Positions 1 to 64,000 of a stretch of DNA of 64,000 bases are shown one piece after another. The stretch is taken from contig CALCUM010000002.1 in the NCBI GenBank assembly GCA_937907245.1, positions 434,001-498,000 on the forward strand, written 5' to 3'. This DNA comes from an uncultured Rhodobiaceae bacterium. GTDB taxonomy: Bacteria; Pseudomonadota; Alphaproteobacteria; RS24. The notes below the pieces were generated by a model. It was not told the DNA's origin. It ran no database searches and saw only the letters and a list, made by a program, of their open reading frames with translations. The position numbers were made by a program, and so were the translations under genes. Numbering within the stretch: the stretch's first letter is position 1; every line of letters starts with the position of its first letter.

Positions 1-614
1 ATTTCTTGGTTGGCCAATGTATCCATCATACCAATAATGCCTTGGGGCGATTGGCCTGTGGCGTCCAGCAACTCAAGGGCGACATTGTCGGCCGCGGCCT
101 CTTGCCCTCGGTTGTAGGTGAGGTAATTGCGCAGCGCGAGTTGCTGACTACCGGTAATCAGCGCGATGCCAATGTCGCCTGCGCCAGCCAAAATAGACCC
201 CAGTCCCAAAATTGTGCCGATGATGGCCGGGCCTTGTGATTTAGAAAGAGCTTCGCTGCCGCGTGCCAAATGCCCGCCGGTAATATGGCCTATCTCATGC
301 GCCAAAACGCCGATGACCATATTCGGTTCTTCGGCCTCCAAAATAAGTCCCGTATGGATGAACATATTCTGGCCATTGGTTACAAAGGCGTTCAAGCGCT
401 TATCGCTGATAACGGCAACGCCAATTCGCTTGGGCTCTAGGTCGGCCGCTATCAAAAGCGGGCGGCTGTAATCGCGCAATAGCCTCTCAATTTCCGCATC
501 TCGCACCACCCCTTGCGCTTTGGCCGACGAGAGCGGCAGCCAAAGCGAGCAAGCAAGCAATAGGCCAGCAAGCCAGAGCCTGCGGGCCGGAAGGGGAGAT
601 AACCAGCGTTTCAT
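1..614 (-). CDS. M48-family zinc metalloprotease, exported (C-terminus beyond the window)
   Basis: A secreted or periplasmic peptidase, probably in envelope protein quality control like BepA/YfgC. The start is ATG at 614; about 204 residues are visible and the rest lies left of the window. Residues 1-34 look like a signal peptide: Lys/Arg-rich start, hydrophobic core LWLAGLLLACSLWLPL, then AKA-Q. The zinc motif HEIGH is at about 106-110, and the third-ligand motif ExxxD (NREQEAAAD) is at about 169-176, as expected for M48. A hydrophobic segment lies between the two. Whether a TPR domain follows, as in BepA, cannot be seen. It is read in the same direction as rne, 40 bp downstream of the rne stop. 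Confidence 0.9.
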   Translation of the reverse strand, partial: MKRWLSPLPARRLWLAGLLLACSLWLPLSSAKAQGVVRDAEIERLLRDYSRPLLIAADLEPKRIGVAVISDKRLNAFVTNGQNMFIHTGLILEAEEPNMVIGVLAHEIGHITGGHLARGSEALSKSQGPAIIGTILGLGSILAGAGDIGIALITGSQQLALRNYLTYNRGQEAAADNVALELLDATGQSPQGIIGMMDTLANQE

Positions 615-655
615 CTTATAACACTGCGTGGCGAATGCGGCCTTAATGCGGCCGC

Positions 656-3109
656 TTACCGTCGCCACCAACCTTTGCGTTTGTCGGCACCGTCTGCTTC
701 TGGTGCTTGTTCGCTGGTCTCCGGTGCCGCTTCGGTAGCCACTTCCGTAGCCATTTCTTTAGGCGCTTCTTCGACTGGCGTCTCGGTTGCGGCTTCTTCT
801 GCAGCGGCAGCCTTGGTTTTCTTCGGGGCTTTTGGTGCCGCTTTTTTGCGCGGCTTGGCGGGGGCTTTTTCAGCCACAACTTCTTCAGCTACAACTTCTT
901 CAGAGGAGACGGGTTCGGCAAGAACGTCTGCTGACGCTTCCGCCGCGGCAGGTTCTTCTGAAGGCGCTGCGTCCGGAGCCGCTTCGTCCGGAGCCGGTTC
1001 GTCGGCGGAGGAAACCTCTAGAACGATTTTCTGAGGCGCCTCGGATGTGCCTTCAGGGGCTTCGCTATCGCTGGTCGGGGCTTCGCTATTGTTGTCCTCG
1101 GTTGCGGAATTATTTTCGCCATCTTCTGGGCGACGACGATTGCGTCCACCGCGACGACCGCGACGACGGCGCCGTTTTGGCTTATCCTCATCGTCATCGC
1201 CACTGGTTTCCCCGAAGGTTTGTGCTTCAGCACTGGTTTCTTCATCATCGGAAGTGTTGGGCTTGGTTTCTTGAGGCTCACGCGAGCCAGCGTTAGAGGC
1301 TTCGCCTTCGTTCGTTTCACTCTCGTCTGCGTCGGAGCGACGACGATTGCGGCCTCCGCGACGACGACGACGTTTTTTATTGCCATCGCCATCTTCGAGG
1401 CCAGCCGTTGGGTCGCCTTCCATGCGCGAGGCGCCGGAGCTTTCCGATTGGTCTGGCAGCGTGATGGCCATTTCCATGGAGGTCAGCTCGGCATCAATGT
1501 TGATGGCCACGGTGACGCCCGTGCGGGTTTCAATGTCGGTGAGCTGCGCGCGTTTTTGATTCAGCAGATAGACCGCAACATCTTGCGGCAGATGGGCCAC
1601 CAATTCGCCATGGTTAAATTTCGCGGCACTCTCATCGATTTGGCGCAAAACATGCAAGGCGCGGCTCTCTACCGAGCGCACCATGCCGGAGCCATTACAA
1701 TGCACACAAGTTTCGCTACTGCCTTCGAGAACGCCAGCGCGCATACGTTGGCGCGACATTTCCATTAGACCAAATGAGCTAATGCGACCGACTTGAATGC
1801 GGGCACGATCGCTTTTCAGCGCTTCTTTCATCCTGCGTTCAACGGCCCGATTGTTGCGGTTTTCATCCATGTCGATGAAATCGATTACCAGCAAGCCAGC
1901 CAAATCGCGCAAACGCGCTTGGCGAGCCACTTCAACAGCGGCCTCTAGGTTGGTGTTCAACGCGGTTTTCTCAATCGATTGCTCGCGGGTAGATTTGCCC
2001 GAGTTCACATCAATAGAGACCAGGGCTTCAGTCGGGTTGATAACCAGATAGCCGCCCGATGGCAAAACCACGGTTGGGTTAAACATCGCAGCCAATTTGT
2101 CTTCGACACCATGTAGCTTGAACAGCGGTGTGTTTTCGGCGTGTAATTTTACCTTGCGGGCATGGCTCGGCATCAAAAGCTTCATATAGCCTTTGGCTTC
2201 TTTATAGGCATCGGCGCCTGCAATGGCCACTTCGTCAAATTCTTTCGAGTATAAGTCTCGAATGCATCGGCGGATGAGATTGCCTTCTTCGTAAACCAAA
2301 GCGGGGGCGGTGGACTCGACGGTTTTATCGCGAACCTCCTGCCACATGGTCGACATATATTGCCAATCACGACGGATTTCAGCCAGTGTGCGCTCGGCGC
2401 CTGCTGTGCGAACAATCAGCCCCATGCCGCTTGGCACATCTAGTTTGCCGACGATGGTTTTTAGTTTTTTGCGATCGGCACTATTGCTAATCTTGCGCGA
2501 AATGCCGCCACCACGCGCGGTGTTTGGCATCAGCACGCAATAGCGACCGGCCAATGAGAGATAAGTGCTCAGCGCAGCGCCTTTATTGCCGCGCTCTTCT
2601 TTCATCACCTGCACCAAAATAACTTGGCGACGTTTGATGACTTCCTGAATTTTATAACGGCGGTGCGAGGCACGAGATTTATTGCTCGGTGCCGCTTCTT
2701 CGTGGGCATCGCCGTCAAGGCTCGAGATGCTTTCGCCGGAACTATCTTCGCCATTTTCTTCCGAAGCTGCGCTGGTATCTTCTTGCGCATCATCCTCTTC
2801 GCTAGCGGCATGCTCGCGGTCTTCGGCGGCTTGCGCTTTAAGCAATTCTTCGCGGTCGCTGACCGGTATTTGATAATAATCAGGGTGGATCTCGTTAAAC
2901 GCTAAGAACCCATGACGATTGCCGCCATATTCGACGAAGGCCGCCTGAAGCGAGGGCTCAACGCGCGTTACTTTTGCGAGATAGATGTTACCGCGAAGCG
3001 GTGATTTGGTACCCGACTCGAAGTCGAATTCCTCGATTTGATTGTGTTCCGTTACAACAACCCGTGTTTCTTCCGGGTGGATGGCATCGATAAGCATATT
3101 CTTGGTCAT
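656..3109 (-). CDS. rne: ribonuclease E/G
   Basis: Single-strand endoribonuclease for rRNA maturation and mRNA decay, normally the degradosome scaffold. The chosen start, MTKNMLIDAIHPEE, has GGGAG just upstream; an in-frame ATG 33 bp earlier has no such support. There are about 817 residues. The N-terminal S1 domain is split by a Glu/Asp/Ser-rich insert at about 91-147, as in other alphaproteobacterial RNase E. The catalytic aspartates fit SIDVNSG (D367) and VIDFID (D410). The Zn-link CVHC is at about 468-471. From about residue 560 the protein is low-complexity: two Arg-rich patches (RRRRRRGGRNRRR type) followed by an acidic Ala/Pro/Glu tail, typical of the disordered RNA- and partner-binding half. 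Confidence 0.95.
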   Translation of the reverse strand: MTKNMLIDAIHPEETRVVVTEHNQIEEFDFESGTKSPLRGNIYLAKVTRVEPSLQAAFVEYGGNRHGFLAFNEIHPDYYQIPVSDREELLKAQAAEDREHAASEEDDAQEDTSAASEENGEDSSGESISSLDGDAHEEAAPSNKSRASHRRYKIQEVIKRRQVILVQVMKEERGNKGAALSTYLSLAGRYCVLMPNTARGGGISRKISNSADRKKLKTIVGKLDVPSGMGLIVRTAGAERTLAEIRRDWQYMSTMWQEVRDKTVESTAPALVYEEGNLIRRCIRDLYSKEFDEVAIAGADAYKEAKGYMKLLMPSHARKVKLHAENTPLFKLHGVEDKLAAMFNPTVVLPSGGYLVINPTEALVSIDVNSGKSTREQSIEKTALNTNLEAAVEVARQARLRDLAGLLVIDFIDMDENRNNRAVERRMKEALKSDRARIQVGRISSFGLMEMSRQRMRAGVLEGSSETCVHCNGSGMVRSVESRALHVLRQIDESAAKFNHGELVAHLPQDVAVYLLNQKRAQLTDIETRTGVTVAINIDAELTSMEMAITLPDQSESSGASRMEGDPTAGLEDGDGNKKRRRRRGGRNRRRSDADESETNEGEASNAGSREPQETKPNTSDDEETSAEAQTFGETSGDDDEDKPKRRRRRGRRGGRNRRRPEDGENNSATEDNNSEAPTSDSEAPEGTSEAPQKIVLEVSSADEPAPDEAAPDAAPSEEPAAAEASADVLAEPVSSEEVVAEEVVAEKAPAKPRKKAAPKAPKKTKAAAAEEAATETPVEEAPKEMATEVATEAAPETSEQAPEADGADKRKGWWRR

Positions 3110-3599
3110 GAAAGTCTCCCGCCAAGCGCGGTGTGAGGGCAAAGCCCGTCTCCGTCAGCCTGCGTAAATGTTTACTAAAAAAGGAAAGTGAGAAAGACGT
3201 CGAACCAAGCGCACAGCTATTCCTTACCGCAGCGTGAGCCGGGGATTGGAAATTCGCTTTTGTTGTTGCTGCAGCGTAGGTCACGCGACATCCTGTTAAA
3301 AAGTTTCGGTTATGGCCGAGGCTATCGCCAGGCTCATGAGTTTTCTTTGTGGCTTAATTACCGCCGGCTCCATTTGGCCATCGGGGTAACCTTACCAAGG
3401 TAAAACACCTCTCTGGTTTTACAGATGCGTTCTGGGGATTGCAAGGTGAATACGCGATAGGCAATAATTGTGTGCAAAATCATATAGTTAAACTTTTGAC
3501 AATTGTTTTGCTCACGGTTCAGTCGCGTTCCGCCCGCGAAGTTGCTAAACTATGTCCAACACAGTGAGTCGAACCGGGGCAGGAGAAAAACCAAAAACC
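3110..3599. other. 490-bp divergent intergenic region between rne and the amidase gene
   Basis: No convincing gene. It must hold the rne leader and promoter (minus strand) and the amidase promoter (plus strand). A TTGACA is at 3496-3501 on the plus strand, but nothing close to a -10 box lies 16-18 bp after it. RNase E genes in other bacteria carry long autoregulatory leaders, so the length may be functional. I see no strong hairpin or terminator. Confidence 0.5.
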
Positions 3600-4844
3600 A
3601 TGAAGCCGATAGCCCAAATTACGCAGCCTATCCTGAGGCTCGTTTGCTTGTTGCTGGTGAGCTTTGGGCTGATGGCGCCTGTTCAGGCTGCCAGTCTGGT
3701 GAAAGATATTCGCCTTGGGGTTAGTGAGACACGCACACGCGTGGTGTTGGATTTATCCGAGAGGGTTGATTTCCGCGTCTTTTTATTAGACAAGCCGCGC
3801 CGCGTGGTGATTGATTTGCCATCGCTCGATTGGCCTACCACCGGCCCTGAAATATCGAAGCCCGGAATATCGAAAAAGGATGAGCTGGTGAGCGGCTTGC
3901 GCTTTGGTCAATTTACGGCTGGTAAAAGCCGTTTGGTCATTGATGCCGCTCGTCCGGTAAAAGTAGCCAAGAGTTTTGTTCTGGCGCCATCGTCTGGATT
4001 ACCACATCGGTTGGTGGTTGATTTGGTGCCCAGCACCGCCAAGGATTTTGCTTCGCAGGTTAAAAAAGACCGAGAAACCAGCCGCGCCGTAAACCGCAAA
4101 ACCGCCAAAGCTGCGCCGCCCCCCGCCTTTAAACCGCGCAGCAAAAAAAACGCCAAGCCGGTGATTGTGATTGATGCCGGTCATGGCGGCGTCGACCCCG
4201 GTGCGCAAGGCAAAAAAGCAAAAGAGAAAAACGTCACCCTAGATTTCACCCGAGAGCTGGCCAAGCAATTGCGCGCCACCGGAAAATATAAAGTTTACCT
4301 GACCCGCAATCGCGACATTTATATTCCGCTGCGCCAGCGCGTGAATATTGCGCGCAAGCACAATGCTGATTTGTTTATCTCTATTCATGCCGATGCCATT
4401 CAGCGTAAAAATGTGCGCGGTATGTCAATTTATACCTTGTCAGAAACGGCCTCCGATAAAGAGGCCGCCTCGCTGGCCCGCAAAGAGAACCAGTCAGATA
4501 TTATTGCGGGCATTGATTTTGCCGATCAGCCATCCGAAGTTGCCGATATTCTCATCGATTTGGCGCAACGAGAAACCAAAAACCTATCCGTAAAATTTGC
4601 CAAATTAGTGGTCGACAATGCGCGCAATAAAACCAATCTATTGGATCGCACGCACCGCTTTGCTGGCTTTCGCGTTCTCAAGGCGCCAGATGTTCCCTCG
4701 GTTCTCATTGAACTTGGTTTTTTAACCAATCGTAAAGACGAAAAGCAATTGGTGACGAGCAGTTGGCGGCGAAAAGTGGCGGGCGCTCTCGTGAAATCGG
4801 TCGATGGCTTTTTTCGCGGTACGCGGATAGCTCTGGCTCAATAG
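3600..4844 (+). CDS. amiC: N-acetylmuramoyl-L-alanine amidase with AMIN domain (AmiC type)
   Basis: Periplasmic zinc amidase that cuts the stem peptide from septal peptidoglycan during cell separation. I chose ATG 3600 (MKPIAQITQ) because a signal peptide follows directly (LVCLLLVSFGLMAPVQAAS) and AGGAG lies at 3581-3585, although the spacing is long. Residues about 30-145 form an AMIN domain, then a Lys/Ala/Pro linker, then an Amidase_3 domain beginning IVIDAGHGGVDPG (zinc His about 195). It also has FISIHADA and the C-terminal VLIELGFLTN containing the catalytic Glu. Total 414 residues, normal for AmiC. PBP1A follows on the same strand, a common alphaproteobacterial order. Confidence 0.93.
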   Translation: MKPIAQITQPILRLVCLLLVSFGLMAPVQAASLVKDIRLGVSETRTRVVLDLSERVDFRVFLLDKPRRVVIDLPSLDWPTTGPEISKPGISKKDELVSGLRFGQFTAGKSRLVIDAARPVKVAKSFVLAPSSGLPHRLVVDLVPSTAKDFASQVKKDRETSRAVNRKTAKAAPPPAFKPRSKKNAKPVIVIDAGHGGVDPGAQGKKAKEKNVTLDFTRELAKQLRATGKYKVYLTRNRDIYIPLRQRVNIARKHNADLFISIHADAIQRKNVRGMSIYTLSETASDKEAASLARKENQSDIIAGIDFADQPSEVADILIDLAQRETKNLSVKFAKLVVDNARNKTNLLDRTHRFAGFRVLKAPDVPSVLIELGFLTNRKDEKQLVTSSWRRKVAGALVKSVDGFFRGTRIALAQ

Positions 4845-5020
4845 ATACGGCTTGCGATATGGGGCTGCGCCGTTTGCTTTTGGTGCCGGCGCCACGGTGC
4901 AATTTACCTTGCAAAATGCCATAGTGCCGCCCTATTTAGAGGTCATAAACGCACTCTCTATATAATAGGGGTAAGTATTAGGTGCGAAATGGCCCCAAAA
5001 GGGAACCGAGGAAATAGTAA

Positions 5021-7495
5021 ATGAAGTTTTTGGGAAATCTTGCAGGCATCGCCGTCACCCTAGGGACGATTGGCTTGTTTGTGCTGGTATTGGTGCTGTG
5101 GCGGCTCAATAGCGGCTTGCCCAATTACGAGCATTTGGCCAATTACACGCCCCCCGTGATGAGCCGCGCCCACGCAGGTGACGGACGTTTGATTGCCGAA
5201 TATGCCCAAGAAAGGCGCATTTTTGTGCCCATCGACACAGCGCCAGAGCATCTCATCAATGCGTTTTTGGCCGCCGAAGACAAAAACTTCTACGACCATT
5301 CTGGCATAGATTTCGTTGGGATTATGCGCGCCGTGGTGGCGAACCTAGTCAATGTTGTGACCGGACGCCGCTTGGAGGGGGCTTCGACGATTACCCAGCA
5401 AGTGGCGAAAAACTTCCTCCTTAGCTCGGATGTTACTTTTGAACGCAAGCTCAAAGAAGCTGTGCTGGCCTTGCGCCTAGAGCGCACATTTACCAAGCGG
5501 CAATTGTTGGAGTTATATCTCAATGAAATTTATCTCGGGCTCGGTAGTTATGGGGTAGCGGCGGCGGCGTTGAACTATTTTGATAAACCACTGAGCGATT
5601 TAACGATCGCTGAAGCGGCTTATTTGGCGGCTTTGCCAAAAGCGCCAAATAATTATCACCCGTTCCGCAAACGTGCGCGGGCCATTGCCAGACGCAATTG
5701 GGTTATCGGGCGGATGCGCGACAACGGCTATATCACCGATCGCCAAGCCCGCAGCTCGGCCGCACAAGAGCTGGTGGTGGCCGACCGTCCTGCTAGCTTG
5801 CGCCGCTATGCGGCCGAATATTTTGTCGAAGAAGTGCGCCGTGAAGTCTATGGGCTGTATGGCGAAAAGCAGCTTTATGGCGGCGGGCTTTCCATTCGCA
5901 CCACGCTGAATACAGATTTTCAACAATTGGCGCTCAAGTCTTTGCGAGAGGGCTTGCAAAACTACGACCGCCGTCGTGGCTATCGCGGCCCCGTTAGCGA
6001 GATGGAAACTTTGGAAGCTTGGTGGGAACAACTCACCAAAATTTCTATTCCAACCGATTTGGCACCCTGGCGTTTGTCGGTTGTGCTGTCGGTGGATGAT
6101 GAACAAAAAGAGGCGTCTATTGGCTTGCGTCCGCGGATGACCCGGGCCCGCCGATTTGAAGAATCGGTGGAGCTGGGCGTGCTGCCCTTGAAAGGCGTAA
6201 AATGGGCGCGCGAAGCCCCATCCCCAGAGAATGGCTATAAAGTTAAAGGCCCGAAAATTAGCAAAGTCTCCGATGTCTTAAAAGTTGGCGATGTTGTTTG
6301 GGTCAATGCGATGGCCTCTGAGGGGCACTATGAACTGAAACAAGTCCCTGAAGTTAACGGCGCCATGGTTGCGTTAAACCCGCATACGGGCCGCGTGCAA
6401 GCCATGGTGGGGGGGTATAGTTTCGCGGCCAGTGAATTTAACCGCGCAACCCAAGCCAGCCGACAACCGGGCTCGGCGTTTAAGCCTTTTGTCTATGCGG
6501 CGGCCTTGGATAGCGGTTTCACGCCAGCCAGCCTAGTGCTGGACGCACCCTTTGTTATGGACCAAGGCAAAGACCAGGGCCTGTGGAAACCAGAAAACTA
6601 TGCGCGGCGTTTTTACGGTCTCTCGACCCTGCGCTTGGGCATGGAAAAAAGTCGGAACTTGATGACCATTCGCATGGCGCAAGAAGTTGGCATGGCCAAA
6701 ATTACCGATTATGCCGCGCGGTTTAACATTAACACCACCATGCCAAATGTTCTGGCGATGTCTTTGGGCGCGGGGGAGACCACCCTGATGCGTCTTACCT
6801 CGGCCTATGCGATGTTAGTCAATGGTGGCAAGCGCATTGAACCGCGCTTCATTGACCGCGTGCAAGACCGCTATGGCGACAACCTGTTTAAATATGACCA
6901 ACGCGCCTGCATTGCCTGCAACGATGAGGTTTATCAGCAGCAAAGCGCGCCGGATTTGCCAGATGAGCGCGAGCAAGTTTTGTCGCCGCAAACCGCTTAC
7001 CAGGTGGTTTCCATGCTGGAGGGTGTGGTGAAACGCGGCACGGGGCGTCGTATCAGTTCCATCGGCAAGCCCTTAGCGGGCAAAACAGGCACCACCAATG
7101 ACAGCCGAGATGCTTGGTTTATCGGCTTTTCGGCTGACCTCGTGGTCGGCGTTTACGTTGGCTATGATGACAACCGACCTTTGGGCAAAGGCGAGAGTGG
7201 CGGCGTTGTTGCGGGGCCTATTTTTAAAGCCTTCATGGAAGAAGCCCTGAAAACCGAGCCGACCCCGCCATTTCGTATCCCTTCGGCGGTAAGCCTGGTT
7301 CGGATTAATGCCGTGACTGGTAAGCTGGCCCGCCCCGAAGATGAGACGGTTATTCTGGAAGCCTTTAAGTTGGGCAATGAGCCTTCGGTTGGCAGCAAGC
7401 AAGCGATTGTGCGTGGCCAAAGCGGCACCAGCCGTCGTAAGCGCCCTGCCGTCAACACGCAAACAGTGGGCGCGGGCACGGGTGGCCTTTACTAA
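5021..7495 (+). CDS. mrcA: penicillin-binding protein 1A, bifunctional peptidoglycan synthase
   Basis: Class A PBP that polymerises glycan strands and cross-links peptides at the inner membrane. 824 residues; one N-terminal membrane anchor (about 5-27). The glycosyltransferase domain shows AAEDKNFYDHSGID, GASTITQQVAKN and LELYLNEIYLG. The transpeptidase shows SxxK in PGSAFKPF (about S485), SxN in KSRNLM (about 543) and KTG in AGKTGTTND (about 688). GAGGA lies upstream of the ATG. A TATAAT at 4961-4966 could be its -10 box, though no good -35 is visible. A central OB-like insertion (about 330-440) is usual for PBP1A. It is followed by prfB. Confidence 0.95.
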   Translation: MKFLGNLAGIAVTLGTIGLFVLVLVLWRLNSGLPNYEHLANYTPPVMSRAHAGDGRLIAEYAQERRIFVPIDTAPEHLINAFLAAEDKNFYDHSGIDFVGIMRAVVANLVNVVTGRRLEGASTITQQVAKNFLLSSDVTFERKLKEAVLALRLERTFTKRQLLELYLNEIYLGLGSYGVAAAALNYFDKPLSDLTIAEAAYLAALPKAPNNYHPFRKRARAIARRNWVIGRMRDNGYITDRQARSSAAQELVVADRPASLRRYAAEYFVEEVRREVYGLYGEKQLYGGGLSIRTTLNTDFQQLALKSLREGLQNYDRRRGYRGPVSEMETLEAWWEQLTKISIPTDLAPWRLSVVLSVDDEQKEASIGLRPRMTRARRFEESVELGVLPLKGVKWAREAPSPENGYKVKGPKISKVSDVLKVGDVVWVNAMASEGHYELKQVPEVNGAMVALNPHTGRVQAMVGGYSFAASEFNRATQASRQPGSAFKPFVYAAALDSGFTPASLVLDAPFVMDQGKDQGLWKPENYARRFYGLSTLRLGMEKSRNLMTIRMAQEVGMAKITDYAARFNINTTMPNVLAMSLGAGETTLMRLTSAYAMLVNGGKRIEPRFIDRVQDRYGDNLFKYDQRACIACNDEVYQQQSAPDLPDEREQVLSPQTAYQVVSMLEGVVKRGTGRRISSIGKPLAGKTGTTNDSRDAWFIGFSADLVVGVYVGYDDNRPLGKGESGGVVAGPIFKAFMEEALKTEPTPPFRIPSAVSLVRINAVTGKLARPEDETVILEAFKLGNEPSVGSKQAIVRGQSGTSRRKRPAVNTQTVGAGTGGLY

Positions 7496-7549
7496 TTTTC
7501 AGCATCACTCTAGGTTGCGTCACTGTAAGACTTGTAGGGATTTGAAATT

Positions 7550-8684
7550 TTGCGCGCGGAAAACACCCTTTATATAGATCGTATTAAGCAGTCGGTTGAG
7601 CTGCTGAGGAGGCATCTTTGACTGGGATGCCGCTTTGGTTCGCCTTGAGGAGCTGAATAAACGCGCCGAAGACCCTGAGCTATGGAATAACCCCGAGCGC
7701 GCACAAAGCTTGATGCAAGAACGCACGCGCTTAGAAACCGCCATTAAAACATGCCGCCAGCTAGAGGCCGATATGAACGATCATGTCGAGATGATTGAGC
7801 TGGGCGAAGCAGAAGGCGATGGCGATATTGTGAGCGAAAGCGAAGCGGCTTTAGCCGCGCTCAGCGAGACAGCCTCGCGCCTGGAAGTAGAAACGCTTCT
7901 GTCTGGCGAAGCCGATAGCAATGATTGCTATATCGAAGTTCACGCTGGCGCCGGTGGCACCGAGAGCCAAGATTGGACGCAGATGATGCAGCGTATGTAT
8001 CTGCGTTGGGCGGAGAAAAAAGGCTATAAGGCCAGTGTCATCGAGCAGACCAATGGCGATGAAGCCGGGCTGAAATCGACTACGATTGAGATTAAAGGTC
8101 ATAATGCTTATGGCTGGGCCAAGACCGAGAGCGGCGTGCATCGGTTGGTGCGCATCTCGCCGTTTGATAGCAATGCGCGTCGCCATACAAGTTTTTCCAG
8201 CGTCGGCTGTTATCCGGTGATTGACGATACAATTGCGATTGATGTGTCTGAAAGCGATGTGCGTATCGATACGTTTCGGGCCAGCGGGGCCGGGGGGCAA
8301 CATGTGAACACCACCGATAGTGCGGTGCGCATTACCCATATCCCAACCAATATTGCGGTGCAGTGCCAGAACCAACGCTCGCAGCATAAAAACCGCGCGA
8401 CCGCATGGGCGATGTTGCGCGCGCGGCTTTATGAAATGGAATTGCAGCGGCGCGAAGAAGAAGCCAATGCCAATGCCGATGCTAAAACAGAGATTGGCTG
8501 GGGCCACCAAATTCGGTCTTATGTCTTGCAGCCATATCAAATGGTGAAAGATTTACGCACGGGTGTGGAAAGCGGCAATCCGAATGCTGTGCTGGACGGC
8601 GCGCTAGACGCTTTTATGGAAGCGGCTTTGGCGCAACGCGTCAATGGCGAAGGCGGCGCGAGCGGCGTCGCAGATTTAGATTAA
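7550..8684 (+). CDS. prfB: peptide chain release factor 2, made by programmed +1 frameshifting
   Basis: Terminates translation at UGA and UAA. The reading frame is join(7550..7618, 7620..8684), about 377 residues. Frame 0 starts at TTG 7550, with AGGGA at 7536-7540, and encodes 23 residues ending in VELLRRHL; it then meets TGA at 7619. The +1 frame continues DWDAALVRLEELNKRAEDPE, matching the conserved RF2 N-terminus. The anticodon-mimic SPF lies near 203 and the catalytic GGQ (SGAGGQHVN) near 250. A product started inside the +1 frame at TTG 7635 would lack the conserved N-terminus and is less likely. The stop overlaps the convergent bactofilin stop by 4 bp. Confidence 0.93.
7607..7622 (+). 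promoter_or_regulatory. RF2 autoregulatory +1 frameshift site
   Basis: The sequence reads AGGAGG CAT CTT TGA C. It has an internal Shine-Dalgarno (7607-7612), a slippery CTT (7616-7618) in the P site, and an in-frame TGA followed by C (7619-7622). This is the same layout as E. coli prfB, where low RF2 lets the ribosome slip past the UGA. It explains why the upstream and downstream RF2 parts are in different frames. Confidence 0.95.
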
Positions 8685-9079
8685 TCGAGTTCGGGTGCCG
8701 CAGGCGCCGCGATGGGCTCAGGGCTGATAGCCGCATTTTTCAATGGGTCTTTTTCATTCTTCACAGCGCCATTCAGTTGGGCGCCAGATTCAATGGCCAA
8801 GGCTTCGTTAAAGACATCGCCATCGACGCGGCAGGTGGCGCAAAGATAAACTTGGCGACCCCGCACGGTGCCATTTACTTTGCCAAATACAGTAACGGTA
8901 TCGCCGGCCACTTCGCCGTTCACTTCGGCCTGCGCGCCAACCGTAACGGCATGCGAGCAAAGGTCGCCATCCAATCGACCTTCGATTTGAATGTCGCCGG
9001 TTGAGAAGATTTTGCCAATCACATGCATGTCTTGGCTGAGAATGGAGGGAGCAGATTTAGTCTTTGAGGCGTCGGCCAT
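8681..9079 (-). CDS. bactofilin (polymer-forming cytoskeletal protein)
   Basis: 132 residues with the bactofilin core (about 15-110). It shows the repeating beta-helix pattern of the family: VIGKIFSTGDIQIEGRL, then VNGEVAGDTVTVFGKVNG, then VDGDVFNEALAIESGAQ, with Gly at turn positions. Short polar and Ala/Pro-rich ends flank it. Bactofilins polymerise without nucleotide and recruit cell-wall enzymes. The M23 peptidase directly upstream on the same strand, 20 bp away, is the usual partner arrangement, so the two probably form one operon that shapes the wall locally. Its stop overlaps prfB by 4 bp. Confidence 0.9.
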   Translation of the reverse strand: MADASKTKSAPSILSQDMHVIGKIFSTGDIQIEGRLDGDLCSHAVTVGAQAEVNGEVAGDTVTVFGKVNGTVRGRQVYLCATCRVDGDVFNEALAIESGAQLNGAVKNEKDPLKNAAISPEPIAAPAAPELD

Positions 9080-9099
9080 GGGGATCCAATCAGATATAT

Positions 9100-10440
9100 C
9101 TATTTTTGCTCGCTGCGCGACAAGGTCTCGGCAATGTTGAATACTTGTTTTCCCGAGTCCAGAAACGCTACCGGATTACGCACTTTGCCTTCATACCAGA
9201 CTTCATAATGCAAATGAGGCCCGGTGCTGCGGCCACTGTTTCCAGCATCCGCAATGTGTTGCTGAAAGTCAACGCTTTGTCCGCGACGAACGCGGCTGCG
9301 CGCCAAATGGCCATAGCGAGTGCGAAACCCATTGCCATGATCAATCTCAACCACCAAACCGTATGGGCCTTTATAGCCGGCACGAGTTACGGTGCCTGGC
9401 AAAGTGGCATAGACGGGGGTTCCGGTAGCTGTGCCAAAATCAACGCCAGAGTGAAACGCCGCGCGTTTTTTGAACGGGTCAATGCGCGGGCCAAAGCTAC
9501 TGGTTAGACGAAAGTCATGAATTGGCAAAGCCAAGGGGATTTTGGCCACGGAAGCGCTGAGGTTTTGCAAGCGCTCTAAATTGCTCGAGATACGATAGAG
9601 CTGCTGATGCAGCGCGGAATTAATGCCCGCGTTTTCATCTTCTAACGGAATATAGGGGCCACCAATCGCGCGCTCACTCTCGGGCAATACCGAAGCCATG
9701 AAGCTTTCAGGCTCTAAAATAATTGTGCCTTCGATGACGGTTTCATATTCGCCGATGCGCTGGTCGATGTTTTCTTCCAAAGCATCCAGCAAATCTTGTT
9801 GGCGCAAATCAAGCGAGGCAACCCGCTTGTAAACATCGCCCGACATATGCGGCATCGCGATGTCTTGCGTGTCTGGCTCTAGGGCTTTGGTTTGGGTGAG
9901 TTGAACTTTACCGATATCGCTTGGTTCAACGAAAGTGCGGCTTTCCAATGCGCCCTCATGGCCGTCGCCACTGCGAGCGACAAGTTCCGTTTTGTTTTTG
10001 TCGCGTTTATTGCGTTTGGCTACGCGGGCAAAGGCCGATTGCATATCGTGCAACTCATCCGAAATGGCGGCGTGTTGTTCAAACACGAGGGTCAAATTAT
10101 TGTGGCGCTTTTCTAAAGTGTCGGTGGTCTTGGAAAACCAATCTCGGGTGAGCACTAATTGCGCGTTCAAATCATCATGCGCAAGGCGCATGCGATTTAA
10201 TTCGTTTTCATAGGCCAAGCGCATGTCGCGCACGTCGCGTTCGCGTTCTGCGCCCAAACCACTTTGAAAAACCACATGCACGGAGGCATAGCCAACCCAA
10301 GCAGATACGGCCAAGAATAGAGCCGCCAAAAGCGCTAGCGACTGAGTGGAGAGCGGCACATAAGTGACACTCCCATTCTTTCGAATGTAAATCTGGCGCT
10401 CTGCGAAGAGCTCGCGCAATTTATCTAGCAGTGGCGTCAT
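9100..10440 (-). CDS. M23-family (LytM) peptidoglycan endopeptidase, membrane-anchored
   Basis: 446 residues. One N-terminal membrane segment (about 33-53, ALLAALFLAVSAWVGYASV) is followed by a probable coiled coil (about 60-135) and a C-terminal peptidase M23 domain. Zinc and catalytic motifs are intact: HSGVDFG (HxxxD, near 328) and GPHLHYEVW (HxH, near 410). The protein should act in the periplasm on peptide cross-links. Intact LytM residues mean it could be an active hydrolase rather than an EnvC-type activator. It precedes the bactofilin gene. Confidence 0.92.
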   Translation of the reverse strand: MTPLLDKLRELFAERQIYIRKNGSVTYVPLSTQSLALLAALFLAVSAWVGYASVHVVFQSGLGAERERDVRDMRLAYENELNRMRLAHDDLNAQLVLTRDWFSKTTDTLEKRHNNLTLVFEQHAAISDELHDMQSAFARVAKRNKRDKNKTELVARSGDGHEGALESRTFVEPSDIGKVQLTQTKALEPDTQDIAMPHMSGDVYKRVASLDLRQQDLLDALEENIDQRIGEYETVIEGTIILEPESFMASVLPESERAIGGPYIPLEDENAGINSALHQQLYRISSNLERLQNLSASVAKIPLALPIHDFRLTSSFGPRIDPFKKRAAFHSGVDFGTATGTPVYATLPGTVTRAGYKGPYGLVVEIDHGNGFRTRYGHLARSRVRRGQSVDFQQHIADAGNSGRSTGPHLHYEVWYEGKVRNPVAFLDSGKQVFNIAETLSRSEQK

Positions 10441-10563
10441 TTTTTTTCCAACTTCATCTTTTCCACAGCTTGTTTCCCAAAAACCACACGAAAATGCAAG
10501 CTTTTAGTGCTTCCCATAGTTGACTGTACAAAGGGTTAACGCGGTTTAGGGGTCTTGATTTTC

Positions 10564-11043
10564 TTAGCTTTTCACGGCGTCCAGCACGGCATCGACATGG
10601 CCTTTGACTTTTACCTTGCGCCAAATCGCAGAAATTTTTCCGTCTTCATCGATGAGATAGGTGGCCCGTTCGATGCCCATGAATTTTTTGCCATACATGC
10701 TTTTCTCAACCCAAACGCCATAGGCGTTTAGCATGACGTGTTCCTCGTCAGAAATAAGCGGCATGGCGAGCTGGTGTTTGGCGATGAAATTATCATGCTT
10801 CTTCAAGCTGTCTGCCGACACGCCGACGATGGCTGTATTGGCCTTGTCGAAATCTTTGGTCGCGGCGGTAAACTCAAGGCTCTCCGTGGTGCATCCGGGC
10901 GTGTTGTCTTTTGGGTAAAAATAGACCACTAGTTTGCGGCCTTTGAAAGAGCTTAAGCTGAGGGTCGCTTGACCGGTAGCTGAGCTGCTGGCAGGCAAAG
11001 AAAAATCTGGTGCTTTATCGCCAATTTTTAAACTTTCGGTCAT
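10564..11043 (-). CDS. bcp: thioredoxin-dependent peroxiredoxin, Bcp/PrxQ family (one-Cys form)
   Basis: Reduces peroxides with a cysteine thiol. The start is MTESLKIGD at 11043, with CGGAG upstream; an in-frame ATG 27 bp earlier lacks support. About 159 residues with a thioredoxin fold. The peroxidatic cysteine is in DNTPGCTTE. It is the only cysteine in the protein: the resolving Cys five residues on, as in E. coli Bcp, is absent (ESLEF here), so it must use an external thiol for recycling. Single gene on the minus strand. Confidence 0.93.
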   Translation of the reverse strand: MTESLKIGDKAPDFSLPASSSATGQATLSLSSFKGRKLVVYFYPKDNTPGCTTESLEFTAATKDFDKANTAIVGVSADSLKKHDNFIAKHQLAMPLISDEEHVMLNAYGVWVEKSMYGKKFMGIERATYLIDEDGKISAIWRKVKVKGHVDAVLDAVKS

Positions 11044-11170
11044 CAATAACTCCGATATTTGAGATGCCAATAGGAATAGACTCTGTCATAAACAATAAAA
11101 GTCTATTTGGCTCGCGTTGATTTGTCTCGTTATGGGGCCAGCAAGGCAGGCAGGGGAAAACTAGCATAGC

Positions 11171-14100
11171 ATGAAACGGGTTGGGCGGATTTTAGCAGGT
11201 ATTTTGGGCGTCATAGTCATCGCCATTTTAGTGTTGGCCATTGTCACGCGCCTCACGCCCCTGCCCATCGCGCCCATTGCTAGCCTTATCGAGCTAGGGG
11301 TTCAGCGCGGTCTGGGCATTTCCTTGAGCATAAAAGGCGCGCGGCTGGGCTGGTCTATCTCTTCCAATATGTTCTCATTGCAGGCGGCAAGCATCGACAT
11401 TGTGGATATGGATGATGCCCGCATCACCTTGGGCCCGTCCTCGGCAAGCCTGAGCGGAGATGCACTTTGGAAATATGGCAAATTTACGCTGGCGGAGGTT
11501 GAGGTCGAAAGCTTAACAGCCACCCTGTCAGAGACCAATCGGTTGCCACCTAGTTTCAATTTTTTCGTACCGAATTTCGACCAAGAACTCGAGGCAGGAA
11601 AGCCTAATTTTCTCAAGAAAATGGAAATTCGGGAGATTGTCATTGGTGAGCCAATAAAGGGCCAAGCCCAAAAGTCTCAACTTTCACTCACCCATTATGG
11701 CGATCATATCAATTTAAATACCAATATTGCCTATCAGCAGAATGGCCAAGTCAGCTCCATCCTTGCGGTGGTAAAGCTAACGCCCGGGCAAAAAGGGCAT
11801 GCCGATATTATTATCGAGAATATGAACCCGCGCGATGTCGGTCGTGTGTCTACGCTCTTGGCGCCCCTGCAGGGCATTCATCTGCCGATTACCGCTCAAA
11901 TCGGTGTTGATTTTAATGGAAAGGGCGAAGCGCAAACTGGGTCTGTCGAGATATTCGTAGCCCCGGGGCAGGTTTTACTGTCGGGCACGCCGGTTGCCTT
12001 CAAAGAGCTAACGGTATCCGGCACGGCTGACTTTATTCAGCAGCGGGTTTCGTTGCGCGATGCGCGGTTTAACGTGGCAGATGTGTCTGGAACTTTATCG
12101 GGCGCCTTGACGTATAGCATCGATGACAAAGGGCTGGTCGATCAATTGGCCTTTAATTTGGATGGGCAAGGGGTGCAAGCAAGCTTGCCAAAACTCTTCG
12201 ACCAAACTTTGGTTTTGCCGCGCGCCAAGGCCAAACTGACTTATGATGTCGCGACCGGCAGCTTGAACATCGACGAGATGACGGCGACCCATAACTTTGG
12301 CGAAGTGGAGGTGGCCGGCTCGATTGGCTTGGCCAATAGAGACGTTTATTTTGATTTCGTTACCCAGTTCGGCCGCATGGACCGCGACGGCGCTTTGGCT
12401 CTCTGGCCAGTGCCTGTGGCGCCAAAGGTAAAACAATGGGTCGAAAAAAACCTCCTCCAAGCCAAGGTAATAGATGGCGCCTTGAAGTTGGATGTGGGAC
12501 TGGCTGAGCTAACCAATCGCAAACGCACAGACCCTTTACGCGAGGAGGCTTTGCAACTCGACCTTCAAGTTGAAGACGCGTCTTTACGCTTTTTGAGCCA
12601 AATGCCGCCCATTGAAGATATGAAAGCCAATTTGTTTCTACGCGGCAAAACCTTCCGTGCCGAGGGGCAGGGCGGTGTGGTGAATTTGCCCACACTTAGG
12701 CAAGCGGACGATATGGCCCGCGGGGTCGACCAAGGCAATACGCGCGGTGCCTTTATGCAAGAGGCCAGTTTCTTTATACCCAATATGCGAGCCCCAGAGG
12801 TTCCCGCCGAGATTGCCTTTACGGGAGCGGGAAACATTCGCGACATCCTTCGAGCGCTGAATGGCGAACCATTGTCTGTCCTGAAGGACATTGATTTCGA
12901 TTTTGACCGAATTCGCGGAGAGGCGAGTGGTAACGTTCGTCTCAAGGTGCCATTAGGGGCTCGGCCAAATATGGATAATTTCAGCTATCAAGTAGAAGCT
13001 ACAACGCTGAATGTCTCGATTGACGATGCCTTGGGGCCTTACACGGTCAACAAAGGCCGCGGCATGGCAGATATATCCAAGGCAGGAATGGTTCTTACGG
13101 GGCGCGCCGAGGTCAATGGCGTGGAGGCCGGGTTTAGCTGGGACCAACCTTTCGGCGCGCGCGCCAAAACAGGGTCTCGCTTTGCCGCCCATGGCTACAT
13201 GACACCGCAAGACTTAGTTGATTTAGACCAAGCCTGGGTGGGCGAGCGGGTGAAGGGCTCCGCGCCTGCGAAAGTTTTGGTTCTAGGGCCGTTGGAAAAC
13301 CCGAGCCAAATTCGCGTCTATGCAGACTTAACGCAAACCGAGCTGGCGCCAAGGCCGCTGGCTTATACCAAGCCAGTGGGCGTTGTCAGCGATGTCCAAG
13401 CCGTTTTAGGTACGGATGAAGAAGGCGATGTTGACGACATTCGGGCGCGCTTGCGGATTGAGGGCGAGGAAGACCTGCGGGTGAAGATGACGCTCGACGG
13501 GTCTTTAATCGATAGCCTGAGTTTGCCAGCGATATCCCTTGGCCGAGATCGAAATGTTAAAATTGCTTTGGAAAAACAGGGCGACATACGTCGTGTGACT
13601 TTCAGCGCCGACCAATTTGATGCGGAGAAGATTTTTCTAACTGGAAATACGGAGGTGGTTCTGCCGCCTAGTGAATTTGAGTTTTTACCCTTTTTAGGCC
13701 CGAACGCCGTTGTCGAGGGGCGTGTCGAAAAACTTGTTGGCGGCCATGACACGCATGTAGATGGCGCGCAAGTGCGGTTGACTATCAAAGGCGGCTTGCA
13801 CGAAAAATTGCGCCTCGATGGCATGTTCCACGATGGCACGCCTATACGTGCATCGATAGACAGGGCGACCCCCATACGCCGAGATTTTTCTCTGCAAAGT
13901 CAAAATGGCGGAAATATTTTAAGAATGTTTGACGTGCAAGACGGCATCTATGGCGGTGTGCTGAAGGCGGAAGGCAGCCTGTATGACTTGCGCATGGATG
14001 ATAAACTGCGCCCCCGAGAAGTCGATGGCCGGATTACGGCAGTTGGGTTTAGAGCGCGCAAAGTCCCGGTTATGGCGTCTATTTTGAGCCTTGCGTCTCT

Positions 14101-14542
14101 TACCGGAATTTCCGACACGCTCACGGGCGACGGCATTAAATTTCGCAAATTAGAATCGAATTTCTCGATTCATAAAGAGCGCCTGACCTTGGAAGACGGG
14201 ATTGTGCACGGCGCCGCCGTTGGCTTTACCGTGCATGGCGATTATCAATTGCAAGGCGATAAAATAGATTTTGGCGGCACGGTGATACCCGCCTATTCGC
14301 TGAACTCCTTACCCGGAAAAATACCCCTGCTCGGGCGTCTGCTCGGCGGGCGACGCGGCGAGGGGTTGATCGGCATTGGCTATCGTGTGGGCGGAACACT
14401 CGATGATTTTGATATTTTGGTGAACCCGCTTTCCGTGCTCACGCCGGGCGTGTTCCGACGAATTTTCGAATTTGGTATCGGCTTGCCAGACGAAGATGGG
14501 TTTGAAATCCCTGAAGAGCCAAACGAGCAGCTAACCGAATAA
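11171..14542 (+). CDS. AsmA/YhdP-like large envelope protein (DUF3971 and AsmA-type C-terminus)
   Basis: 1,123 residues. One N-terminal membrane anchor (about 7-30, IVIAILVLAIVTRL) is followed by a very long periplasmic part rich in beta-strand, with alternating Gly-containing segments. The C-terminal region (about 960-1100) carries the AsmA_2-like pattern VDGRITAVGFRARKVPVM, FSIHKERLTLEDGIV and IDFGGTVIPAYSLN. Relatives (YhdP, TamB, AsmA) are proposed bridge-like lipid carriers between inner and outer membrane; applying that here is inference. Length and single anchor fit YhdP best. It lies between bcp (divergent) and tyrS (convergent), 9 bp from the tyrS stop. Confidence 0.8.
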   Translation: MKRVGRILAGILGVIVIAILVLAIVTRLTPLPIAPIASLIELGVQRGLGISLSIKGARLGWSISSNMFSLQAASIDIVDMDDARITLGPSSASLSGDALWKYGKFTLAEVEVESLTATLSETNRLPPSFNFFVPNFDQELEAGKPNFLKKMEIREIVIGEPIKGQAQKSQLSLTHYGDHINLNTNIAYQQNGQVSSILAVVKLTPGQKGHADIIIENMNPRDVGRVSTLLAPLQGIHLPITAQIGVDFNGKGEAQTGSVEIFVAPGQVLLSGTPVAFKELTVSGTADFIQQRVSLRDARFNVADVSGTLSGALTYSIDDKGLVDQLAFNLDGQGVQASLPKLFDQTLVLPRAKAKLTYDVATGSLNIDEMTATHNFGEVEVAGSIGLANRDVYFDFVTQFGRMDRDGALALWPVPVAPKVKQWVEKNLLQAKVIDGALKLDVGLAELTNRKRTDPLREEALQLDLQVEDASLRFLSQMPPIEDMKANLFLRGKTFRAEGQGGVVNLPTLRQADDMARGVDQGNTRGAFMQEASFFIPNMRAPEVPAEIAFTGAGNIRDILRALNGEPLSVLKDIDFDFDRIRGEASGNVRLKVPLGARPNMDNFSYQVEATTLNVSIDDALGPYTVNKGRGMADISKAGMVLTGRAEVNGVEAGFSWDQPFGARAKTGSRFAAHGYMTPQDLVDLDQAWVGERVKGSAPAKVLVLGPLENPSQIRVYADLTQTELAPRPLAYTKPVGVVSDVQAVLGTDEEGDVDDIRARLRIEGEEDLRVKMTLDGSLIDSLSLPAISLGRDRNVKIALEKQGDIRRVTFSADQFDAEKIFLTGNTEVVLPPSEFEFLPFLGPNAVVEGRVEKLVGGHDTHVDGAQVRLTIKGGLHEKLRLDGMFHDGTPIRASIDRATPIRRDFSLQSQNGGNILRMFDVQDGIYGGVLKAEGSLYDLRMDDKLRPREVDGRITAVGFRARKVPVMASILSLASLTGISDTLTGDGIKFRKLESNFSIHKERLTLEDGIVHGAAVGFTVHGDYQLQGDKIDFGGTVIPAYSLNSLPGKIPLLGRLLGGRRGEGLIGIGYRVGGTLDDFDILVNPLSVLTPGVFRRIFEFGIGLPDEDGFEIPEEPNEQLTE

Positions 14543-14551
14543 ATAACTGGC

Positions 14552-15811
14552 TTAAGTCGACGGGCGCAAAAGCACATGACGCTTTTTGCCGGCAGATAAT
14601 TTTATCGCGCCATCTATCAAATCATCTTTTGTTAAACTCGCGCCAATGTCTTTTTGCGCCGCATCATTAACCTTAGCCCCGCCGCCTTGCACGAGGCGTC
14701 GTGCTTCGCCGTTGGAGCTGGCGAGCCCCGCCAAAACAAACCCTTGCAAAAGCCCAAGGCCCTCGTCCAATAGGCCAGCGTCGATGTCGACACTCGGCAG
14801 GTCGGTGCTGGTGCCGCCGCCTTCAAAAGTTTCCAGCGCCGTGGCTTCGGCTTTTTGGGCCGCTTCTAGGCCATGGCACATGGCGGTGGCTTGGGTGGCG
14901 AGTATCTTCTTGGCTTCGTTCAAATCAGCCCCTTCAAGGGCTTCCAGACGGGCGATTTCGTCGAGCGGCAATTCGGTGAAAAGTTTCAAAAAGCGGCCAA
15001 TGTCGGCGTCTTCTGTGTTGCGCCAGAACTGCCAATAATCATAGACCGACAAGAGGTCGTCGTTCAGCCAAACGGCGCCCTGAGCGGTTTTGCCCATCTT
15101 CGCGCCTGAGGCGGTGGTCAGCAAATTTGTGGTCAGGCCGTAAGCCGACTTTTGGTCGGTGCGGCGGGTTAAATCTATGCCATTGACGATATTGCCCCAT
15201 TGGTCCGAGCCGCCCATTTGCAGGGTGCAATTATAGCGTCGGTTCAATTCGAGGAAATCATAGGCTTGCAAAATCATGTAGTTGAACTCAAGGAAGCTCA
15301 ACGGTTGCTCGCGCTCAAGGCGCAGTTTCACACTGTCGAAACTCATCATCCGGTTAACCGAAAAATGGCGGCCATAATCGCGCAAAAACTCGATGTAATT
15401 GAGCTTCGAGAGCCAGTCATCATTGTCGACCATAATAGCATCCGTAGGGCCATCGCCGAAGGTCAGAAAACGCTCGAAAGTGGCACGAATGGTTTTCTTG
15501 TTTTCGTCGATTTTTTCCTGCGTCAGCAATTGTCGGCTTTCATCTTTGCCCGATGGGTCGCCGACTTTGGTGGTGCCGCCGCCGATGACCACGATAGGGC
15601 GATGCCCCGCTTGTTGCAGACGACGCAGCATGAGAATGGAAATTAAATTGCCGACATGCAAAGAAGGCGCGGTGCAATCATAGCCGATATAGCCGGTCAC
15701 CACGCCATCGCTGGCTGTGCCTAGGGCGGCGTCTAGCGCTTTGTCATCGGTGCATTGGGCAATGAAGCCGCGTTCGTCGAGCGTTTTTAGAAAATCTGAT
15801 GTATAAGTCAT
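14552..15811 (-). CDS. tyrS: tyrosyl-tRNA synthetase
   Basis: Charges tRNA-Tyr. 419 residues, bacterial TyrRS size. The HIGH-like signature is HVGNLI (about 51) with [12 protein letters not shown] ahead of it; [10 protein letters not shown] binds tyrosine; the KMSKS equivalent is KMGKT (about 236). The C-terminal 70 residues form an S4-like RNA-binding domain ([15 protein letters not shown]). No clear Shine-Dalgarno is seen before the ATG. It is divergent from anmK, the common neighbour in alphaproteobacteria. Confidence 0.95.
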
Positions 15812-15902
15812 GATTGAAACTGTTAAGCAAACCGCCTTTGAAAATCAAGAGGCCATATTGGCCAAGCGATAATTCGGCAAAACCTAGCAAAGGACGAAGG
15901 CC

Positions 15903-17009
15903 ATGACCGCCATTAAAACCTGTCTCGGGCTGATGAGCGGCACCTCGCTGGATGGCATTGATTTGGCGCTACTGGAAACCGATGGCGAGGCCCATATCGT
16001 GGCTCTGCGCGATGGCTTTCAAGCCTATGATGCGTCCACGCGGGCGGCCTTGCGGGAGGTTATGGATATAGCGGCCGCTTTGCCAACGCCCGTGTTGGCC
16101 GATTTGGCGCTCTGGCCATCTGAATTGATAAGCGCCGAGGCACTGGTTACGCAGGCGCACATGGAAGCGGTGCAAAATTTTCTCCAGCCCAGCCAAGAAG
16201 ACATCTCGCTTATTGGTTTTCACGGCCAAACAATCGTGCATCGCCCGGCGGAAGGCTTCACCTTACAAATTGGCGACGGGCAGGTTTTGGCGCAAAGCTT
16301 GGGCATCGATGTTATCGGCCAGTTTCGTCGCGCGGATATGGCTGCAGGCGGCGAAGGTGCGCCGCTGGCGCCGCTTTATCATGCGGCTTTGGCGAGAGGC
16401 CCGCGGCCGCAAGCCGTGTTGAATTTAGGCGGCATTGCCAATGTTACGTGGCTCGGTGCGCAAGATAATATATTGGCTTTTGATACCGGCCCCGCCAATG
16501 CGCTTCTGGATGATTGGGTGCAGCAAAAAACTACGCGGGCGTATGATGAGAACGGCAATTTGGCAGCCCAAGGCGAGGTCGACCCAATGGCTTTGGCGGC
16601 TTTGATGGCGCATCCCTTTTTCAGCGCGCCGCCGCCTAAATCGCTCGATCGCTTGGGCTTTGAGGCCACGCCGATAGAAAACCTTTCCGCCGCAGATGGC
16701 GCGGCTACCTTGACGGCTTTCACGGCGGCGAGTGTGGCCGCAGCTCTGGCGCTATGCCCAGAAACAGCCTGCCGACTTATTTTATGCGGCGGCGGGCGAC
16801 ACAATAAAACTTTATGTCGGGCTTTGGAAAAAAGCACGGGCCTTGAGGTTGTAGATTGCGATGCACTGGGCTGGCGCGGCGATGCGCTGGAGGCGCAAGC
16901 TTTCGCTTGGTTGGCTTTGCGCAGCGTGAAAGGCTTGCCACTTAGCCAACCCGAAACGACAGGCGTGCGCGCACCCACCACGGGCGGCGAATTTTATAGC
17001 GCTATTTAA
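15903..17009 (+). CDS. anmK: anhydro-N-acetylmuramic acid kinase
   Basis: Phosphorylates and opens 1,6-anhydro-MurNAc from recycled peptidoglycan to give MurNAc-6-P. 368 residues, typical length. The ATP-binding start LGLMSGTSLDGID, the conserved IGFHGQTIVHRP, FDTGPANALLDDW and LCGGGRHNKTL are all present. AAGGACGAAGG lies directly ahead of the ATG. It converges on the hydrolase gene, 9 bp between stops. Confidence 0.95.
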   Translation: MTAIKTCLGLMSGTSLDGIDLALLETDGEAHIVALRDGFQAYDASTRAALREVMDIAAALPTPVLADLALWPSELISAEALVTQAHMEAVQNFLQPSQEDISLIGFHGQTIVHRPAEGFTLQIGDGQVLAQSLGIDVIGQFRRADMAAGGEGAPLAPLYHAALARGPRPQAVLNLGGIANVTWLGAQDNILAFDTGPANALLDDWVQQKTTRAYDENGNLAAQGEVDPMALAALMAHPFFSAPPPKSLDRLGFEATPIENLSAADGAATLTAFTAASVAAALALCPETACRLILCGGGRHNKTLCRALEKSTGLEVVDCDALGWRGDALEAQAFAWLALRSVKGLPLSQPETTGVRAPTTGGEFYSAI

Positions 17010-17018
17010 GTCAGCGGT

Positions 17019-17672
17019 TTATTTATCGGCGATTTCCGAGATGCGTTTGTCGAGATATTTGCCGACCACGTCATCTAGCGTATCCATGTCTTTTTCAAAG
17101 AAATGATTGCCGCCCTTAATGTTTTGATAATCAATGGTGATGCCTTTTTGGGCCTGTAAGCGTTCCACCAATTTTTCGATATCGTCTTTCGGCACAATCC
17201 GGTCGGCATCCCCATGGGCGATGATACCGCTGGCCGGGCAGGGGGCTAAAAAGGTGAAGTCGTAAAAATTAGCTGGCGGGGCAACCGACACGAAGCCAGA
17301 TATTTCAGGTCGTCGCATCAGCAATTGCATGCCAATCCAAGCCCCAAAACTATAGCCCGCAACCCAGCACTGGCGCGCATCGACACTTAAGGCTTGCAAC
17401 CAATCTAGGGCTGCCGCGGCATCGGATAATTCACCAATGCCATCATCAAATTCGCCTTGGCTGCGGCCAACCCCGCGAAAGTTAAAGCGCAGAACGGAAA
17501 AACCGCGACTGGCGAACTGATGGTACAATTGATAGGCCACAGGATTATTCATGCTACCGCCCAATTGGGGGAGCGGATGCAAGATCATGGCAATCGGTGC
17601 TCCTGGCTCTTTATTTTGGGTAAAGCGGCCTTCTAGGCGGCCTTCAGGGCCGTTAAAAATTACTTCTGGCAT
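17019..17672 (-). CDS. alpha/beta-hydrolase fold protein next to iscR
   Basis: 217 residues from the ATG at 17672 (MPEVIFNGPEGRLEGRF), preceded by GGGAG; a longer in-frame start 168 bp upstream would run through the iscR promoter and is unlikely. The fold is clear: ILHPLPQLGG, FNFRGVGRSQGEFDDG, the nucleophile elbow GYSFGA (Ser about 109), HGDADRIVP (acid) and GGNHFF (His). Members of this family often sit divergently beside iscR/suf in alphaproteobacteria. Substrate unknown. Confidence 0.8.
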   Translation of the reverse strand: MPEVIFNGPEGRLEGRFTQNKEPGAPIAMILHPLPQLGGSMNNPVAYQLYHQFASRGFSVLRFNFRGVGRSQGEFDDGIGELSDAAAALDWLQALSVDARQCWVAGYSFGAWIGMQLLMRRPEISGFVSVAPPANFYDFTFLAPCPASGIIAHGDADRIVPKDDIEKLVERLQAQKGITIDYQNIKGGNHFFEKDMDTLDDVVGKYLDKRISEIADK

Positions 17673-17705
17673 TGTTTGACGCTCCCACACGCTTGGATGT
17701 GTAAA

Positions 17706-17735
17706 CTTGACTATTTTAGTCGGATTTACTATATC
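17706..17735 (+). promoter_or_regulatory. iscR-suf promoter with an IscR type-1-like operator
   Basis: TTGACT (17707-17712) and TATATC (17730-17735) are 17 bp apart and form a plausible sigma-70 promoter. The spacer contains the palindrome GACTATTTTAGTC (17709-17721). Together TTGACTATTTTAGTCGGAT resembles the type-1 site bound by [2Fe-2S]-IscR in enterobacteria (CCGACT-AT-rich-AGTC core). Binding there would block polymerase, giving Fe-S feedback on the operon. Predicted leader about 85 nt. Confidence 0.75.
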
Positions 17736-17826
17736 TCTAATCAGTTGAGCCAAGTGATAGCGAAAAGCCGATGGTAAAAGCAAGGTTTTTCGTAAAATCT
17801 CAATAAAAGCAATAGGATACAATGAA

Positions 17827-18321
17827 ATGAAACTCTCCACGCGAGGTCGTTATGCCGTTATGGCGATGGCCGATATCGCGCAGCAAGCCGCGCTCAGCGC
17901 TTCAGACGGGAAAATGAGCCCGATGAAACTGGCAGATATTGGTCTGCGGCAGGAGATTTCGCTCAACTATTTAGAACAGATTTTTGGCGATTTACGCCGC
18001 GCCGAATTGGTCACTAGCCATCGTGGCGCACATGGTGGGTATACGCTAGCAGCCGCGCCCGAGAGCATTCGTATTGGCGATGTTATTCAGGCGGTAGATG
18101 AGCCGGTGGAAGTGACGCGCTGTGGATCGTCCTCGGGTTGTTTGGCCAAACAAGCGCGCTGCTTAACACATGACCTTTGGGCGCAATTGGGCCAAACGAT
18201 TTACCAATTTCTTAACTCGATTTCGCTGGCCGATGTCGTGAGCGGCAAAGATCTATCGACGCTGCCGCATTTGGCGCAACCGACTTCTTTGGTTGAATTG
18301 CTAGGGGAGGCGGGCGAATGA
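17827..18321 (+). CDS. iscR: Rrf2-family Fe-S regulator IscR
   Basis: 164 residues. An N-terminal winged helix (LSTRGRYAVMAMADIA...LNYLEQIFGDLRRAELV) is followed by a cluster-binding loop: C99, C105, C112 and H115 in VTRCGSSSGCLAKQARCLTH. This matches the 3-Cys/1-His [2Fe-2S] set of IscR in order and nearly in spacing. Start: AGGA at 17814-17817 favours ATG 17827, in frame, over the ATG 5 nt earlier. It overlaps the next gene by 4 bp (ATGA), so the operon is translationally coupled. It probably represses its own operon through the operator at 17706-17735. Confidence 0.92.
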   Translation: MKLSTRGRYAVMAMADIAQQAALSASDGKMSPMKLADIGLRQEISLNYLEQIFGDLRRAELVTSHRGAHGGYTLAAAPESIRIGDVIQAVDEPVEVTRCGSSSGCLAKQARCLTHDLWAQLGQTIYQFLNSISLADVVSGKDLSTLPHLAQPTSLVELLGEAGE

Positions 18322-19487
18322 GCCGAACTTACCTCGATTATAACGCCACCGCGCCCTTGCGCCCTGAAGCGCGCGAAGCTTTGCTGGCGGCTTTGGATAT
18401 TGGCAATCCGTCTTCGGTGCATTTTGAAGGTCGCCAAGCGCGCGCCTTGGTGGAAACCGCGCGCCAAGATATCGCCGAGCTGGTGGTGGCGCATCCTGAG
18501 ACGGTAATTTTTACCTCGGGGGGCACCGAAGCCTGCAATTTGGCGTTGAATTTGCGCCAAGCGCCTGCCGCGAATGGGGGCGGTAAAATTGGCCGTATTC
18601 TAGTCAGTGCCATTGAGCATTCGGCTGTATTGGAAGCTGCCAAGTCCTCTGGTTTGCCGGCCGAAATTTTGCCTGTCACGGCCCATGGCGTATTGGATAT
18701 CGCGGCGCTGGAAGCCAGCTTGCAAGACCAAACGCCAGCTTTAGTTTGTGTGATGTTGGCCAATAATGAGACGGGCGTTATTCAGCCCATCGCCCAAGTG
18801 GGGGCTTTGGTGAAAGCCCACGGCAGTTTGTTGTTCTGCGATGGCGTGCAAGCCGCGGGTAAAACCCCGATAAATATGATTGCCATGGGCATAGATGCCT
18901 TAAGCCTGTCGGGCCATAAGCTAGGCGCGCCGATGGGCGTCGGGGCATTGGTCACACGGCCTGGCGTTGTGGTGCCGCCGCAGCTTATCGGCGGCGGACA
19001 AGAACTAGGGCGCCGCGCTGGCTCCGAAAACATCTCCGGTATTGCTGCCTTTGCCGCCGCCGCGCGCGCCGCGAAGGCGGGGCTGGAAGCCTTTCAAGGC
19101 TTGGCCGCGCAACGCGATGCGATGGAAGCCGCTTTGCTGGCGGCACAACCAGAAGTTAAAATTTTCGGCCAGGAAGCCGAGCGCCTGGCCAATACCAGTT
19201 GCTTTGCGCTGGCGGGCTTGAGCAGCGAGGGCTTGGTGATGGGTTTGGACTTGGATGGCCTGTCGGTAAGTGCGGGTTCGGCTTGCTCCAGCGGCAAGGT
19301 GTCGCGCAGTCATGTGCTGGAAGCCATGGGCGTGTCACCCCATATCAGTAAGGCAGTGGTGCGCGTCAGTCTCGGTTGGCAAAGCCACACGCAAGACACA
19401 GATAAATTGGTAACAGCTTGGGCCAAATTGGCCGCACGGCTCGACCCTAAAAAACGTGATGTAAATTTAACCAAGGCGGCGGAGTAA
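18318..19487 (+). CDS. iscS: cysteine desulfurase, IscS/NifS class
   Basis: PLP enzyme taking sulfur from cysteine for Fe-S assembly. 389 residues. The PLP lysine is in LSGHKLGAPMG (about K202) and the persulfide Cys is C323 in SAGSACSSGKVSRSH, the long-loop class I signature. HFEGRQARALVETAR and TSGGTEACNLAL match the N-terminal family pattern. It is one of two desulfurases in this operon (the other is class II SufS), a usual arrangement in alphaproteobacteria. Coupled to iscR by an ATGA overlap. Confidence 0.93.
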   Translation: MSRTYLDYNATAPLRPEAREALLAALDIGNPSSVHFEGRQARALVETARQDIAELVVAHPETVIFTSGGTEACNLALNLRQAPAANGGGKIGRILVSAIEHSAVLEAAKSSGLPAEILPVTAHGVLDIAALEASLQDQTPALVCVMLANNETGVIQPIAQVGALVKAHGSLLFCDGVQAAGKTPINMIAMGIDALSLSGHKLGAPMGVGALVTRPGVVVPPQLIGGGQELGRRAGSENISGIAAFAAAARAAKAGLEAFQGLAAQRDAMEAALLAAQPEVKIFGQEAERLANTSCFALAGLSSEGLVMGLDLDGLSVSAGSACSSGKVSRSHVLEAMGVSPHISKAVVRVSLGWQSHTQDTDKLVTAWAKLAARLDPKKRDVNLTKAAE

Positions 19488-19490
19488 ACC

Positions 19491-19532
19491 ATGAGCGAAG
19501 CGAAAGCATCGATGAGCGAAGCGAAAGCATCG
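19491..19532 (+). repeat. 21-bp tandem duplication at the sufB start codon
   Basis: Two perfect tandem 21-bp copies (19491-19511 and 19512-19532) begin with ATGAGCGAAGCG and encode MSEAKAS twice. They duplicate the start codon in frame. Only the first ATG has a Shine-Dalgarno, because the sequence before the second is the end of copy 1. Confidence 0.95.
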
Positions 19533-20993
19533 ATAGACAAAGAAACCGTGGAGCAGGTCGCCCAATTTGGTGGGGAGCATTATAAATATGGCTTCACCAC
19601 AGAAATTGATATGGATCGCGTTGAGAACGGCTTAAGCGAAGATATCATTCGGTTTATCTCGGCTAAAAAAGAAGAGCCACAATGGCTGCTCGACTGGCGC
19701 CTAGACGCTTATGAGCGCTGGCTGACCATGGAGGAGCCGGAGTGGGCGCATGTCGATTATCCAAAAATCGACTATCAAGACTTATGCTATTACGCGGCTC
19801 CTAAGTCGATGGAAGATGGCCCTAAAAGCCTCGATGAAGTGGATCCGGAGCTGTTGAAAACCTATAAGAAGCTTGGCATTCCGCTGATTGAACAAGAAAT
19901 GCTGGCGGGCGTGCGCAAAGTTGCGGTCGATGCGGTGTTTGACAGCGTATCGGTTGGCACGACGTTTCGCGATGAGCTGGCCAAAGATGGCGTTATTTTT
20001 TGCTCGTTCTCGGAAGCCGTAAAAGAGCATCCAGACTTGGTGCAAAAATATCTCGGCTCCGTGGTTCCAAAATCGGACAATTATTTCACCGCCTTGAACT
20101 CGGCCGTGTTCTCTGATGGCTCGTTTGTTTACATTCCGCCGGGCGTTCGGTGCCCGATGGAACTCTCGACTTACTTCCGCATCAATGAGGCCAATACCGG
20201 ACAATTTGAGCGCACATTGGTGATTGCCGATAAGGGGTCTTACGTCAGTTATTTGGAAGGCTGCACGGCGCCGATGCGCGACGAAAATCAATTGCACGCC
20301 GCTGTGGTAGAATTGGTGGCGCTGGAAGATGCCGAAATTAAATATTCGACGGTACAAAATTGGTATCCTGGCGATGCCGATGGCAAGGGCGGAATTTATA
20401 ATTTCGTGACCAAACGTGGCGACTGCCGAGAAGACCGCGCCCGCATCAGCTGGACGCAAGTCGAGACCGGTTCGGCGGTGACGTGGAAATACCCAAGTTG
20501 CATTTTGCGCGGCGATGGCAGCTCAGGCGAGTTTTACTCGATTGCTATTTCTAATAATTTGCAGCAGGTCGATAGCGGCACCAAGATGATTCATTTGGGT
20601 AAAAACACGTCCAGCAAAATTATCTCGAAAGGTATTTCGGCAGGACGTTCTTCGAATTGCTATCGCGGGCAAGTGAGTGTGCATCCCAAGGCCGCCAATG
20701 CGCGTAATTTTACGCAGTGTGACAGCCTGCTCATCGGCGATAAATGCGCCGCCCATACGGTGCCTTATATAGAGGCGAAAAACCTCTCGGCCTTGCTGGA
20801 GCATGAGGCGACGACGTCGAAAATTAGCGACGATCAATTGTTCTTCTGCCAGCAACGCGGTCTAGATGCCGAAGAGGCTGTGGCCCTGATTGTGAACGGC
20901 TTTTGCCGTGATGTTTTACAAAACCTGCCTATGGAGTTTGCCGTGGAAGCGCAACAACTCGTGGGCATCTCCCTAGAAGGAAGCGTTGGATGA
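19491..20993 (+). CDS. sufB: Fe-S scaffold protein SufB
   Basis: Core scaffold of the SufBC2D complex. 500 residues. Family stretches include [21 protein letters not shown]-type sequence, [29 protein letters not shown] and [19 protein letters not shown]; the C-terminus is [18 protein letters not shown]. Start 19491 has GGAG about 7 nt upstream and lies 3 bp after the iscS stop. The N-terminal 14 residues are a duplicated heptapeptide (see the repeat). SufC begins inside the stop (ATGA). Confidence 0.95.
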
Positions 20994-21778
20994 GTAGTTT
21001 GCTGGATATCAAAGATTTACATGCGGGAATTACCGATAAGCCGATTATCAATGGCCTGTCGTTAAGCATTAACCCGGGCGAAGTGCATGCCATTATGGGC
21101 CCCAATGGGTCGGGTAAATCGACGTTGTCTTATGTCTTGTCGGGCAAGTCTGGCTATGAGGTCAACGGCGGGGAAATGTTGTTTGAAGGCCAAGAGCTGG
21201 CCGAAATGACCCCAGAAGCCCGCGCCATTGCGGGGCTGTTTTTGGCGTTTCAATATCCGCTAGAAATTCCGGGCGTCACCAATATGACGTTCTTGAAAAC
21301 CTCGCTGAACGCCATTCGGCGCGGTCGTGGAGAAGAAGATATGGATGCGGCGAGCTTCTTGCGTTTGGCGCGCGAAAAATCGCGAGCGCTGGGCATGGAT
21401 GACGATATGCTGCGGCGCCAATTGAACGTCGGCTTTTCGGGCGGCGAGAAAAAACGCAATGAAATTTTGCAAATGGCGATGCTGGAACCCAAGCTCGCCA
21501 TTCTCGATGAGACCGATAGTGGCCTAGATATCGATGCGCTAAAAACCGTTGCCGAGGGCGTAAATGCCTTGCGCTCGCCGGAGCGCGGCATGTTGGTAAT
21601 CACCCATTATCAGCGTTTGTTAGATTTCATTAAACCCGATGTCGTGCATGTGATGGCCAAGGGCCAGATTGTAAAATCGGGCGGGCCGGAGTTGGCGCTG
21701 GAGCTGGAAAAATCTGGCTATGCAGAATATGTCGGCGGCGCCGATGCTGCGAGTGCAGGAAGCCCAGCCCATGCTTGA
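20990..21778 (+). CDS. sufC: Fe-S assembly ATPase SufC
   Basis: ABC-type ATPase that drives the SufBCD scaffold; soluble. 262 residues. Walker [10 protein letters not shown] (about 38), ABC signature FSGGEKKR (SufC type), Walker [13 protein letters not shown] and switch His ITHYQRLL. The start overlaps the sufB stop (ATGA). The last 15 residues ([11 protein letters not shown]) are an Ala-rich extension running into sufD. Confidence 0.96.
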
Positions 21779-22979
21779 TGCGCAAGCCCATTTCGAGCAA
21801 ATACGTGACACATTGCCAGGCGACGGCCAAGCGCGCGCCGCAACCTTGGCTGCGGCTGAGGCTGTGGGCCTGCCGACACGCCGGGTGGAGAGCTGGCATT
21901 ATACCGACTTGGCACGGCTGTTAAAATCAGGCGAGACGGCTGTGGTCCGAGCGGTTGATTTTTCCAGCGTCGAGGCCTTAGAGGCGCATTTTGAGAACGG
22001 CGTTTTGCAAAGCGAGCCGCAAGCAGACGGGCTGCAAATTACGCCATTTCTGGGCACGCTAGCGAGCCCAGATGCGCCATCGCCAGATAATGTGATGGCC
22101 AATTACAATCACGCCTTGGCGCAAAACGGTTTGACGGCGGAAGTATCTGGCACCTTGGCTCACCCGTTGGTTATCCGCACCAGCGGTTCGGAGCCCGTGC
22201 ATTTGGCGCATAAAATTAGCCTCGCGGCTGGCGCTAAAGCGGTCTTGGTAGATGATCATATGGCGACCGGCTATAGCAATGTGGTGTTCGATATCACGTT
22301 GGGCGAGGGCGCGGAATTAACGCTTTTGCGTTCGCAACAGGCAGGCCATCAAGTGGGCCTCAGCCATGTGACGCTAGAGCAAGATGCAAAATATAAATCG
22401 GTCGCGATGATTAGCGGCGGCACTTTGGCGCGCCATGAAGCGCATGTCTCCTTAAAGGCGGCGCAGGCCCATGCGGAATTGCACTCGGCGGTTCTGGGAC
22501 ACGGTCTATCGAAGGCCGCTACCCATGCCGATTTCACTTATGTGATTGAACATCAGGCAGCCGATACATCGAGCCATACCAGTGCTTATAATGTGCTAGA
22601 CGGCAACGCGCGCGGCGTGTTTCAGGGCAAGATTATCGTCCGCCCCGATGCGCAGCGCGTTGACGCGCAAATGCAAACACGGGCGATGATGTTATCGGAA
22701 GGCGCCGAGATGGACGCCAAGCCCGAGCTAGAAATCTATGCCGATGATGTGGTTTGCGCGCATGGCTCAGCCATTGGCGAATTGGACCGGGATGCGCTGT
22801 TCTTCTTGCGCTCGCGCGGGCTCGACGAAGCCAGCGCGCGCCACCTTTTGGTCGCGGCTTTTTTGGAGCAAGTGACAACGCATATTGACGACGAAGGCTT
22901 GAGCGAGATTATGCGTGGGCTGGTGGACGCAAAAATTAACACGCTTTTAGGCAATTTTAACGGCGGTGCTAGCGCATGA
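21771..22979 (+). CDS. sufD: Fe-S assembly protein SufD
   Basis: Partner of SufB in the scaffold. From ATG 21771 ([11 protein letters not shown]) it has 402 residues; AGGA at 21757-21760 and an 8-bp overlap with sufC support this start, though in-frame ATGs at 21744 and 21720 are possible. Family features: GLPTRRVESWHYTDL near the N-terminus, a beta-helix core, YNVLDGNARGVFQGKIIVRPDAQRV-type sequence, and the C-terminal CAHGSAIGELDRDALFFLRSRGLDEASAR, diagnostic for SufB/SufD. Confidence 0.93.
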   Translation: MLDAQAHFEQIRDTLPGDGQARAATLAAAEAVGLPTRRVESWHYTDLARLLKSGETAVVRAVDFSSVEALEAHFENGVLQSEPQADGLQITPFLGTLASPDAPSPDNVMANYNHALAQNGLTAEVSGTLAHPLVIRTSGSEPVHLAHKISLAAGAKAVLVDDHMATGYSNVVFDITLGEGAELTLLRSQQAGHQVGLSHVTLEQDAKYKSVAMISGGTLARHEAHVSLKAAQAHAELHSAVLGHGLSKAATHADFTYVIEHQAADTSSHTSAYNVLDGNARGVFQGKIIVRPDAQRVDAQMQTRAMMLSEGAEMDAKPELEIYADDVVCAHGSAIGELDRDALFFLRSRGLDEASARHLLVAAFLEQVTTHIDDEGLSEIMRGLVDAKINTLLGNFNGGASA

Positions 22980-23005
22980 GCCAATCGGTAAAGGAAGGCG
23001 CAAAC

Positions 23006-24226
23006 ATGGCGTTTGACGTTCAAGAAATCCGCAAAGACTTCCCCGTTCTCAGCTCTGAGGTATACGGCAAGCCATTGGTTTATCTAGATAATGCAGCCTC
23101 GGCACAAAAGCCTTTGCAGGTTATCGACCGGATGAGCCATTTCTCGACCTATGAATATGCCAATGTGCATCGCGGGCTTCACTATCTCTCCAATCAGGCG
23201 ACCCATGCTTTTGAGGCGGCACGCGAAACCACGCGGGCGTTTTTAAATGCGGCGACGAGCGAGCAGATTATTTTTACCGGTGGCGCCACGGACGCGATTA
23301 ATTTGGTCGCTTATGGTTTCCTAGAGCCGCAAATCCAAGAAGGCGATGAAATTATTCTGTCGGAGATGGAGCATCACTCCAATATCGTGCCATGGCACTT
23401 TATGCGCGAGCGCCATGGGGCGGTGCTGAAATGGGTGCCAGTAACAGACGAAGGCGAGCTGGACATGCAAGCCTATGAGGCAGCGTTTAGCCCGCGAACA
23501 AAATTCGTGGCGCTGACGCAAATGTCGAATGCGCTCGGCACGATTACGCCATCGAGACAATTGGTCGATATCGCGCATAAAAACGGCGTGCCGATATTGC
23601 TGGATGGCTGCCAAGGCGCGGTGCATTTGAAAAATGACATGCAAGCACTCGATGCCGACTTCTATGTATTTTCAGGCCATAAAGTTTATGGCCCAACAGG
23701 TATCGGCGTTTTATATGGCAAGGCCGACGCACTAGCTGCCATGCGCCCGTTTCGGGGCGGCGGCGAAATGATCCGTGAAGTCTCTAAGGACGTGATTACT
23801 TATGGCGACGCGCCGCATCGCTTTGAAGCCGGCACGCCGCCGATTGTAGAAGTCATCGGCCTTGGGGAAGCCTTGAACTATATGATGGACGTCGGATTTG
23901 ACGCGATGCAGACGCATGAAAATGCCCTGCGCGACCACGCCATGGAAGCCGTGGGCGCCATCAACCGCGTGAAAATTTATGGCACGGCAAAAAACAAAGG
24001 CGCGATTGTCTCCTTTGGCGTGGAGGGTATTCACCCGCATGATTTGGCCACGGTCATCGACCGAGCGGGTGTGGCTGTGCGGGCGGGGCACCATTGTGCG
24101 CAGCCTTTGATGCAAAGATTTAATGTGCCAGCCACCGCACGCGCCTCGTTTGCCGTGTATAATACGCATGACGATGTAGACGCTTTGGCCAAAGCCTTGC
24201 ATAAAGCGATAGAATTTTTTGGATAG
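23006..24226 (+). CDS. sufS: cysteine desulfurase SufS (class II)
   Basis: Supplies persulfide sulfur to the Suf scaffold. I chose ATG 23006 (MAFDVQEIRKDFP) because GGAAGG precedes it at good spacing and SufS proteins usually begin here; ATG 22976, which overlaps the sufD stop as ATGA, would add 10 residues. 406 residues. PLP Lys is in VFSGHKVYGPTGIG; the catalytic Cys is in RAGHHCAQPLM (about C364) near the C-terminus, the class II position. No sufE or sufU is seen between suf genes. Confidence 0.94.
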   Translation: MAFDVQEIRKDFPVLSSEVYGKPLVYLDNAASAQKPLQVIDRMSHFSTYEYANVHRGLHYLSNQATHAFEAARETTRAFLNAATSEQIIFTGGATDAINLVAYGFLEPQIQEGDEIILSEMEHHSNIVPWHFMRERHGAVLKWVPVTDEGELDMQAYEAAFSPRTKFVALTQMSNALGTITPSRQLVDIAHKNGVPILLDGCQGAVHLKNDMQALDADFYVFSGHKVYGPTGIGVLYGKADALAAMRPFRGGGEMIREVSKDVITYGDAPHRFEAGTPPIVEVIGLGEALNYMMDVGFDAMQTHENALRDHAMEAVGAINRVKIYGTAKNKGAIVSFGVEGIHPHDLATVIDRAGVAVRAGHHCAQPLMQRFNVPATARASFAVYNTHDDVDALAKALHKAIEFFG

Positions 24227-24232
24227 GATCCG

Positions 24233-24631
24233 ATGAGCGAAGATAAAGAAATGCCCGTAATTGACACGTCTGCGCCGCAAAGCGCCAGCGAAGAACCTGT
24301 GCCAATAGATGAGCTATCGCCAGAAATGGCGGCGCTGACGGACGAAGTTATTGGTGCGCTGAAAAGCGTTTATGACCCTGAAATTCCGGTCGATGTGTAT
24401 GAGCTGGGGCTGATTTACCGGGTCGATATTTCTGACGATCGCGATATCACCATTGATATGACGTTGACCGCGCCCGGTTGTCCGGTGGCCGAACATATGC
24501 CGCGCTGGGTAGAAGACGCTGTGCGCTCGGTGGACGGGGTTGGCGATGTTGTGGTAGAGATGACTTTCGAGCCGCCTTGGGATCCAAGCCGCATGTCGGA
24601 TGAAGCCCGCGTCGCGTTGAATATGTTTTAA
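24233..24631 (+). CDS. sufT: SufT-like MIP18/DUF59 Fe-S assembly protein
   Basis: 132 residues. An acidic N-terminal tail (about 1-35) is followed by the DUF59/MIP18 domain: VIGALKSVYDPEIPVDVYELGLIYRV-type start, then TLTAPGCPVAEHMP with the conserved Cys, and VDGVGDVVVEMTFEPPWDPSRMS. Members help mature or deliver Fe-S clusters and are standard in alphaproteobacterial suf operons. It starts 6 bp after sufS. Confidence 0.9.
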   Translation: MSEDKEMPVIDTSAPQSASEEPVPIDELSPEMAALTDEVIGALKSVYDPEIPVDVYELGLIYRVDISDDRDITIDMTLTAPGCPVAEHMPRWVEDAVRSVDGVGDVVVEMTFEPPWDPSRMSDEARVALNMF

Positions 24632-24672
24632 GTAATTTTGCATTTGCCTTTTAATTTGAACAGAAGAGACCG

Positions 24673-25047
24673 ATGAGCCAAGTATTTGAAATGCCGAAAG
24701 CGATTACGCTAACCGAACGCGCCGCAGCGCGCGTGAAGGATATTATGGCGCGCGCGGAAACCACTCAAATCGGAATTCGCGTGGGCGTGAAAAACGGCGG
24801 CTGCGCAGGCATGGAATACACGATGGAATATGCCGAAGAAAAAGGCCCACTCGACGAAGTGATTGTCGACCAAGGGGTCACGGTGCTTATCGACCCAAAG
24901 GCGATTTTGTTTTTGCTCGGCACACAAATGGATTATGAGGCCGACAAACTGTCAGCCGGTTTCGTGTTCAACAATCCAAACCAGACCGATGCCTGCGGTT
25001 GCGGCGAAAGCGTTACGATTGTGCCGGCCGAACGTCCCGTCTCTTAA
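24673..25047 (+). CDS. sufA: A-type Fe-S carrier (SufA/IscA/HesB family)
   Basis: 124 residues. Carries a cluster to apo-proteins. The three conserved ligands are present: C44 in GGCAGMEY and C108/C110 in DACGCGES at the C-terminus. A short leader (about 10 residues) precedes ITLTERAAARVKDIM. It is the last suf gene; tesB follows after a 26-bp gap with its own AGGA, so it may be co-transcribed. Confidence 0.93.
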   Translation: MSQVFEMPKAITLTERAAARVKDIMARAETTQIGIRVGVKNGGCAGMEYTMEYAEEKGPLDEVIVDQGVTVLIDPKAILFLLGTQMDYEADKLSAGFVFNNPNQTDACGCGESVTIVPAERPVS

Positions 25048-25073
25048 TTAAGACGCAAAATTTAGGAAAAAAA

Positions 25074-25931
25074 ATGGATCAATCCTTAGAGATGATTTTA
25101 GAGCTGCTGAAACTTGAGCGGCTAGAAGTAAACCTATTTCGTGGCCAAAGCCCCAACGAAAAGCGCCAACGCGTGTTTGGTGGCCAAGTGTTGGGCCAAG
25201 CCCTCATGTCGGCCTGCTATACGGTAGACGATATGTTTTGCCACAGTTTTCACAGCTATTTCTTGCGCCCTGGCGATCCTGAGACGCCGATTATCTATGA
25301 AGTGGATACCGCTCGCGATGGCCGTAGTTTTGCCTCGCGGCGCATTGTTGCCATTCAGCACGGAAAACAAATTTTTAATATGTCGGCAAGTTTCCAGCGC
25401 AAGGAAGAAGGCCGCGAACACCAAATGCAAATGCCTTATGCGCCCGACCCAGAATCGCTAAAAAGCGAACATGAAATGCGCGCAGAAAATGCCGATAAAA
25501 TTCCCGAAGCTTTCCGCGAGAGCTGGTTGCGGCGTCGCCCGTTTGAAATCCGCCCGGTTAGCCCAAAGGATATGTTCAATCCAGAGCCGTCTGAGCCGCG
25601 CAATATTGTTTGGGTCAAAGTCGACCCTGGTATGCCCAAAGATTTTGCGACCAATCAAGCGATGCTCGCCTATATATCCGACACATCTTTGTTGGATACG
25701 GCCATGCGTCCGCATGCTTTGAGCTATATTAATCCGAAACTACAATCGGCTAGTCTCGACCATGCCATGTGGTTCTACCATGAGTTTGAAGCCAATGATT
25801 GGCTGCTCTATGTGCAAGAAAGCCCAGCCTCGGCAGGCGGGCGTGGCATGAACTTCGGCCATTTCTTTACCCGCGATGGCAAGCTCATCGCCACCGCCGC
25901 GCAAGAAGGCCTTATTCGGGTTCGCGATTAA
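25074..25931 (+). CDS. tesB: acyl-CoA thioesterase II
   Basis: Hydrolyses acyl-CoA to fatty acid and CoA. 285 residues from ATG 25074 ([12 protein letters not shown]), with AGGA upstream. Double-hotdog fold with the TesB signatures [12 protein letters not shown] near the N-terminus and [21 protein letters not shown] (catalytic Asp), then [22 protein letters not shown]. The stop overlaps that of the convergent mutase gene by 4 bp, so this is the end of the plus-strand block. Confidence 0.93.
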
Positions 25932-28135
25932 GCGGTTTCATTATGGCCTAAATGGGCGGTGAGGGTTGAAATCATCTCGGCCGCCGCATCGGGTATTACG
26001 GTGCCTGGCGGGAAGATGGCCTTGGCGCCAGCGTCTCTTAACGCATCAAAATCTTGCGGTGGAATAACCCCGCCAACCGTCACCATCATATCGCTATGAC
26101 CCAAAGCGGCCAAGGCATCGCGCAATTCAGGCACCAAAGTTAAGTGGCCTGCCGCCAGCGAGCTAACACCAACAATTTGCACGCCTGCCGCAATGGCATC
26201 TTTGGCGGCTTCTTCTGGCGTTTGAAACAAAGCGCCCGCGACGACCTTAAAGCCCAAATCGGCCAAAGCTGTGGCGACGACTTTTTGTCCGCGGTCGTGG
26301 CCATCTTGACCCATTTTGGCGAGATAGATAGACGGCGCTTGGCCTTCGCGTTCGCTAAAGCGGGTGACCATGTCGCGAACTTTTAAAATACTTGGGTCGG
26401 TATTGCCGAAGTCTTTGCCATAAACGTCGGAGATGACTTGTGGCTTGGCTTCGTGGCGGTTGTAGACCACTTCTAGAGCCAAAGAAATTTCGCCAACGGT
26501 CGCTTTGGCTCGCGCCGCGTTAACGGCTAAGGTCAGCAGATTGTTTTCCATTCCGCTGGCTTGGGCGTTTTGCGCAGACGCCGTTAAGGCGGCGAGGGCG
26601 GCTTGCACAGCCGCTTCATCGCGCGAGGCTTTCAGCTCTTTCAAACGCTCGATTTGGGCGGTACGAACCGCGGAATTGTCGACTTTTAAAACATCGACGG
26701 GGTCTTCGTTTTCGAGGCGGAATTTATTCACCCCAACCACCGTTTGTCGGCCGCAATCGATGCGCGCTTGCGTGCGCGCGGCGGCTTCTTCAATGCGCAT
26801 TTTAGGAATGCCTTGCTCGATGGCCGCGGCCATACCGCCTAATTTTTCGACTTCCTGAATATGGCCGAGCGCTTTAGCGGCCAAATCATGCGTCAGTTTT
26901 TCCACAAAGTAACTGCCGCCCCAAGGGTCGATGACTTTGGTGGTATTGCTTTCCATTTGCAGCATCAACTGCGTATTGCGCGCAATGCGCGCAGAGAAAT
27001 CTGTCGGCAAAGCCAGCGCTTCATCGAAGCTATTGGTATGCAAAGACTGCGTATGGCCTTGCGTGGAGGCCATGGCCTCGATGCAGGTGCGCACGGAATT
27101 ATTGTAAATATCTTGCGCGGTCAGGCTCCAGCCCGAGGTTTGACTATGCGTGCGCAAAGCCAGCGATTTGGGATTTTGGGCGCCAAGCCCTTGCATCAAT
27201 TGTGCCCAAAGCAAACGCGCGGCGCGCATTTTGGCAATCTCCATGAAGAAATCCATGCCAATCGCCCAGAAAAACGACAAGCGCGGGGCAAAGGCATCAA
27301 TATCCAAACCAGTTTCCATGCCCGCGCGCACGTATTCCACGCCATCGGCTAGCGTATAGGCCAGCTCTAGGTCAGCCGTCGCGCCAGCTTCTTGAATGTG
27401 ATAGCCGGAGATGGATATCGAGTTGAACTTCGGCATGTTTTGCGACGTATAGGCGAAAATATCCGAGATGATGCGCATGCTTGGCTTGGGCGGATAAATA
27501 TAGGTATTGCGAACCATGAACTCTTTCAAAATATCGTTCTGAATGGTGCCCGCCAGCTTATCTGGGCTGACGCCTTGTTCTTCGGCGGCCACGATATAAA
27601 GCGCCATAATGGGCAAAACGGCGCCATTCATGGTCATGGAAACCGACATCGTGTCTAACGGAATACCGTCAAAGAGCGTGCGCATGTCGAGGATGGAATC
27701 AATCGCCACACCGGCCATGCCTACATCGCCTGCCACGCGCGGATGGTCGCTGTCATAGCCACGGTGGGTGGCTAGGTCAAAGGCTACCGAGAGGCCTTTC
27801 TGGCCGGCCTTTAAATTGCGACGATAGAAAGCGTTCGATTTTTCAGCCGTCGAGAAGCCAGCATATTGGCGCACCGTCCAAGGTTTATTGACATACATGG
27901 TAGCGTAAGGGCCGCGGATATAGGGCGCGATACCCGGAAAGCTATCGAGATAAGGCAGGGCGTCTCGGTCGCTTGGCGTATATAGCGGTTTGACATCAAT
28001 GCCTTCCGGTGTGTTTCGTTGGCTTGCACCACTGCGATTCGTTTGCGCGTCTTGGGCCGCAGATTGCCAGCTCACCAAATCGCCTTTGGTGGTCAGCGAG
28101 AGGGGGCGTTTTGAAAAATCAGGTAATTGGCTCAT
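25928..28135 (-). CDS. mutB: methylmalonyl-CoA mutase, large (catalytic) subunit
   Basis: Adenosylcobalamin enzyme interconverting methylmalonyl-CoA and succinyl-CoA, used for propionyl-CoA and branched-chain breakdown. 735 residues. TIM-barrel substrate domain ([42 protein letters not shown]-type) and a C-terminal B12 domain with DxHxxG in [11 protein letters not shown] (about 610-616). The small subunit gene is 12 bp upstream. No epimerase, meaB or propionyl-CoA carboxylase is in the window. Confidence 0.96.
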
Positions 28136-28147
28136 TTCATGTCTCCC

Positions 28148-29932
28148 CTATAGACCCAGTTTGGCGTGAATATTTGTGAGGTAGCTCAAGGCTTGGCAGC
28201 CTGCGAAGCAGTAATCATCCACCTCCGGCAAGTCGCGCGGCTTGCCTGCCAAGGCCAAATGCACCACGCCAGCCGCTTTTAAGGCCGCCGCCAGCGCAGG
28301 CGCATGGGCCTCGTAATCCGCATCGGAACCGCAGATGACGGCAATTTTGGCGTTGGACTTCTTAAACGCTTGCGCAATTGCGTCATAATCGGTACCGCCG
28401 TCCCCTAAGATGGCGTGCAAACCACCGGCCGCATATAGATTGGTCGCGAAATTGGCGCGCGGCGTATAGCTGGCCATGTCGCCCAAGCAGGCAAGAAAGG
28501 TTTTCGGTTTGCTTTTCTGGGCTTTGTTTCGCAAGGCTTCAAAGCCGTGCGAGAGGCGATACTGGCTTTGCGAAGCCGCCTCTAGCGGGGCTTCTTCAAG
28601 GTTTGGAAATTCGCTGACCCCCACCATCGCATGGGCGCGCGTGTCCATAGCGGCATCAAAGGCGGCGCGTTGCTGGATAATCGCATCCCCAATACGGCCA
28701 TCGGCCATGGCAGCAGAAAGCCCGCCCGTGGCCTCAATGTCTTGGAATATCTCCCAAGCCGATGTCGCCAAATCATGGGTTAATTGCTCGACATAATAAC
28801 TACCACCCGCCGCATCGGTAACTTGGCCGATGTGGCTTTCTTCTTGCAAAATAATTTGCGTATTACGGGCAATGCGCCGCGTTAACGTGCTGTCGCTCGC
28901 GCTGGTGGCGGTGCAAGGCGCCACGCACATAACATCGACGCCCGCGATGCCAGCCCCCATAGTGGCAGCGGTGGCGCGCAAAATATTGACCCATGGGTCG
29001 ATGTCAGCAAAGGCACGCAAACTGCTTTCAGCATGAATTTGCGGCGGCATATCTGGCACGCCCACGGCTTCTGCAATATTGGCAAACAGCAATCGCGCAG
29101 CACGAATTTTGGCTAGCGTCGCAAAAAAGTCGACATCTGCGGCTACCGTTAAGGTGATTTTCGATAAAGCCTCCGCAGGAGAAACCCCCACGGCCTCCAG
29201 CTCACGCATATAGTCTGTCAGGCCAGCCAGCATCCAGCCCAATTCTTGCGGCACACTGGCGCCATGCGCATGATAGGCGGCGCCTGAACTTGTCATCCAA
29301 CGAAGGCCAGGGCGCGTGGCAGAAAGGCTTGGTAGAGCCGCATAATCAAAAGTGGCCGTTTTACCCATCTCACCCATCTCACCCATCTCACCCTGCTCTA
29401 GGCTAGCGGCCAAAGGATCTAGGTTGAGATAGCCCACAGTCTCAGGGGCGGCTTCTTGCTGGTCGTAATAATCCAATACCGGCTGCACCGCTGCCATGCC
29501 ATGGGCGCTTGGCACCAAACATAGTGGCGCCAAATCTAGGCGTACGTCTTGGAGCAGGGCTTTCAAGGCCCCTGCATCGGGCACACTTTGGCTAAAGTCG
29601 AGCCAGAGGGCTGTTACACCGCCATTGAGATCAGTCAGAAGGGCCGCGTTATCCACGCCTTTGCGGCCAATGACGGCGCGTTGGGCGATATGCCAAGGTA
29701 AATAGGTGTTGTTGACGGCCTGGGCTCCCCGCGTGAAGGGGGCAAAACCCGGTAGACCGGAGGTCTCGCTTGGCGCGGTGGCTTGCGTGTAAAGCGGTTG
29801 GCGCTCGAAACCGGCTAAGTCTTGCGATACCAAACTATCGGCCGCTTTGCCTCGAAGGGCGCTCTCTACGGCTACGAGCCAATCGTCTTGCGATGGGTTT
29901 CCAAAGTCGGATCCAAGTTTCAAGTCAGTCAT
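28148..29932 (-). CDS. mutA: methylmalonyl-CoA mutase, small subunit
   Basis: 594 residues, homologous to the catalytic subunit (GFAPFTRGAQAV, SSLRAFADIDPWVNILRATAA, ESHIGQVTDAAGGSYYVEQLT) but without an intact B12-binding DxHxxG in its C-terminal domain. This is the normal state of the structural subunit in heterodimeric mutases. It contains a GEM tripeptide repeat (see 29363-29392). It lies 18 bp downstream of lptG and may be transcribed with lptFG. Confidence 0.93.
   Translation of the reverse strand: MTDLKLGSDFGNPSQDDWLVAVESALRGKAADSLVSQDLAGFERQPLYTQATAPSETSGLPGFAPFTRGAQAVNNTYLPWHIAQRAVIGRKGVDNAALLTDLNGGVTALWLDFSQSVPDAGALKALLQDVRLDLAPLCLVPSAHGMAAVQPVLDYYDQQEAAPETVGYLNLDPLAASLEQGEMGEMGEMGKTATFDYAALPSLSATRPGLRWMTSSGAAYHAHGASVPQELGWMLAGLTDYMRELEAVGVSPAEALSKITLTVAADVDFFATLAKIRAARLLFANIAEAVGVPDMPPQIHAESSLRAFADIDPWVNILRATAATMGAGIAGVDVMCVAPCTATSASDSTLTRRIARNTQIILQEESHIGQVTDAAGGSYYVEQLTHDLATSAWEIFQDIEATGGLSAAMADGRIGDAIIQQRAAFDAAMDTRAHAMVGVSEFPNLEEAPLEAASQSQYRLSHGFEALRNKAQKSKPKTFLACLGDMASYTPRANFATNLYAAGGLHAILGDGGTDYDAIAQAFKKSNAKIAVICGSDADYEAHAPALAAALKAAGVVHLALAGKPRDLPEVDDYCFAGCQALSYLTNIHAKLGL
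29363..29392 (-). repeat. 9-bp microsatellite inside mutA encoding Gly-Glu-Met repeats
   Basis: Three tandem copies of ACCCATCTC (plus strand) and a partial fourth encode (GEM)n in the linker between the catalytic and C-terminal regions. The unit is a multiple of three, so copy-number change would keep the frame. Confidence 0.92.
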
Positions 29933-29950
29933 ATATTTTCCTAAGTGGGT

Positions 29951-31033
29951 CTAGCCGTCTTCTGTGGTTAGTAAATAGCTCACGGATAGTAACAAGGCAA
30001 TAAGCGCGGGCATCCAGCTGGCCATTATGGCGGGCAAAATATTTAGCTCTCCCATCAGGCCGATGACATCATTGACGAGAAACAATATAAACCCGCATAA
30101 AACAGAGAACCCCAAAGTTTGCGAGGTCGAGAAAATTCGCCCTGTCGGCAAAGAGAAACAGGCGGCCACCATTACCATCGACAATAATAAAATAGGTAAA
30201 GCCAAAAGCGATTGAAAATGCGCTTCATGGCGCGACACATCCATGCCGGCCGCGCGAGCTTGGTCAATATAGGTAGGTAATTTCCATAGCCCAATGGTGC
30301 GCGGAGGCTTGAAACTATTTTGTATGCTGGCCAGCGTAAGCTGGGTTGGCAAAATGACCTGCTCTTGGCTTTGCGGCAATTGAGTGCCAGTGAATATTTT
30401 CACATCCTGCAAAATAAATACGCCATTGAACAATTGTGCAGACCCAGCCTCTAGTTGGCGATGGAAAGTTCCGTCCGCCTCGATAAGGGTTACCGACACG
30501 TTCAGGAGGCGGGCGGCGTCTTGCGGGTCGAGCTTTTGAGAATGAACGATATAATTGTTTTGTTCGTTGGTCTCGCGGAACCAAATGCCATCAGTAGAAA
30601 AACTTAACTTGGCTTTGATGCCGGTAACCTCGGCTTGCTTGGCTGAGAAACTGGCCATGCTGCGGGCGCCAATAGGCTCTAGTACCGCGATGACAAGACT
30701 TGCCGTAATGAAAGTGAAGACCAAAAGCGGTGTTAGAAATTGCCAGACCGAAAGGCCAGCCGCGCGAATAACCGCCAGCTCTTGGGTTTGCGACAGCCGC
30801 AGCAGGCAAAACACCGTACCGAATAAAAAGATAAACGGTAGGAAGTCGAGAATGATGAGCGGTAGGCGTTGCAAGGTAAAGCCGATAGCCGCGCCTGGGC
30901 TAAGGTCGAAGCGATTAGCAAAGCTTAACATTTCGAGGAAATCGCCCAAAACCGCCACGGCACCAAAGCCCGCCAGAACCACCAGCAACCAGACAGAAAA
31001 TCTGCCAATAAGATATTTGTTCAGCGCTTTCAT
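29951..31033 (-). CDS. lptG: lipopolysaccharide export permease LptG
   Basis: Inner-membrane half of the LptB2FG exporter that moves LPS to the LptC/A/D bridge. 360 residues from ATG 31033 (MKALNKYLIGRF), overlapping the lptF stop as ATGA; a longer frame reaching back into lptF is not needed. Three N-terminal and three C-terminal membrane segments surround a periplasmic beta-jellyroll (about 140-260), as in YjgP/YjgQ proteins. The C-terminus ends SVSYLLTTEDG. Confidence 0.92.
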   Translation of the reverse strand: MKALNKYLIGRFSVWLLVVLAGFGAVAVLGDFLEMLSFANRFDLSPGAAIGFTLQRLPLIILDFLPFIFLFGTVFCLLRLSQTQELAVIRAAGLSVWQFLTPLLVFTFITASLVIAVLEPIGARSMASFSAKQAEVTGIKAKLSFSTDGIWFRETNEQNNYIVHSQKLDPQDAARLLNVSVTLIEADGTFHRQLEAGSAQLFNGVFILQDVKIFTGTQLPQSQEQVILPTQLTLASIQNSFKPPRTIGLWKLPTYIDQARAAGMDVSRHEAHFQSLLALPILLLSMVMVAACFSLPTGRIFSTSQTLGFSVLCGFILFLVNDVIGLMGELNILPAIMASWMPALIALLLSVSYLLTTEDG

Positions 31034-32157
31034 GTGATTGGCCCGTCCCGGCGAATTGGGTTCCCAGCCGACAAGAGAGCGGGGTTGGTTTGCACCATAA
31101 TCACGCCGCATAGGGTTGCGAAAAAAGCGATGGGCCAAAGGAAGATTAGCCAAGCTTGACCTAGCTCGACCGCTTGGGCGGATAAAGCAATAATGCCAAT
31201 TTGGAAAACAATCGCCAGCGTCACAGCCATCATAATACGCCGCCCATACCCGTGCCGATTGAGCCCGCCCGCGGTAACCACGGCAAAGCTAATCAGGGTG
31301 AACACAAATGGCGCCCACAAATTAGCGATCAACTCTAGCCCACGTGCCTGCATTCTGGTGATGCGCGACACATTGGTGACGCCATAAGCTGCGGGGTCTA
31401 GCAATTGATGGATCATCATATGGTTTCGGTTCAGGTCATGGTGCGCCTTGATGCTTGTTGGGCTCGCCTTTAACGGCACTAGGTAGCGTGAAAAATGCAC
31501 CCAAGTGCGTTGTCCATCGCCATTGGTTATTTGTTGGGTGCCTTGTTGCAATTCGAAAAAACTTTGCTCAGCTGTGCTGACAATCGTGCCTTTTTTGGCT
31601 GAATAGAGCGTTGGCTGATTGGGCGTGGTGGTGTCATAAATCATAATATCGAGCCACTGGCCCTGGTCGTCGCGGCCGCTGGTGTAAATGGTCATGTTTT
31701 TAGCGACATCTTTAAAGGCACCTGCTTGTAAGTCGCCTAGGGCCAATTGCGTTCCCGTGCTTTCGGTGCGGAGTTTCATGTTTTTCATCGCTATGGGCGA
31801 AAGGTAAAAAGCCAAAGCGCCTTGCAACAGCATGGTTAAAACCGCCAGCAAGGCGATGGGGCGCAAAATCCGCAGAGGGCTGAGGCCTGCAGCCGCGAGA
31901 GCAAAATATTCGTAATCTTGCAGCAGCCGAACCATTTGAGACAAGACGGTTATCAGCAAAGCAGGGCCGAGCGTAAAGGTGATGACGCGCGGCAAAATCA
32001 GCAAACTAATACCTAAAGTCATTAACGGCGAGGCGCCCGCACTCAAGGTTTTGTCGAATAGGTCAAGCGCTTGTACCAGCCAGATAACCGAGGCCAAGAC
32101 GAGGGTAAGCGCCAAGTGGCCTTTCAGTAAACGGATGAATAAATAACGATCAAGCAT
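31030..32157 (-). CDS. lptF: lipopolysaccharide export permease LptF
   Basis: Pair partner of LptG. I chose ATG 32157 (MLDRYLFIRLLKGH), the usual LptF beginning, giving 375 residues. In-frame ATGs at 32214 and 32262 would add 19 or 35 polar residues. None of the three has a good Shine-Dalgarno. Layout: three membrane segments, periplasmic domain (about 100-275) with LALGDLQAGAFKDVAKNMTIY, three membrane segments. Divergent from the acyl-CoA dehydrogenase gene. Confidence 0.9.
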   Translation of the reverse strand: MLDRYLFIRLLKGHLALTLVLASVIWLVQALDLFDKTLSAGASPLMTLGISLLILPRVITFTLGPALLITVLSQMVRLLQDYEYFALAAAGLSPLRILRPIALLAVLTMLLQGALAFYLSPIAMKNMKLRTESTGTQLALGDLQAGAFKDVAKNMTIYTSGRDDQGQWLDIMIYDTTTPNQPTLYSAKKGTIVSTAEQSFFELQQGTQQITNGDGQRTWVHFSRYLVPLKASPTSIKAHHDLNRNHMMIHQLLDPAAYGVTNVSRITRMQARGLELIANLWAPFVFTLISFAVVTAGGLNRHGYGRRIMMAVTLAIVFQIGIIALSAQAVELGQAWLIFLWPIAFFATLCGVIMVQTNPALLSAGNPIRRDGPIT

Positions 32158-32284
32158 GGCCAAACATACCAGTGCTTCGAGCTCTCGCCTATAGAGAATG
32201 CGCTTATGAGGCATCAGCTTGTCGTTGCTTTGGAGGCGATGATTGCCTAGACTTTGGGCCAAGTATTATGTCTTGGAGAGGGTT

Positions 32285-33496
32285 ATGGATCTGAATTTAA
32301 CGCAGGAATACGTGGATTTTCGTGCCGAAGTCGAAAGCTTTTTGGAGGCGCATAAAGACCTTGCGCCCAACCGCAACGACCGCTCTGTGCGCAGCGAAAA
32401 GCGCTTGGCTTGGCAGCAAATATTATTGGCCAACGGCTTTGCCGCGCGCACGCATCCGAAGCAATATGGCGGCTATGGTGCAGAGCCAGATGCGTTGAAA
32501 TCTCGCATCATCGCAGAGGCGTTTTCGCGCGCAAAAATGCCAGGCGGCATTTCCGGACAGGGCATTAATATGTTGGTTCCAACTTTGTTGGAGCTGGGCA
32601 CACAAGAGCAAAAAGACACCTATATCAAGCCTACTTTGGAGGGCACGATGGTCTGGTGCCAAGGCTATTCGGAACCGGGGGCAGGCTCTGATTTAGCCGC
32701 CGTAAAAACATCGGCTGTGGTCGATGGCGAGGATTGGGTTATCAATGGCCAAAAAATCTGGACGAGCACGGCGCAATTTGCCGACATGATGTTCTGCCTC
32801 GTGCGCACTGAACCGGATGCGAAAAAGCATCAGGGCATTAGCTATATTCTCATCGATATGAAGACACCGGGCATTGAAGTGCGTCCGCTGATGACGATGA
32901 CCGGCTATGCCGAATTCAATGAAGTGTTCTTCACCGATGTGCGCGTGCCGCTCCATTCGATGGTTGGCAAGCGAGGCGAAGGTTGGATGGTGGCCAATGC
33001 CACGCTAACCCACGAACGCGGCATGTTGGGAGACCCAGATGCGGCGCTCTCTAGGCTCAACTCAATCGCCGATATTATGAAACAAGAGCAGCTCAACGGC
33101 AGATCCCTGATGGAGAATGATATTTACCGAGACCGTTTGGTGCAATTGCAAGGCGAAGCCTATGCGATGAAAATGAATGGGATGCGCCTCACAACTTTGG
33201 CGAGCCAGAAAAAATCATCGGGTATGGCGGGGCTTTTGGTCAAGCTACAAGGCTGCGAGCTGAACCATCAAATGGCTGAACTAGCCATCGATGTGATGGG
33301 CGAATATGGAATACTTTACGAAGATAGTCCCTTCGCGCGAGACCGCGGCATGTGGCAAACTCACTACATGTTCGACCTAGGGCTGATTATTGGCGGCGGA
33401 TCGGCGCAAATTCAGAAAAATATCATCAGCGAGCGAGGCCTCGGTATGCCTCGCGAGCCAAAGCCGACAACGCCTGCCGCGCAAAAAGCCAATTAG
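32285..33496 (+). CDS. acyl-CoA dehydrogenase (first of a pair)
   Basis: FAD enzyme that introduces the alpha-beta double bond in acyl-CoA. 403 residues from ATG 32285 (MDLNLTQEYVDF) with GGAGAGGG just upstream. Motifs: YSEPGAGSDLAAVKT, WVINGQKIWTS, LTHERG and the C-terminal GGGSAQIQKNIISERGLGMPR. The next gene encodes a second dehydrogenase after an 11-bp gap; adjacent pairs of this size (403 + 357) form alpha2-beta2 enzymes in actinobacterial steroid catabolism, so a heteromer is likely here (inference). Confidence 0.92.
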   Translation: MDLNLTQEYVDFRAEVESFLEAHKDLAPNRNDRSVRSEKRLAWQQILLANGFAARTHPKQYGGYGAEPDALKSRIIAEAFSRAKMPGGISGQGINMLVPTLLELGTQEQKDTYIKPTLEGTMVWCQGYSEPGAGSDLAAVKTSAVVDGEDWVINGQKIWTSTAQFADMMFCLVRTEPDAKKHQGISYILIDMKTPGIEVRPLMTMTGYAEFNEVFFTDVRVPLHSMVGKRGEGWMVANATLTHERGMLGDPDAALSRLNSIADIMKQEQLNGRSLMENDIYRDRLVQLQGEAYAMKMNGMRLTTLASQKKSSGMAGLLVKLQGCELNHQMAELAIDVMGEYGILYEDSPFARDRGMWQTHYMFDLGLIIGGGSAQIQKNIISERGLGMPREPKPTTPAAQKAN

Positions 33497-33507
33497 GAGT
33501 TACAGAC

Positions 33508-34581
33508 ATGCATTTTGGATTAAACGAAGACCAAACCATGTTGCAAGACTCGGTGGGGCGCTATCTGGAGGGCGCTTCTGAGCTGGCTTTGGTAAGAAAA
33601 TTTGTCGACGGGGACCCGGCATTGGCCGCTGATTTGCAAAACGGACTGATGGACTTGGGCGTGCCTTTTGTGCTTATGCCGGCCGAGCAGGGTGGCCTAG
33701 GCATGGGGGTGCTGGAAGCGGCGCTTATTCAAGAGGCGTTAGGGCGCAACGTATCGCCATCTCCTTTCACGGCGGCCTATGGTATGGCCGTTATGGCTTT
33801 GCGCACTTGCGGCGATAGCGATTGGCTGGGCCGAATTGCCTCGGGTGAGGTAGTTCTGGGCGTTGGAGCCACGGAAGCCATTGGCGGGCGCGAAGGCGCA
33901 GGCCTCACGCTTAGCGGCGACAAGGTTTCGGGTCGTGCCAGTTTTGTTATGGGCGCCGAAGCCGCAACACATTTTTTGCTAACGACCGGCGAGCAACTGC
34001 TGATTGTGGAGCGTTCGAGTGCGGGGATAGAGGAAGTGGCATTGACCACCATCGATAAAACCCGCCATGTCGTGAACCTAGATTTAGATGGCGCAGCGGC
34101 GCATCTGTTGGCGGGCAATAATCATGGCGAGGCGCAAAGTAAAATGATCGATACGGGCCGCGTTTTACTGGCTGCCGATACTTTAGGCGCCGCCACCATG
34201 ATGTTAGAAAAAGCGGTGGCCTATTCGAAAGATCGCGAGCAGTTCAATCGTCCTATCGGATCGTTTCAGGCGGTCAAACATATGTGCGCTGAAATGGCCG
34301 CCAAACTAGAGCCGTGTCGCTCGTTGGTGTGGTATGCAGCCTATGCGCAAGACAATGTGCCAGAAGAGGCGGGGCTGACTTCGCGGTTGGCCAAGTCGCA
34401 TGTTTCAGAAATAGGTAAATTCGTTGCCCGCACATCTACCGAAGTGCATGGCGGCATGGGCTTTACCGATTTGCTTGGTTTGCATTATTGGTTCAAGCGT
34501 ATTGGCGCCAATCGCCAATTGCTTGGTGGCCCGCAGGCGGTGCGCGAAGAAGCCGCCCAACTGCAAGGCTGGGTGGCTTAA
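33508..34581 (+). CDS. acyl-CoA dehydrogenase (second of a pair)
   Basis: 357 residues from ATG 33508 (MHFGLNEDQTML), preceded by AGGAG that overlaps the end of the previous gene. N-terminal helical domain, middle domain shorter than usual (FVMGAEAATHFLLTTGEQL), and C-terminal domain with YSKDREQFNRPIGSFQAVKHMCAEM and EVHGGMGFTDLLGLHYWFKR. The reduced middle domain and the tight spacing support a partner subunit of the upstream dehydrogenase. The substrate cannot be told from sequence. Confidence 0.9.
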   Translation: MHFGLNEDQTMLQDSVGRYLEGASELALVRKFVDGDPALAADLQNGLMDLGVPFVLMPAEQGGLGMGVLEAALIQEALGRNVSPSPFTAAYGMAVMALRTCGDSDWLGRIASGEVVLGVGATEAIGGREGAGLTLSGDKVSGRASFVMGAEAATHFLLTTGEQLLIVERSSAGIEEVALTTIDKTRHVVNLDLDGAAAHLLAGNNHGEAQSKMIDTGRVLLAADTLGAATMMLEKAVAYSKDREQFNRPIGSFQAVKHMCAEMAAKLEPCRSLVWYAAYAQDNVPEEAGLTSRLAKSHVSEIGKFVARTSTEVHGGMGFTDLLGLHYWFKRIGANRQLLGGPQAVREEAAQLQGWVA

Positions 34582-34601
34582 GCGCATCGGTTCCTTTTGG
34601 T

Positions 34602-35618
34602 TTATTCCGCCGCCATTTGTTGGCGTGGAAAACGGATGTAATGGCCAACCATAAGGGTTGCGAATTCCGTCGGCTCTGGGCGGGCGCCCGTAAGCACACC
34701 GGTTTTGCGCAAATCGGCTTCCAAGCGGTCGAGGATGAACTCGATGCTCAAGTCATCGCTGCCCGAGCGCCATAGGGTCTCTTCAGCTTCATCTTTGAAG
34801 CAATAGGCTTTCCACGAAATAGAGTAGCGTAAATCGGCCCAGTCATAATCGCCCAGCACAGTGTCGCCTTCGCGCATTTGCCAATGGTCGTCGCCCATGA
34901 AATGCAGGCGTGTCGATTTTTCGATAATCGGAATATCTGGACGGGTTTGGGTGACGCGCTCAACGCCATGAAACACTTCGTCGGTGTCTATTAAAATAGC
35001 TGAATTATGCTGCGCTTGAATGGCCTCGCGCGTGCCGCTTGCGCCCTCTGGATAGAAGGTGAAGGCGCCGCCTTTGGATTTTCCGAACCAGGATACGCAG
35101 GTGGTGATGGGGATGCGCCATTCGTCGAATAGGCCCGAGTGCAGCATGGTAACGAGAAGCCATTGTGGGGTTACTTTGCGATTGGCGCCGCGAAACTCTG
35201 GCACATCTGTATGCACGGCTAACTCTTGGCCAGGCACCAAAAGATTAGCAAAAATAATGGCGGGTACAATGCGCTCGACGCCAGAAATTTTACGCGCCGT
35301 CTCTTTGAGAGCTGGGTGGTTCATGAAGGGTTCAACGCCAGGCGCCTGCACCTCTTCTCCATAGGCATAAGTCTCGCGGAAATAATTGGTTCGCGAAGCC
35401 GCCGTCTTAAAGTCTTCTTGATTGCCGCCGCCGTCGATGCCATTGGCGATGTAATTAAAGGCCGCGTCGAAACGTTGGGGTAAGTTTTCCCCAATGCCCT
35501 CGTTTTCGGCTTCATTGGCATAGGGGCCAAAACTGTTAAAGTTTTCGGCCAGTCGCAGCATTGTATCGGCGTCGTCTGCCGATAAAAATGGATCGAGATG
35601 ATTGTAATGTGCGCGCAT
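34602..35618 (-). CDS. probable 2-oxoglutarate/Fe(II)-dependent oxygenase
   Basis: 338 residues from ATG 35618 (MRAHYNHLDPFLS), GGGAG at good spacing. I see a likely cupin (DSBH) iron site: H136-x-D138 in LAVHTDVPEF, a distal H217 in DEVFHGVERV, and R226 nine residues on, suited to bind 2-oxoglutarate. The spacing (about 80 residues between HxD and the distal His) is normal for the superfamily. Substrate unknown. It sits between fatty-acyl genes but is transcribed alone, convergent with the dehydrogenase pair. Confidence 0.65.
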   Translation of the reverse strand: MRAHYNHLDPFLSADDADTMLRLAENFNSFGPYANEAENEGIGENLPQRFDAAFNYIANGIDGGGNQEDFKTAASRTNYFRETYAYGEEVQAPGVEPFMNHPALKETARKISGVERIVPAIIFANLLVPGQELAVHTDVPEFRGANRKVTPQWLLVTMLHSGLFDEWRIPITTCVSWFGKSKGGAFTFYPEGASGTREAIQAQHNSAILIDTDEVFHGVERVTQTRPDIPIIEKSTRLHFMGDDHWQMREGDTVLGDYDWADLRYSISWKAYCFKDEAEETLWRSGSDDLSIEFILDRLEADLRKTGVLTGARPEPTEFATLMVGHYIRFPRQQMAAE

Positions 35619-35695
35619 GAAAAGCTCCCTCAATTAGTTAGGTAGAAGTTTGGCTAAATCCTGACGAGAGGTCAAGCGCTTCAAAAGCTAGACAC

Positions 35696-35727
35696 AAAAA
35701 AGGCGCTGCGCGAAACCGCGCAACGCC
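35696..35727 (-). terminator. intrinsic terminator of the thiolase gene
   Basis: On the minus strand, GGCGTTGCGCG, a 4-nt loop and CGCGCAGCGCC form an 11-position stem with one mismatch, followed by six T residues (plus-strand A run 35696-35701). It lies 20 bp beyond the thiolase stop. Confidence 0.85.
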
Positions 35728-35746
35728 TTTGTAATTATTGTAGGTC

Positions 35747-36982
35747 TTAAACGCGTTCAATAATGACCGCAGGTGCCATGCCGCCGGCGGCGCACATGGT
35801 TACCAAACCGAATTGTTTGTCTTGGCGTTCCAGCTCATCCAACATAGTGCCGACAAGAATAGAGCCCGTCGCGCCAATTGGGTGACCCAGTGCCATCGCG
35901 CCGCCATTGACGTTCACGATGTTGCGGTCGAGGTCGAGGTCGCGAATGAACTTCTCGGCAACCACGGAAAACGCCTCGTTGATTTCAAACAAATCAATGT
36001 CGCCAATCGACAGACCGGCTTTGGCCAAAACCTTTTTGGCGGCAGGCACAGGAGCGTTCAGCATCAAGGTTGGGCTATCGCCCATATTGGCAATCGCGCG
36101 AATGCGAGCGCGAGGCTTCAAGCCATTGGCATCGGCATAGGTTTTGGACGCCAGCAAAAGGGCCGCCGCACCATCAACCACACCCGACGAGTTGCCCGCA
36201 TGATGCACATGGTTAATTTCCAAATCCGGATAGGCTTGTGCCACCAGTTTGCGGAAAGTTGTGCCTTGTTCGTCGAGAGGAATATCAGCCAGTTTCGCAA
36301 ACGATGGATCTAGAGCGGCAAGGCTTTCGAGCGTTGTTTGTGGGCGTGGAAATTCTTCTTTGTCGAGAGCCAGCGTGCCATCTTCGCGATGCACGGCGAT
36401 AAGCGACTTGTCGAAGTGACCGTTTTCAATCGCATGCTGAGCGCGTTGTTGGCTGACATAGGCCAGCGCATCTAAGGCTTCGCGATCGATGCCTTCGAGG
36501 GTTGCAATCGCATCGGCACAAACACCTTGGTGAGGCTGAGGATGCACTTCGCGCAGGCGCTCATTACCATTGTCGAGGAACGGCGAACTGGCGGCGGCAT
36601 CTGTGCCAAAGCGCGACATCATTTCAGTGCCGCCCGCGATGGTCATATCTTCCATGCCAGACATAATATTGGCGGCGGCGATGTTTACAGCCGTGATGCC
36701 CGAGCCACAAAAGCGGTCTAGGGTCATGGCGCTGGAGCGCACATCATAGCCCGCATCCAAAGCGGCCATGCGGCCCAAGTCGCCGGCTTGTGTGCCGCGC
36801 TGGGAGCTGGTGCCCCAAATAATATCGTCGACTTCGCTGGTGTTGATTTTATTGCGTTCGGCCAGCGCTTTGAGAACCGTGGCACCCAATTGTTGTGGGT
36901 GAATATCGGCGAGGGCGCCTTTGCCCGGCTTGCCCACGCCACGCGGTGTGCGGCAGGCATCAATAATATATGCTTCAGTCAT
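35747..36982 (-). CDS. acetyl-CoA C-acyltransferase (thiolase)
   Basis: Cleaves 3-ketoacyl-CoA (or condenses acetyl-CoA). 411 residues. Nucleophile Cys in LDRFCGSGITAVN (about C90), NEAFSV, NVNGGAMALGHPIGATG (catalytic His) and the second Cys in MCAAGGMAPAVI. All catalytic residues are present. Beside three acyl-CoA dehydrogenases it probably serves beta-oxidation, but PHB-type biosynthesis cannot be excluded. Confidence 0.93.
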   Translation of the reverse strand: MTEAYIIDACRTPRGVGKPGKGALADIHPQQLGATVLKALAERNKINTSEVDDIIWGTSSQRGTQAGDLGRMAALDAGYDVRSSAMTLDRFCGSGITAVNIAAANIMSGMEDMTIAGGTEMMSRFGTDAAASSPFLDNGNERLREVHPQPHQGVCADAIATLEGIDREALDALAYVSQQRAQHAIENGHFDKSLIAVHREDGTLALDKEEFPRPQTTLESLAALDPSFAKLADIPLDEQGTTFRKLVAQAYPDLEINHVHHAGNSSGVVDGAAALLLASKTYADANGLKPRARIRAIANMGDSPTLMLNAPVPAAKKVLAKAGLSIGDIDLFEINEAFSVVAEKFIRDLDLDRNIVNVNGGAMALGHPIGATGSILVGTMLDELERQDKQFGLVTMCAAGGMAPAVIIERV

Positions 36983-37168
36983 CAGTAACTCCCTAAAGGT
37001 AAATTTAATTTCTGGCGATACAGTGTCCCGAAACGGTGGCTAAATCAAGCACCATGAGAGGCGTTTGAGCAAGTTTGTCGCAGGCAAACTGTGGACGCCT
37101 TAGCTCGCTTGCTCTTATACTTAGCCCTTCAAGGTTTCGATTTAGTCCCCCGAATGAGGAATGATATT

Positions 37169-38329
37169 ATGGATTTTCAGCTCACTGACCAGCAGCGCGA
37201 ATTGCAAGCGACCGCGCGCAAATTTGCCCGTGCAGAAATGCCGAAAATAGCTGAAATGTGCGAGACAACAGGCCATCCGCCGGGCCCCGATATGCTCAAG
37301 AAATTGGGCGATATGGGCTTTCTCGGTATTAATATTCCAGAAAACCTGGGTGGCTTAGGTCTGGGTAATTTAGAAGCGCTTTTGGTGCTGGAAGAATTTG
37401 CCAAAATCTCCTCGGCCTCTGCTTTTCCTTTATTCGAGGCTAATGTAGGCCCGGTTCATGCGCTGGTGCATTTTGCTTCCGATCGGTTGAAGCAAGAAGT
37501 GGTGCCAAAAGTCTGTCGCGGTGAAATGGTTTTGGCGGTCTCTATGTCGGAGCCGCAAGCGGGCAGTGCGTTGACCGATTTGACAACGCGCGGCGAGATT
37601 AAAAATGGGCAGGTTATTTTGAACGGGCAAAAACGCTGGTGCTCAGGCGGCGGCCATTCGGATGGCTATTTAGTTTATACGCGCCTCTCGGATGACCCGG
37701 GCGCAAAGGGCATTGGCGCGGTATTTGTCGATAAAGATACGCCGGGTCTGAGTTTTGGCGCACAAGAAGAACTGATGGGGTTTCGTGGTGTCCCGTCGGC
37801 GGATATTTTCCTCGATAATGTAACCCTGCCCGAAGATAACATCGTCGTGCCAGCGGGCGGCTTTCGTAAACTCATGGAAGCCTTTGACTTGGAACGCTGC
37901 GGCAATGCCACCATGGCCTTGGGGCAAGCCTCGGGCGCTTTGGAAGATGTGCTGGAATATGTGCAAGAGCGCCAGCAATTTGGCAAAGAGCTGGTTGAGT
38001 TTCAGGGCGTGCAAATTAAATTGGCCGAGATGCAAATGCGCGTCGAGGCGGCTCGCCTACTTATTCATCGCGCGGCCGTTAACGCGCAAGACGGCCTGCC
38101 AAGCGTCATCGACAGCTCGGTCGCTAAATGTTTTTCAAATGAAATATGCCGCGAAGTTACGGGCGCTGCTTTGCAGTTGATGGGCGGCTATGGCTATTCC
38201 AAAGCCTACCCCATGGAGCGGCGCATGCGCGACGCTTGGGGCTGGGGCATTGCGGGCGGAGCGATTGATATTCAAAAAACCAATATCTCCGCCGCCATGG
38301 TAGGGCGACGGTTCGACCAGCGTCGATAG
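37169..38329 (+). CDS. acyl-CoA dehydrogenase
   Basis: 386 residues from ATG 37169 (MDFQLTDQQRELQ), GAGGA upstream. Complete three-domain enzyme: MSEPQAGSALTDLTT, ILNGQKRWCSGGG, ERQQFGKELVEFQGVQIKLAEM, and QLMGGYGYSKAYPMERRMRDA with the active-site region of short- and branched-chain dehydrogenases. It is divergent from the thiolase gene with 186 bp between starts. Confidence 0.93.
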   Translation: MDFQLTDQQRELQATARKFARAEMPKIAEMCETTGHPPGPDMLKKLGDMGFLGINIPENLGGLGLGNLEALLVLEEFAKISSASAFPLFEANVGPVHALVHFASDRLKQEVVPKVCRGEMVLAVSMSEPQAGSALTDLTTRGEIKNGQVILNGQKRWCSGGGHSDGYLVYTRLSDDPGAKGIGAVFVDKDTPGLSFGAQEELMGFRGVPSADIFLDNVTLPEDNIVVPAGGFRKLMEAFDLERCGNATMALGQASGALEDVLEYVQERQQFGKELVEFQGVQIKLAEMQMRVEAARLLIHRAAVNAQDGLPSVIDSSVAKCFSNEICREVTGAALQLMGGYGYSKAYPMERRMRDAWGWGIAGGAIDIQKTNISAAMVGRRFDQRR

Positions 38330-38342
38330 GTTTTTGAAAAGC

Positions 38343-39905
38343 CTACTTTAAAAAATCAGGCATATTGCCTTCAAAAGCATCGGATCCTTTGGTCGAGGAT
38401 TGGCTTTTGTTGGCAGCTTTTCGCTCTGATTTTCTCTCTGATTTTGGCTCAGCTTTTCGCTCTGATTTTGGCTCAGCTTTTCGCTCTGATTTTGGAGCGG
38501 CTTTCTTCGGCTCCGCTTTTGGCTCCACCTTAGCCTCAACCTTTGCTTCTGCTTTAACTTCAGGCTTTGCGTCTACAGGCGCTTCAGACACAGCTTCGCT
38601 TGCTTGTGGTTTGTCGCCACGGCGTCCTCGACCCAAAAGGCCACGGCGTTTTCCGCCTTCGCGTGGCTTGGCCTGTTCGCTGGCTTCTGATTTTTCTTCG
38701 CGGGGTTCATGGCTCTTTTCATTGCGAGAGCGACGATTGCGACTGCGCGGTTTTTTGTCTTCCGCGTTGCTTTCCTCGGAGGCACCCCCGCCTTCAAAAC
38801 TGGCGCGGGGGATGGGCTGTTCAATCAGCTTTTCAATGGCGTCGACATATTTCGCGTCATTGCGCGTGCCCAAAGTAAAGGCAGCGCCAGAGCGTCCGGC
38901 ACGACCGGTACGGCCAATGCGGTGAACATAATCTTCTGCGTGCGTTGGCACATCAAAATTAAACACATGACTTACGGCCGGAATATCGAGCCCGCGCGCA
39001 GCCACATCCGAGGCGATGAGATAGGTCGCATCGCCATTTTTAAACTGGTCGAGCATCCGCAAGCGCATGTGCTGGTCCATGTCGCCATGCAGCGAGACGG
39101 CTTTATAATCATTTTGCTGCAAATATTTCAGCAGATCGGCAATGTCGCGTTTGCGGTTGCAAAAAATAATTCCATTGGCCACATCTTCTGCTTCAAACAG
39201 CGAGCGCAGAGCCTCACGTTTTTTGGCGGGCGCCACTTCTAATAGCTGCTGGCTAACATTGTCATTGGTTGAAGATGGGCGAGCCACCTCCACGCGCACA
39301 GGGGCCGACAAAAACTGTTCTGACAAGCGGGTGATTTCTGGCGGCATCGTAGCCGAGAAGAACAGGGTCTGGCGGGTAAACGGCACGAGCGAAACAATGC
39401 GTTCGATATCGGGAATAAAGCCCATGTCCAACATGCGGTCGGCTTCATCGATAACCAAAACCTCGACACCGCGCAGCAAAACACCGCCGCGCTCAACGTG
39501 GTCTAGCAGGCGACCGGGGGTGGCGATCAGCACATCAGCGCCGCGCAAAATAGCTTGCTCTTGGTCTTTAAAACTCACGCCACCGATAAGCAGGGCTTTG
39601 CTTAGTTTGGTGTTTTTGCCATAGAGATCAAAATTTTCCGCCACTTGAGCGGCCAATTCGCGCGTCGGCTCTAGAATGAGCGTGCGCGGCATCCGCGCTT
39701 TGGCGCGGCCTTTCATCAAGCGATGGATCATCGGCAAGGTGAAGCTGGCCGTTTTACCCGTGCCCGTTTGGGCAATGCCCAAAACATCACGACCCGCCAA
39801 GACTTGGGGAATGGCTTCTGCCTGAATAGGGGTGGGTTCGGTGTAGCCGACTTCGTGGATGGCTTTCATGATTTCTGGCGCAAGGCCGAGGCTGTCAAAA
39901 CTCAT
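38343..39905 (-). CDS. rhlE: DEAD-box RNA helicase, RhlE-like
   Basis: ATP-dependent RNA unwinding, likely in ribosome assembly or mRNA decay. 520 residues from ATG 39905 (MSFDSLGLAPEI), with GGAAG upstream. Q-motif PTPIQAEAIP, Walker A AQTGTGKT, DEAD (VLVIDEADRMLDMGF), SAT (FFSATMP), ARGLDIP and HRIGRTGRAG are all present. From about residue 400 a basic, disordered Arg/Lys/Ser/Ala tail follows, ending with repeated SERKAEPK octapeptides. Arg-rich tails of this kind tether helicases to RNA or to RNase E; rne is also in the window. Confidence 0.93.
   Translation of the reverse strand: MSFDSLGLAPEIMKAIHEVGYTEPTPIQAEAIPQVLAGRDVLGIAQTGTGKTASFTLPMIHRLMKGRAKARMPRTLILEPTRELAAQVAENFDLYGKNTKLSKALLIGGVSFKDQEQAILRGADVLIATPGRLLDHVERGGVLLRGVEVLVIDEADRMLDMGFIPDIERIVSLVPFTRQTLFFSATMPPEITRLSEQFLSAPVRVEVARPSSTNDNVSQQLLEVAPAKKREALRSLFEAEDVANGIIFCNRKRDIADLLKYLQQNDYKAVSLHGDMDQHMRLRMLDQFKNGDATYLIASDVAARGLDIPAVSHVFNFDVPTHAEDYVHRIGRTGRAGRSGAAFTLGTRNDAKYVDAIEKLIEQPIPRASFEGGGASEESNAEDKKPRSRNRRSRNEKSHEPREEKSEASEQAKPREGGKRRGLLGRGRRGDKPQASEAVSEAPVDAKPEVKAEAKVEAKVEPKAEPKKAAPKSERKAEPKSERKAEPKSERKSERKAANKSQSSTKGSDAFEGNMPDFLK
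38416..38495 (-). repeat. 24-bp in-frame repeats in the helicase C-terminal tail
   Basis: A 24-bp unit starting GCTTTTCGCTCTGATTTTGG (plus strand) occurs at 38452 and 38476, with an earlier copy at 38416 carrying 12 extra bases. It encodes AEPKSERK octads at the C-terminus. Coding repeat, not an independent element. Confidence 0.85.
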
Positions 39906-40122
39906 TATGTATCTTCCGTGTTGGCCCTGCAAATAGCGGGCTGGCAATTTACGCTTCCGTTGAAACGTTTGCTTTTGCGCGACATGCGCGGCGCTTGAGG
40001 TGGCTGAAAAAACAGTCATTCTCAAAGCTCAGGCCACCACGGCCTGACCTGACGTAGTGAGGCGAACATAGAGGGATTTAGCGCTATGTAAAGCTTTTGC
40101 TCACGCGGCTTAGGGGCTGGGC

Positions 40123-42159
40123 TTAGATGTCCAACATTTCGTCGCTAGCAAAGGCCGCGTTTTCTTGAATGAACTTGAAGCGTAATTCGGGTTTGCTGCC
40201 CATTAAATCGGTCACGGTTTGGGCCGTGGCTTCGGCTTCCTCGTCTGGAATATGCACCTGCAAAAGTGTGCGCGAGCCCGGCATCATCGTGGTCTCTTTT
40301 AGTTGAGCGGGAAGCATTTCCCCCAAGCCTTTGAAGCGGCTGATATCGACTTTGGCATTGGAGCGAAATTCAGATTTAAGCAATTCTTCCCGGTGCTCAT
40401 CGTCGCGCGCGTAAAAAGTTTTTGCCCCTTGCGCCAAACGATAGAGCGGCGGCACAGCAATATAAAGGTGCCCGTTTTGAATAAGCTCGCTCATTTGCTC
40501 ATGGAAAAACGTCACCAGAAGTGCCGCAATATGCGCGCCATCGACATCAGCATCGGTCATGATGATGACCTTCTCATAGCGCAGGCGAGAGTTGTCATAA
40601 GACGCGCCCATGCCACAGCCAAGCGCCAGAACCAAATCGCCAATTTGTTGGCTTTGCTGCATTTTGGCAGTCGTGGCATTGGCCACGTTTAAAATTTTCC
40701 CGCGCAATGGCAGCACCGCTTGATTGCGCCGATTGCGCCCCTGTTTGGCGCTGCCGCCCGCGCTATCGCCCTCGACGATGAAAATCTCAGAGCCTTCCGA
40801 CGATTTTTGCGAGCAGTCAGCCAGCTTACCCGGAAGGCGCAATTTACGAACCGCCGTCTTGCGGTTAACATCACGCTCTTGGCGTCGGCGGACGCGCTCT
40901 TCAGCACGGTCGATAACCCAGCCGAGCAATTTATCGGCATCGGCAGGCGCGGAAGTTAGGTAATGTTCAAAATGATCGCGCAAAGTGTTTTCCACGATTT
41001 TGGCGGCTTCCGGCGTTGCCAATTTATCTTTGGTCTGGCCCTGAAACTCTGGCTCGCGAACAAATACGGAAACAAAAGCCGCCGCCGTTCCCATCACATC
41101 TTCGGCGGTGAGAATGCTGGCTTTCTTATTGTTGATGCGCTCGCCATAGGCTTTTAAACCCTTGGCGAGTGCCGAGCGCATGCCTTGTTCGTGCGTGCCG
41201 CCTTCAGGGGTTGGCACGGTGTTGCAATAGCTGGCGGACATGCCATCGGCATCGCCGATACCGGCAGCCACCCAAGTGACGGCCCACTCTACGCTGCCAT
41301 GGCCGCCTTCTTTTTTTACTTTTCCGGCAAAAGGCACAGGCGTCACAACCGTGCGCCCACCAATTTGCTCCGCCAAATAATCTTGCAGACCATTGGGGAA
41401 TTTCAACACGTCTTCAGGCGGGCATTTCGCTTCGTCTTTAATTAGGGCAGGGTCGCACTTCCAACGAATTTCGACGCCGCCAAACAAATAGGCTTTGGCT
41501 TTTGCCATTGCATAAAGACGCGCAGGGTCAAAACTTATTTTGCCAAAAATTTCTGTGTCAGGCGTGAAAGTAACTGTGGTGCCGCGTTTGTTTTTGGCTT
41601 CGCCGATTTTTTCGATTTGGCCCATAGGCGCGCCGCGCGAGAAAGTTTGTTGATACATAAGTTGATCGCGCGCCACGTCGACAATCAGCTCAGACGAAAG
41701 CGCATTGACCACGGAGACCCCCACGCCGTGCAAGCCGCCGGAGGTGTCATAAGCATCGCCGCCAAATTTACCGCCCGCGTGCAACGTTGTCATAATGACT
41801 TCGAGCGCCGACTTGTTTTTAAACTTAGGGTGCGGGTCTACCGGAATGCCACGGCCGTTATCGCGGATGGATAGGCGATTATCGGGCATGACGTCTACTT
41901 CGATAAAGCTGGCATAGCCTGCCACGGCTTCATCCATCGAGTTATCGATGACTTCGGCGAATAAATGGTGCATCGCGCGGCTGTCGGTGCCGCCAATATA
42001 CATGCCCGGGCGACGCCGAACGGGCTCCAGCCCTTCCAACACTTCGATGTCAGCTGCAGAGTAGCCTTTTTCCGTCTTCTCCGCTTTTTTAGCGGCCGTC
42101 GGGCTGGGTTTTTTGGCTTCAGGGACAGGTTCGTCGCTGAATAAATCTTCTGATGCCAT
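40123..42159 (-). CDS. parE: DNA topoisomerase IV subunit B
   Basis: ATPase subunit that decatenates daughter chromosomes with ParC. 678 residues from ATG 42159 (MASEDLFSDEPV), GGAGTG just upstream. GHKL motifs: EVIDNSMDEAVAG, DNGRGIPVD, GGLHGVGVSVVNALS; Toprim: IFIVEGDSAGGSAKQGRN, IMTDADVDGAHI; C-terminal FKGLGEM. The sequence QGRNRRNQAVLPLRGKILNV is the ParE/GyrB core; length and the missing GyrB-type insert favour ParE. A hairpin at 40029-40047 lies between its stop and the helicase gene. Confidence 0.92.
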   Translation of the reverse strand: MASEDLFSDEPVPEAKKPSPTAAKKAEKTEKGYSAADIEVLEGLEPVRRRPGMYIGGTDSRAMHHLFAEVIDNSMDEAVAGYASFIEVDVMPDNRLSIRDNGRGIPVDPHPKFKNKSALEVIMTTLHAGGKFGGDAYDTSGGLHGVGVSVVNALSSELIVDVARDQLMYQQTFSRGAPMGQIEKIGEAKNKRGTTVTFTPDTEIFGKISFDPARLYAMAKAKAYLFGGVEIRWKCDPALIKDEAKCPPEDVLKFPNGLQDYLAEQIGGRTVVTPVPFAGKVKKEGGHGSVEWAVTWVAAGIGDADGMSASYCNTVPTPEGGTHEQGMRSALAKGLKAYGERINNKKASILTAEDVMGTAAAFVSVFVREPEFQGQTKDKLATPEAAKIVENTLRDHFEHYLTSAPADADKLLGWVIDRAEERVRRRQERDVNRKTAVRKLRLPGKLADCSQKSSEGSEIFIVEGDSAGGSAKQGRNRRNQAVLPLRGKILNVANATTAKMQQSQQIGDLVLALGCGMGASYDNSRLRYEKVIIMTDADVDGAHIAALLVTFFHEQMSELIQNGHLYIAVPPLYRLAQGAKTFYARDDEHREELLKSEFRSNAKVDISRFKGLGEMLPAQLKETTMMPGSRTLLQVHIPDEEAEATAQTVTDLMGSKPELRFKFIQENAAFASDEMLDI

Positions 42160-42231
42160 AGGGCACTCCACACTTGAACTTATCGAATCAGTGGTTAGTG
42201 TAGCCCACAGTTAAAACTTTGGAGAAACTAA

Positions 42232-43560
42232 ATGGCATCCGTTAATATTGAGCAAAGTCTGCAGCTACCTTGCGGCGTTGAAATTAAAAATCGCATTTGT
42301 AAAGCGGCCATGACAGAGGGTCTGGCGGACGAGCGCAATCGGGCGACGAAAAAACACCAAACTCTATACGGGCGTTGGGCCCAAGGTGGTTCTGGCATTT
42401 TGCTGACCGGCAATGTGCAAATCGACCATCGCTATCTCGAGCGTCCGGGCAATGTGGTTATCGAAGGCACGCAAACCAAAGCTCAATTAGCCAGCCTGAA
42501 AGCCTTTGCCAAGGCCGGCACAAAAAACAACACGCATCTTTGGATGCAAATCTCGCACGCAGGCCGGCAAACACCTGCCGCCGTGGCGCCCACACCTGTG
42601 GGGCCAAGTGATGTGCAATTGCAAATGCCAGGCGCTGCTTTTGGCAAGCCGCGGGCGTTAACGCATGAGGAAATTCTGGATGTCATCAAACGGTTTGCCC
42701 ATGCCGCCAAAACAGCCAAGGAAACCGGTTTTACGGGCGTGCAAATTCATGGCGCGCATGGTTATTTAATTTCCGAGTTTTTATCACCAGACATTAATAC
42801 GCGTGACGACCAATGGGGCGGTAGCCTCGAAAACCGCGCGCGCTTGCTGTTAGAGACTTTGCGGGCGGTGCGCCAAGCCGTGGGTAAAAAATTCCCTGTG
42901 TCTTTGAAGCTCAACTCGGCCGATTTCCAAAAAGGTGGCTTCACCCATGAGGAGTCCATCCAAGTCGCGACCTGGTTAAACGACGAAGAGTTAGATTTGC
43001 TCGAAGTTTCGGGCGGCACTTATGAGCAGCCAAAACTTGTCGGCCTAGATAATTTGACACTGAACCCAGACCGCGCCGAAGCCTTGCGCGAAAGCACGGT
43101 GGCACGCGAAGCCTATTTCCTCGACTATGCGAAAGACATTCGCGCGGTGTTTAAAGGCCCGATGATGGTAACGGGCGGCTTTCGCTCCCGCGCCGGCATG
43201 GATGCGGCCTTGGGTTCCGATGCCTGCGATATGATTGGCATGGGGCGTCCTCTTTGTGTCGATACAAATGTGGTCAACAAGCTGATTTCTGGTGAAATGG
43301 ATACAACGACTATCTTTGAAAAAAGCATGGAGATTGGACCCAAATTCTTGCGGCCAATTCTGGGTCTCAACTCACCGTTCCGTTTGTTTGCCGCGCTTAA
43401 CGGGTGGGGGCAACAAGGCTGGTGGTGCATTCAACTGCTCCGAATGGGGCGCGGCGAAGAGCCAAACCTAGACCTCGGCGTGTTCAAGGCCTTCACCACC
43501 TATCAGTCGGAAGAGAAAAAAGCGGCGGCCGCTTATAATGCATATTGGAAGGGCAAATAA
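42232..43560 (+). CDS. NADH:flavin oxidoreductase, old yellow enzyme family
   Basis: 442 residues, single TIM-barrel domain (no C-terminal Fe-S/FAD module as in 2,4-dienoyl-CoA reductase). FMN-site features: NRICKAAMTEGLAD, LWMQISHAGRQ, GVQIHGAHGYLISEFLSPDINTRDDQWGGSLENRAR and VTGGFRSRAGMDAAL, with MIGMGRPL. Reduces activated C=C bonds. The metal-dependent hydrolase gene starts 29 bp later, so the two are probably one operon. Natural substrate unknown. Confidence 0.92.
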   Translation: MASVNIEQSLQLPCGVEIKNRICKAAMTEGLADERNRATKKHQTLYGRWAQGGSGILLTGNVQIDHRYLERPGNVVIEGTQTKAQLASLKAFAKAGTKNNTHLWMQISHAGRQTPAAVAPTPVGPSDVQLQMPGAAFGKPRALTHEEILDVIKRFAHAAKTAKETGFTGVQIHGAHGYLISEFLSPDINTRDDQWGGSLENRARLLLETLRAVRQAVGKKFPVSLKLNSADFQKGGFTHEESIQVATWLNDEELDLLEVSGGTYEQPKLVGLDNLTLNPDRAEALRESTVAREAYFLDYAKDIRAVFKGPMMVTGGFRSRAGMDAALGSDACDMIGMGRPLCVDTNVVNKLISGEMDTTTIFEKSMEIGPKFLRPILGLNSPFRLFAALNGWGQQGWWCIQLLRMGRGEEPNLDLGVFKAFTTYQSEEKKAAAAYNAYWKGK

Positions 43561-43589
43561 GCCCGCTACGTCAACCGAGAGGAAAAGCT

Positions 43590-44429
43590 ATGACAGGCCA
43601 TTGGAAACGTTTCATCGGGGTGGCTCTGGCAGGCTTTCTTGCGTCTTGTACACCGCAAAACTCGGGCCCCAAATTGTTTGTCATGGATTGCGGTTCGATG
43701 ACGCTCGAAAACATTGCAGGTTTTGGGCTCACCAATGACGACACGCCCGTGCGCAAGCTGTTTGTGCCGTGCTATCTGGTGCAACACAAAGGCAAAACCA
43801 TGCTTTGGGAGGCGGGCCTGCCGCTGGATGTGGTGGGCGCGGGCAAAGTTGATTTGGCGGCGCTACCCGGGACTTATCTCGAGTATGATGTGTCGCTGGT
43901 CGACCAATTGGCGACGATGGATATCACGCCTGCGGACGTTGATTATATCGCGCTCTCGCATTTGCATTTTGATCATATTGGTGCGGCGAACTTATTCGCG
44001 GGCTCCACGTGGCTGGTGCAGCGCAGTGAGTATGAGGTGGCATTTGGCGACACGGCCAATCCAGCTTTCGTGCCGCAATATTATAGCGCTTTAGAAAATG
44101 CTGAGACGCAAGTTCTCGATGGCGACCATGATGTGTTCGGCGATGGCAAAGTGCGCTTAATCTCGCTTCCGGGCCACACGCCCGGCCATATGGCGTTAGC
44201 GCTGGATATGCAGGAGACGGGCAAGCTGGTTTTATCGGGTGACTTGTATCATTTCAAAATGTCACGCGAGCTGAAATCGGTGCCTGTGTTCAACCATGAC
44301 GCAGCGGATACGCATAGCTCGATGGACAAACTCGAGACCCTGCTGGCCGAAACAGGCGCCAGCTTGTGGATTGAGCACGATATGGAGTTTGCCCGCACGC
44401 TAAGAAAAGCGCCTGATTTTTATCGATAA
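43590..44429 (+). CDS. metallo-beta-lactamase-fold hydrolase, probable lipoprotein (AHL-lactonase-like)
   Basis: 279 residues from ATG 43590 (MTGHWKRFIGV), GAGGA upstream. The N-terminus is a lipoprotein signal: Lys/Arg, hydrophobic core and lipobox LASC with C20. The metal site HLHFDHIGA (HxHxDH, about 123-128), GHTPGHM, SGDLYHF and IEHDMEF are those of the MBL superfamily; the CYLVQHKGKTMLWEAGLP start resembles N-acyl-homoserine-lactone lactonases (AttM/AiiA type). A lactonase role is plausible but unproven; a periplasmic lipid-anchored form would be unusual. Confidence 0.82.
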   Translation: MTGHWKRFIGVALAGFLASCTPQNSGPKLFVMDCGSMTLENIAGFGLTNDDTPVRKLFVPCYLVQHKGKTMLWEAGLPLDVVGAGKVDLAALPGTYLEYDVSLVDQLATMDITPADVDYIALSHLHFDHIGAANLFAGSTWLVQRSEYEVAFGDTANPAFVPQYYSALENAETQVLDGDHDVFGDGKVRLISLPGHTPGHMALALDMQETGKLVLSGDLYHFKMSRELKSVPVFNHDAADTHSSMDKLETLLAETGASLWIEHDMEFARTLRKAPDFYR

Positions 44430-44450
44430 AGCCTAGCCCAAACGACAAAC

Positions 44451-44472
44451 GGCCCCTCATTGCTGAGGAGCC
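44451..44472 (-). terminator. probable glnA terminator
   Basis: GGCCCCTCA (44451-44459), loop TTGC, TGAGGAGCC (44464-44472) form a 9-position stem with one mismatch. On the minus strand it is followed by GTTTGTCGTTT, a weak T tract, about 50 bp after the glnA stop. On the plus strand no T run follows. Confidence 0.6.
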
Positions 44473-44520
44473 GCCCTGTTGGCACGTCGTGGAACGCACC
44501 AGCATCTCGTGTCGTCTTAC

Positions 44521-45930
44521 TTAGACGCTGTAATACATGTCGAATTCGACTGGGTGAGGGGCATGTTCGAAGCGATATACTTCTTCCCACTTCAGTTCCA
44601 GATACGCATCGATTTGGTCGTCGTCCATGACGTTGCCTTTTTTCAAGAAGTCACGGTCTTGGTCTAGGGCAACCAGAGCTTCGCGCAAAGAACCACAAAC
44701 TTGTGGGACATTGGCCAGCTCTTCAGGTGGCAATTCGTACAAATCTTTGTCCATCGCATCGCCCGGATCGATTTTGTTTTCGATGCCGTCAAGACCCGCC
44801 ATCAACATCGCTGTGAAGGCGAGGTATGGGTTGGCTGTTGGATCTGGGAAACGAATTTCTACGCGCTTGCCAGGTGCCGATGTGGCAAATGGAATGCGGC
44901 AAGAAGCGGAGCGGTTACGAGCCGAATAGGCGAGCAGAACCGGGGCTTCAAAACCTGGGATAAGGCGCTTGTAGGAGTTGGTTGACGGGTTGGTCAACGC
45001 GTTCAGGGCGCGAGCATGTTTGATGATGCCGCCGATGTAGTACAGGCAATCTTGGCTGAGGTCAGCATATTTGTCGCCAGCGAAAAGCGGCTTGCCGTCT
45101 TTCCAAATCGACTGGTGGCAATGCATGCCTGTGCCGTTATCGCCAGCTACTGGCTTTGGCATAAAGGTAGCGGATTTGCCATAAGCATGGGCCACATTGT
45201 GAACCACATATTTATACAATTGCAGGTCGTCGGCGATGCTGGTCATCGTGCCGAATTTCAAGCCAAGCTCGTGTTGAGCGGCCGCCACTTCGTGGTGATG
45301 CTTCTCAACTTTGAGGCCCATGTCTTTCATCACGCCGAGCATTTCGCCGCGAAGATCTTGACCGCTATCGATTGGGTTGACTGGGAAGTAGCCACCTTTC
45401 GTGCGGGGACGGTGACCCATGTTGCCAGCTTCATATTCGGTGCCGGAATTGTCTGGCAACTCCACGCTGTCGAGGGCAAAGCCTGTGTTATACGGCTCGT
45501 TCGAGAAACGAACGTCGTCGAATACAAAGAACTCAGCTTCTGGGCCGAAGTAAATTGTGTCGCCGATGCCCGTTGATTTCAAATATTCTTCCGCCCGCAG
45601 CGATGTCGAGCGAGGGTCGCGGTTATAAGCAGTGCGCGAATTTGGTTCCAGCACATCACAGAATAAAGTCAGAGTTTGCTGCGCATAAAAGGGGTCGAGG
45701 CGCGCGGTTGAGCAATCTGGCATCAATACCATGTCGGACTCGTTAATGGCTTTCCAGCCCGCAATCGACGAACCGTCGAACATCGTGCCTTCAGCGAAGA
45801 AATCATCATCGACAAGGTCGATGTCCAAGGTCAAATGCTGCATTTTACCGCGTGGATCGGTAAAGCGAACGTCAACATATTGGACGTCATTGTCTTTAAT
45901 CATTTTTTGAACGGTAGCTGCGTCTGACAT
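44521..45930 (-). CDS. glnA: glutamine synthetase type I
   Basis: Makes glutamine from glutamate, ammonia and ATP; a dodecamer. 469 residues. Family stretches: [47 protein letters not shown] and [10 protein letters not shown]. The adenylylation site [11 protein letters not shown] is at Y398, so the enzyme should be regulated by GlnE. glnB lies 50 bp upstream on the same strand; the pair shares the sigma-54 promoter before glnB. Confidence 0.96.
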
Positions 45931-45980
45931 GTGTAATCTCCAAAAATCTAGTCAGTGAATCTAAATGCTTGTTAAGCGTC

Positions 45981-46340
<360 letters not shown>

Positions 46341-46352
46341 CTACCGACTATA

Positions 46353-46368
46353 TGCAATATTCGTGCCA
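46353..46368 (-). promoter_or_regulatory. sigma-54 promoter of glnB-glnA
   Basis: Minus strand TGGCACGAATATTGCA fits the -24/-12 consensus TGGCACR-N4-TTGCW. The GG (46367-46366) and GC (46355-46354) dinucleotides are 10 bp apart, the strict RpoN spacing. Expected transcription start near 46342, giving a leader of about 23 nt. A GGTGCA half-site at 46492-46497 could belong to an NtrC enhancer; I did not find a full inverted pair. Confidence 0.85.
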
Positions 46369-46589
46369 AATTACCTGTAGCCCATAGGTTGCCTAGCTTC
46401 CCATCCCCGAAAGCCGCCACCAAGGCGCGCGCGCTTACGCCAGGCTGCGCGCATATGGCTAATAAATAGGCTCATGCCTAAATATTATGCAGGTGCATGA
46501 ATTTGGTACGCGACGGGGGCTATTTGTCATTATTCGCTTGAACCCGAACAAAGCCCCCTTAAACTCTCGCCAAACAGGAGATAGATATC

Positions 46590-48134
46590 ATGGTGAATGA
46601 CAATACCCCGATTTTAATTGGCACTGGCTTAACGCTTCAAAAGGAAAAAGACATCGACAAAGTAAAGTCGCCTTTGGCGCTGCTTACCCAAGCCGCCGAT
46701 GCCGCGCTGGCCGATGCGGGCGGCGCCGCCAAGCAAAACATCGATACGGTGGCGGGCATTCGCTTTGTTACGGATAGTCCAGAGGGTGCCAATTTGCCAA
46801 TCGGTCGTTACAATAACATCGGCTTAAGTGTTGCGCGCGAATTGGGGCTTTCGCCCAATAATGCGCTGGTAGCGGCGACGGGCGGTAATTCTCCGCAAAT
46901 GATGATTAATGAATTGGCCGAGCGTATTTCTAAGGGCACGGTTGGCACGGCTCTTTTGGTTGGTGGCGAGGGGCTGGGCTCGATTATGCGGGTGCTAGGG
47001 CAGGGCGCAGATTTTTCAGATAAGCCTGGCTGGAACGACGAGATAGACGGCCCGCGTGAAGAAATAGGCATTGAGAAAGACGGTTGCCTGCCCGTAGAGC
47101 GGCGCCATGGGCTTTACTATCCGGTGAATTATTATCCGATATTTGAAAACGCGCTGCGCCATCATTTGGGCCGCGATATGTCTACGCATATGCAAAAGCT
47201 GGGCGAGATGATGCAGCCGTTCACGGAGATTGCGGCGCAAAATCCGTATAGCTGGTTTCCCGTGGCGCGTTCGGCGGAAGAAATTTCCACGGTCACCGAG
47301 ACCAATCGTTTGGTCGGCTATCCGTATCCTAAATATATGAACTCGGTCATTCGGGTAGACCAAGCGGCGGCCGTGGTGCTGACCTCTGTCGGCAAAGCCC
47401 GCGAGATGGGCATTGACGAGGGCAATTGGGTTTACTTGCACGGTTGCGCCGAAGCCAATGACATTTGGAACCCGCTTGAGCGCCCCGAGCTACACCGCAG
47501 CCACGCCATGAAAGGCATGGCCGAATTGGCGCTCAATATGGCGGGCTGGAGCGTGGCCGATATTGATTATTTTGATCTCTATTCTTGCTTCCCCGTGGCC
47601 GTGGAAGTGGCGTGCCGCGAGATGAACATTGCAGAAGATGATGCGCGCCCCTTCACCATTACCGGTGGCTTGCCGTATTTCGGCGGCGCGGGCAATGCCT
47701 ATACGCTTTTGTCTGTCGCGCAAATGGCGCAGAAACTTCGGGCTAATCCGGGCAGCAAAGGGTTTTGCAATGGCAATGGCTGGTTCCTGACCAAACACTC
47801 TTTGGGGCTTTATTCGACGCAGCCTTTTGAGGGGGATTGGCAACGCGAAGCGCCAAGCGTGCTGCAAGGCAAAATCGACGCTATGGACAAAATGAGCATA
47901 GATGAGACGCCCGAAGGCATGGGCACGATTGAGAGCTATACGGTGTCGCATGTGGCGGGCAAACCGCCCGAGGGCATTCTCATTGGCCGCATGGAAGCCA
48001 CGGGGCATCGGTTTTGCGCTTACATGAGCCATGAGGGCGACCACGTGCAGGAGCTGATGCGCCAAGACGCCATCGGCATGCGCGGCACGCTAACCAGCGC
48101 CGACGGCATCAACACATTTACGCCCGCCGCTTAA
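46590..48134 (+). CDS. thiolase-superfamily protein lacking the canonical nucleophile Cys
   Basis: 514 residues; AGGAG before the ATG. It belongs to the SCP2/acetyl-CoA-acetyltransferase-like branch: ALADAGGAAKQNIDTVAGI near the start, DLYSCFPVAVEVACREM (in the NEAF region) and TGGLPYFGGAGNAYTLLSVAQM (in place of GHPxGxxG). Where catalytic thiolases have CxSG, this reads ATGGNSPQMMIN, so the acyl-accepting Cys is missing. The C-terminal 100 residues (TIESYTVSHVAGKPPEGILIGRMEATGHRF) look like an OB/DUF35-like extension. It may be a non-decarboxylating thiolase-like carrier or use another residue. Confidence 0.8.
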   Translation: MVNDNTPILIGTGLTLQKEKDIDKVKSPLALLTQAADAALADAGGAAKQNIDTVAGIRFVTDSPEGANLPIGRYNNIGLSVARELGLSPNNALVAATGGNSPQMMINELAERISKGTVGTALLVGGEGLGSIMRVLGQGADFSDKPGWNDEIDGPREEIGIEKDGCLPVERRHGLYYPVNYYPIFENALRHHLGRDMSTHMQKLGEMMQPFTEIAAQNPYSWFPVARSAEEISTVTETNRLVGYPYPKYMNSVIRVDQAAAVVLTSVGKAREMGIDEGNWVYLHGCAEANDIWNPLERPELHRSHAMKGMAELALNMAGWSVADIDYFDLYSCFPVAVEVACREMNIAEDDARPFTITGGLPYFGGAGNAYTLLSVAQMAQKLRANPGSKGFCNGNGWFLTKHSLGLYSTQPFEGDWQREAPSVLQGKIDAMDKMSIDETPEGMGTIESYTVSHVAGKPPEGILIGRMEATGHRFCAYMSHEGDHVQELMRQDAIGMRGTLTSADGINTFTPAA

Positions 48135-48155
48135 CGCGAAGATGAAGGAGCCGAC

Positions 48156-48794
48156 ATGACACGCATATATATGATCCGCCACGGCAAGGCCGCAGCCGGC
48201 TGGGATGGCGATGCCGACCCGGGCCTCAACGAGCTGGGCCGTAGCCAAAGCGCGGCGGTGGCTGAGGCCGTGCAAGCGCTGGTGAGCCCGCCTGATTCTA
48301 AGTCGGCAACTATTTACACCAGCCCGCTAAAGCGCTGCCAAGAGACGGCCATTCCGCTGGCGCAAGCCTGGGGTGCCACGCCGAAGATTGAGCTGGGTGT
48401 CTCTGAAATTCCGCCGCCCATCGAAGATTTAACGCAGCGCACAGATTGGTTGCGCCGTGTAATGGCGGGCACGTGGCAGGGGCTTTATGATGACTCGGTG
48501 AGTGTGGCCAGCGGGCTAGATTTCAAAGGCTGGTTCGAGGCCGTGCCGCGCGCGCTAAACGCGATGGCTGCACAGGGCGAGTGTGTGGTTGTGTTCTCGC
48601 ATTTCATCGCGCTGAACGTGGCCTATTGCGCGGCCACGTCGTCGCCAGCGGAGTGGGCTGCGCAAGATGTCATTTCGTTTGCGCCGCAAAATTGCTCGCT
48701 GAATATTTTCGAAACGGACGGCCAAACCCTAACGCTGGTGCAGCAGGGCGAAGAAACCGATGATATGAAGATTGGGCTGGGTAAAAGCACTTAG
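48156..48794 (+). CDS. histidine phosphatase superfamily protein (phosphoglycerate-mutase-like)
   Basis: 212 residues; GAAGGAG precedes the ATG. The phospho-acceptor motif is MIRHGKAA (R8-H9-G10), with the second Arg in YTSPLKRCQETA and the second His in VVFSHFIALNV. Small-molecule or protein phosphatase; the substrate is not predictable. It lies 21 bp after the thiolase-like gene and probably shares its transcript. Its last five codons (GKST, stop) lie inside the first copy of the palindromic repeat starting at 48780. Confidence 0.88.
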   Translation: MTRIYMIRHGKAAAGWDGDADPGLNELGRSQSAAVAEAVQALVSPPDSKSATIYTSPLKRCQETAIPLAQAWGATPKIELGVSEIPPPIEDLTQRTDWLRRVMAGTWQGLYDDSVSVASGLDFKGWFEAVPRALNAMAAQGECVVVFSHFIALNVAYCAATSSPAEWAAQDVISFAPQNCSLNIFETDGQTLTLVQQGEETDDMKIGLGKST

Positions 48795-48936
48795 CAGCTA
48801 TGCTGCCTAGTGCGCCTACCCCCTGCTTAGGTGGTAAAAGCACTTAGCAGCTATGCTGCCTAGTGCGCCGCCGAAGGGACAAGGCGCACTAGGCCAATAA
48901 ATTGGCAGTGCTTTTAGTCTCCCCCTGCTTAGGTGG
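48780..48936. repeat. duplicated palindromic element that can fold into a complete cloverleaf
   Basis: A 37-bp sequence occurs twice (48780-48816 and 48833-48869), the unit with its spacer being 53 bp. The second copy continues into inverted arms, so that 48835-48916 pairs throughout. The outer stem is TAAAAGCACT/AGTGCTTTTA (48835-48844/48907-48916). Hairpin 1 is GCAGC-TAT-GCTGC (48847-48859). Hairpin 2 is CTAGTGCGCC/GGCGCACTAG with a 13-nt loop (48860-48892). Hairpin 3 is GCCAAT-AA-ATTGGC (48893-48906). Only TA (48845-48846) is unpaired at the junction. The 16-bp direct repeat CCCCCTGCTTAGGTGG flanks it at 48819-48834 and 48921-48936. The first copy supplies the stop codon of the upstream gene. 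Confidence 0.9.
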
Positions 48937-48976
48937 AAAGAATAGGGCTCAATATTTAGGGCTCACTATTTAGGGC

Positions 48977-49300
48977 TTAGTCGGCGGCGGGTTTTCTGTT
49001 GGGTTCTTCGCCGGTTGTTTGTTTTACCAAAATGGCTTTGCCGACGCTGGCTTCTAGGCGGTGTTTGGCTATTTCTTGATACTCTGGCGAGGTGAGCCAC
49101 GCCATGGCTTGTTGTTTGGAGGGAAACGCCATCAGCACCGAGCGGGTGGCGTCAAACTCGCCTTGCAAGACGGTGGGGTCTTCATCGACGCTCAACATAG
49201 TGCCGCCAAATGGCTCGAACACCTCCATAAAGTTTTCTTCATAGCGGTCATATCCGGCGCGATCGTGAATTTTAAACTGAGCGATAATGTAAACGGTCAT
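48977..49300 (-). CDS. DUF1330 domain protein
   Basis: 107 residues, dimeric alpha/beta-barrel (ferredoxin-like) fold expected. Family pattern: YIIAQFKIHDRAGYDRYEENF, VLQGEFDATRSVLMAFPSKQQAMAWLTSPEYQEIAKHR. Function of the family is unknown. Composition is like the rest of the chromosome; it is the last ordinary gene before the AT-rich island. Confidence 0.85.
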   Translation of the reverse strand: MTVYIIAQFKIHDRAGYDRYEENFMEVFEPFGGTMLSVDEDPTVLQGEFDATRSVLMAFPSKQQAMAWLTSPEYQEIAKHRLEASVGKAILVKQTTGEEPNRKPAAD

Positions 49301-49364
49301 GCGTGTCTCCCTTTGGCGAAGAAGGTAAGGCGTTGGGGTGTGGGGTCAAGGGATTTGAGCGGAG

Positions 49365-49376
49365 TTTAGGTTCTAG
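49365..49376 (+). other. 12-bp match to the tRNA-Leu anticodon region, candidate attachment-site remnant
   Basis: TTTAGGTTCTAG here is identical to 53315-53326, the anticodon loop plus 3' stem of tRNA-Leu(UAG). It lies 4 bp outside the endonuclease stop, exactly where the AT-rich island begins. No integrase gene is present, and the 5' half of a tRNA is not recognisable to its left. Confidence 0.4.
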
Positions 49377-49380
49377 AAAG

Positions 49381-50259
49381 TTACGCCAATTCTGGAGACG
49401 CTTTAGCTTCTTCCTTAATTTCTTTTTTTGCCACTTCCTTGGTTTCTTCTTCTAGCCCTATTTGCTTCAATCTTTCATTCATGTCGGTCTCATCGGCTGG
49501 CGCATCTGCGAAAATCCATTTACCGAAAGTCTTATTTGCCACTCCGTACACATAAATATTTTTCGATATCTTGCTGGTCTTGGGTGGCTCTATACATTTT
49601 TGCAGAAGAGCTACTACTTTTGGAATAATTGCGTTGAACCTTACCCTAACGAAGTGCTTCCCGTCTGTTCTCATCTCCAGCTCAGCGACGTTGTTACCAT
49701 CGAACTTCATAACTACTTTTTGCTCTCCGTCGCTGTTTTCAACTATTAAATTCTTGGCAAGAGCTGATATTACGTCAGAGTTTTTAAAAACGTGAAATTT
49801 GCCTTCATAAAACACAGATAAATAATTTACTTCTGCGCTGTTAAAAAAGGATTTGTTTAAAAATGCGCTCAAAAGAGCTTTACGTTGAAGGCGATCTTTT
49901 ATATCTCGCATGGGAGTTCTAAGCCTCTCTTGAAACGCTTTTTTGTTATTTTGGTATTCCTTTAAAGTGAGCGGGAAAGCATCAAGGCAGTGGATGAGCA
50001 AAATCCCAATCCCGTTCAAGGCTTGGAAGCCATCATCGTTGATAAAACGATTTCTAGAATATAAAAATATTTGCCATTTTTTCTCCCCACCTTTGACGGA
50101 GTGCGTATCTCCAGACAAATCGACCACATCTTTTTTTCCCTGAGGGTTGTTTTTATACTCTTCGCTGACCCCAATCTCTTGGGCAAAAAGCTTCTCAATG
50201 TGGTGCCCAGTTGTTTTGTATTTTCGCGCGCTGGCTGATGAGGAACCTCTAGATGCCAT
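49381..50259 (-). CDS. probable type II restriction endonuclease
   Basis: 292 residues from ATG 50259 (MASRGSSSASARKYK) with GAGGA upstream; it overlaps the methyltransferase end by 11 bp. I infer the role from position directly behind an adenine methyltransferase and from a possible PD-(D/E)xK-like core: KKDVVDLSGDTHSVKGGEKKWQIF (D44/D47 and K56), in a family-like context where a Lys-rich loop follows. The central part is helical and Lys-rich; the C-terminus (EETKEVAKKEIKEEAKAS) is a charged tail. AT-rich codon use unlike its neighbours. Sequence specificity cannot be read. Confidence 0.6.
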   Translation of the reverse strand: MASRGSSSASARKYKTTGHHIEKLFAQEIGVSEEYKNNPQGKKDVVDLSGDTHSVKGGEKKWQIFLYSRNRFINDDGFQALNGIGILLIHCLDAFPLTLKEYQNNKKAFQERLRTPMRDIKDRLQRKALLSAFLNKSFFNSAEVNYLSVFYEGKFHVFKNSDVISALAKNLIVENSDGEQKVVMKFDGNNVAELEMRTDGKHFVRVRFNAIIPKVVALLQKCIEPPKTSKISKNIYVYGVANKTFGKWIFADAPADETDMNERLKQIGLEEETKEVAKKEIKEEAKASPELA

Positions 50260-51196
50260 TTTTTGGTCCTCTCCAGATAAGAAGTTCATGTGATTTCTTT
50301 ACATGCGAACCCCCATTTTTAGCTTCTCTATTCTCTCCGATGCGCGTGTCACCTTGACCAAAAGTATATTGCCAGGATGGTGTGCTAATTTCGCAGTCGG
50401 AATACCAATCACGAATTATTGGGCAATCATTATAGGATAAAACAAATCCTCCTTTATGCGATAAAAGCAGGTCTCTTAAGCCTTCGTGATTGAAGCCTTT
50501 GTGGTGTATTGGAAAGTTGCGGTGTGGATACATACCCACGAACATCCGACCTTCCTCCAAATAATAAGGTGGGTCGCAATATAGAAAATCGCTTTTGTGC
50601 GCTGGTATCGCTTCCTCAAAGTTGTTGCATCGAACCTCCAAGCCTGGGGCGGAGAATCGACGAACCTTTTCGAGCGTTTTTGAGTACCTAATTTCATTCA
50701 AATAAACATCCGATGGCCAACCAAGAAAGTGGGGGCCGTATGACGTGTTGGAGTTAAAGTAGTACAGTGCTGCTAATTCAAGTGGGCGCAGCTTTCTCTC
50801 TTTTTTCCAATGCTGATTTAGTTTTGCTTTAACCGCTTTGAAGGTGTCCCGATTTGGAGAGAATTGTTTTAACTTTTTATACAGGCCCTGAGGGTTATTT
50901 GTCTGAACTTGCCAATAGTTGCATAGAATGTCAAAAATGTCATAGCCAATCACTTCCATTCCAAGTTCTTTTGCGCATGCTATTTCCACTGAACCGCCCC
51001 CAAAAAACGGAGATACGATCTTGGTTGTGTTGTCAGGTATCTTTTCTAATACATACCCAACGGCCAGGCTTTTTCCGCCAGCGTAGCGAAGCGGAGATTG
51101 CATATACCTCTTAAAGTCTAATTTGCCCGGACTTGCTAACCGTTGTAAAAACTCCTGCCTTAAGGAGGTTGGCGGTATTTTCAGCTGAATGTTCAT
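50249..51196 (-). CDS. DNA adenine-N6 methyltransferase, D12 class
   Basis: 315 residues. Motif order is that of the alpha class (Dam/DpnM-like): X/N-terminal SPLRYAGGKS (about 34-43), AdoMet motif I PFFGGGSVEIA (about 63-73), then a target-recognition region (about 100-190), and catalytic DPPYY (208-212, DPPY). Start ATG 51196 overlaps the stop of the small ORF upstream by 4 bp (ATGA). AT-rich. It should protect DNA against the endonuclease encoded next. Confidence 0.88.
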   Translation of the reverse strand: MNIQLKIPPTSLRQEFLQRLASPGKLDFKRYMQSPLRYAGGKSLAVGYVLEKIPDNTTKIVSPFFGGGSVEIACAKELGMEVIGYDIFDILCNYWQVQTNNPQGLYKKLKQFSPNRDTFKAVKAKLNQHWKKERKLRPLELAALYYFNSNTSYGPHFLGWPSDVYLNEIRYSKTLEKVRRFSAPGLEVRCNNFEEAIPAHKSDFLYCDPPYYLEEGRMFVGMYPHRNFPIHHKGFNHEGLRDLLLSHKGGFVLSYNDCPIIRDWYSDCEISTPSWQYTFGQGDTRIGENREAKNGGSHVKKSHELLIWRGPKNGI

Positions 51197-51402
51197 GACC
51201 TGTTTCCCTTTCTTTTTATTGTTTCAAAAAAATAGTCCGCTTCGCCTTTCTTGAGCAACGCAGCTATTTTCCGATACTGCCTTCCAGTGAACTTATTGCC
51301 CCAAGCCAACTCCCACGCACAAATCCAAGCCATTGCACCCCGCATCCGCTCCCTGCTAGGCTTCCGTTTCAAGTTTAGTTCAGGGCAACTCAAAAATAAC
51401 AA
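51193..51402 (-). CDS. small ORF at the head of the restriction-modification operon
   Basis: 69 residues, TTG start at 51402 with AGGAG about 5 nt upstream. It is translationally coupled (ATGA) to the methyltransferase. Sequence: basic N-terminus, a Trp-rich stretch AMAWICAWELAWGNKFTGRQY, then RKIAALLKKGEADYFFETIKR, which could be helical. It is not recognisable as a standard C (controller) protein, though position and size would suit a regulator. A diverged second copy lies at 52427-52535. Confidence 0.5.
   Translation of the reverse strand: MLFLSCPELNLKRKPSRERMRGAMAWICAWELAWGNKFTGRQYRKIAALLKKGEADYFFETIKRKGNRS
51256..51365. repeat. copy 1 of a ~110-bp diverged direct repeat
   Basis: 41 bp (51256-51296) are identical to 52427-52467; similarity then continues imperfectly for about 70 bp (AAGCCAA, ATTGCACCCC, CCTGCTA and CTTCC are shared). 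Both copies run in the same direction. They bracket the two small unknown genes between them. This copy is coding (small ORF, minus strand). Confidence 0.85.
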
Positions 51403-51482
51403 GAAGCTCCTACGTGTATCCCGCGATGCCCGAAGGTTTTAGACCGCGTGAAAACTCGAAGGAGCAATAGGGGAAGAAAAAA

Positions 51483-51929
51483 ATGAACAAGAAACAAGCA
51501 TTCGCCTGTTTAGGTGCCACTCAAAAGAACGAAAGATGGAGCTGGTCAGCAACTAGCCCGAGTATGGATAGGGTTGCCATTACTATCTGGCGGCATGAGC
51601 TTATGGGAAAGGGCAAAGAAAGTTATTGCGACACCAAAGAAATCGATGCATGCGATGAAAGACCATGGGCAGAGTGGCAAGACCATAATGGCAATCGGGA
51701 ACGCATTGAGATGTTAAAGCACTCTAAAGAAAAATTGGATGGCATTGTCTATGTGGTTATTTGCCAAGCCATTATTAAAGATGAAACTCCAGCTGAAATT
51801 GGTTCGGCTCATCCTTGGGAATCGAAAGATTCCTTTCATCGCATGAAGTTGAAATACTTAGATGCAGAGACGGGCGATTTTCGGGTCGAGTATTATGACT
51901 CCATCCCTAAAAGCACTTTCGAGAAGTAA
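51483..51929 (+). CDS. unknown small protein in the island
   Basis: 148 residues; AGGGGAAG ends about 7 nt before the ATG. I do not recognise the family. Visible features: MNKKQAFACLGATQKNERWSWSA at the start, three Cys (C9, C49, C57) plus one in VICQAI, a Trp/Glu-rich middle and a basic HRMKLKYLDAETGDFRVEYYDS-type beta region near the C-terminus. A small alpha/beta fold is likely. It is divergent from the restriction-modification operon and ends in two strong hairpins. AT-rich. Confidence 0.7.
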   Translation: MNKKQAFACLGATQKNERWSWSATSPSMDRVAITIWRHELMGKGKESYCDTKEIDACDERPWAEWQDHNGNRERIEMLKHSKEKLDGIVYVVICQAIIKDETPAEIGSAHPWESKDSFHRMKLKYLDAETGDFRVEYYDSIPKSTFEK

Positions 51930-51945
51930 AATCCGCGCCAGAACA

Positions 51946-52009
51946 CTCCCTTGGTAAGGGAGAGGTCGGTCCTTGCGAGAGCACAACCTTGGCAAGGTTG
52001 TGCTCTTTT
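51946..52009 (+). terminator. two consecutive hairpins; the second is an intrinsic terminator
   Basis: Hairpin 1: CTCCCTT-GGT-AAGGGAG (51946-51962), no T run. Hairpin 2: GAGCACAACCTT-GGC-AAGGTTGTGCTC (51979-52005), a perfect 12-bp stem followed by TTTT. They end transcription of the 148-residue gene. Both have 3-nt loops beginning GG. Confidence 0.85.
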
Positions 52010-52060
52010 GCGCTTAAGTCGGCTTTAGCAAATAATGGACGGTGTAGGTTTTTTGAAGCC

Positions 52061-52357
52061 TCACTCATCCGCTTCATAAATGTCTTGAAACCATTCTAAC
52101 GGAGAAAAAATCTCCGGTTGCCATGATGTAGTGCGAACCCTTTTACCAATTAAGCTTTGGGCTTTTTTAGTTATTGCTCCATCTGGGTCAGCCCAGTTAT
52201 CCATTATGCGCACAGGAACATCTTCTAGAAAGGAGAGAAATGTGCACTTAACAACTTCGCTCTTAGCGTTGGTGCGAGATCCGATCTCCACCTTTTCAAG
52301 CGTATGAATAGGGGGCAGGGCTATATTTTCACCATAATTACTTATCTTATTCGACAT
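52061..52357 (-). CDS. unknown small protein in the island
   Basis: 98 residues; AAGGAG before the ATG. Not recognised. A polar N-terminus is followed by mostly beta-type sequence: VEIGSRTNAKSEVVKCTFLS, VPVRIMDNW, SLIGKRVRTTSWQPEIFSP, ending acidic (EADE). The GKRVRTTSW stretch would suit a small OB- or SH3-like barrel, which is a guess. Two tandem 25-bp repeats lie directly upstream of its Shine-Dalgarno. Confidence 0.65.
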   Translation of the reverse strand: MSNKISNYGENIALPPIHTLEKVEIGSRTNAKSEVVKCTFLSFLEDVPVRIMDNWADPDGAITKKAQSLIGKRVRTTSWQPEIFSPLEWFQDIYEADE

Positions 52358-52370
52358 TTTTTCTCCTTTT

Positions 52371-52417
52371 CTCTTAAATTACAAGCGTTGGGCTTCTCTT
52401 AAACTACAAGCGTTGGG
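52371..52417 (-). repeat. two tandem 25-bp-period repeats upstream of the 98-residue gene
   Basis: CTCTTAAATTACAAGCGTTG at 52371-52390 and CTCTTAAACTACAAGCGTTG at 52396-52415 (each followed by GG) differ at one base. The period is 25 bp, about 2.4 helical turns. They end 14 bp before the start codon, with the Shine-Dalgarno in between, so they could be operators. Confidence 0.85.
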
Positions 52418-52426
52418 TAAGCACCT

Positions 52427-52535
52427 CAACGCAGCTATTTTCCGATACTGCCTTCCAGTGAACTTATGGCTTCAAGCCAACCACCACGCCCCAAACCAAA
52501 CATTGCACCCCACGACCATTTCCTGCTACGCTTCC
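52427..52535 (-). pseudogene. degenerate second copy of the small restriction-operon ORF
   Basis: On the minus strand it reads like the 69-residue ORF (GAM, W-rich, then GRQYRKIA-equivalent codons), but one base is missing after the ATG of GAM, shifting the frame. In the original frame the equivalent of GGC is TGA. The 41-bp identical end corresponds to the codons for the NKFTGRQYRKIAA region of copy 1. Confidence 0.65.
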
Positions 52536-52610
52536 CGAGCAGGCTCCGTGAACGGGTTTGCAGGAGCTTAGAAAACTCCGAGTAAAAGCCGCAATTTGTT
52601 TTGCGTATGT

Positions 52611-52638
52611 GGCTTGAGTTAACGCTCAAGCCTTTTTT
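52611..52638 (+). terminator. orphan intrinsic terminator
   Basis: GGCTTGAG-TTAACG-CTCAAGCC (8-bp perfect stem) followed by TTTTTT. No plus-strand coding region ends upstream of it; the nearest one ends at 51929 and has its own terminator. Confidence 0.8.
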
Positions 52639-52740
52639 AATGAATTGCTGTGAGAATGTTCACCTCGCCTACTTAGGTCGGGGTGGCAACCAAATAAGGT
52701 TTCGACTGAATAGGTTGCGGCCGTTCTTTTACTCGGTTTT

Positions 52741-52783
52741 TCTAACCCCCGACACCAAGGCAACTTGGTGTCGGCCAGTTAGA
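52741..52783 (+). other. long hairpin with GNRA tetraloop before the HTH-like gene
   Basis: TCTAAC ... CCGACACCAAG-GCAA-CTTGGTGTCGG ... GTTAGA: an 11-bp perfect stem capped by a GCAA (GNRA) loop, extended by a 6-bp outer stem (52741-52746/52778-52783) across small internal bulges. No T run follows. It ends 15 bp before the start codon at 52799. Confidence 0.8.
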
Positions 52784-52798
52784 TAAAAAGAGCCAGAT

Positions 52799-53140
52799 AT
52801 GAGCCAAGACCAAAAAGACTTACTGCCGCCAGCGATAGCCGAGAACATCCGCCAGAACCTATGGATTTACCGCGCCTATCAAAACCGCACGCGCAAACAG
52901 CTGGCCGAGGGCAGCCTCAAATCGGGCATGTTGCGCGCCTATGAATACGGCTTCCGCCCTGTGCCGCCAGCCCATCTCACGCTCATCGCCGAGCGTTTGG
53001 CCCTGCCAGAAGACGCGCTCACCGCGCCGCCCGATTTCGCGCTGCTGCTAGATTGGCAAACGCGCCGCATGGTGGAATATTACCGCGCCCTAACCGACAG
53101 CCAACGCCACGCCATAAAAAGTTTGCTGATGCATATGTGA
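52799..53140 (+). CDS. small helix-turn-helix-like protein
   Basis: 113 residues, GC content and codon use like the chromosome rather than the island. IAENIRQNLWIYRAYQNRTRKQLAEGSLKSGMLRAYEYGFRPVPPAHLTLIAERL resembles a divergent Cro/C1-type (XRE) HTH: first helix, TRKQLAE, then the contact helix. The C-terminal 40 residues are helical (MVEYYRALTDSQRHAIKSLL). Probably a DNA-binding regulator, weakly supported. Its start is preceded by a GNRA hairpin and no strong Shine-Dalgarno. Confidence 0.6.
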   Translation: MSQDQKDLLPPAIAENIRQNLWIYRAYQNRTRKQLAEGSLKSGMLRAYEYGFRPVPPAHLTLIAERLALPEDALTAPPDFALLLDWQTRRMVEYYRALTDSQRHAIKSLLMHM

Positions 53141-53282
53141 GCCGAAGCAAATAGAAGGGGGGCGTCTTGGCGCCATTTGCCCCAGCGCTTACGCTTCCTT
53201 AACCTAGAGCCGAGTAAAACGCAGTTTCGGGGCTAGTCATCTGGCGCATCTCCTGCTATGAAGCGCGCACAAAGTTGTTTTT

Positions 53283-53367
53283 GCGGGCGTGGCGGAATTG
53301 GTAGACGCGCTAGATTTAGGTTCTAGTACCGAGAGGTGTGGGGGTTCAAGTCCCTTCGCCCGCACCA
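53283..53367 (+). tRNA. tRNA-Leu (anticodon UAG)
   Basis: 85 nt, class II with a long variable arm. Acceptor stem GCGGGCG/CGCCCGC, discriminator A and encoded CCA; D-arm GGCGGAATTGGTAGAC; anticodon stem-loop CTAGA-TTTAGGT-TCTAG; T-arm GGGGGTTCAAGTCCC (GTTCAAG loop). The anticodon loop contains the 12-bp match to the left edge of the island. Confidence 0.97.
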
Positions 53368-53436
53368 TACAAATAGGGGTGTCAATAACCCCCCAACACA
53401 GTTTTTAAAGGCTGAATACAGCCGAAAGAGGATAAA

Positions 53437-54951
53437 ATGGATATCAAAGAAATTAACGTCGAAGGCCTGGCGCGCGAAGTGCAAATCACCATCGCAGCGA
53501 CCGATCTTGCCAAACAACTCGACGAGAAAATCGAAAGCGTGAAAGGCCAAGTGCAAATCAAAGGCTTCCGCCCAGGTAAAGTGCCGGCCGCGCATGTGCG
53601 CAAAACTTTCGGCGAACAACTGATGGGCGAGATTATTCAAGAGACCGTCAACACAAGCAGCCAAAAAATGCTAACCGACCGCGAAGAGCGCCCCGCCATG
53701 CAGCCAGAAATTAAACTGGTCGGCGAAGTGGACGCCGTCATCGCAGGCACCGCAGATTTGGTTTATGGAATTACCTATGAAGTTATTCCGCCCATTACGC
53801 TGACGGATTTCTCGAAACTGAAACTCGAAAAACCAACCGTCGAAATCGACGAAGCTCGCGTCGAGGAAGCGCTGGAGCGTTTGGCTTCTAGCCGTAAAGA
53901 TTTTGTGGCGCGCGGCAAAACCGCGAAAGCCCAAAACGGCGACCGCGTGAAAATCGATTTCCTAGGTCGCATCGACGGCGAAGCTTTTGATGGCGGCGCT
54001 GGCGAAGGCTTCGACCTTGAGTTGGGCTCAGGACAATTTATTCCGGGCTTTGAAGAGCAATTGGTTGGCACGAAAGCCGGCGATAAAGTAGATGTCTCCG
54101 TAGATTTCCCAGCCGATTATGGCTCCGCTGATTTGGCCGGCAAAGCTGCCGTGTTTGAATGCACCGTGCATGAAGTCAGCGAACCTAAAGACGCTGAAAT
54201 TACCGAAGAGTTCGCAAGCTCTTTGGGCATGGAAAGCCTTGAGAAACTGAAAGAAGCCATGCGCGAGCAAATTGGTACCGATTACAACCAAATGTCGCGC
54301 AGCCATCTGAAAAAAGATCTGCTCGACCAACTGGCTGAGGCGCATGATTTCGATCTGCCGCCGAGCATGGTGGAGATGGAGTTCCAACAAATCTGGGGCC
54401 AATTCGAACAAGAGCTGGCAACCCAAGAGAAGAAAATCGAAGACCTCGATGATAGCGAAGATGATTTGCGCGCTGAATATCGCGACATCGCCATTCGCCG
54501 CGTGCGTACGGGGCTGGTTTTGGCTGAAGTGGGCAATAATAATTCCATCGAAGTGAGCCAAGAAGAGTTAAACCAAGGCCTCATGCAACGGGTGCAGCAA
54601 TTCCCGGGGCAAGAGCAGCAAGTGTTTGAGTATTTCCAACAAAACCCAGAAGCTATGTCGCAAATTCGCGCGCCGCTTTTTGAAGAAAAAGTCGTCGACT
54701 TTATTTGTGAAATGGCCACCGTTACGGATAAAAAAGTATCGCTAGAAGACCTGATGGTCGAGCCAGGTTCAGAAAACGAAGATAAGCCTAAAGCGAAAAA
54801 AGCAGCGGCGAAAAAAGCGCCAGCGAAAAAAGCAGCGGCGAAAAAGCCAGCCGCGAAAAAAGCGCCAGCCAAAAAGCCAGCCGCGAAAAAGGCCGCTGCC
54901 AAGAAGCCAGCGGCAAAAAAGCCGGCCAAGAAAGACGCAGATAAAGGCTAA
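53437..54951 (+). CDS. tig: trigger factor with Lys/Ala-rich C-terminal extension
   Basis: Ribosome-bound chaperone and prolyl isomerase. 504 residues; usual length is 430-450. Ribosome-binding signature GFRPGKVPAAHVRKTFG (about 45-60), FKBP-like PPIase domain (about 150-250, KIDFLGRIDGEAFDGG), and a helical C-terminal chaperone domain. Residues 447-504 are about nine copies of a five-residue unit, [AP][AP]AKK, resembling histone H1 or alphaproteobacterial nucleoid tails. GAGGA lies near the ATG. Start of the tig-clpP-clpX-lon set. Confidence 0.95.
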   Translation: MDIKEINVEGLAREVQITIAATDLAKQLDEKIESVKGQVQIKGFRPGKVPAAHVRKTFGEQLMGEIIQETVNTSSQKMLTDREERPAMQPEIKLVGEVDAVIAGTADLVYGITYEVIPPITLTDFSKLKLEKPTVEIDEARVEEALERLASSRKDFVARGKTAKAQNGDRVKIDFLGRIDGEAFDGGAGEGFDLELGSGQFIPGFEEQLVGTKAGDKVDVSVDFPADYGSADLAGKAAVFECTVHEVSEPKDAEITEEFASSLGMESLEKLKEAMREQIGTDYNQMSRSHLKKDLLDQLAEAHDFDLPPSMVEMEFQQIWGQFEQELATQEKKIEDLDDSEDDLRAEYRDIAIRRVRTGLVLAEVGNNNSIEVSQEELNQGLMQRVQQFPGQEQQVFEYFQQNPEAMSQIRAPLFEEKVVDFICEMATVTDKKVSLEDLMVEPGSENEDKPKAKKAAAKKAPAKKAAAKKPAAKKAPAKKPAAKKAAAKKPAAKKPAKKDADKG

Positions 54952-54985
54952 TCGCATCGGCGGATTACTTTCCCGAGCTATTTCC

Positions 54986-55014
54986 CTTGGAAATTGCTGC
55001 AAAGCACCCCACAT
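54986..55014 (+). promoter_or_regulatory. heat-shock (RpoH) promoter of clpP
   Basis: CTTGGAA (54986-54992), 14-bp spacer, CCCCACAT (55007-55014). Compare the sigma-32 consensus CTTGAAA-N13-15-CCCCATNT. The same -10 octamer with the same spacing is used upstream of lon. Expected start near 55021, 20 bp before the clpP ATG, with GGAG between. Confidence 0.75.
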
Positions 55015-55039
55015 TGTAGGGAGCTTATAGGAGAGAAGA

Positions 55040-55684
55040 ATGCACGATTTGGTTGATAACCTAACGAACTCGCTAGTCCCGATGGTGGTGGAGCAATCCA
55101 GCCGCGGGGAGCGTGCCTACGACATTTATTCGCGTTTACTGAAGGAACGCGTGATTTTTGTCACCGGCGGTGTCGAAGATCATATGGCCAGCCTGATTAC
55201 GGCGCAGCTTTTGTTTCTCGAAGCGGAAAACCCGAAAAAAGAAATTTCCATGTACATCAATTCGCCGGGCGGGGTGGTGACATCGGGCATGGCAATTTAT
55301 GACACCATGCAATATATCCGTGCGCCCGTAGCTACTTTGTGCATCGGCCAAGCGGCCTCCATGGGGTCGTTATTGTTGACCGCGGGCGAAAAAGGCATGC
55401 GCTTTGCTTTGCCGAATGCGCGCGTCATGGTGCATCAGCCATCGGGCGGCTTTCAGGGCCAAGCATCTGACATTGAGCGCCATGCGCAAGAGATTTTGGA
55501 TATGCGTTCGCGGCTCAATAAAATTTACGTCGAGCACACGGGCCAGACCCTGCGCAAAATCGAAGATGCGTTGGAGCGCGATACTTTCATGACCGCGGAA
55601 CAAGCAAAAGACTTCGGCCTTATTGATGAAGTGTCTTACAAGCGCGCAGACGACAGCAGCAAGAAACCCGCGAGCAGCGATTAA
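55040..55684 (+). CDS. clpP: ATP-dependent Clp protease proteolytic subunit
   Basis: Serine protease tetradecamer. 214 residues. Catalytic S107 in [11 protein letters not shown] and H132 in VMVHQPSGG; the Asp lies in the later part ([17 protein letters not shown]). [17 protein letters not shown] and the N-terminal axial loop region [22 protein letters not shown] are standard. AGGAGAG precedes the ATG. Confidence 0.97.
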
Positions 55685-55797
55685 CCATTTGGGCGGGCCG
55701 ATGAGCTATCCTCATCGGACTAGCCCCTTGCGCCTTCGTTATGTTTAGGTGCTTAATAATCAAAACAATCAGTTAGACCTGATAAGAGGACGATAAG

Positions 55798-57128
55798 ATG
55801 AGCAAAGTAGGTAGCGGAAGCAGCCCCACAGGCACCAGCGGTTCAGGCGGCAGTTCGGGCGGCAAAGACGGCGGCGATAGCAAAAGCACGTTGTATTGTT
55901 CGTTCTGCGGCAAGAGCCAACACGAAGTTCGCAAGCTCATCGCTGGGCCAACCGTTTTCATTTGCGATGAATGCGTGGAGCTTTGCATGGATATCATCCG
56001 CGAGGAGAGCAAGTCCTCAAGCATTAAAACGCAAGATGGTGTGCCTTCCCCAAGCGAGATTTTGGAAGTACTGGACGATTACGTTATCGGACAGCCCCAC
56101 GCCAAACGCGTCTTGTCGGTGGCCGTGCACAATCATTATAAGCGCCTAAATCATTCCCAAAAAGGCTCGGATGTTGAGCTAGCGAAATCGAATATTTTGC
56201 TGGTAGGGCCTACGGGGTGCGGCAAAACTTTGCTGGCGCAGACCTTACGCGCATTTTGGATGTGCCGTTCACCATGGCCGATGCCACGACGCTTACCGAA
56301 GCGGGCTATGTGGGCGAAGATGTGGAGAACATTATTTTGAAATTGCTGCAGGCGGCTGACTATAACGTCGAGCGGGCCGAGCGCGGTATTGTTTACATTG
56401 ATGAAGTCGATAAAATTAGCCGCAAAGCCGACAACCCGTCCATCACGCGCGATGTGTCGGGCGAGGGGGTGCAGCAGGCCTTGCTGAAAATCATGGAAGG
56501 CACAGTTGCCTCCGTTCCGCCCCAAGGGGGCCGAAAGCACCCGCAGCAAGAGTTTTTGCAAGTCGACACAACCAACATCCTGTTTATCTGTGGTGGCGCC
56601 TTTGCGGGGCTGGAGCGGATTATCTCGAAGCGCGGCAGTGAAACCTCTATCGGCTTTAATGCCAAAGTGGACATGCCAGAAGAGCGCAATACGGGAGAGC
56701 TGTTGCAAGACCTTGAACCTGACGATCTGGTTAAAGTCGGTCTGATTCCGGAATTTGTGGGCCGCTTGCCGGTGCTAGCCACCCTAGAAGACTTGGATGA
56801 AAACGCGCTGGTGACAATTTTAAGCCAGCCCAAGAACGCTCTGGTGAAACAGTATCAGCGCCTGTTCAACATGGAAGATTGCAACCTGAACTTCCAAGAT
56901 GATGCTTTGGTAGCTGTGGCTCGTAAGGCTATTCAGCGCAAAACCGGTGCGCGCGGATTGCGCTCGGTCATCGAAGGCATTTTGCTCGACACAATGTTTG
57001 AGCTGCCAGGTCTCGATGGCGTGCAGGAAGTGGTTATCAGCAAAGAGGTCGTCGAAGGCTCGGCAAAACCGCTTTATATCTACTCAGAAAAAGACAAAGA
57101 GGCCGCCAGCGCTCCCTCTGCCTCCTAG
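55798..57128 (+). CDS. clpX: Clp protease ATP-binding subunit ClpX, broken by a one-base deletion
   Basis: AAA+ unfoldase partner of ClpP. Frame 1 (55798-56340) encodes an unusual Gly/Ser-rich N-terminus (about 5-30), the C4 zinc finger (C34, C37, C56, C59), and Walker A GPTGCGKT (137-144), up to LLAQTL. It then runs out of frame and stops, giving 180 residues. Frame 3 continues [15 protein letters not shown]... through Walker B (IVYIDEVDK), sensor and C-terminal regions, ending [15 protein letters not shown]. One G is missing between 56247 and 56248 (TTA-CGCGC where TTAGCGCGC is expected). Repaired, the protein is 443 residues. No slippery site is evident. Confidence 0.9.
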
Positions 57129-57159
57129 AGGCTGCGCCCTCTGCCTCCTAGAGGCTGCG
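57114..57159 (+). repeat. 23-bp tandem duplication across the clpX stop codon
   Basis: Two perfect adjacent copies (57114-57136, 57137-57159) starting CCCTCTGCCTCC. Each contains the hairpin GCCTC-CTA-GAGGC. The clpX stop TAG is in the first; the second is non-coding. Confidence 0.93.
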
Positions 57160-57317
57160 TCGAAGGTTTAAGGTTTCTGCAAGTGGCTTATTTGGCCGCA
57201 TAATTTCGGCCGACCAAGATTTGTTTTCCGCAAAAAGCTCTGATTTCTGGAAGGCTTTCTGTCGGGCTTGCTGTGCGGCTGGCCAAAATGTCGCGCATGG
57301 ATTTTCTTGGCTCGCTA

Positions 57318-57345
57318 TTGAAAACTATGTGGATGAACCCCACAT
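57318..57345 (+). promoter_or_regulatory. heat-shock (RpoH) promoter of lon
   Basis: TTGAAA (57318-57323), 14-bp spacer, CCCCACAT (57338-57345), a close match to the sigma-32 consensus. Predicted leader about 70 nt. Rest of the 57160-57423 gap shows nothing else. Confidence 0.8.
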
Positions 57346-57423
57346 CCTTATAGAAGATTTTTGACCTCCGTTGCGGAATCGACAGTTAATGATTCCATAA
57401 CTTAATAATAGGAAAGTAGGAAT

Positions 57424-59844
57424 ATGAGCGACCAAAGCGAAAAACAAACCGAAATCCCCGTAGTTCTACCTGTTTTGCCGTTGCGCAACATTGTTGTGTT
57501 TCCGGGCATGATTGTGCCGCTGTTTGTCGGCCGCGAAAAATCTATTCGTGCGCTAGAAGATGTGATGGCAGATGATAAGGAGCTGTTGCTGGTCAGCCAA
57601 AAAGATGGCGATCAAGACGACCCTCAACCCGAAGACATGCATGACATTGGCACCATCGGTACGGTTTTGCAGATGCTTAAATTGCCAGATGGCACGGTCA
57701 AAGTTTTGGTCGAAGGCCAAGCGCGCGTGCAAATGCTGGAGTATTTGCCGAACGATAACTTCTTCCAAGCCAGCGCCTTACCGCTGTTGGAAGATGGCGA
57801 AGATGGCGAAGAAATTCGCGCTTTGATGCGCACGGCGGTCAGCCAATTTGATGGTTATGTGAAATTAAACCGCAAAATCCCACCGGAAGTTCAGTCGAAC
57901 GTCAGTCAGATTGATGACCCCGTGAAGCTGGCCGATACGATTGCCGGTCACCTGAACATCACGCTAGATGAGAAACAGGCCTTGCTGGAAATCCTATCGG
58001 TCGACAAACGCCTTGAGGCTATTTTGGGCCATATGGAAGGCGAAGTTGGGGTCTTGCAAGTCGAGAAAAAAATCCGCGGTCGTGTGAAGCGCCAGATGGA
58101 AAAAACCCAACGCGAGTATTATTTGAATGAGCAAATGAAAGCCATTCAAAAAGAACTCGGCGAGGGCGAAGATGGCGGCGATGAGCTGGCTGAACTCGAA
58201 GAAAGCATAGCCAAGACGAAGCTCTCGAAAGAGGCGCGCGAAAAGGCCGACGCCGAGCTGAAGAAACTGCGCAACATGAGCCCAATGTCAGCCGAGGCAA
58301 CGGTCGTTCGCAATTATCTCGACTGGCTGCTAGCTGTGCCATGGGGCAAGAAAAGCCGCATCAAGAAAGATTTGGGTCATGCGGAAACCGTCTTGAACGT
58401 CGACCATTACGGGCTCGATAAGGTGAAAGAACGCATCCTTGAGTATTTAGCGGCGCAGCAACGCTCCAAGAAGCTTAAAGGGCCTATTTTGTGCCTTGTC
58501 GGGCCTCCAGGGGTTGGTAAGACGTCGCTCGGTAAATCGATTGCCAAGGCCACAGGACGCGAGTTCGCTCGCATGTCTTTGGGCGGTGTGCGCGATGAAA
58601 GCGAAATCCGCGGTCACCGTCGCACTTACATTGGCTCCATGCCAGGTAAGGTGATGCAGTCGATGAAGAAAATGAAAACCACCAATCCGCTCATTCTTTT
58701 GGATGAAATTGACAAATTGGGGGCTGATTATCGCGGCGATCCATCGTCAGCTCTGTTGGAGGTTTTGGATCCGGAACAAAACAGCACATTTGGTGACCAC
58801 TATATGGAAGTCGATTACGATCTTTCCAATGTGATGTTTGTCACCACGGCGAACTCGCTCAATATTCCAGGGCCTTTGTTAGACCGCATGGAGATTATTC
58901 GCATCGCTGGCTATACCGAAGATGAGAAAGTGGAAATTGCCAAAGCTCATTTGGTGCCGCAAGTCATCGAAGAGCATGGGCTTCGCGCAGGCGAGTTTGA
59001 TTTGGAAGAAAGTGCGATTCGTAAAATCGTGCAGACCTACACCCGCGAAGCAGGGGTGCGGGGACTGAAACGCGAATTGGCTTCTTTGGCGCGCAAAGCG
59101 ATTACTAAAATTGTGAAGGGCGAGCAAGAAACCGTGGCTATTGATGCGGGCAATTTGTCTGATTTTGCTGGCGTTGAGAGGTTCCGTTTTGGACTGGCCG
59201 AGACCGAAGACCAAGTCGGTGTCGTCACCGGTTTGGCGTGGACGGAAGTCGGCGGCGAGCTGTTGACCATCGAAGGCGTGATGCTGCCTGGCAAAGGCCG
59301 CATGACGACGACGGGTAAATTGGGCGATGTGATGAAAGAATCAATCAATGCCGCTTCGTCCTATGTGCGCTCTCGAGCGGCTATTTTTGGCATCGAGCCA
59401 CCTTTGTTCGAAAGAAAAGATATCCACGTTCATGTGCCCGAAGGGGCCACGCCGAAGGACGGTCCGTCCGCTGGCACGGCCATGGCGACGGCCATCGTAT
59501 CGGTGATGACAGGCATTCCCGTGCGCAAAGAAATTGCCATGACGGGAGAGGTGACGCTTCGTGGGCGTGTCTTGCCGATTGGTGGATTGAAAGAAAAGCT
59601 TCTGGCCGCGCTTCGTGGGGGCATCACTAAGGTGTTGATTCCAAAGGAAAATGAGAAGGACATCGCGGAGGTTCCAGATAACATCAAAGAGGGGCTCGAG
59701 ATTATTCCTGTCGAAAACATGGATGAGGTTTTGCATCACGCGCTGCAAAAAGCACCGAAAGCTATCGAGTGGGATGAAGAAGCCTATTATGCCAGTCAGA
59801 AATTGGCGGCCGAAAATGGAAGAGGTGTGCCGCAAACGCATTAA
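57424..59844 (+). CDS. lon: ATP-dependent protease Lon
   Basis: 806 residues, normal LonA length. N-terminal substrate domain (VVLPVLPLRNIVVFPGM), a coiled coil (about 190-250), AAA+ with Walker A GPPGVGKTSLGK and Walker B LILLDEIDK, and the protease domain with S682 in PKDGPSAGTAMAT and K725 in PIGGLKEKLLAA. AGGAA precedes the ATG. Own heat-shock promoter; hup follows. Confidence 0.97.
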   Translation: MSDQSEKQTEIPVVLPVLPLRNIVVFPGMIVPLFVGREKSIRALEDVMADDKELLLVSQKDGDQDDPQPEDMHDIGTIGTVLQMLKLPDGTVKVLVEGQARVQMLEYLPNDNFFQASALPLLEDGEDGEEIRALMRTAVSQFDGYVKLNRKIPPEVQSNVSQIDDPVKLADTIAGHLNITLDEKQALLEILSVDKRLEAILGHMEGEVGVLQVEKKIRGRVKRQMEKTQREYYLNEQMKAIQKELGEGEDGGDELAELEESIAKTKLSKEAREKADAELKKLRNMSPMSAEATVVRNYLDWLLAVPWGKKSRIKKDLGHAETVLNVDHYGLDKVKERILEYLAAQQRSKKLKGPILCLVGPPGVGKTSLGKSIAKATGREFARMSLGGVRDESEIRGHRRTYIGSMPGKVMQSMKKMKTTNPLILLDEIDKLGADYRGDPSSALLEVLDPEQNSTFGDHYMEVDYDLSNVMFVTTANSLNIPGPLLDRMEIIRIAGYTEDEKVEIAKAHLVPQVIEEHGLRAGEFDLEESAIRKIVQTYTREAGVRGLKRELASLARKAITKIVKGEQETVAIDAGNLSDFAGVERFRFGLAETEDQVGVVTGLAWTEVGGELLTIEGVMLPGKGRMTTTGKLGDVMKESINAASSYVRSRAAIFGIEPPLFERKDIHVHVPEGATPKDGPSAGTAMATAIVSVMTGIPVRKEIAMTGEVTLRGRVLPIGGLKEKLLAALRGGITKVLIPKENEKDIAEVPDNIKEGLEIIPVENMDEVLHHALQKAPKAIEWDEEAYYASQKLAAENGRGVPQTH

Positions 59845-59857
59845 TATAATTATGCAA

Positions 59858-59893
59858 CCCGTCAAAAAAATCTAAGTAATTTGCTTTGACGGG
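59858..59893 (+). promoter_or_regulatory. inverted repeat overlapping the possible hup -35 region
   Basis: CCCGTCAAA (59858-59866) and TTTGACGGG (59885-59893) are a perfect 9-bp inverted repeat with an 18-bp AT-rich loop, 14 bp after the lon stop. The right arm includes TTGACG (59886-59891), a possible -35; TAGGCT at 59910 is a poor -10. It could be an operator for hup or end lon transcripts; no T run follows. Confidence 0.5.
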
Positions 59894-59958
59894 AACTGGA
59901 ATCGGCGCATAGGCTTTGTTTGTGGATGTTTAAACAATTTATTTTTGGAGATTTTACC

Positions 59959-60231
59959 ATGAACAAGAATGATCTTATTAGCCAAGTAGCTGACGACAGC
60001 GGTCTGTCGAAAGTAGATGCAACCAAAGCCGTAGATAGCGTGCTGGACAATATTGCTGGTGCCCTTGGCAACGGCGGTGAAGTTCGTCTCGTCGGTTTTG
60101 GTACATTTTCTGTATCGCACCGTAAAGCAACAACGGGTCGCAACCCTCGCACGGGTGAAGCCATTCAAATTAAAGCTTCCAACCAGCCTAAATTCAAAGC
60201 TGGTAAAGCTCTGAAAGACGCCGTTAACTAG
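59959..60231 (+). CDS. hup: DNA-binding protein HU
   Basis: 90 residues from ATG 59959 (MNKNDLISQVADDSG), GGAG upstream; the longer frame from 59920 is not needed. DNA-bending arm motif GRNPRTGEAIQIKAS with the intercalating Pro, and body FGTFSVSHRKATTG. Highly conserved HU, not IHF. Strong terminator behind it. Confidence 0.97.
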   Translation: MNKNDLISQVADDSGLSKVDATKAVDSVLDNIAGALGNGGEVRLVGFGTFSVSHRKATTGRNPRTGEAIQIKASNQPKFKAGKALKDAVN

Positions 60232-60253
60232 GCATTCTTTCTACCTATTGAAG

Positions 60254-60294
60254 CATCGGCTGTTCTTTTTTTGGAACAGCCGATGTTTTTTTTT
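60254..60294 (+). terminator. intrinsic terminator of hup
   Basis: CATCGGCTGTTC (60254-60265), T7 loop, then GGAACAGCCGATG; the perfect 12-bp stem is followed by nine T residues (60286-60294). Confidence 0.95.
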
Positions 60295-60332
60295 GCATTC
60301 TTGCGAACTATGCGGTAAAGCCTTCAACCGTG

Positions 60333-60408
60333 GGGCGGTTAGCTCAGCTGGGAGAGCATCTCGTTTACACCGAGAGGGTCGGCGGTTCGATCCCGTCACC
60401 GCCCACCA
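60333..60408 (+). tRNA. tRNA-Val (anticodon UAC)
   Basis: 76 nt. Acceptor GGGCGGT/ACCGCCC, encoded CCA, anticodon stem-loop TCTCG-TTTACAC-CGAGA, T-loop GTTCGATC. Confidence 0.97.
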
Positions 60409-60513
60409 TTTCCTTGAGACAGGCCAATTTGGGTTTGTCTTAGGCGACGCAAACATTATCTAGCTACAGGCTTGACAGTGTTTGAGACGCGCCGTAAGGA
60501 ATATCACACCTTA

Positions 60514-60590
<77 letters not shown>

Positions 60591-61010
60591 TTTTATCCCA
60601 CATCGTTATATTTAATGCCCGCCTGGAGGGCGAGCTACCTTTATAGGGCGCAACCCTCTTTCGCGCTTGCCACTGCATATTTATAGCGAGCTGGCGTATC
60701 GGCCTCTTCGAGGCTGGATGGCGAGACAGCCAATTAGGCGGCGAGACTCATTTAGATGCAGGGGTGAAATTGAAGTTTTCTGTAAAGGGTTTTTGGGGGA
60801 TAATGATTTCACCAAAACCGCGGGCTTTGCCTCTCTGACGTGGCAGTTTTAAAGGCCTGCTGGAAAGCTAGGCAAACACGATGGTTTATGTGCGAAAAGG
60901 TAGCGCAAATTGGTGTTGCAAAGCCACGAAGGGCAACTATACTCCGCGCCAACGAGGCTGGTTTGCCTTCTTTATTTTTTGTCCTTTGAAAGACGGAAAG
61001 AGCGCGTCAC
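60591..61010 (+). other. 420-bp gap before nuoA
   Basis: No supported gene (a 61-codon frame at 60667 has no recognisable content). It contains the nuo promoter candidate listed separately at 60916-60943; nothing else is evident. Confidence 0.55.
60916..60943 (+). promoter_or_regulatory. sigma-70 promoter of the nuo operon
   Basis: TTGCAA (60916-60921), 16-bp spacer, TATACT (60938-60943). Leader about 60 nt to the nuoA ATG. Confidence 0.6.
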
Positions 61011-61376
61011 ATGCATGATTTGCTGAGCAATTATTATCCGATTTTAATCTTTATGGGCCTGTCGGCCGTCATTACGGCAGCTCTATTGTTCGCGCCGCTG
61101 TTAATCGCCCCCTATAACCCAGACCCAGAGAAGAACGCGCCTTATGAGTGCGGCTTTGAGGCGTTTGATGATGCGCGCATGAAGTTCGATGTGAAGTTCT
61201 ATCTCGTCGCTATTTTGTTCATTATTTTTGATCTGGAAGTGGCTTTCCTTTTCCCTTGGGCCGTGGCCTTTGGCGATGTTGGCCTGTTCGGATTTTGGTC
61301 CATGATGTTCTTTTTGTCTGTGCTGACCGTGGGCTTTGCCTATGAGTGGCGCAAAGGCGCGTTGGACTGGGACTAG
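61011..61376 (+). CDS. nuoA: NADH-quinone oxidoreductase subunit A
   Basis: 121 residues, three membrane segments. Conserved [12 protein letters not shown] loop with the quinone-site Cys, and [22 protein letters not shown]. First gene of the complex I operon. Confidence 0.96.
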
Positions 61377-61388
61377 GGGATAGCAAAC

Positions 61389-61934
61389 ATGTCAAAAAAC
61401 GATGTAAATGAGTTAAAGAAAACCCTGCCAGCACCCATGGCTGACCCGTATTACGAGCAGGTGTCGGATCAATTGGCCGACAAAGGCTTTGTGTTGGCGT
61501 CGTCGGAAGATTTGGTAAATTGGGCGCGCACGGGTTCCTTGCATTGGATGATGTTTGGCTTGGCTTGCTGCGCTGTTGAGATGATGCACATCCAAATGCC
61601 GCGCCTAGATATTGAGCGCTACGGCGTAGCGCCGCGCGCCAGTCCGCGCCAGTCAGATGTGATGATTGTGGCGGGAACCTTGACCAATAAAATGGCGCCT
61701 GCCTTGCGCAAGGTTTACGACCAAATGCCAGAGCCACGCTATGTTATCTCCATGGGCTCTTGCGCCAATGGCGGTGGCTATTACCATTATTCTTATTCGG
61801 TGGTTCGCGGGTGCGACCGTGTGGTTCCTGTCGACATTTACGTGCCCGGCTGCCCGCCCACGGCGGAGGCTTTGTTTTACGGCATCTTGATGCTGCAAAA
61901 GAAAATCCGCCGCACCGGCACGATTGAGCGTTAG
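61389..61934 (+). CDS. nuoB: NADH-quinone oxidoreductase subunit B
   Basis: 181 residues, holds cluster N2. Ligands: the tandem Cys of [12 protein letters not shown], Cys of [17 protein letters not shown], and Cys of [36 protein letters not shown] is the family signature. 12 bp after nuoA. Confidence 0.97.
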
Positions 61935-61942
61935 GACGAGAG

Positions 61943-62575
61943 ATGTCGAAACAGCAAACCCTCATCGCGCATTTGCAGAGCCAACTTGGCGACAAGCTGG
62001 CCAATCATTACGAAAGCTTTGGCGAGCTGACGCTAGAAGTAAACCCCGGCCATATCGAGGCCGTGTTGAAATTCCTGCGCGACGATAGTGAGTGCGCCTT
62101 CACCCAGTTAATCGACCTATGTGGCGCCGATTATCCTGAGCGTCCTTTGCGCTTTGATGTGGTGTATCACTTGCTATCGATGACCCAAAACCAACGCGTG
62201 CGCGTGAAGCTGCAAGCGGGCGAAGAAACCCAAGTGCCAAGCGCCACAGGCTTGTTTGATGTGGCCGATTGGTTTGAGCGCGAAGCTTTCGACATGTATG
62301 GCATTTTGTTTTCAGGCCATCCTGATTTGCGCCGTTTGCTGACCGACTATGGTTTTGAAGGCCATCCATTGCGTAAAGATTTCCCGCTCAGTGGCCATGT
62401 GGAAGTGCGCTACGATGATGACGCCAAAAAAGTCATCCAAGAGCCGGTGTCTTTGGTGCAAGAGTTCCGCGATTTTGATTTCGAAAGCCCATGGGAGGGC
62501 GCCCGCGCCGCCAATTTAATTCCCGATAGCTTACCAGGCGATGAAAAAGCCTCCAAAGAAGGGCAGGAGGGTTAA
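61943..62575 (+). CDS. nuoC: NADH-quinone oxidoreductase subunit C
   Basis: 210 residues. Signature [52 protein letters not shown]. Separate from nuoD (not fused). 8 bp after nuoB. Confidence 0.96.
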
Positions 62576-62577
62576 TT

Positions 62578-63774
62578 ATGTCAGCGACGACCCCACAAAA
62601 CACCCAAGAAGACCGTAAGTTTACCATTAACTTCGGCCCCCAACACCCGGCCGCGCATGGCGTGCTGCGTTTGGTAATGGACCTAGACGGCGAGCGCGTT
62701 GAGCGCATTGACCCGCATATTGGCCTGCTGCATCGCGGCACGGAAAAGCTCATTGAGCATAAAACCTACTTGCAAAGCCTGCCGTATTTCGATCGCCTCG
62801 ATTACGTGTCGCCAATGAACCAAGAGCATGCCTATGCCTTGGCCGTTGAGCGCATGATGGGGGTCACTGTGCCAGCTCGCGGGCAATATATTCGGGTTCT
62901 TTATTGCGAGATTGGCCGCATTCTCAACCATATTATGAACATCTGCACGCAAGCCCTCGACGTGGGCGCTTTGACGCCGATTACGTGGGGCTTTGAAGAG
63001 CGCGAAAAGCTGATGATTTTTTATGAACGTGCCTGTGGCGCGCGTTTGCATGCGGCTTATTTTCGTCCGGGCGGCGTGCATCAAGATTTGCCGCAAGCTT
63101 TGCTGAACGATATTGAGGCGTTTTGTGACCCATTCTTGAAAGTGCTGGACGATATTGAAGGCCTGTTGACCGATAGCCGTATTTTCAAACAACGTAATGT
63201 CGACATTGGCATTGTGACGCCGGAAGATGTTCAAAATTGGGGCATGTCGGGCGTTATGGCGCGTGGTTCTGGTTTGGCTTGGGATTTGCGCCGTTCGCAG
63301 CCCTATGAAGTTTACAACGATATGCAGTTCGATGTGCCCTTGGGTAAAAACGGCGATTGCTACGACCGCTATTTGTGCCGTGTCGAAGAAATGCGCCAGT
63401 CCATTCGCATTATGAAACAATGTTTGGCGAATATGCCAAGCGGGCCTGTGTCGTCGCAAGATGGCAAGGTTGTGCCACCCAAACGTGGCGAGATGAAACA
63501 ATCGATGGAAGCGCTCATTCACCACTTCAAACTTTACACCGAAGGCTATCATGTGCCCGAAGGCGAAGTTTATTCTGCCGTGGAAGCGCCCAAAGGCGAG
63601 TTCGGTGTCTATCTTATCTCGGATGGCTCGAACAAACCGTATCGGTGTAAAATTCGCGCGCCGGGCTTTGCCCATTTGCACGCGTTAGATTATTTGAGCC
63701 GCGATCATATGCTGGCCGATGTGTCGGCCATTCTGGGGTCGTTAGATATTGTATTTGGGGAAGTCGATCGATGA
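62578..63774 (+). CDS. nuoD: NADH-quinone oxidoreductase subunit D
   Basis: 398 residues, part of the quinone pocket with Nuo[42 protein letters not shown] start and DIVFGEVDR end are standard; 49-kDa subunit family. Two bp after nuoC; overlaps nuoE by 4 bp (ATGA). Confidence 0.97.
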
Positions 63775-64000
63775 GTGTACGCCGCCTACATGCAGACCAG
63801 CCGAGCAGCTTTGCTTTTACAGATGAAAACGTAAGCTGGGCGTCAGGCCAAATAGCTAAGTTTCCCGAAGGCCGCCAAGCCAGCGCAATTATTCCGCTGC
63901 TATGGCAAGCACAAAAGCAAGAAGGTTGGTTGTCAGAACCCGCTATTCGCTATGTTGCCGATATGCTGGCCATGCCGCACATTCGGGCAATGGAAGTGGC
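63771..64000 (+). CDS. nuoE: NADH-quinone oxidoreductase subunit E (C-terminus beyond the window)
   Basis: About 76 residues visible ([16 protein letters not shown] ...). [27 protein letters not shown] matches the N-terminal helical part of the 24-kDa subunit; the [2Fe-2S] Cys residues would lie beyond the window. Coupled to nuoD by ATGA. Confidence 0.93.

What the first reader, a model, noticed from the sequence alone, without database searches (positions are those of the whole stretch)
48780..48936. Duplicated palindromic element with a fully paired cloverleaf and 16-bp flanking direct repeats
Seen directly: between 48835 and 48916 every base except TA at the junction can be placed in a 10-bp outer stem enclosing three hairpins (5-bp, 10-bp and 6-bp stems). 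CCCCCTGCTTAGGTGG flanks it on both sides, and the left half is duplicated 53 bp upstream, where it supplies the stop codon of the phosphatase gene. Bacterial REP/REPIN and MITE-type elements combine palindromes in this way, but this exact layout is not one I recognise. It sits 450 bp outside an accessory island. It could be a small non-autonomous mobile element, a structured 3' UTR, or a DNA cruciform acting as a recombination hot spot.
Basis: seen in the sequence. Interest (0 to 1): 0.72.

Follow-up and report, generated by a model that had tools for sequence, protein, structure and literature searches.

The report
Palindromic repeats inserted at transcript ends
The odd cloverleaf is three copies of a roughly 40-base DNA hairpin from a repeat family of a marine bacterial group (PS1 clade relatives), which inserts next to tRNA genes and at the ends of other genes and often leaves an unusually long, variable duplicate of the target site, although no copying enzyme of the two kinds tested was found in these genomes.

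Summary
In detail: a 37-bp unit occurs twice in direct orientation, a third inverted copy completes the 82-nt 'cloverleaf' (DNA fold z = -6.6), 16-bp direct repeats flank the inverted pair, and the first unit supplies the phosphatase stop codon. It is not a lone local duplication. The real unit is a 39-nt hairpin (A). A covariance model finds 16 copies in this 1.8-Mb genome, copies in all 12 genus genomes, few in other genera of the family and none in 16 other families tested. Copies keep the stems through compensatory changes (95.6% of cells paired). The cloverleaf is a by-product of two inverted A units, a REPIN-like dimer; more often A is followed by a second hairpin B. Copies sit at gene and tRNA 3' ends (44 convergent, 31 tandem, 0 divergent gaps) and often abut or interrupt tRNA genes. 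Empty orthologous sites and direct repeats of 13-95 bp ending exactly at one hairpin end (16 of 67 isolated copies; 1 of 2000 controls) show insertion with long, variable target duplication. No Y1 transposase (RAYT) or reverse transcriptase was found in any genus genome. Best reading: a new non-autonomous palindromic insertion element with an unknown mobiliser; the mechanism is unproven.

The parts
48782..48816 (-). Hairpin A, copy 1 (TAAAAGC end on the left); carries the phosphatase stop codon TAG at 48792-48794
   Evidence: CM R1 hit 48780-48818, 48.3 bits
48819..48834 (.). 16-bp direct repeat, left copy CCCCCTGCTTAGGTGG; target-duplication-like, only at this locus
48835..48869 (-). Hairpin A, copy 2; left half of the inverted pair (cloverleaf)
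   Evidence: CM R1 hit 48833-48871, 45.5 bits
48870..48882 (.). Linker GCCGAAGGGACAA; its core CGAAGGGAC recurs in other inverted pairs (G[TC]CCCTTTG or its complement)
48883..48917 (+). Hairpin A, copy 3, inverted; right half of the pair; its stem is followed by TTTTAG
   Evidence: CM R1 hit 48881-48918, 55.2 bits
48921..48936 (.). 16-bp direct repeat, right copy CCCCCTGCTTAGGTGG
48156..48794 (+). Histidine phosphatase (branch 1) gene whose last codons and stop come from hairpin A copy 1; the orthologous 3' end is element-free in G003, G007 and G011
   Evidence: PF00300 E=4e-20
48977..49300 (-). DUF1330 gene, convergent neighbour
   Evidence: PF07045 E=1e-25

Best explanation
The finding is one locus of a genus-wide family of small non-autonomous palindromic insertion elements. 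Shown: the core is a ~39-nt, two-step hairpin A with one sharp end (C|GCTAAAAGC). A stands alone, is followed by a second hairpin B (GCGCCAGCG..GGGGC-GCCCC..AGTCGGC), or forms an inverted dimer A-linker-A', which is the cloverleaf here. Copies insert at gene 3' ends and at tRNA termini, and often leave a direct repeat of the target, 13-95 bp long, one copy of which ends exactly at the sharp end of A. Because the duplicate restores the gene or tRNA end, insertion is harmless. Inferred: repeated cycles and unequal exchange give the tandem arrays after tRNA-Ser, -Leu and -Thr. Inferred: a variable-length duplication with one fixed and one variable end suggests copying into a widely staggered or re-primed break (template switching, or reverse-transcribed RNA) rather than a cut-and-paste transposase. 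Also inferred: at convergent 3' ends the hairpins with T-tracts could serve as terminators or 3' stabilisers.
For: Copies: 16 hairpins in this genome and 1-18 in each genus genome. Structure: covariation in all 10 pairs over 136 distinct copies, 95.6% paired against 75.2% shuffled and at most 43% when slid; 7 of 10 pairs on the seed. Position: convergent 44, tandem 31, divergent 0, against 3/14/7 for gaps over 60 bp in the window, p = 6e-12 for no divergent case. tRNA: in this genome 4 of 7 loci lie within 150 bp of an intact tRNA (p = 1e-7), and two further loci (one a weak match) follow tRNA 3' fragments. In relatives the gap to the tRNA is typically 1-2 nt. Insertion: empty orthologous sites. 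Target duplication: 16 of 67 isolated copies have direct repeats (score >=13) ending at the A boundary, against 1 of 2000 random positions (p = 4e-24); lengths 13-95 bp. L137 71/71 identical and L084 95 bp imply recent events. The lepA-like 3' end in G008 is present three times around two elements, once in G006.
Against: Only about a quarter of isolated copies show a clear direct repeat; the rest may be old, or inserted another way. At sites L111:870, L112 and L114 the duplication is only about 4-8 bp. Copies within one genome are no more alike than between genomes (71.3% against 71.0%), so there is no sign of a recent burst. In the window, copies 1 and 2 are identical, so a local 53-bp tandem duplication contributed there. 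Relatives are mostly metagenome bins. Y1 and RT absence was tested only with PF01797 and PF00078.
Confidence: 0.72

Rival explanations
1. The hairpins are functional transcription terminators or 3'-end structures kept by selection at convergent genes and tRNAs; copy number reflects need, not mobility.
For: Only 3' ends are occupied. The stem is followed by TTTT, and three terminator-like sites are found in the window locus (1.0 +/- 1.0 in shuffles). Stems are conserved by compensatory changes.
Against: Empty orthologous sites in close relatives, tandem arrays, copies inside tRNA 5' ends (L073, L096), target duplications. At tRNA and gene 3' ends the hairpin often lies with its T-tract on the opposite strand.
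Confidence: 0.15
2. The window structure is only a local tandem duplication of a terminator.
For: Copies 1 and 2 and their following 16-bp repeat are identical, 53 bp apart; the 16-bp repeat is unique to this locus.
Against: The hairpin and the inverted-pair layout with its linker recur at many unrelated loci.
Confidence: 0.04
3. REPIN or REP elements mobilised by a RAYT transposase.
For: Short palindromes in inverted pairs, extragenic and 3'-biased, as for REPs (PMC3733652).
Against: No PF01797 protein in 12 of 12 genus genomes or in the 4 other family genomes tested. GTAG near the ends at background (2 of 143 on the left, 0 on the right). REPs are not described in PMC3733652 with target duplications.
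Confidence: 0.04
4. Remnants of site-specific integrative elements that use tRNA 3' ends as attachment sites.
For: Duplicated tRNA 3' ends in L016, L074 and L079 and tRNA 3' fragments at L014 and L017.
Against: Targets are diverse (protein gene ends, terminators, tRNA 5' ends), repeat length varies from 13 to 95 bp, and the insert is only 41-108 bp in all but one measured case (133 bp, L127).
Confidence: 0.05

Closest known systems
CGTC-tagged REPs of alphaproteobacteria (PMC3733652; include Neisseria dRS3 and Rickettsia RPE-4/RPE-6)
   Same: Short palindromes, inverted dimers, lie downstream of ORFs, no dedicated transposase known
   Different: Those have one 8-9 bp stem and a CGTC tag; here a two-step 5+5 bp stem, CGTC at the sharp end in only 27 of 143 copies (19%; 4% expected), long target duplications, tRNA association and the second module B. 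Sequence not compared directly with their consensus
REP/REPIN elements with RAYT
   Same: Inverted pairs of a short palindrome, extragenic
   Different: No RAYT/Y1 protein in the genus, no GTAG tag
MITEs
   Same: Small, non-autonomous, empty sites and target duplications
   Different: Target duplication is not of fixed length (13-95 bp); no parent transposase identified
Eukaryotic SINE-type retroposons
   Same: One fixed and one variable end, variable-length target duplication (comparison from general knowledge)
   Different: No reverse transcriptase (PF00078) in any of 12 genus genomes; duplications up to 95 bp are long even for those
E. coli tyrT / rtT tandem repeats
   Same: Tandem repeats after a tRNA that carry the tRNA 3' end (from general knowledge)
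   Different: Restricted there to one locus; no Rfam match here
Mobile hairpins of mitochondrial DNA (double-hairpin elements, yeast GC clusters; PMC4478555)
   Same: Mobile palindromic hairpins, no element-coded enzyme (general knowledge; the paper was located, not read in full)
   Different: Organelle DNA, unrelated sequence

Membership tests
REP/REPIN (GTAG, RAYT-linked) | Short palindrome in inverted pairs, extragenic | tested here: met
   12 inverted pairs with a related linker
REP/REPIN (GTAG, RAYT-linked) | GTAG at one end | tested here: not met
   2 of 143 at the left end, 0 at the right
REP/REPIN (GTAG, RAYT-linked) | RAYT (Y1_Tnp, PF01797) in the genome | tested here: not met
   0 of 12 genus genomes; controls ring in 5 of 14
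CGTC REPs | CGTC tag at one end | tested here: inconclusive
   27 of 143 (19%), 4% expected
CGTC REPs | Single 8-9 bp stem with 4-5 base loop | tested here: not met
   5+5 bp stem with an internal asymmetric loop; definition from PMC3733652
MITE | Fixed-length target duplication | tested here: not met
   13-95 bp; about 4-8 bp at some sites
MITE | Parent transposon with the same ends | not tested
   Only PF01797 and PF00078 were searched; other transposases and integrases were not
SINE-like retroposon | One fixed end, other end variable, variable target duplication | tested here: met
SINE-like retroposon | Reverse transcriptase in trans | tested here: not met
   PF00078 absent from 12 of 12 genus genomes
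Known RNA family | Rfam match at gathering score | tested here: not met
   Only tRNAs

The most novel reading that the evidence does not exclude
A bacterial insertion process that copies small hairpins into the ends of tRNA and protein genes with target duplications of variable length up to ~95 bp, using neither an HUH transposase nor a reverse transcriptase, for example host-driven template switching on hairpin DNA, or an unrecognised enzyme.
Probability: 0.35. Interest if true: 0.78.

Novelty: new variant of a known kind. Interest (0 to 1): 0.6.

Why it matters
Palindromic repeats are everywhere in bacteria, but for many, such as the CGTC REPs, the route of spread is unknown. This family keeps the insertion record: empty sites in sister genomes, recent exact duplications, and a fixed end. 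It occurs in small genomes in which the usual transposase and reverse transcriptase were not found, so the question of how such repeats move becomes testable. It also shows how gene and tRNA ends can accept insertions without loss, because the target is duplicated.

Tried and rejected
Cloverleaf as the conserved unit: the pairing between the two copies is largely kept too (55/60 outer and 46/60 inner cells in 12 pairs, against 115/120 within hairpins), so the cloverleaf cannot be excluded as a structure, but it follows from two inverted copies, and most copies are single. Known RNA family: none. Viral or phage spread: no match for the consensus pattern in viral contigs or for A+B in phages. 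RAYT and reverse transcriptase: absent. The 16-bp repeat as a family-wide site: only at this locus. Recent burst within the genome: not supported. Papers on repeats in this clade: none found.

Full report
Observation. Two identical 37-bp units lie at 48780-48816 and 48833-48869. Two CCCCCTGCTTAGGTGG repeats lie at 48819-48834 and 48921-48936. The 82-nt stretch 48835-48916 has a 10-bp outer stem and three hairpins. As DNA it folds at -26.8 kcal/mol, z = -6.6 against dinucleotide shuffles. The stop codon of the histidine phosphatase gene (PF00300) lies in the first unit (TAG at 48792-48794).

What the unit is. The right half of the cloverleaf, 48883-48917, is an inverted copy of the same hairpin. 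A search of the whole genome with the 157-bp stretch gave several other places. Aligning twelve copies gave a ~39-nt hairpin A, AAGGCGCACTAAGCCAACAAGTTGCCAAGTGCTTATAGC, with an outer 5-bp and an inner 5-bp stem. Different copies keep the outer stem through changes on both sides, such as GCACT/AGTGC, ACCCT/AGGGT and GGGCT/AGCCC. On the seed, 7 of 10 pairs have changes on both sides. On 136 distinct copies all 10 pairs do, 95.6% of cells pair, against 75.2% in shuffles and at most 43% when the partner is slid. The alignment was fitted to the model and leans towards it; the seed alignment was not.

Range. Model R1 finds 16 copies at E < 0.01 in this genome, copies in all 12 genus genomes (1-18 each), few and weak ones in other genera of the family, and none in 16 genomes of other families. 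A consensus pattern in the named genome collection hits only alphaproteobacterial bins, among them a PS1 clade bacterium and two 'Rhodobiaceae' bins (taxonomy). Several of these are the same contigs as the genus genomes here (100% identity). No viral or phage match, no Rfam family.

Modules. A occurs alone, with a second hairpin B (GCGCCAGCGAAGGGGCGAAGCCCCGAAGTCGGC; a B-like tail follows 55 of 142 copies), or as an inverted pair with a short linker (12 pairs). The window copy is such a pair plus one extra A. The end C|GCTAAAAGC is sharp; the other end varies.

Place. With simple gene calls around 88 clusters, of 75 with both neighbours known 44 lie between convergent genes, 31 between tandem genes and none between divergent genes. 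The background for gaps over 60 bp in the window is 3, 14 and 7. In many places the element's own TAA or TAG is the stop codon of the gene. tRNA genes are strongly preferred. In this genome 4 of 7 loci lie within 150 bp of one of 36 intact tRNA genes (p = 1e-7). In relatives the element often starts 1-2 nt after the tRNA 3' end, for Ser, Leu, Met, Tyr and Arg tRNAs. At tRNA-Thr it lies about 75 bp away.

Insertion. The phosphatase/DUF1330 junction is free of the element in G003, G007 and G011 and occupied in G000, G008 and G009, with a decayed copy in G001. Aligned pairs show clean empty sites for G008 loci against G003 and G006. At smpB-like contigs L112 and L113, both in bin G008, one has the element and the other not (the gene name is my reading of the protein end). 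Direct repeats flank many copies, and one copy of the repeat ends exactly at the sharp end of A. Among 67 isolated copies 16 have such a repeat at score >= 13, against 1 of 2000 random positions in the same loci. Lengths run from 13 to 95 bp, median 24. L137 has 71 of 71 identical bases. Some repeats are the last 9-18 nt of a tRNA, some the first 14-15 nt of tRNA-Ser, some terminator T-tracts, some the coding end of a gene. Thus the intact gene is kept beside the insertion. Two of the 16 entries may be orthologues of others (L090/L124, L078/L152).

The window in this light. The pair A2-linker-A3 is flanked by the 16-bp repeat, which fits a target duplication. G001 has one copy of a similar 17-bp stretch after its decayed A and no pair. 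But A1 and A2 are identical, so a 53-bp local duplication must also have happened. The order of these two events is not settled.

Mechanism. The usual partner of REP elements, a Y1 transposase, is missing in all 12 genus genomes, and so is any RVT_1 reverse transcriptase. Fixed end, variable end and variable-length duplication recall retroposition or template switching more than a DDE transposase. This step is inference. A role as terminator or 3' stabiliser is compatible with the place but not shown; the T-tract often points away from the neighbouring gene.

Known kinds. GTAG REPs: tag and RAYT tested, not met. CGTC REPs, common in alphaproteobacteria and without a known transposase (PMC3733652), are the nearest: 19% of our copies have CGTC at the sharp end, but the stem layout differs. 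I therefore call it a new variant of the palindromic-repeat kind, with an insertion signature not described for REPs in that paper (no mention of duplication or target site).

Noticed in passing
window 49381-51196 (-): Dam-type DNA adenine methyltransferase (PF02086) next to an ORF without a Pfam match, possibly a restriction partner. In G002 and G014 the phosphatase is followed directly by tRNA-Leu(tag) and a gene resembling the window's trigger factor, so this gap is a variable spot.
   Followed up: partly
G000 C3:1041670-1041791 and C2:1-321 (L072, L071): A 127-bp tandem array of hairpin A lies at two contig ends next to tRNA-Thr(ggt); probably one array that broke the assembly.
   Followed up: partly
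window 53437-54951 (+): Trigger-factor-like protein (my reading, not tested) with a long lysine/alanine/proline-rich C-terminal tail (AKKAAAKKAPAKK..), histone-H1-like.
   Followed up: no
L014:2967-3018 and L017:1119-1167: tRNA 3' fragments (Met-like and Arg-like) without an intact tRNA, each followed closely by hairpin A.
   Followed up: partly
L015:2293-2380, L151:1963-2051: tRNA-Ser genes where hairpin A directly follows CCGC, so the encoded CCA end seems lost.
   Followed up: no
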